Shown piece after piece: positions 1-19,545 of a stretch of 19,545 nucleotides of DNA (positions are counted from its first letter, which is position 1; every line of letters begins with the position of its first letter). Below the pieces are notes generated by a model. The model was not told where the DNA came from. It worked only from the letters and a program-made list of their open reading frames with translations, and ran no database searches. A program made the translations under genes and the position numbers. Source of the stretch: Candidatus Gastranaerophilales bacterium (GTDB lineage: Bacteria > Cyanobacteriota > Vampirovibrionia > Gastranaerophilales > Gastranaerophilaceae); the NCBI GenBank assembly GCA_944323945.1, contig CALUUL010000033.1:1-19545 (forward strand). Direction: 5' to 3'.

Positions 1-83
1 TTCTTTAATGCCGGTGTAATATAGTTTAATTTGGTTGTTTCTTCATTTTTTTCTTGTTCTTCAATGTCATCAATTGGCTTCAT
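1..83 (-). CDS. N-terminus of a probable type I restriction enzyme subunit (HsdR-like), partial
   Basis: The gene runs off the left edge; 27 codons are visible on the minus strand from an ATG at 81-83. The product begins with an acidic, Lys/Glu-rich stretch followed by a segment reading KLNYITPALKE. A short charged leader followed by an 'L-x-Y-I-T-P-A-L' element is typical of the extreme N-terminus of HsdR-family type I restriction subunits and related DEAD/DEAH restriction helicases, which cleave DNA as part of an R-M-S complex. Only the first few percent of such a protein is present, so the call rests on one short motif. It lies in the same orientation as the Argonaute gene upstream, with 138 bp between them, and fits a defence block. 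The ribosome-binding site is weak. Confidence 0.4.
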   Translation of the reverse strand, partial: MKPIDDIEEQEKNEETTKLNYITPALK

Positions 84-143
84 TTTTCTTTACTTTTACT
101 AATTATATTGCCATTCTTTGCTAATAAAATCATATCATGAAAA

Positions 144-164
144 TACACAACTGCCTGTTGTGTA
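144..164 (-). terminator. Hairpin downstream of the SIR2-Argonaute gene, possible weak terminator
   Basis: TACACAAC (144-151) and GTTGTGTA (157-164) form a perfect 8-bp stem with a 5-nt loop. Read on the minus strand the stem is followed by only four T, so termination would be weak. It sits between the Argonaute stop codon and the start of the HsdR-like gene, and could instead be a regulator site for the latter. Confidence 0.35.
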
Positions 165-221
165 ACAATCCTGATATAATTCAATTAAAACACATGACTA
201 TGTCAAAAACGGACAGAGAAT

Positions 222-3200
222 TTACATAAAATATCTAAAATCGTAAGATTTATTATACAAAGCCTCTTTTTGCTTGGACATCCTAGAAAGTGTTTTTGCA
301 AAGTCTAGTGTTACCGGCATATTTTTATATAGATTATCACCACTGTTCCAATTCATCTTGGTTAGCATTAATATCTCTTTAACTAATGTGTCTCCGGAAG
401 CTTTTCCGTAAAATCTTTTTACTAAAACCGGAAGTGGAATTCCTCTCCCACCTTTATAGTATGTATTATATCTGCAATTCCCTATATCATCTCCGACAAC
501 ACAACCATGTGTCCATAGCAAGAAACTGTCATTGGATAATTTTATAGTAGTTCCACGTTCAAGAGGGAAACTATTAGGAATAGCTTTTCCCTCTTTTATA
601 AAATATTTTATCGCTCTGTAAGGAGAATAACCCTGAATTTGCAACAATTCAATGTCTTCAATTCCCTCTAATGCTTCAGTAAATCCTGCAATTTCTTGAG
701 GTGTAAAAGGTGTTGTTTTATGTATTACAATTCGTCTTAGTTTTGCAACCGGATCGCATTTATAGTATTCTTCTCTTAATTTACTTATTGTTGTTCTTGC
801 TTCATCTCGCTTCATATAAGGATTTTTGCCAATATATTGAGGATCATCTAATTTTTTCAATATTAATCTTATTCCGGTTCCTGTTGAATCAAATAATTGG
901 CTACAACCTATACATATTCCTTTTGTGTTAGATTTTGCATAACTAATTCCAACAAAAGCAGTCTCATCATCTAAAACTACAGGATGCCACAAAACACCGG
1001 ATGCTTTTGCATATAAACTTGTTGATAATGCCCACATTACTTTACATTTATCATAAGCCGTTAGAGAACGTTCCTCTATAAATTGAATTTTTATACCTTT
1101 ATTGGTTCCGTATAGTTTTATAGCATCATGCAAATTAAAATCTGGGTCATACCCGCTATCTTCTCTGAATTTTGCAAATGATTTTGGTATATATATAACT
1201 AAAACATCAAAATCTGATAATTGAGTTTGAAAATAATCTATTTGAGATTTTATACTATCGACAAAAGATGCTGTGTTTGCTTTAGAAGTTGCAGCTTCAT
1301 CGTACATTCTGCATAATTGCGTATTGTTTTTATCAGGTATATTTAAAGCTCTTTTATAGGTTTCATAAAATCCTTCATAATTCGGCAAAAACATTTCACC
1401 ACTTTTTGCAGAATTTTTTGCATTAAGATTATTTAAATGTCCTATAATATTACCTATTTGTTGAATAGGAGATAAAATAGCAATTCTAATCGGCGACTTT
1501 TCGGTAGTTTCAAAAGAATAATCAATAGGTGCATACCTTTGCAAACCTTTTAATTGATTTATACTTGTACGATTTTTATCATTAACATCAAATAACATTT
1601 CGGGTTCGTCAAATTTAAAAGAAGATACCTGTGGATATTTTGAATCTGACAATAATTTGTATGAAAAACACACAAAGTTAAATTTTATAGAAAAGTCACT
1701 ATTTGTGAATATAATTTCATTACTAGCTTTTGTCTTAAGAAATGCATTTAAATCTTTTAGGCTCTTACCATAATCAGCATTATATATGCTTGACATTATG
1801 CTGTTTATTTCAACTTGTTTGTATAATTTATTAACTTCACTGCCATTTTTATTAGTTAAATAAATAGTTGGTATTATAGATAGGTAAATTTTTTCATTTA
1901 AATACGACAATTGAACTTCAAAAGCAGAGTATTTTTTGTATGTGAAACGAGCTTTATTTTGATGGTCTGATATAGAATCTACAAAGTAGTATTTATTTCT
2001 TCCAAAAGATTTTATATTTGAATTTTGCAATAATGAGATTTTTATTAATTCATAAAGCAGTCCTAAATATACGAAATTCTCTTTATTTAATAATTCGGTT
2101 TCAGGAAATACTGTTGTAATTTCTGACTTTATATGCCCTTTAAATATTTCTTTTAGTTTATCACTACTAGAAAAAGAATATATTTTTCCATTAAATAATC
2201 CTGCGATTATATAGTTGTTTCCACCTATTATTGTTCGTAGTTCTTTCCAATTTTTTATATCTGTTTCAAATACATTGCAAGAAGGTAATTCTGTCGAGAC
2301 AAAGGTGTTCATTTTTAATGAACTTTGTGCAATTTTATCTGAAGAAAAATTAATTTCTTTTTTTCTATTATCAAAATCTTTCCATCGTTCGTCAATTATA
2401 AGATTTTTATGTTCATAATTTTGGTATATCAAATTTAAAAATTCATCAAAACCATCAATATCAATCACACAGGACAGTTCATTGTTTTTGCAAGCCTTTT
2501 CCATAAAAGCATTTGCTCGTTCAGATAATATTGTATTTTGTGGCTTACACCAATATATTCCTTTGCTTAGAAAATCTTTATTATCTATATTATCCTCAAG
2601 AACTTTCATTACAGAGTCATCATTTCCTGCATAACCTATAACAATGAGTCCTTTATTCATTAAATTCTTGCAAAATAAATCTGATAATTGGCTTTCTAAA
2701 TTCTGCAATTCCTGTTCTGTATTTTGTAGGGAATCATATCTATAATCACCATGCAATTTTATGACATTTTGAAAATTGTTATTGGCTATTTGAGAGATAC
2801 TCTCTTTCTGTATTGAAGACACAACATTAAATGAATATTGAGGTGATAATGTTTTAATGCCTGCCTCAATTAACTCATCAAAGTTTGTTGTCCAGATGTT
2901 TTTGACTTGATTATTAATAAACAAATTAGCAAGACAAAGATGTCCTCTTATGGGCTCAACATTTGCAACGAGCTTTTGAATATATGCATTTCTTGCAGAA
3001 GTATTATCATAACATTTTTCAAAATAAAACGAATATTCTTCTTTTGAACCCCTTTTGGGGAATCCATCTAAAGAGTCAAAGTAATCCTGTAATTTAGTTC
3101 TATTTCGTTCAGATTGTAGATCTTTAAATAGTTCTCTGGAAACATTATTTTCAGAACAATAAATTTCTTTTTTAAATTGCCAAACTAGATTTTGTCCGCT

Positions 3201-3305
3201 CGGAATACCCGCTAATAAAGATGCACCAGAGCCAAGAAAAAAGTCTATATCACTACTAACTAAGAAATTGCGAATAAATGAAGTTGGATCTTTTGTATTA
3301 ATCAC
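222..3305 (-). CDS. Single-chain SIR2-APAZ-PIWI short Argonaute (SPARSA-like defence protein)
   Basis: About 1027 aa. Residues 15-290 are a SIR2 NADase domain: GSGAS (25-29), the TTNFDE segment with N141 and D143, the catalytic-type LHG with H185, and GYAGND (224-229) are all intact. Residues about 300-600 are poorly conserved, in the position expected for an APAZ/N-L region. From about 600 to the end is a MID-PIWI module, recognised by ALSTSLYAKASGVLW, the IHKTTPFTPQEI segment and the LTKMNWN...PVTLDFA tail of short Argonautes. The first catalytic Asp of PIWI is replaced (FVGISYA, Ser near 787), so it should bind but not cut nucleic acid. In the known family, guide-directed recognition of invader DNA activates NAD+ hydrolysis and abortive infection. 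The fusion matches the single-chain clade rather than the two-gene form. The start is GTG with an AAGGGG site 7 nt upstream. It diverges from the SEC-C gene. Confidence 0.88.
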   Translation of the reverse strand: MINTKDPTSFIRNFLVSSDIDFFLGSGASLLAGIPSGQNLVWQFKKEIYCSENNVSRELFKDLQSERNRTKLQDYFDSLDGFPKRGSKEEYSFYFEKCYDNTSARNAYIQKLVANVEPIRGHLCLANLFINNQVKNIWTTNFDELIEAGIKTLSPQYSFNVVSSIQKESISQIANNNFQNVIKLHGDYRYDSLQNTEQELQNLESQLSDLFCKNLMNKGLIVIGYAGNDDSVMKVLEDNIDNKDFLSKGIYWCKPQNTILSERANAFMEKACKNNELSCVIDIDGFDEFLNLIYQNYEHKNLIIDERWKDFDNRKKEINFSSDKIAQSSLKMNTFVSTELPSCNVFETDIKNWKELRTIIGGNNYIIAGLFNGKIYSFSSSDKLKEIFKGHIKSEITTVFPETELLNKENFVYLGLLYELIKISLLQNSNIKSFGRNKYYFVDSISDHQNKARFTYKKYSAFEVQLSYLNEKIYLSIIPTIYLTNKNGSEVNKLYKQVEINSIMSSIYNADYGKSLKDLNAFLKTKASNEIIFTNSDFSIKFNFVCFSYKLLSDSKYPQVSSFKFDEPEMLFDVNDKNRTSINQLKGLQRYAPIDYSFETTEKSPIRIAILSPIQQIGNIIGHLNNLNAKNSAKSGEMFLPNYEGFYETYKRALNIPDKNNTQLCRMYDEAATSKANTASFVDSIKSQIDYFQTQLSDFDVLVIYIPKSFAKFREDSGYDPDFNLHDAIKLYGTNKGIKIQFIEERSLTAYDKCKVMWALSTSLYAKASGVLWHPVVLDDETAFVGISYAKSNTKGICIGCSQLFDSTGTGIRLILKKLDDPQYIGKNPYMKRDEARTTISKLREEYYKCDPVAKLRRIVIHKTTPFTPQEIAGFTEALEGIEDIELLQIQGYSPYRAIKYFIKEGKAIPNSFPLERGTTIKLSNDSFLLWTHGCVVGDDIGNCRYNTYYKGGRGIPLPVLVKRFYGKASGDTLVKEILMLTKMNWNSGDNLYKNMPVTLDFAKTLSRMSKQKEALYNKSYDFRYFM

Positions 3306-3329
3306 CTAATCACCCCTTGTAAGGCAATT

Positions 3330-3341
3330 TTATCATGATAA
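3330..3341. promoter_or_regulatory. Perfect 12-bp palindrome upstream of the Argonaute gene
   Basis: TTATCATGATAA is its own reverse complement and lies 25 bp upstream of the GTG start of the SIR2-Argonaute gene. On the minus strand it overlaps a TATTAT hexamer (the adjacent 3338-3343) that could be a -10 box. A role as operator is inference. Confidence 0.3.
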
Positions 3342-3400
3342 TACTAAATCTTCACTATTGTAAATTTTCTGGGAATTTGTGTTACTTTTTCTGCTTTCTC

Positions 3401-3414
3401 ATGTTAATTAACAT
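3401..3414. promoter_or_regulatory. Perfect 14-bp palindrome between the divergent Argonaute and SEC-C genes
   Basis: ATGTTAATTAACAT is perfectly self-complementary and lies near the middle of the 175-bp space between two divergently transcribed genes, the usual place for an operator controlling both. No regulator gene is adjacent. AT-rich palindromes of this size can occur by chance in such DNA, so the confidence is modest. Confidence 0.35.
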
Positions 3415-3447
3415 TTTGAAACCCTTTTTTATATTAAAATATGGGTA

Positions 3448-3467
3448 TTGTCACCAAATTGTCACCA
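3448..3467 (+). repeat. Doubled TGTCACC motif, candidate integrase arm site (left copy)
   Basis: TTGTCACCAAATTGTCACCA contains two direct copies of TTGTCACCA. A 20-bp sequence matching at 17 of 20 positions, same orientation, lies at 19194-19213 about 130 bp from the tRNA remnant. Paired direct repeats of this kind serve as arm-type binding sites of tyrosine integrases with an AP2-like N-terminal domain, as in the integrase at 5770-6858. This copy directly precedes the ribosome-binding site of the SEC-C gene. Confidence 0.5.
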
Positions 3468-3480
3468 TAAGGTTTAGTAT

Positions 3481-5769
3481 ATGTCATTAGAGAAACAGTC
3501 TTTACATGAAGTTTATAAACATTCACAAGAAGAAATTAATAACAAAATTAAAATGTTATTAGATATTGTCAAACGGTACTCGCCATTGGCAATATTAAAA
3601 AGGTGCTATGAAGAAATAATGCATTATTGTCTCATTTCTGAAAATCAAGGTTGTGCTAATTCAGATTTGGAAGCTTTACAAAATGTTTTACCCTATCTTC
3701 AAAGTATTATATATTCTGTAAAATTACTTGATAATCCGAAAGATACAATAGAAGAAAATATCTTTCAAAATTTAATAGAAACGGCAAAAGCAATATATAT
3801 GAGTACAAATATACTGCTAATGTTTGATGAAAATGAAGACACTAATTATACAATTGATGAATTGCAACTCAAAGCTAGATTAGAGTGGTTAAATATAAAA
3901 GGCAAAAGGTATAGATGTCACGAATTGACGCATTTACAAGAATTATTAAAGCCTCATAATGAGGTATTTTTAAAAACTTTTGACATGTCAGTTGTTGATT
4001 TTATTGAAAACTTAAAAAATCTAGAGTATTCCATTATAAGAGGTTATTTTGAAGCTTGGGAAATTTTAGGAGATGCTCATCAAGAATTTTGTAAAAATGC
4101 CGACGATAACCCTGCATTTAACATAGAACAATTATTATCTTTACAAATGGATGATGATAGAATTAATAATGCTTTTGCTAAAATTTGTGGATATGATTTG
4201 TTTGATTTACAAGTTTCAGCAAATTTCTCAGAAAAATTATTAGAAAAATTTTCATGTGGCGTAGGAGAAAATGAAAATTTCGGAGTAGGAAAATATGCTT
4301 ATCTTCCAATTAAAAAGGTTCCTGTATCTGAAAAACCTTTTTTGAAATATCAAGACAAATATTATTGTTTTGAAATACAATCATTATATGACAATCTTTA
4401 TCGAAATATTGAAAGAATAATCTTAGAGGAAAATCCATCATATCAAAACAAATGGAATAAGATACAAGGACAAACCTGCCAAAGTATAACCGTTAATTTA
4501 TTTAAAAATATTCTTCCAAAAGCTACTTATTTAGAAAATAATTATTACCTATCACAAGATAACTGGATAGAAAATGATCTTTTAATCTTATTTGATAAAG
4601 TTGCAATTATTGTGGAAATAAAAGGCGGTAAATTTAAAACAAAATCTCCAATTACTGATTATGTTAACTATAAACAATCAATTATAAAATTATTGGAAGA
4701 ACCTATAAATCAAGCATCTAGAATAGAAACGCTTTTAGAAAAAGACTCTAAAATAACTTTTTATAATAGTAATAAAAATCAAAATGATAGTAATATTAAA
4801 TATGTTCTTGAACAAAGTAAAATTGAAAAAGTCTTTTTATGTAGCGTTTCCTTAGATAATTTTAATACTATTGCCAATAATATTCCGATGCTAAGGGAAA
4901 ATGGATTTAATATCCCACACAATGTGCCAATATGGGGACTGAGTATTGATGAATTACGAGTTTATTCTCATTTATTTGAACAAGAAAGCCTGACATTTTT
5001 GCACTTCTTACAAAAAAGAGTCAATGCAAGCAATTCTCCAGAAATTGATTTGAATGATGAATTAGACCACTTAGCTCTATATTTTGAATTTAATGATTAT
5101 ATCCAACATACAAAGGAGCTGATGAATGAAAAAAATATAACTAATATAACTTATTATGATTATACAAAAGATATTGACGAGTATTTTATAAAACAAGAAA
5201 GATATTATCAGGAATCAGAAAGACCTCTAAAACCAAAACAAAAAATGCCGGTAGAGTTAAGAGAGCTGATTAACTTGATACAAGCTAAAGAACAATCGGG
5301 CTGTTTTCATGTTGTTTCAGCAATGCTTGATTTTAGTGGGAATGGTAGAGATTATTTAATTCATTTAATAAACATCATTTTATTAAAACAATTTTCTACA
5401 AAAAGATTGCAACACTTAAACATAATTGATATATCAGCTTTTTGTTTACAAGATAATAATATCATTTATACCCAAAAGGACATAGATAACCTAGTATATG
5501 CATCTATGCTAATTGCTAACCAACCTTTAAGATATTGTTTAAAAATATATTTTGATTCAGAAAATAAAATTTATGATATTGATATTCAAGAATATACAAT
5601 AGAAATTAGTGATGAAAATAAAATCAAATATACAAATACTATTGAAATGCTTATAAATAGTAGAATAAGTCAACAACAAGTCTATAAAAAGAAAATTGGA
5701 AGAAATGAACCCTGTCCCTGTGGCAGTGGGAAAAAATATAAAAAATGTTGTTTAAAGTATTATGAATAA
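3481..5769 (+). CDS. PD-(D/E)XK/NERD-like protein with C-terminal SEC-C zinc motif, possible defence effector
   Basis: 762 aa. The first 300 residues are helical-looking and not recognised. Residues about 320-420 show a nuclease-like core: D366 in WIENDLLI, then IVEIKGGKF giving E379-x-K381, and a NQASRI segment (about 410-415) like the Q-x-x-R helix of NERD and related PD-(D/E)XK folds. The last 23 residues are a SEC-C motif, EPCPCGSGKKYKKCC (C-x-C-x8-C-C), a zinc-binding finger first seen at the SecA C-terminus and found on many unrelated proteins. It starts 175 bp from the divergent SIR2-Argonaute gene, with an AAGG site 8 nt before the ATG, and its TAA directly abuts the stop of the convergent integrase. 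I infer a DNA-acting defence protein. The family has no name I can assign with certainty. Confidence 0.65.
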   Translation: MSLEKQSLHEVYKHSQEEINNKIKMLLDIVKRYSPLAILKRCYEEIMHYCLISENQGCANSDLEALQNVLPYLQSIIYSVKLLDNPKDTIEENIFQNLIETAKAIYMSTNILLMFDENEDTNYTIDELQLKARLEWLNIKGKRYRCHELTHLQELLKPHNEVFLKTFDMSVVDFIENLKNLEYSIIRGYFEAWEILGDAHQEFCKNADDNPAFNIEQLLSLQMDDDRINNAFAKICGYDLFDLQVSANFSEKLLEKFSCGVGENENFGVGKYAYLPIKKVPVSEKPFLKYQDKYYCFEIQSLYDNLYRNIERIILEENPSYQNKWNKIQGQTCQSITVNLFKNILPKATYLENNYYLSQDNWIENDLLILFDKVAIIVEIKGGKFKTKSPITDYVNYKQSIIKLLEEPINQASRIETLLEKDSKITFYNSNKNQNDSNIKYVLEQSKIEKVFLCSVSLDNFNTIANNIPMLRENGFNIPHNVPIWGLSIDELRVYSHLFEQESLTFLHFLQKRVNASNSPEIDLNDELDHLALYFEFNDYIQHTKELMNEKNITNITYYDYTKDIDEYFIKQERYYQESERPLKPKQKMPVELRELINLIQAKEQSGCFHVVSAMLDFSGNGRDYLIHLINIILLKQFSTKRLQHLNIIDISAFCLQDNNIIYTQKDIDNLVYASMLIANQPLRYCLKIYFDSENKIYDIDIQEYTIEISDENKIKYTNTIEMLINSRISQQQVYKKKIGRNEPCPCGSGKKYKKCCLKYYE

Positions 5770-6858
5770 TTATAGTAGCTCATCAATTTTAACCTCACTC
5801 GTAATATATACTTCAGGCATGAGGTGAGCGTATGTATTCATTGTAATCTCAAAAGAAGCGTGTCCCATTTGTTTTTGTATGTATTTGATATTCATATCTT
5901 TAGCCAATAATAGACTTGCATAGGTGTGTCTTAAATCATGGAATCTCACTCTTGCTACACCCGCTCCGTCCAACACTTTATTAAATCTCCTTTTAATCAT
6001 ATTATCAGCATCCATAAATTTACCGTTTGATTGTGAAAAAACAAGATTCATTTCATTTGGTTCAGATTTTTGTTTTAAATCTTTTAATACATCCATAAGT
6101 TTATTGGGTACTTTAATTTCGCGAATAGAATTTTTTGTTTTAGGAATTGTTATTATTCCTTTATGTAATGTTTTTGTAACTTTTAGTGTTGATTTTTTAA
6201 AGTTGACACAGTCCCAAGTTAAGGCTAATATCTCTCCTCGCCTCATTCCTGAATATATTGCAGTTAATAACAGTGGATAAAAGTCAGGATAATTCTTTTG
6301 TGAAAAGTCCAAAACAGCGTCTATTTCCTCTTTTGTTAAGAAACTCATTTCTATATGTTCAACCTTCAACTTTTTAACTCTTTGCACGGGATTAAACATA
6401 ATATACCCATTTTCAATAGCCCAGTTAAAAATAGTGCCCATTGAAGTCAGAATATTGTTAATTGTTTTATTTGAAAAACCTTCTTTTTGTTTCTGTTTTA
6501 TAAATTGACTTATAATAAGAGTATTTATATCGACAAGCTTGATATCTTTGAAGAAATTTTTTAGATGTAAATTATAATGGTCCTTATAACTTCTGATTGT
6601 TGAGGGCTTTAAATTCACCTCTGCATATAAAGTAATAAATTTTTCTACAACCTCTTTAAATTTGATATTTTTATCTTGTGTAGTATTGCTACCAGCGTTT
6701 GCATTTTGCATATCTTCTGCTTGTGCCTTTTCGGCATCGGGCTTTGTTTTAAAGCCCGATTTTTGATGTCTTTTGCCGAAAATATCATAAAAATCATATC
6801 CCCAACTTGCACCCTTACTACCATTTTTGTTCGTGTGGTATCGTTTTTTAATCCCCAT
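5770..6858 (-). CDS. int: Tyrosine integrase of the element
   Basis: 362 aa, a normal length for phage and Tn916-like integrases. Residues 18-50 (SWGYDFYDIFGKRHQKSGF) resemble the AP2-like arm-binding domain; 66-160 is the SAM-like core-binding domain; 170-360 is the catalytic domain with R206 in SGMRRGE, a lysine at 240/242, H307-x-x-R310 (HDLRH), H333 (GHAS) and nucleophile Y343 (NTYAHL), so all catalytic residues are present. It should recombine attP with attB, most likely the tRNA-fMet 3' half whose copy lies at 19343. GGGAGG lies 8 nt upstream of the ATG, and the start overlaps the excisionase gene by 11 nt, so the two are co-translated. It points toward the expected tRNA junction. Confidence 0.95.
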   Translation of the reverse strand: MGIKKRYHTNKNGSKGASWGYDFYDIFGKRHQKSGFKTKPDAEKAQAEDMQNANAGSNTTQDKNIKFKEVVEKFITLYAEVNLKPSTIRSYKDHYNLHLKNFFKDIKLVDINTLIISQFIKQKQKEGFSNKTINNILTSMGTIFNWAIENGYIMFNPVQRVKKLKVEHIEMSFLTKEEIDAVLDFSQKNYPDFYPLLLTAIYSGMRRGEILALTWDCVNFKKSTLKVTKTLHKGIITIPKTKNSIREIKVPNKLMDVLKDLKQKSEPNEMNLVFSQSNGKFMDADNMIKRRFNKVLDGAGVARVRFHDLRHTYASLLLAKDMNIKYIQKQMGHASFEITMNTYAHLMPEVYITSEVKIDELL

Positions 6859-7045
6859 AGAACTTCCCTCCCATATTTATTAATTGAATAATCTGTTCTT
6901 CTGTCATTTTTATACGTTTACCAATTTTGATACATGGTAGTTGTCCTCTCCATTTCATGTTATAAAGTGTACCTTTTGGAATTCCTAAAATCTTTGAAAC
7001 TTCGTCCAAGCTGTATATTTTAGGAATTTGATTTAAATTTTGCAT
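6848..7045 (-). CDS. xis: Excisionase-type MerR-like HTH protein
   Basis: 65 aa. The sequence YSLDEVSKILGIPKGTLYNMK followed by GQLPCIKIGKRIKM and a terminal helix is the winged-helix pattern of HTH_17 excisionases: a recognition helix, then a basic wing (KIGKRIK). Such proteins bind near att sites and shift the integrase toward excision. They sometimes also repress the int promoter. It overlaps the integrase start by 11 nt, and AAAGGAG lies 6 nt before the ATG. A 118-bp gap with a 10-bp inverted repeat separates it from the helicase gene. It could be only a transcription factor, but size and position favour Xis. Confidence 0.85.
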   Translation of the reverse strand: MQNLNQIPKIYSLDEVSKILGIPKGTLYNMKWRGQLPCIKIGKRIKMTEEQIIQLINMGGKFYGD

Positions 7046-7086
7046 TTTATTTCTCCTTTATTTTAGTTAAATTTTTTAAATTACAA

Positions 7087-7145
7087 TATTACCTTTTAAA
7101 ATCTAGGTTTTAAAATAAACTATCATCAATATTTGAAAGGTAATA
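7087..7145. promoter_or_regulatory. 10-bp inverted repeat upstream of xis-int
   Basis: TATTACCTTT (7087-7096) and AAAGGTAATA (7136-7145) are perfect inverted arms separated by 39 bp, filling the gap between the helicase stop and the xis start. The spacing suits a dimeric regulator binding two sites with looping better than a terminator. It may allow int-xis to be controlled apart from replication. Confidence 0.4.
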
Positions 7146-7163
7146 AAGAAGAATTACCGATAA

Positions 7164-9122
7164 TTACTCCTCCCTACACGAGGGTAAATTGTTTAAGATA
7201 GCTTCTAACTCATCTAATGGGGTATTCAAATTTGTGGAATGATTATTTAAAATATTATTATTTCGTAAGCTATAACCTGAAAACTCCTGAACATCTGGAA
7301 TGTTGGTTATATCTATAATAATTGACTGCCTTCTTTCACCTTTAAAATTGCCTGTTATACCCCTGTTTACAACTCTGTTGTCGCAATTTAAAAAATTGTT
7401 AAATATTTTTAGCTTTATTTTCCTATTTTCATCTCTAAAAAAGTTATTATGTGCACAAAGCAAAGTGTCTTTATGAAATTGCAAGTATATTTTATCGTTT
7501 TCTGGTTGAAATACTTTGTAATGCTCATTTTCTCGAATAATACCATGACTTTTAAGTGTTAAAAGAGCATTTAAAAGCATATCAACAGGGGTCTCTAGTG
7601 ATTTATATGTTTCAATAACATTTCTAGCATAATCAATAATTTTACTATACAATTCATCAAGGCTATAGTTGGCTACATTCTCAAGTAATTTTAACCCTGT
7701 CCACATATAAGCAACATTACTCAAAATACGTGGAATGCCTGTATCTGAGATGTGTTGCCTTAAATGTTCCTCAAGTTTACTATGAATATTTAAAATCTCG
7801 TTTACATCAAATTCTAACAATTTTGGAAGTATTAAAGATAAATCCCGTCTGTTTTCTTTGTGCTCATTCAAATAGTGATACTTACTTACATCTAGCGAAT
7901 TATTCATTATTGTAATGATATTAGCTCGATTGATAACTTCTGGAATTCCATTTAATGTGCTATTGGTTGAACATACACATTGTGAACAAGTTTTTCTTTT
8001 TTCTGTTTTTTTATTTTCACCTCGTTTAGCCCTTGAAATACCGTTGTATAATGCTTTGATGAAATTCCCAAAACTTTTAGAAGAAATTACTTCGTCTGAC
8101 AGATCATCTACACATATATTGCTACCATTTATCATTTGTGCTAAACTCATTTGTCCATATACTGTTGAATTCCCTGCAATTAAAAAACTTTCATCTAATC
8201 CGAACATGGCATTACCATTTTCAATCATTGTCGATTTACCACAGCCAGTAACACCTGAGACGACTAAAATTGGAACACCTTTTTTCTTGTCAATAAATGT
8301 TTCATAGAATAAACCCATTATCATATGTCCTATAATTAGTAAGGCAAATATGGAATTATCGCCCCAACTTTCGCATGTATTTTCTATAAAGTTTTTAGCA
8401 ATATCACTTGCTGTTTTATTACTATCGCTTAGTTTTGGAAGTTTAAAACATTGTTCATCATTTGCTATTATAAATACATCTTTTTTTAAGGTTGGGATTA
8501 ATCCATTTTTATCTGCTTTATAGATTGTCCCCTTATCGATAAAGAAGTCACCGCCTAAAAATTGTTGAGGTTGAATAATTTCACAATTTTCATATTTTAT
8601 AACGTTTTTATTTATTTTTGAAAGAACAAACTCTGTAATAAAATCTTTAAACTCGGTTTGATTAAAAGTCATTTGAAAATAATTATCATTTTGACTTATA
8701 GTTTCTTGAAATTTGTTAATATCGAATTTTGCATTTTGGGCAATTTCAATATTAGATTTAATATAACCGTTGGTAGACCCTAGTGCTAATAGAAGATAAC
8801 AGCAGTCTTTATCATTGCTATGATTGTTAAATATATGAGTTACATTAAAGGCTTCAACTACAGTAAAATTAGTTTTCTTCTTTATTCTAATGTCATTCTG
8901 TTTGAATTCTATTAGAAATATCATTCCAAATAGCTCCATAAGAGATTTATTCTTATCTGATTTGGCATAATTATTATCAAAAGGAATATAAAAATCTTCT
9001 ATGAAACTCAGATTTCGTAACTTAGTCTCATGTTGTATAAATATAGATTCAAAAGATTTTTTAGCAAGGTCAAGAGGACTTTCAACTTTGTTTTTTACAT
9101 TGTTTTTTATATCTTTAATCAT
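7164..9122 (-). CDS. Replication protein with AAA+/SF3-like helicase domain
   Basis: 652 aa from the chosen ATG at 9122. The N-terminal 260 residues are unrecognised. Residues about 280-450 hold an ATPase: Walker A GVTGCGKST (about 290-298), Walker B ICVDD (about 335-339), then a basic RAKRG segment and a TSNSTLNGIPEVINRAN-like sensor region, resembling the DUF927/D5-type helicases that follow prim-pol in satellites and plasmids. It should unwind the element's DNA at its origin. The start is fixed by an AAAGGAAA site 6 nt upstream and by an ATGA overlap with the primase stop; a longer frame starting at 9185 has no ribosome site and lies inside the primase gene. The C-terminal 150 residues may be a DNA-binding region. 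Confidence 0.8.
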   Translation of the reverse strand: MIKDIKNNVKNKVESPLDLAKKSFESIFIQHETKLRNLSFIEDFYIPFDNNYAKSDKNKSLMELFGMIFLIEFKQNDIRIKKKTNFTVVEAFNVTHIFNNHSNDKDCCYLLLALGSTNGYIKSNIEIAQNAKFDINKFQETISQNDNYFQMTFNQTEFKDFITEFVLSKINKNVIKYENCEIIQPQQFLGGDFFIDKGTIYKADKNGLIPTLKKDVFIIANDEQCFKLPKLSDSNKTASDIAKNFIENTCESWGDNSIFALLIIGHMIMGLFYETFIDKKKGVPILVVSGVTGCGKSTMIENGNAMFGLDESFLIAGNSTVYGQMSLAQMINGSNICVDDLSDEVISSKSFGNFIKALYNGISRAKRGENKKTEKRKTCSQCVCSTNSTLNGIPEVINRANIITIMNNSLDVSKYHYLNEHKENRRDLSLILPKLLEFDVNEILNIHSKLEEHLRQHISDTGIPRILSNVAYMWTGLKLLENVANYSLDELYSKIIDYARNVIETYKSLETPVDMLLNALLTLKSHGIIRENEHYKVFQPENDKIYLQFHKDTLLCAHNNFFRDENRKIKLKIFNNFLNCDNRVVNRGITGNFKGERRQSIIIDITNIPDVQEFSGYSLRNNNILNNHSTNLNTPLDELEAILNNLPSCREE

Positions 9123-9973
9123 TTTGTTTCCTTTCTGTATTGACATTTTGCACAATCCGCAAAATAACCACTTATTGTGTTGCAATTAACATTGTATTTA
9201 GCTGCATTTTGAAATTTCGCTTTTACAGCAGTTTTATTATAGCCAGGGTGTGGTTGGCTATAATAATCAAATAACTCCTCACCATTTGAAAAAGAGTTCA
9301 TAGTACAGGCAAATAGATGCCATAATGGTTCTGAGAGCGTTTCGGCATTATCAACGCAATGTTTAATAAATGCACACCTTTCATACATCTTTTGAATATC
9401 ACCGTCTATTATTTTCCGTTGATGTTGATTACGTTCCTTTGCCTCTGATAAAAGCGATTTAGGGATATCATGAGCAGGTTTGTTCAGAAATTCAACCCAT
9501 TTCTCTGGTAAATCTGCAATAATAAAGTCACCGTTTTCATCAATACCGTCAACAAATCTATAAGACTTATTGTCTATTTTACTTGGCTCAATTAAGACAT
9601 AACCTCGAAATTTTACATCTATACTATTGCCGATTTTCCCAACTGGGTTTATTATTTTTTCATCAGAGAAAAAATAATGCCTTCCCCCACTAGGAGTGCT
9701 TTGTGTCAGAGTTTTTGGAAGTTTTCCAAGCTTGTTTTCCAGTTCTTCAAGTAATTTTAAACCGTTTAACCCTCTTGTTTCATTAACATCACAATCTATG
9801 ACTATAATGTTAGAGATTTCACAGGCAAGCCCAACATTAAATCCTTTTGCTGTGCAATTTTCAACATCAAAGTTAATTTTGGCATTTTTAAAGCCATTTG
9901 GTGTTGCCGGAGATTTTGAGTTCTGCTTACACTGAAAGAGGGCAAATTCATTCATTTTCTTTATTTTTGCCAT
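9119..9973 (-). CDS. Bifunctional primase-polymerase (prim-pol) domain protein
   Basis: 284 aa. It begins FALFQCKQNSKSPATPNGFK with K-x-P-x-x-x-G, then GFNVGLACEISNIIVIDCDVN (GVGL-type element and the metal-binding D-x-D), STPSGGRHYFF (the S-G-G-x-H motif), and IDVKFRGYVLIEPS. These are the ordered motifs of the archaeo-eukaryotic-type prim-pol domain (PF09250), which makes primers and extends DNA in plasmids, phages and satellites. The C-terminal 90 residues contain Cys-rich segments (NCNTISGYFADCAKCQ) that may bind zinc. AAAGGAG lies 7 nt before the ATG, and its TGA overlaps the helicase start (ATGA), so both replication proteins come from one mRNA. Confidence 0.88.
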   Translation of the reverse strand: MAKIKKMNEFALFQCKQNSKSPATPNGFKNAKINFDVENCTAKGFNVGLACEISNIIVIDCDVNETRGLNGLKLLEELENKLGKLPKTLTQSTPSGGRHYFFSDEKIINPVGKIGNSIDVKFRGYVLIEPSKIDNKSYRFVDGIDENGDFIIADLPEKWVEFLNKPAHDIPKSLLSEAKERNQHQRKIIDGDIQKMYERCAFIKHCVDNAETLSEPLWHLFACTMNSFSNGEELFDYYSQPHPGYNKTAVKAKFQNAAKYNVNCNTISGYFADCAKCQYRKETK

Positions 9974-10004
9974 ATGTGGCTCCTTTCTCTCTATCTCTTA
10001 CCCT

Positions 10005-10037
10005 GGATTAGAAAACATAGAGAAATTTCCCTAATCC
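10005..10037 (-). promoter_or_regulatory. Hairpin in the primase mRNA leader
   Basis: GGATTAG (10005-10011) and CTAATCC (10031-10037) form a perfect 7-bp stem with a 19-nt loop, 31 nt upstream of the primase ATG. It could affect translation of the replication operon or be a protein site. No known riboswitch pattern was recognised. Confidence 0.3.
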
Positions 10038-10187
10038 TTTTTACGAGAAAGGTAACCACCCGCAGTTGTTGTCTTTTATTTTATTTTGTAATAAAATAAT
10101 TATGTTAAATTTTATATATGCGGGGTGATTATCTATCCCGTATTTTTTTTAATTTTTATATTTTTAATTATATTTAAAAACAAAACC

Positions 10188-10200
10188 CTGTAAACCCTTG
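10188..10200 (+). repeat. CTGTAAACCCTTG motif, copy 1
   Basis: The same 13 bases recur at 14344-14356, and 11 of the last 12 at 17415-17426. All three copies are intergenic. This one lies upstream of the primase operon and is followed at 10202 by TATAAT. A shared regulator site is inferred. Confidence 0.4.
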
Positions 10201-10551
10201 GTATAATTGCGTTTTAGACAGTTTTAAAAAGCAAATAAATATATATATCAGATTGTTTTTTAAAATAAAGGATTCTTTGAGCAAAAATGCCGATTTTTGT
10301 AAATCTTTATAAAATCTTAATATTTGTATATGTTTAATATGCTTATCTTATATGCTAAGTATACAATTTGCTTAACAAAAAGCTTTACAAAAATTAGGTT
10401 AATTCGCAGTTACAAATCTTAACATTTGAATATTTATGTAAATTTTTTGAGGATTCTTTTATATAAAAATATATTAAAGAGAACATAAAGTATTATTCTC
10501 GTTTAAACTGGATAGCGGAAAGAGGATAAAATATTCTTATTTATAAAGAAG

Positions 10552-10941
10552 TTAAAGCATTTCTTTTAGATTAGGATACAGCCCGACAAGTAATTTAGCG
10601 ATAAATATTTTTATTTTTGTTTTTACAACGTTTTGCGAGCACATTAACTTTGCGGATATTAATTCAAGGTTATAGCCGCTTTTGACTAGAGCCAAAAATT
10701 CTTTTTCTCTTTCAGTCAGCTTTATTCCTTCTTTAATTTCGCATGACAAAGGGTCTGTCAATTCAATAGCATATTTTGCAGGCAAATTTTCAATTTCGTT
10801 GTATGATAAGCCAATTATTTCCCTAATTTCAGCCTCGGATTTTTCCTTAATCATCTCTATGGCTGTTTTACAGTCAATGCGACATAAAAATAACCAGTCT
10901 TTAAAGTATTTAGTATAATAATTGTTGGCTTCTTTGGACAT
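10552..10941 (-). CDS. Small HTH protein of the LuxR/sigma-region-4 type
   Basis: 129 aa from an ATG at 10941. The N-terminal 65 residues are unrecognised. The C-terminal part reads LTEREKEFLALVKSGYNLELISAKL followed by SQNVVKTKIKIFIAKL, which is the LuxR-type pattern (T-x-R-E-x-E-hhhhh-x-G-x-x-x-x-x-I-A-x-x-L...T-V-K-x-x-h). It should bind DNA, perhaps controlling the primase operon 578 bp downstream. A GTG at 10962 would add seven residues but has no ribosome site, while AGGAT lies about 8 nt before the ATG, so I chose the latter. No receiver or ligand-binding domain is obvious. Confidence 0.65.
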   Translation of the reverse strand: MSKEANNYYTKYFKDWLFLCRIDCKTAIEMIKEKSEAEIREIIGLSYNEIENLPAKYAIELTDPLSCEIKEGIKLTEREKEFLALVKSGYNLELISAKLMCSQNVVKTKIKIFIAKLLVGLYPNLKEML

Positions 10942-10989
10942 ATTTATAGATCCTAACCTCACTATTACTATGAGTTAGCAGTGTTTTAA

Positions 10990-11400
10990 TTAAATCTTAT
11001 TTTCATCTAATTTTTTCTTTATCCAATCTGCATATTTTTCAGCTGATTCAGCAATAAAATTGTCATCAGCAAGGGAAGAAATATTTATAATTGTAGACGT
11101 TTCTTCAATTGTATCTTGACCGATACTATAAATAATAGCTCCAATATGGAATTTGGGTACTACAAATTTTTCCATGTCAGTATTAAAGTACACACCCAAT
11201 CGTTTTCCATTTGCGGCATCATAACCAAGTTCCTGTGTATTGTTATCCACAGGATAAGCCGGGTTAACATCTATTTGTGCGGCAATTTCTTTTTTTAGTC
11301 TTTTCCATAAAGAGTTTTGAGTATTTTCCAATTCTACCCAAATTTGTTGAGCCTCTTCAATATCTTTTGCGGTTTGAAATTTTTTCACATCTACTTTCAT
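10990..11400 (-). CDS. Unrecognised 136-aa protein
   Basis: 136 aa, soluble, with no signal peptide or membrane segment. The first 45 residues are charged and probably helical (KDIEEAQQIWVELENTQNS), followed by a mixed region with an AAYPVDNN-like loop and FNTDMEKFVVPKFHIGAIIYSIG, and a terminal amphipathic helix (AEKYADWIKKKL). I do not recognise the family. AGAGGT lies 6 nt before the ATG, the same ribosome site as the SMC-hinge gene 35 bp upstream, so the two are probably co-transcribed. No function is assigned. Confidence 0.6.
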   Translation of the reverse strand: MKVDVKKFQTAKDIEEAQQIWVELENTQNSLWKRLKKEIAAQIDVNPAYPVDNNTQELGYDAANGKRLGVYFNTDMEKFVVPKFHIGAIIYSIGQDTIEETSTIINISSLADDNFIAESAEKYADWIKKKLDENKI

Positions 11401-11434
11401 TTGTACCTCTTTTTTTTAAATTTTTATAATTATA

Positions 11435-12064
11435 TTAACAACCCTGAAATACGTCAAAGAGCTTAGTTCCAGCTGCAAAGTCTTTATTCTGTTTAAAGCT
11501 CAAACCTAGTCTTATATGTAAGCCGCCAGTTATTAAACCTGATTTTTCAAAAAGTTCGCCTCGAAGTGTAACCATTCGGTATTTTCCGATAAGCTTTTGG
11601 GCACATTCCATATTCTCAACAACTATGATTTCACCGACAGCATAATAAAAAGCATTAAAGTATTTGTTGTCAAAGTCAACGAGGTTAATTGCAAAATCAA
11701 TTACCCCCTTGTCCTTTGGTAAATTTAAATTGGAAGGGGCTTTTGCAATTTTATTGAGCGGTATAAAGGTTGCTCTACCTGCCTTAGAGGATAATAAAAG
11801 TTCAATCGCAGCAGCAGCGGCTTCCTCGTTATCAACAACAATATGTGTCATTTTGTTACCGCAAGCAACTTCCATTGCTGTAGTATATTTCCTATCAACG
11901 GTTCCAAGTTCTACAAGCGGTGCATGAACACCTTGCAAATGTGCGTTCATAATAGTATCAATTGCCCTGCTGAAACGGTTATAAGTAATTTCAGATTGTT
12001 CGGCTTTTTTATCCGGTTCTTCTTTAAAAGCCTCTTTATGTTTTTCAATTTCAACCTTATCCAT
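11435..12064 (-). CDS. Stand-alone SMC hinge-domain protein
   Basis: 209 aa, against roughly 1,150-1,200 for a full SMC protein. Residues 42-181 are a complete SMC hinge (PF06470 type): GVHAPLVELGTVDRKYTTAMEVA, HIVVDNEEAAAAAI, KAGRATFIPLNKI, VIDFAINLVDF, and KYRMVTLRGELFEKSG ending in ITGG. The wording is closest to cyanobacterial SMC. The N- and C-terminal ATPase heads are absent and only about 40 residues of the entering helix and 28 of changed sequence after ITGG remain. Hinges dimerise SMC arms and contact DNA, so a free hinge could pair with the host SMC and disturb it, or act as a DNA-binding dimer. It is a proper gene, with AGAGGT 5 nt before the ATG and a clean stop. It looks richer in GC than neighbours, consistent with capture from a host smc gene. 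Confidence 0.85.
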   Translation of the reverse strand: MDKVEIEKHKEAFKEEPDKKAEQSEITYNRFSRAIDTIMNAHLQGVHAPLVELGTVDRKYTTAMEVACGNKMTHIVVDNEEAAAAAIELLLSSKAGRATFIPLNKIAKAPSNLNLPKDKGVIDFAINLVDFDNKYFNAFYYAVGEIIVVENMECAQKLIGKYRMVTLRGELFEKSGLITGGLHIRLGLSFKQNKDFAAGTKLFDVFQGC

Positions 12065-12109
12065 ATTAGACCTCTTTTAATTAAACTTTTTACTACATAC
12101 TATTTTTAT

Positions 12110-13081
12110 TTAATAAATATTTAGCACATCTGATAGACATGTTTTATAGTACTCTCTTAACTCCGCAGGCTTTTGGATTTTGACGTTGCAGCCCCATTTA
12201 AAAAGTTCCTGACATATTGCATAAGTTCCGCCTGATGTATATTTTACCTGTATATTTCCGTTTTCAAGCTGTTTCATCTTCTGTGTAGGGTGAAAATGGT
12301 AGTTCAAAACATCTTCTGCAACGGATTTATTAAATTCAAGTGTTATATTCAGGGGTTTTTCCTGATAAACTCCGAATGAATTGTTACAGTAATCAGTCAA
12401 AGAAAACTTTTCATCTTTTTCAAAGTACTCATCTAAAATAGTCAGGTCACTGATTTTATCGACTTTGTACTGCCTTAATGCGTTCATATAATCATTAAAC
12501 CCGACTAAATAATATTTATTTGCAATAACAAGTCCATACGGATTCAGTGTAATAGTCTTTATTTCCCCGTTTATCGGGTAATCAAAACCAATCTTTTTAA
12601 ATGCAAGCATGGCAGACCTTAATTGTTCTAAAACCTTAGGGTCTGCTTTTGCCCTTGAATACTGTCTTACTGCAAAGCCTTCCGATTCTAAAATTGCTGA
12701 AACATCAGTATCAAGAGTTCTCAAATTCTTTTGAGGTGTTAAAGCCTTGATTTTTGCAATCAGTTCATCAAGCTGTTTTTGTTTGTTTTCATCTGTTGAC
12801 AAACCTTTTAAATATTCAAGGTTTGCAAAGTCATCTGCTGTAAAGGAGATTAAAGCATTCATTGTGCCTTTAACAAACCGCCAGCGTTTCTTCTTGTCAG
12901 ATGTCGGAACTTCCTCAACTTTTTCAGGAAATAAGTCAAACAAAAGGGCTTTCATTCTTTCAGCTGAACGTCTTGAACACTCAAAATGCTCTTGAATATC
13001 ATCAATGCATAATCCGCAATAGCTATTCTGAAACATCATTGCAAGTTCTATTATTTCTTCGGTTTTGTTTAGTCTTGACAT
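12110..13081 (-). CDS. WYL-domain transcriptional regulator
   Basis: 323 aa. Residues 1-70 form an N-terminal helix-turn-helix (CIDDIQEHFECSRRSAERM), followed by a wing with KKKRWRFVKG. Residues about 140-225 are the WYL domain (the YGLVIANKYYLVGFNDYMNALRQYKVDKISDLTIL stretch, here a variant of the W-Y-L core), and 235-320 is a WYL C-terminal extension. WYL proteins bind ligands, often nucleic acids or nucleotides, and regulate DNA-damage and phage-defence genes. GAGGTG lies about 6 nt before the ATG. It is the first gene of a minus-strand group with the SMC hinge (45-bp gap), the unknown protein and the LuxR-type HTH, so it probably controls them. Confidence 0.88.
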   Translation of the reverse strand: MSRLNKTEEIIELAMMFQNSYCGLCIDDIQEHFECSRRSAERMKALLFDLFPEKVEEVPTSDKKKRWRFVKGTMNALISFTADDFANLEYLKGLSTDENKQKQLDELIAKIKALTPQKNLRTLDTDVSAILESEGFAVRQYSRAKADPKVLEQLRSAMLAFKKIGFDYPINGEIKTITLNPYGLVIANKYYLVGFNDYMNALRQYKVDKISDLTILDEYFEKDEKFSLTDYCNNSFGVYQEKPLNITLEFNKSVAEDVLNYHFHPTQKMKQLENGNIQVKYTSGGTYAICQELFKWGCNVKIQKPAELREYYKTCLSDVLNIY

Positions 13082-13102
13082 CTAACACCTCATTTTCTTC
13101 TT

Positions 13103-13131
13103 GCAATAATATTAGCACGTTAATACGTCAA
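13103..13131 (-). promoter_or_regulatory. Possible promoter of the WYL gene
   Basis: TTGACG (13126-13131, minus strand) is followed after 17 bp by TATTGC (13103-13108). The -35 is good and the -10 poor. The sequence between contains two ACGT elements 4 bp apart, a possible autoregulatory site. Confidence 0.3.
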
Positions 13132-13148
13132 TTTGTGGCATACTAATT

Positions 13149-13931
13149 TTATTGGTCTAGCATTTCTGATAAAACATCTCTTATTTCTGACGAAAAATTT
13201 TGTAAATCTGAATTCGAATATTCATTTCGTACTATATTACAAGCCTTGCCAATCCAAATTCCATCTATTGTATCGTACCAATTATGTTCCCAGTAATCTT
13301 TATACTGTTTTACAATTTCTTTAACAATATTATTAGTGCAAGAGCTTATAGTCTCGTCATCTATTATTTCTGCAATATCACTCTGTTCAATAATTTGATA
13401 TTGATAGTTGTTCAATAATTCTAAATCTGATTTTCTAAGAATTTCTGAATATCCAGTGATAAACACAAACTCCTGCTTACAAGATTCAAATTCTGCTTTA
13501 CTATTAACAAAGTTGTAATATCTTTCTATTTGTGATTTTCCATTTTTACCTATACATATCTTGGCATCAATTTTATTTTCAATTATACATACGAAATTTG
13601 CCTTTTTAGAATAAATAAATATATCAATATTCCCACTACCTGTAGGGTATTCAGTTTTTATAAAAATATCTTCAGATAATAATTTCACAAAGTCGTCAAG
13701 ATTTTCAGCTTCAATATTTATTTTTTTCAGAAATTTTTTCATAAACTGAAATTGCAAACTATTTTTAGATTTATTTTTGACATTCAGTAACCAAGCCAAA
13801 AATTTTGTATGACTTGTTTCTCTCATTTGAATAATTTCAAATAAATTAAAAGTTTCCTTTTTTGATTGCTTTTGTTCTACATATTGTTCAATAACAGATA
13901 ATGCTTTTTCTTTTGTGATAGTTTCAGTCAT
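13149..13931 (-). CDS. PD-(D/E)XK superfamily nuclease (PDDEXK_4-like)
   Basis: 260 aa from the ATG at 13931. Residues 38-49 (ETSHTKFLAWLL) and 98-120 (GSGNIDIFI then FVCIIENKI) give E38, D103 and E118-x-K120, and SQIERYY (133-139) gives the Q of the final helix. This order is that of the PDDEXK_4 family (PF14281), predicted metal-dependent DNA endonucleases often found beside restriction or phage genes. An upstream in-frame ATG at 13949 has no ribosome site, while AAAGGAG lies 8 nt before the chosen one. It is divergent from a C-protein-like HTH with a C-box-like operator between them. No DNA methyltransferase lies next to it, so whether it is a restriction enzyme is open. Confidence 0.78.
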   Translation of the reverse strand: MTETITKEKALSVIEQYVEQKQSKKETFNLFEIIQMRETSHTKFLAWLLNVKNKSKNSLQFQFMKKFLKKINIEAENLDDFVKLLSEDIFIKTEYPTGSGNIDIFIYSKKANFVCIIENKIDAKICIGKNGKSQIERYYNFVNSKAEFESCKQEFVFITGYSEILRKSDLELLNNYQYQIIEQSDIAEIIDDETISSCTNNIVKEIVKQYKDYWEHNWYDTIDGIWIGKACNIVRNEYSNSDLQNFSSEIRDVLSEMLDQ

Positions 13932-14011
13932 AATAAACACTCCTTTCATATTTCCAACAACAGTTTACCACATACCTATGTCAAAACTTGTCGTAATAAA
14001 TTTTATCATTA

Positions 14012-14048
14012 GACTTTTGGTCTATACTAGACTGTGAGTATTATAGCA
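14012..14048. promoter_or_regulatory. C-box-like double operator over divergent promoters
   Basis: GACT-TTT-GGTC (14012-14022) and GACT-GTG-AGTA (14030-14040) are two boxes 18 bp apart, like the GACT-N3-AGTC C-boxes bound by restriction controller proteins. Plus strand: TATTAT (14039-14044) is a -10 for the HTH gene, putting the transcript start about 8 nt before its ATG. Minus strand: TGCTATAAT (14048-14040) is a perfect extended -10 for the nuclease, starting transcription near 14033 inside the second box. One set of sites could therefore control both genes. Confidence 0.6.
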
Positions 14049-14058
14049 CAATTAAAAT

Positions 14059-14274
14059 ATGATTGAGTCTGATTGTGTTAAATTTGCTAATAATGTTAAG
14101 AAATACAGAGAGAAGCTCGGTTATAACAAAAGCCGTATGTCCGAATTATTAGACTGTGATTTGTCATATATTGGTAAAATTGAACGCTCTGAAAAATTTC
14201 CCAATTTGAAAATGATTTTTAAAATCGCCGAAGTATTACAGATACCTGCAAAAGATTTATTTGATTTTGAATGA
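14059..14274 (+). CDS. XRE-family HTH regulator resembling restriction controller (C) proteins
   Basis: 71 aa, almost entirely one helix-turn-helix domain. Residues 8-65 (FANNVKKYREKLGYNKSRM..., LLDCDLSYIGKIERSEKFPN, LKMIFKIAEVLQIPAKDLF) match the C-protein pattern of R-x-x-x-G, Y-I-G-x-I-E-R, and a final K-I-A-x-x-L-x-I-x-x-x-x-L-F. C proteins are dimers of about 80 aa that first activate, then repress their own promoter to delay restriction. The ATG has no ribosome site and the predicted transcript starts only about 8 nt before it, a near-leaderless layout common for C genes. It is divergent from the nuclease gene. It could instead be a phage-type repressor. Confidence 0.75.
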   Translation: MIESDCVKFANNVKKYREKLGYNKSRMSELLDCDLSYIGKIERSEKFPNLKMIFKIAEVLQIPAKDLFDFE

Positions 14275-14343
14275 TACACAATAATATTTTGTATCTTTAA
14301 TAAATTTATTCCGGAATATTACAGTTGTTATATTTGAAATAAA

Positions 14344-14356
14344 CTGTAAACCCTTG
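14344..14356 (+). repeat. CTGTAAACCCTTG motif, copy 2
   Basis: Identical to 10188-10200. Here it contains the left arm of the 10-bp inverted repeat 14346-14373 upstream of the small recombinase gene. Confidence 0.4.
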
Positions 14357-14397
14357 TAAATAAAAGGGTTTACCTTGAATAATACATAAATTATAAT
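14346..14397 (+). promoter_or_regulatory. Promoter of the small recombinase with overlapping inverted repeat
   Basis: GTAAACCCTT (14346-14355) and AAGGGTTTAC (14364-14373) are perfect 10-bp arms with an 8-bp spacer. TTTACC (14369-14374) and TATAAT (14392-14397), 17 bp apart, form a good promoter, and its -35 lies in the right arm. A protein bound to the repeat would block RNA polymerase. No T-run follows, so it is not a clear terminator of the HTH gene. Confidence 0.55.
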
Positions 14398-14457
14398 ATT
14401 AATATAAAGTGTATTATTGATTATTATTGAATTTCAGCAATCAAGGAGGTAAATTTT

Positions 14458-15021
14458 ATGGAATTTGTTCAACCAATTCGAGATATTAAACAGATTGAAA
14501 CTATTAAGAAACTGCTTAAACAACAAAGTATGAGAGATTATTGCTTATTCGTTCTCGGTATCAATTCAGGATTAAGGATTAGTGATTTACTGAAACTCAG
14601 AATATCCGATGTCAGCGAAAAAGGTAAAGTCAAGGATAGGATAAGATTAAGAGAGAAGAAAACAAATAAATTTAAAGATTTTCCAATATCAGAAAATGTT
14701 AAAAAAGCGATAAAAGAGTATTTACAGACAAGAACAATAGACGAAAATGAGCCTTTATTCATATCAAGAAAGAATAAGGGCTTTTTAATGCGACAAAGAG
14801 CCTACTGGATTTTAAACGAAGCAGCAAGGTCAATAGGGATTAAAGAAAAAATTGGTACGCATACATTAAGAAAAACATTCGGATATCAGGCATACAAAAA
14901 CGGATATGATATAGAAATAATCCAAAAACTTTTTAACCACTCCTCACCTAGCATAACACTACGTTATATCGGAATCACTCAAGATAATCTTGATGATGTG
15001 TACTTGAGTTTAGATTTATAA
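14458..15021 (+). CDS. Minimal tyrosine recombinase (catalytic domain only)
   Basis: 187 aa, about half the length of ordinary integrases. It lacks an arm-binding domain and nearly all of the core-binding domain. The catalytic signature is complete: R near 40 in NSGLRISD, a lysine in REKKTNK (about 68), H-x-x-R in HTLRKTFGYQ (about 136-139), H near 160 (LFNHSS) and Tyr in TLRYIG (about 170). Such short XerC-like proteins occur in phages and plasmids and may resolve multimers or invert DNA. AAGGAGG lies 7 nt before the ATG. It is transcribed toward, and stops 5 bp from, the end of the 84-aa gene. Its partner site is not obvious in the window. Confidence 0.85.
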   Translation: MEFVQPIRDIKQIETIKKLLKQQSMRDYCLFVLGINSGLRISDLLKLRISDVSEKGKVKDRIRLREKKTNKFKDFPISENVKKAIKEYLQTRTIDENEPLFISRKNKGFLMRQRAYWILNEAARSIGIKEKIGTHTLRKTFGYQAYKNGYDIEIIQKLFNHSSPSITLRYIGITQDNLDDVYLSLDL

Positions 15022-15026
15022 TTTAT

Positions 15027-15281
15027 TTATGATTTGTCATAATATTCAACATGTCTTACATCATAAAGGTTAAATTGAAATTCAAAATAGAACAGATTGA
15101 TGTAGATAGCAAAACCTTTATGGTCTCTATCACTTGGTCTGTAATCAAAATTCAACTTGATTAAAAATTCTTCTTTTTTAGCAAATACAATTTCAAGAGT
15201 TTTATATTTTGTAAGTACCAAAGCAATTACAAACATTGAAAGAGGTTTCATATTATAGAATTTTAGTCTTTTCCTTTTCAT
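15027..15281 (-). CDS. Unrecognised 84-aa protein
   Basis: 84 aa from the ATG at 15281, which has AAAGGAGG 6 nt upstream and overlaps the stop of the WG-repeat gene by four bases (ATGA), so translation is coupled. The sequence begins very basic (MKRKRLKFYNMK), has a short hydrophobic helix at 13-24 (LSMFVIALVLTK), which may be buried rather than membrane-spanning, and continues as alternating aromatic strands (AIYINLFYFEFQFNLYDV). It looks like a small beta-rich protein of the type seen in phage and plasmid early regions. I do not recognise a family. Confidence 0.6.
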   Translation of the reverse strand: MKRKRLKFYNMKPLSMFVIALVLTKYKTLEIVFAKKEEFLIKLNFDYRPSDRDHKGFAIYINLFYFEFQFNLYDVRHVEYYDKS

Positions 15282-16456
15282 AAATTCGCCTCCTTTATTT
15301 CTAAGGGAGTGAAGTCGAGATTGAAAATACCGCATTTATTGTTGTATGTTACTATTAAATAACCCATTGATTCGATTATATAATCATAAATAAAATCTAT
15401 AACTGTATTTCCTTTTTTATCTACTATGCCGTATTTTTGATTTTGGCTAATTATAAACATCTCACCGTTGTTTAATGATTGCATTTCATAAGGTGCAACA
15501 AAACTGAATTTAAACGGCAGAATTTCATTACCGTTTTTATCAATTAAACCATGATTTCTTTCGGTTAAATCTTTATCTGCGAATGCGTAATTCCCGACAA
15601 AATCGTGAACATCTTTGTATTTAAAATCAATAACTGTATTCCCATATTTATCAATATAGCCCCAGTCCTCAAAATCTATTGTTGCACCGATAATATCGCT
15701 ATCGGCATCAGGATTTTTAATAAACTTAAATTTTGTGTCACAAACTTTATTATTACTAAAGTCAAAAATTAAATTTTCATTGTGCGTAAATTTGTCATAA
15801 GATTTTATAAAAGTCTCGTCACTTAAAGCTCTCATTTGGCAACAGTTTTCAAAAGGTATAACAATATTATTATTGATATCTATAATGCCTGAATTTGAAT
15901 AACCTTTTCTTGCGATTAAGTATTCAGTGTTTCCATTTTTGCAGGGTTTTAAGTCCTCGTACTCAAAAGGAATTATGACTTCTTCTTTTAAATTGATTAC
16001 ACCGCATTTATAGTTTAATTTTGCAATTAACAAAACTGGTTCCAAAGAAATTATTGTTAAATCATCATACTTAAAATCTAAAACAATATTTCCTTTTAAA
16101 TCTAATATTGCAGGCCGATGATATGTTGTTTTACCTTTCTTAAAAGGTTTATATACCATTAGATATTCATTGTAAAGATATGGCTCAACAGCATTATTAT
16201 TGTATTGTGGCTCTATGACTACATTAAAATTGCTATCAATTACACCTTCTTTATTGTTTTGATTTATTACTATCAAATTTGAATTAAAAAAACTCATCAA
16301 ATTGTCGCATTTAATCTTGTTCTTGGATAAAATACCGTCTGTATTCAATTTGTACAAATATTCACCTAATTTAACAAGCAAAGTTTTATCTTGTTCATTA
16401 AAGCTATAATCAATATTGCTGAATATAAAATTATTCTGAAATTTAGTTGTTCTCAT
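15278..16456 (-). CDS. WG-repeat protein
   Basis: 392 aa from an ATG at 16456, preceded by GGAG 6 nt upstream; an ATG at 16468 lies just before this site and has none of its own. From about residue 65 to the end are some eight imperfect repeats of about 35-45 residues with the pattern G-x-I-D-x-x-G-N-x-V-I-D/P-F-x-Y-D: examples are WGYIDKYGNTVIDFKYKDV, HGLIDKNGNEILPF and YGIVDKKGNTVIDFIYD. These are WG/KWG repeats (PF14903-type), beta-rich scaffolds that probably bind other proteins. No signal peptide is seen. It follows the methylase-like gene by 16 bp and is translationally coupled to the 84-aa gene, so the three form one operon. Confidence 0.88.
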   Translation of the reverse strand: MRTTKFQNNFIFSNIDYSFNEQDKTLLVKLGEYLYKLNTDGILSKNKIKCDNLMSFFNSNLIVINQNNKEGVIDSNFNVVIEPQYNNNAVEPYLYNEYLMVYKPFKKGKTTYHRPAILDLKGNIVLDFKYDDLTIISLEPVLLIAKLNYKCGVINLKEEVIIPFEYEDLKPCKNGNTEYLIARKGYSNSGIIDINNNIVIPFENCCQMRALSDETFIKSYDKFTHNENLIFDFSNNKVCDTKFKFIKNPDADSDIIGATIDFEDWGYIDKYGNTVIDFKYKDVHDFVGNYAFADKDLTERNHGLIDKNGNEILPFKFSFVAPYEMQSLNNGEMFIISQNQKYGIVDKKGNTVIDFIYDYIIESMGYLIVTYNNKCGIFNLDFTPLEIKEANL

Positions 16457-16472
16457 ACCTAACTCCATGTTG

Positions 16473-17216
16473 CTAATAATTGCATAAATGCTTAAATAAT
16501 ATCAACTGTGTGGATTTTTCAACTTTTGTTCTGTTCTCAATTATATCCTGCTTGTGTGTCATAACTTGTCGTAACTTGTATTCAAAATTACTCAAAAAGT
16601 AAAACGGTGTGTAGTAAACCTCAAAATATCTCATGGCTAGACTATCACCTCTTATTACTTTTGCAGGAATTCCGAGTAATGAAAGCTGAATATAAGTCAT
16701 TTTAAAGCAAATTTCATCAATATCAACGGCCTCAACAAATAACTGGTGTTGGTAATTATACCCCTTATCTTTCATAGTTTCTGCATAAGCAATTATCATA
16801 CCGCCGCTGCCACAACAAGGTTCAGATAGTGTTATAAAACCTTTTGTATTAATTTCGTTTTTTAGATCTATAAAATTTATTTCAGCCATCATTTTACTGA
16901 CATGATAAGGTGTAAAAAAATGCCCCTTATTTGAATTTCCTAAGTTTAACTCTGAAAATACCTGCCCTAAAAAGTCCTGATGTTTTTCTTCTAGCCCTGA
17001 AACTAAAAGAGCAAGCAGTTTTGAAAATTCTTCTGCTTGCTCTTTATTGTATTGACTTATTATGTATTTGTATCTTTGTTCAATATTAGGACTTCGGTAA
17101 AAGGGTTGTGCCAGTGAACATAATGCTAATGTTGTAAAGTCGTTGAATACTGTAGAAATACTCTTTGACCTATCCAAACTCTGTATTTTTGATGTAAATT
17201 GCCTTATATAATCCAT
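16473..17216 (-). CDS. HsdM-like N6-adenine methyltransferase fold protein lacking NPPY
   Basis: 247 aa. Residues 97-110 (KGHFFTPYHVSKMM) and 130-140 (LSEPCCGSGGM) are the HsdM-type entry segment and the SAM-binding motif I; VEAVDIDEICFKM follows as motif II. The catalytic motif IV, normally N/D-P-P-Y/F after GD, is replaced: GDSLAMRYFEVYYTPFYF. This pattern of a good SAM site with 'Y-T-P-x-Y' in place of NPPY is common in orphan methylase-like proteins of plasmids and integrative elements. It may bind SAM and DNA without methylating, or use an altered site. The ATG is the first codon after an in-frame TAA; AAAGGAG lies 13 nt upstream, longer than ideal. It heads the operon with the WG-repeat gene. 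Confidence 0.7.
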   Translation of the reverse strand: MDYIRQFTSKIQSLDRSKSISTVFNDFTTLALCSLAQPFYRSPNIEQRYKYIISQYNKEQAEEFSKLLALLVSGLEEKHQDFLGQVFSELNLGNSNKGHFFTPYHVSKMMAEINFIDLKNEINTKGFITLSEPCCGSGGMIIAYAETMKDKGYNYQHQLFVEAVDIDEICFKMTYIQLSLLGIPAKVIRGDSLAMRYFEVYYTPFYFLSNFEYKLRQVMTHKQDIIENRTKVEKSTQLILFKHLCNY

Positions 17217-17588
17217 TTATTTAACTTTGCTCCTTTCAGATTAAAGCTGATTAAATTTTCTTAATCATTTATATATATTTATATTTAGGAGTAATAAAAA
17301 GTTTAACCACGTTAATTCTGGAAGGTGTAAAACTTCCAAAATCCTTGAAAATTAGCTAAAACTCAATATTTTAACCCTTTTTATATATTTTTATATTAAT
17401 ATTAAAAGGTTTCGTGTAAACCGTTGATTTATAAGGATTTGCAGGATATAAACAAATTATAAAAATTACAGTTAATTACAAAAATATTACCCTCTAGATA
17501 TACATTATTGTTATATTTCAAGTCAATTTTCTAAAAATGTAATTTGGTAATAATAAAATTTATATAAATAAAAAATTTATGTTATATT
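17217..17588. promoter_or_regulatory. Divergent control region: methylase operon (-) and CoiA-like gene (+)
   Basis: No gene in this 372-bp AT-rich gap. Minus strand: TTGACT (17521-17526) and TATATC (17497-17502) with an 18-bp spacer form a promoter whose transcript would start near 17490 and carry a leader of about 270 nt. Within that leader are inverted arms TGGAAG/CTTCCA (17319-17338) and the TGTAAACCGTTG motif. Plus strand: TGTTATATT (17580-17588) is an extended -10 that would start the CoiA-like mRNA near 17595. Confidence 0.45.
17415..17426 (+). repeat. TGTAAACCGTTG motif, copy 3
   Basis: One mismatch to the copies at 10189-10200 and 14345-14356. Preceding GGTTT (17409-17413) makes a 5-bp inverted repeat with AAACC within the motif, so, as at 14346-14373, it sits inside a palindrome-like element. 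Confidence 0.35.
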
Positions 17589-17606
17589 ATGAAAAAGGAT
17601 TTTTGT

Positions 17607-18407
17607 ATGAAATATGCTATAGTAGACAACTTTAGACAAGAAGCAATGAAAGGTTTAAAAGGTATTTGTCCGATATGTGGTGAATTGGTTATAGCTAAAT
17701 GCGGTAAATTTAAAGTCAATCATTGGGCTCACAAAATAAAAGATAATTGTGACATATGGAAAGAAAGTGAGACGGAGTGGCATAGGAGATGGAAAAATTA
17801 TTATCCTGAAATGTATCAAGAGATAATATTCACAGATGAAAATTACTATAACCCTGAAAAACATATTGCAGATGTCTATACTAAAGCTCAATATGTAATA
17901 GAATTTCAACATTCTTATATTGATAATGAAGAAAGAATATCAAGAGAGAATTATTATACTAGGAACAATAAAAATATGCTATGGGTTGTCGATGGAACTC
18001 GATTAAAAACTGATTATAAAAGATTTGCTCATAGCGACTATATTTATCACAGTAAAATAAAAGGTTTATATTATACTCAGGCTCCTAATGAAGTATTTCC
18101 AAATGCTTGGTTAAATTCAAGTGTCCCAGTCGTTTTTGATTTTCTAGGCTTAGAAGATGAATGTAATGCAGATAAACAAAAAATACCGCTTTACTGTTTA
18201 TTAAATAGAAAAGTAGACGATTTAACAATATTTATTACAATATCAAGACCAAAATTTATTCATTACACAACTGAAGGGGGCTTATTGAATAAGCTTGCAT
18301 TAAAAAAAAGTGAGTTTGTTCAAAATTATCTAGCAGAAAGATTAAAAAAAGAAAAAGAATACTATAAAAGATTTAAATTTTATCATTTTGACACAATTTA
18401 TTTTTGA
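17607..18407 (+). CDS. CoiA-like nuclease family protein with zinc-ribbon start
   Basis: 266 aa from the ATG at 17607. Residues 21-50 hold CPIC, then CGKFKVNHWAHK and a further Cys, a zinc-binding start. Then ESETEWHRRWK (54-63), HIADV with D89, and YVIEFQHS with E99-x-Q101 follow. This is the CoiA/competence-like architecture (PF06054), a PD-(D/E)XK-related fold with E-x-Q in place of E-x-K. CoiA is needed for recombination of incoming DNA in competent bacteria; distant relatives like this occur in mobile elements and may act on DNA ends. An ATG at 17589 precedes the predicted transcript start, and AAAGG lies 8 nt before 17607, so the shorter start is chosen. It is a single-gene unit. Confidence 0.75.
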   Translation: MKYAIVDNFRQEAMKGLKGICPICGELVIAKCGKFKVNHWAHKIKDNCDIWKESETEWHRRWKNYYPEMYQEIIFTDENYYNPEKHIADVYTKAQYVIEFQHSYIDNEERISRENYYTRNNKNMLWVVDGTRLKTDYKRFAHSDYIYHSKIKGLYYTQAPNEVFPNAWLNSSVPVVFDFLGLEDECNADKQKIPLYCLLNRKVDDLTIFITISRPKFIHYTTEGGLLNKLALKKSEFVQNYLAERLKKEKEYYKRFKFYHFDTIYF

Positions 18408-18456
18408 TAAATAAATGTAATTATTTTAAAATTTTAAACTATTCAACTTTGGGGGT

Positions 18457-18487
18457 TGAAATATTGTACCAATTTTGGTACAATATA
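18457..18487 (+). promoter_or_regulatory. Antitoxin promoter with 26-bp palindromic operator
   Basis: TTGAAA (18457-18462) and TACAAT (18480-18485) with a 17-bp spacer form a strong promoter. ATATTGTACCAA (18462-18473) and TTGGTACAATAT (18476-18487) are perfect 12-bp arms around a TT centre and cover the spacer and -10. This is the classic layout for autorepression by the HTH antitoxin encoded 24 bp downstream. Confidence 0.8.
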
Positions 18488-18511
18488 GATATAAGAAAAG
18501 GATAATTAAAA

Positions 18512-18796
18512 ATGATTGATAAAAAACATATAGGCTCTAGTTTTGACAGTTTTCTTGAAGAAGAAGATATGCTTCAAGAATCAGAAGCTATTGCAATAAA
18601 AAGGGTTATTGCTTACGCATTAGAACAAAAAATGCTTGAAGATAACATTTCCGTAAATCGTTTAGCAAAAGAACTGGAAACATCAAGAACAGCTATTTGT
18701 CGCATTCTTGACCCTAATAATACTTCGATTACGTTGAACACAATCGAAAAAGTCGCCAAATACTTAGGTAAAAGAATTATTTTATCTTTTGCATAG
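18512..18796 (+). CDS. XRE-family HTH antitoxin (HigA-like)
   Basis: 94 aa. The first 20 residues (IGSSFDSFLEEEDMLQES) match the standard N-terminus of HigA-type antitoxins that pair with Gp49/HigB toxins, and 45-90 is the helix-turn-helix (SVNRLAKELETSRTAICRILDPNN then ITLNTIEKVAKYLGKRI). It should neutralise the toxin encoded at 18782-19138 and repress its own promoter through the 26-bp palindrome. AAAGG lies about 9 nt before the ATG. Its 3' end overlaps that of the convergent toxin gene by 15 bp, where tandem organisation would be usual. Confidence 0.85.
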   Translation: MIDKKHIGSSFDSFLEEEDMLQESEAIAIKRVIAYALEQKMLEDNISVNRLAKELETSRTAICRILDPNNTSITLNTIEKVAKYLGKRIILSFA

Positions 18797-19138
18797 CTCT
18801 TTATAGCGTTTAATTGCGACATCTAGTTCTTTTTTAGGAGTTTCTTGTGTTTTTTTGATAAATGCGTGTAATAAGACCATTGTATTATCTTCAACATAAA
18901 ATATAACTCGTGCGATTCCATTTGAAATATTACAACGGACTTCTTCTAAACCACCAGTACCATGAAGAACACGAGTTAGCGGCATTCCAATAGGATAACC
19001 GTATTGGACAGTTTTAATATCAAATCCAATTGTTCGCATATCCTCTCTAGGTAAACTTTTTAGCCATTCTCTGACAGGTTCATTTCCTGAACTTGTTTTG
19101 TAAAAATATACTTCCAATGCCTCTGTTCGCTTTGCCAT
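18782..19138 (-). CDS. RelE/HigB-type toxin (Gp49-like)
   Basis: 118 aa. Residues 17-30 (GNEPVREWLKSLP), LEEVRCNI (about 65-72), RVIFYVEDNTMVLLHAF and KKTQETPKKELDVAIKR are the ordered motifs of the phage-derived Gp49-like/HigB family (PF05973), ribosome-dependent mRNA interferases. The strands and basic C-terminal helix expected for RNA binding are intact, so it looks active. It is on the opposite strand to its antitoxin, with tail-to-tail overlap of 15 bp. An extended -10 (TGCTATAAT) sits 6 nt before the ATG with no ribosome site, so its mRNA should be leaderless and poorly translated. Confidence 0.88.
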   Translation of the reverse strand: MAKRTEALEVYFYKTSSGNEPVREWLKSLPREDMRTIGFDIKTVQYGYPIGMPLTRVLHGTGGLEEVRCNISNGIARVIFYVEDNTMVLLHAFIKKTQETPKKELDVAIKRYKELCKR

Positions 19139-19153
19139 GTACCAATTATAGCA
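19138..19153 (-). promoter_or_regulatory. Toxin promoter carrying an antitoxin operator half-site
   Basis: TGCTATAAT (19153-19145, minus strand) is an extended -10; transcription would begin at or next to the ATG at 19138. On the plus strand TGTACCAATT (19138-19147) is identical to 10 bp of the antitoxin operator arm (18466-18475), placing a half-site over the -10 and start. No good -35 is seen. Confidence 0.6.
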
Positions 19154-19193
19154 TAAAACATTTATTGAACTGTAAATTAATATATTGACAATT

Positions 19194-19213
19194 TTGTCAC
19201 CAAAATGTCACTG
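19194..19213 (+). repeat. Doubled TGTCACC motif, candidate integrase arm site (right copy)
   Basis: TTGTCACCAAAATGTCACTG matches 3448-3467 at 17 of 20 positions in the same direction and ends 129 bp before the tRNA remnant, the usual distance of an arm site from the crossover core. Confidence 0.55.
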
Positions 19214-19247
19214 TAAAATTCATAAATAGTGTTTAAAAACAATTAAA

Positions 19248-19313
19248 AATGTGAAATAAAAACAGCGAAAAGTGCTATTATATCATTATTTTAGTTTCAT
19301 CAAATTTCACATT
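19248..19313. repeat. 10-bp inverted repeat next to the attachment site
   Basis: AATGTGAAAT (19248-19257) and ATTTCACATT (19304-19313) are perfect inverted arms 46 bp apart, between the arm-like site and the tRNA remnant. This spacing suits binding sites for excisionase or an accessory bending protein; function is inference. Confidence 0.4.
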
Positions 19314-19342
19314 GTATCATTTAAAATATTCTACTTTAGCCC

Positions 19343-19387
19343 CTCATAACCCGAAGGTCGTTGGTTCAAATCCAGCTCCCGCAACCA
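19343..19387 (+). other. attR: 3' half of tRNA-fMet (CAT anticodon)
   Basis: Starts at the anticodon loop (CTCATAA, 19343-19349, CAT at 19345-19347), continues through the 3' anticodon stem and variable loop, the T arm (GTTGG, TTCAAAT, CCAGC) and the acceptor strand TCCCGCA with A and an encoded CCA. Position 72 is A, the initiator-tRNA mark of a C1-A72 mismatch. The upstream sequence cannot pair with it, so the 5' half is missing. Crossover in an anticodon loop is typical of tyrosine integrases. Confidence 0.9.
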
Positions 19388-19391
19388 TTTT

Positions 19392-19417
19392 AAGACTCTC
19401 GCAAGAGAGTCTTTTTT
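19392..19417 (+). terminator. Rho-independent terminator of the tRNA locus
   Basis: AAGACTCTC (19392-19400), a GCAA loop and GAGAGTCTT (19405-19413) make a perfect 9-bp stem followed by T residues. It begins 5 nt after the CCA and would be the original host tRNA-fMet terminator, supporting this as the host side of the junction. Confidence 0.9.
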
Positions 19418-19545
19418 AATACAGAGCTTCCTTATACAGGCTCAAACAAATCGTGTAATAAAGTGAGCTGCCATTGAACAGACATTGTCGGAATTTGATT
19501 TTTTTGAACCAATAGGGCTGTGTTTCAAATATATCTTGATTTTTT
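19418..19545. other. Probable host chromosome flank, no gene recognised
   Basis: 128 bp beyond the tRNA terminator. A minus-strand frame is open from the right edge to a stop at 19416-19418, but it is short and its translation is not recognised. Nothing else is seen. Confidence 0.5.

Follow-up and report, generated by a model that had tools for sequence, protein, structure and literature searches.

The window analysed here is a 19,545-nucleotide stretch of DNA from Candidatus Gastranaerophilales bacterium. It contains a mobile element in which a small gene encodes a free-standing SMC hinge. The hinge gene is part of an operon. The nuclease, WYL, hinge, C136 and LuxR-like genes follow one another on one strand, and then come the Prim-Pol and integration genes. 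The features are as follows.

13149..13949, minus strand: PD-(D/E)XK_4 nuclease (Pfam PF14281, 85 bits; PADLOC PDC-S26, 79 bits over the first half of the model)
12110..13081, minus strand: WYL-domain regulator, the marker of the cassette (Pfam PF13280/PF25583)
12077-12071, minus strand: ribosome site AAAGAGG, 6 nt before the ATG, common to gene X of locus L106 (see below) by pairwise alignment
11435..12064, minus strand: free-standing SMC hinge gene, 209 aa (ORF, Pfam PF06470, predicted fold)
10990..11400, minus strand: C136, 136 aa, no Pfam family; directly before the LuxR-like gene in some hinge-less relatives
10552..10962, minus strand: LuxR-like HTH protein (GerE, 21.8 bits, below the cut-off of 23.5)
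9119..9973, minus strand: Prim-Pol primase (Pfam PF09250, 76 bits)
7164..9185, minus strand: putative helicase, 673 aa, named by position and a visible P-loop only; no Pfam family
6848..7045, minus strand: small excisionase-like ORF, named by position only
5770..6858, minus strand: tyrosine integrase (Pfam PF00589, 96 bits)
14059..14274, plus strand: cI-like HTH protein, divergent from the operon, named by eye
14458..15021, plus strand: second tyrosine integrase (Pfam PF00589, 108 bits)

The genes from the nuclease to the LuxR-like protein are separated by gaps of 27-67 nt. The WYL gene is up to 96% identical to Gastranaerophilales genes. At the element ends we found no tRNA and no direct repeat of at least 18 nt that convincingly brackets the integrases. 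Other genes in the window include one at 222-3305 (minus strand) for a protein of 1027 aa, which starts with a SIR2_2 domain (54.5 bits) and has a C-terminal half that looks PIWI-like by eye. An HTH ORF and a convergent 118-aa ORF at 18512-19138 resemble, also by eye, a HigBA/RelE-type toxin-antitoxin pair. At 16473-17216 (minus strand), a 247-aa protein with an N6_Mtase domain, apparently a short methylase, is encoded next to a WG-repeat gene. Similar pairs are located beside the second integrase in loci L107, L188 and L190, where the methylase was recognized by length and sequence start.

The hinge ORF begins with the ATG at 12064, and its stop codon ends at 11435. Both domain model and fold identify the product as an SMC hinge, which occupies residues ~32-195. 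The Pfam SMC_hinge model (PF06470) matches residues 44-158 at 105.1 bits, against a cut-off of 22.5 bits, and the match spans positions 2-115 of the 116 in the profile. The NCBIfam model SMC_prok_A gives 211 bits, and a sequence search of the PDB gives SMC hinges as the closest chains (2.5e-29). The AF2 model has a mean pLDDT of 77, with values of ~90 over most of the hinge and below 50 at residues 13-29 and 195-209; the remaining four models have means of 46-70. SMC hinges are also the top PDB matches in a Foldseek search with the model. Pfam found no head or further domain in the 209-aa protein, and SMC models match its hinge part only, indicating that it is not a full SMC with heads and coils. 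These results agree with the preliminary description of this DNA, which had proposed a complete hinge with its own ribosome site and start and without ATPase heads. It had also proposed a changed tail after the ITGG motif. This holds for residues ~196-209 only, which are foreign and originate in gene X, in its 3’ end and the adjoining flank; up to residue ~195 the sequence is of SMC type. Beyond that description, residues 1-31 are also non-SMC and correspond to the leader of gene X.

Gene X is a gene of related elements, 249 aa in L101 and L106 and 268 aa in L102 and L107. It adjoins the WYL gene in L106, as the hinge does in the window. By alignment, the hinge gene divides into three parts.

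11972..12064, minus strand: gene X leader with the start codon and the initial ~31 codons, non-SMC (DNA and protein identity)
11480..11974, minus strand: SMC-derived hinge segment (DNA alignment to the chromosomal smc of L001)
11435..11490, minus strand: foreign tail, residues ~196-209, from the X 3’ end and flank

Window positions 13042-11974, which cover most of the WYL gene, the gap, the ribosome site, the start and ~31 codons, are 91.5% identical to L106 in DNA. Positions 11969-11480 (490 bp) are 78.8% identical to the chromosomal smc of L001. The homology to L106 is back at 11490-11403, with 82% identity over 89 nt. The leader of the hinge protein shares 74% and 61% protein identity with the X N-terminus. 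In two genomes of the order (G133 and G068), a second match to the hinge query covers residues 1-31 only and is gene X. The alignments indicate that a ~490-bp SMC hinge segment took the place of the X interior in frame, while the ribosome site, the start and ~31 codons were kept. The X origin of leader and tail explains both unusual ends of the hinge protein.

Sequence comparison points to a chromosomal smc of Gastranaerophilales type as the source of the captured hinge. The hinge shares 75% protein and 79% DNA identity with a Gastranaerophilales smc, and the hinge query finds matches in 369 of the 383 genomes of the order. When genome contigs were scanned with a hinge alignment, 184 loci were confirmed. 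The best 80 of the 184 are all inside long SMC frames, seven of them cut by contig ends, and include 54 loci from Gastranaerophilales, 6 from Melainabacteria and one each from Scatousia and Cyanobacteria, as well as 2 from Fusobacterium that are out of place by sequence. An exact-word scan of the genome contigs for the hinge gave no match. A viral origin was rejected, since scans of viral contigs with the hinge and with the WYL gene gave no relative. Eleven phage and 13 plasmid records match the hinge, all at less than 60% identity. Five of these 24 records were inspected, and four have the hinge in SMC-length frames of 1178-1255 aa, one of which is cut by the record end. In the fifth, a Metamycoplasma orale plasmid (L220, NZ_LR214944.1, 982-3245), the hinge is in a 447-aa frame beside a separate ATPase gene; the record has it in a 439-aa hypothetical gene that overlaps the ATPase gene. 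The locus may be an SMC that has been split or frameshifted, or it may be a further hinge without heads. Microcystis phage MaAM05 (L222, MW495066.1, 134592-143068) carries a full smc next to scpA and scpB, with a hinge 48% identical to ours; this stretch may be cellular DNA.

The host origin also bears on a role suggested in the preliminary description, namely that the protein blocks an SMC-type defence such as Wadjet. The hinge is a shared domain and could in principle block the JetC hinge. However, the SMC_prok_A match and the DNA identity mark it as host chromosomal SMC, no PADLOC family matches it, and its gene is beside a candidate defence nuclease. An anti-Wadjet origin was therefore rejected, and we consider an anti-Wadjet function highly improbable. 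The operon itself is neither Wadjet (JetABCD) nor Lamassu, as no Jet, LmuA or LmuB model in PADLOC matches its five proteins in the window.

Relatives of the hinge protein recur with intact reading frames. Intact close relatives are P0001, P0002, P0004 and P0005 (99%, 93%, 75% and 68% identity), each with an X-like leader. P0003 is 93% identical over 80% and has another N-terminus: in this hinge-only protein, found on contigs of at most 1904 bases, the first ~50 residues are swapped for unrelated sequence at the hinge border. Together with the free hinges at L103 and L104 described below, these proteins answer two checks proposed for the preliminary description: hinge-only proteins do recur in mobile elements, and frames of relatives 68-99% identical are not disrupted. 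The window protein and P0001-P0004 form one clade with support of 100/99, and in a smaller tree the window, P0002, P0004 and P0005 form one clade with support of 99/97.

The differences between these relatives are not evenly spread. Using 71 host hinges as reference, with the divergent L094-L097 excluded, the window and P0004 differ at 3 of 74 host-invariant columns and at 27 of 91 host-variable columns (p=1.2e-5). The same bias is observed for the pairs P0002-P0004, window-P0005 and P0004-P0005 (p from 3e-6 to 3e-4). It is not significant in the closer pairs of the window with P0001, P0002 and P0003 (p of 0.59, 0.19 and 0.35). Pairwise dN/dS from the hinge to its nearest host is 0.11, compared to a host-host median of ~0.07 at like dS, and the free-hinge branch carries an extra dN of 0.086. 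These rates indicate that the free hinge is relaxed yet constrained. By itself, the dN/dS may be compatible with a short neutral spell, and the gene could be an accidental recombinant without function. The recombination inside gene X is visible as its origin, and a mini-head remnant with a stop in L103 and a decayed LuxR-like copy in L194 indicate that parts of these cassettes do decay. However, a pseudogene is disfavored because the differences in diverged pairs avoid host-invariant sites. Intact relatives with a similar leader extend down to 68% identity, relatives occur on many contigs (88 for P0043, 47 for P0051 and 13 for P0004), and the free hinges have the substitutions K71 and N79 in common. 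A functionless scrap is thus very unlikely in our judgment.

Six genomes of the order gave two hinge-query matches each. Besides the two with gene X, true hinge-only genes are present in G153 (L103, 162 aa) and G019 (L104, 159 aa), so that such genes are rare (2 of 383 genomes of the order). Both matches of G274 are in frames of 695 and 622 aa. In G266, a 4.2-kb contig (L105) encodes a headless hinge with coiled coils (380 aa, 564-1706), and beside it a stand-alone sigma-70 region 4 (69 bits) at 1775-2089. A profile search returned 82 proteins, many of which are SMC fragments on short contigs; they include P0042 (159 aa, identical to L104), P0043 (162 aa, identical to L103), P0044 and P0045. 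In addition, 16 of the 17 proteins P0046-P0062, P0058 being the exception, are hinges fused to a LuxR-like domain. This domain corresponds to the window gene at 10552-10962, two genes downstream of the hinge. P0051 and the LuxR-like protein of L186, where C136 holds the place of the hinge, share 115 consecutive identical residues, which suggests a recent module swap.

Two positions distinguish the free hinges from their hosts. K71 and N79 are present in all 15 free hinge rows (13 distinct sequences). Among 74 host hinges, residue 71 is always R and residue 79 is D in 72 and N in 2. The headless hinge of L105, excluded from the 15 rows, has the host letters R71 and D79. This pattern suggests that the free-hinge proteins form a family marked by K71/N79. 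A single clade for all 9 free rows in the smaller tree, with hosts thinned to every fourth plus a few, was not rejected (AU p 0.64), and the L103- and L104-type rows are long branches. K71/N79 may therefore be shared by descent or convergent, following one capture or several.

The TGG motif, which we take to be part of the hinge dimer face, is kept in 8 of the 15 rows, among them the window clade, P0005 and L104, and lost in 7. Its presence and the high identity to host SMC are consistent with a poison subunit: the free hinge would pair with the host SMC hinge to give dead half-rings, and the host chromosome cycle would be slowed or arrested. However, the loss of TGG in nearly half of the rows, and the change of R71/D79 in every one, make dimer poisoning ill-suited as one common mechanism. 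The clustering and fusion with nuclease and LuxR-like genes, described next, would also be superfluous to it.

A PD-(D/E)XK_4 nuclease is in the cluster at all three hinge-only loci with context (the window, L103 and L104); the 4.2-kb contig of the fourth hinge locus, L105 with its coils, shows no such nuclease. The LuxR-like gene is present in 19 of the 383 genomes at E 1e-8, and the nuclease is on its locus in 17 of the 19, although L193 has just part of it, where the contig ends. The other two are L106, with a contig that breaks off within the WYL gene, and L194, with the decayed copy. Directly before the LuxR-like domain we found the nuclease itself, C136, the hinge, gene X or an SMC mini-head. 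L106 and L190 encode the mini-head and the LuxR-like domain as one fusion protein (333 aa and 335 aa, respectively), whereas in L192 the mini-head is a separate neighbor of the domain. In PADLOC, the window nuclease matches positions 17-205 of 400 in the PDC-S26 model at 79 bits, the first half only, and the L190 nuclease matches positions 9-290 of 413 at 203 bits. The L190 mini-head matches LmuB at up to 32.5 bits over residues 35-109.

These fusions of SMC pieces to an HTH-type domain raise the possibility of a targeting adaptor. The hinge or mini-head would anchor the nuclease and its LuxR-like partner to DNA, or to host SMC complexes that are already loaded, and the nuclease would then act at forks or on the DNA of an invader. 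This would be a pared-down parallel to Wadjet and Lamassu, in which SMC-related ATPases work with effectors (PMC10586767). DNA binding is also a known property of hinge domains, which fits such a role. However, the L138 mini-head retains Walker A but by eye lacks both the ABC signature and the catalytic glutamate, and it is not expected to be an ATP motor. Nor do the DnaA and FtsZ pieces described below fit. On balance we find a targeting adaptor doubtful.

Sister cassettes carry pieces of other host machines. A search with the WYL gene gave 45 places at 64% identity or more, of which 43 were examined as loci. Among the slot genes, Pfam recognized DnaB_C (224 bits), DnaA AAA+ (262 aa, 203 bits), part of an FtsZ GTPase domain (170 aa, 93 bits), a J-domain and SMC_N mini-heads. 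Ten further slot genes, out of 215 slot ORFs, gave 8 without a family, a sub-threshold match for X and one PDDEXK_4. In 898 kb of cassette DNA from 60 loci, the closed frames shorter than 400 aa included 4 hinges, 12 SMC heads, 15 DnaB, 1 FtsZ and 6 DnaA pieces, where the hinges include L105 with coils, the SMC heads include the broken L103 remnant, and 2 of the 6 DnaA pieces were accepted. L103-L107 and L210 joined these 60 loci through hinge, X or DnaA query matches. The control, 1.14 Mb in 80 regions around smc, gave no such stand-alone piece. These regions are core chromosome and are also without WYL and nuclease genes, so the comparison assigns the pieces to islands but does not set these islands apart from others. 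The located examples are as follows.

L130, 10660-11448, plus strand: stand-alone DnaA AAA+ of genome G015, beside a WYL cassette
L210, 8463-9200, minus strand: stand-alone DnaA AAA+ of genome G015, beside a WYL cassette
L150, 10592-11104, minus strand: internal FtsZ GTPase fragment, 170 aa, between WYL and PD-(D/E)XK genes
L131, 16311-18601: trio of stand-alone DnaB C-domain, retron-type reverse transcriptase and SMC mini-head
L144, 11702-13844: the same trio
L128 (reverse transcriptase fragment), L139 and L141: the same trio

The DnaA piece search gave matches in 368 of the 383 genomes. Among the matches listed (at most 6 per genome), stand-alone closed DnaA frames of ~250 aa are found in G015 only (n=2). 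The second DnaA matches of G265 and G369 either lie at contig ends or belong to a single 472-aa frame, and three shorter frames of 316-354 aa in G009, G032 and G078 also match DnaA. Matches in L114 and L118 look DnaC/IstB-like by eye and were rejected; for L117 and L120, frame length was the only ground for exclusion. The L130 DnaA copy is 56% identical to the DnaA of its own host. Near the L150 FtsZ fragment are a J-domain protein and a gene that looks phosphatase-like by eye. The trio recurs with an SMC mini-head of ~84-95 aa. DnaB_C adjoins the reverse transcriptase in 13 of 15 places, at least two of which have reverse transcriptase fragments only, and it is perhaps a separate module.

The hinge, SMC head, DnaA, DnaB and FtsZ are homo-oligomerizing domains. 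Poisoning can therefore be extended to the stand-alone SMC head, DnaA AAA+, DnaB C-domain and FtsZ, which would act likewise as self-assembling domains, and this makes it a real and the main rival. However, the FtsZ piece is merely 33% identical to the FtsZ of its own host. With the variable TGG motif, this leads us to regard poisoning as unlikely, even as the main rival.

What remains constant among the free hinges is the hinge fold, K71/N79 and the link to the nuclease and the LuxR-like protein, and not TGG. For this reason, we prefer to see the hinge as a host-domain bait or adaptor in a candidate antiphage operon, working with the LuxR-like protein and the nuclease. The operon from the nuclease to the LuxR-like gene would be an antiphage system. 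An invader protein that disables or hijacks host SMC would bind the free hinge, and this binding would release or aim the nuclease complex. The host part on display (SMC hinge, SMC head, DnaA, DnaB or FtsZ) would vary from operon to operon, in keeping with different invader targets. The nuclease cluster, the LuxR-like fusion, the stand-alone host domains and the biased differences support this reading. Against it, the window nuclease corresponds to half of the PDC-S26 model, free hinges are rare, the FtsZ piece comes from one locus and the DnaA pieces come from one genome. We favor the bait or adaptor tentatively, at somewhat less than even chances. Phages do attack SMC complexes: T7 gp5.9 blocks MukBEF, mainly through MukE (PMC7617805). 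In the literature consulted, no invader protein with a bacterial SMC hinge as its binding partner came to light.

Like the bacterial Smc hinge (PF06470), the hinge protein has the fold, 75% protein identity and the TGG motif; unlike bacterial Smc, it has no coils or heads, it carries the X leader and a foreign tail, and K71/N79 replace R71/D79. The plant protein DMS3 is a free hinge that serves as a working protein. DMS3 (PDB 6ois/6oit) appears lower in the Foldseek list (E 1.4e-8). It differs from our hinge in that its structures come from plant complexes that also contain RDM1 and a DRD1 peptide; it is 16-18% identical and has no nuclease operon. To our knowledge, hinge-only proteins are known only from eukaryotes (DMS3 and SMCHD1). 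The operon's PD-(D/E)XK_4 nuclease resembles the PDC-S26 type, a PADLOC phage-defence candidate. This label denotes a single-gene defence candidate, whereas here the nuclease occurs with a LuxR-like protein and host-domain pieces. No paper on PDC-S26 was found in the open literature. Lamassu and Wadjet likewise combine an SMC-related part with an effector in a defence operon; according to PMC10586767, those systems have an SMC or Rad50-like ATPase, whereas here it is an isolated hinge or mini-head without visible motor parts. Panoptes, PARIS and Ronin sense the invader's attack on a lure, as the bait proposed here would. Their lures are nucleotides or defence-like proteins (PMC12409349), whereas here they would be copies of domains with which the host replicates or segregates its DNA. 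Among the matches listed in the open literature, with subscription papers outside the scope, there was no description of free-hinge or host-domain lure operons.

A broader reading takes the cassettes together. Nuclease operons on mobile elements of gut Gastranaerophilales would display swappable, motor-dead or truncated copies of host chromosome machinery as lures. This would be a bacterial form of integrated-decoy immunity, able to detect when the cell cycle is attacked, and the K71/N79 proteins would be one family within it. We consider this speculative and rather unlikely in its full extent. If true, it would show that immunity can draw on single parts of the machinery with which a cell replicates and segregates its own DNA, and it would point to phage proteins that attack SMC, DnaA or FtsZ. 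The hinge gene, as read from the alignments, is a clear example of how a gene can arise when a domain is replaced in frame. Its relatives suggest a bacterial hinge-only family that is tied to a candidate defence nuclease by gene cluster and fusion.
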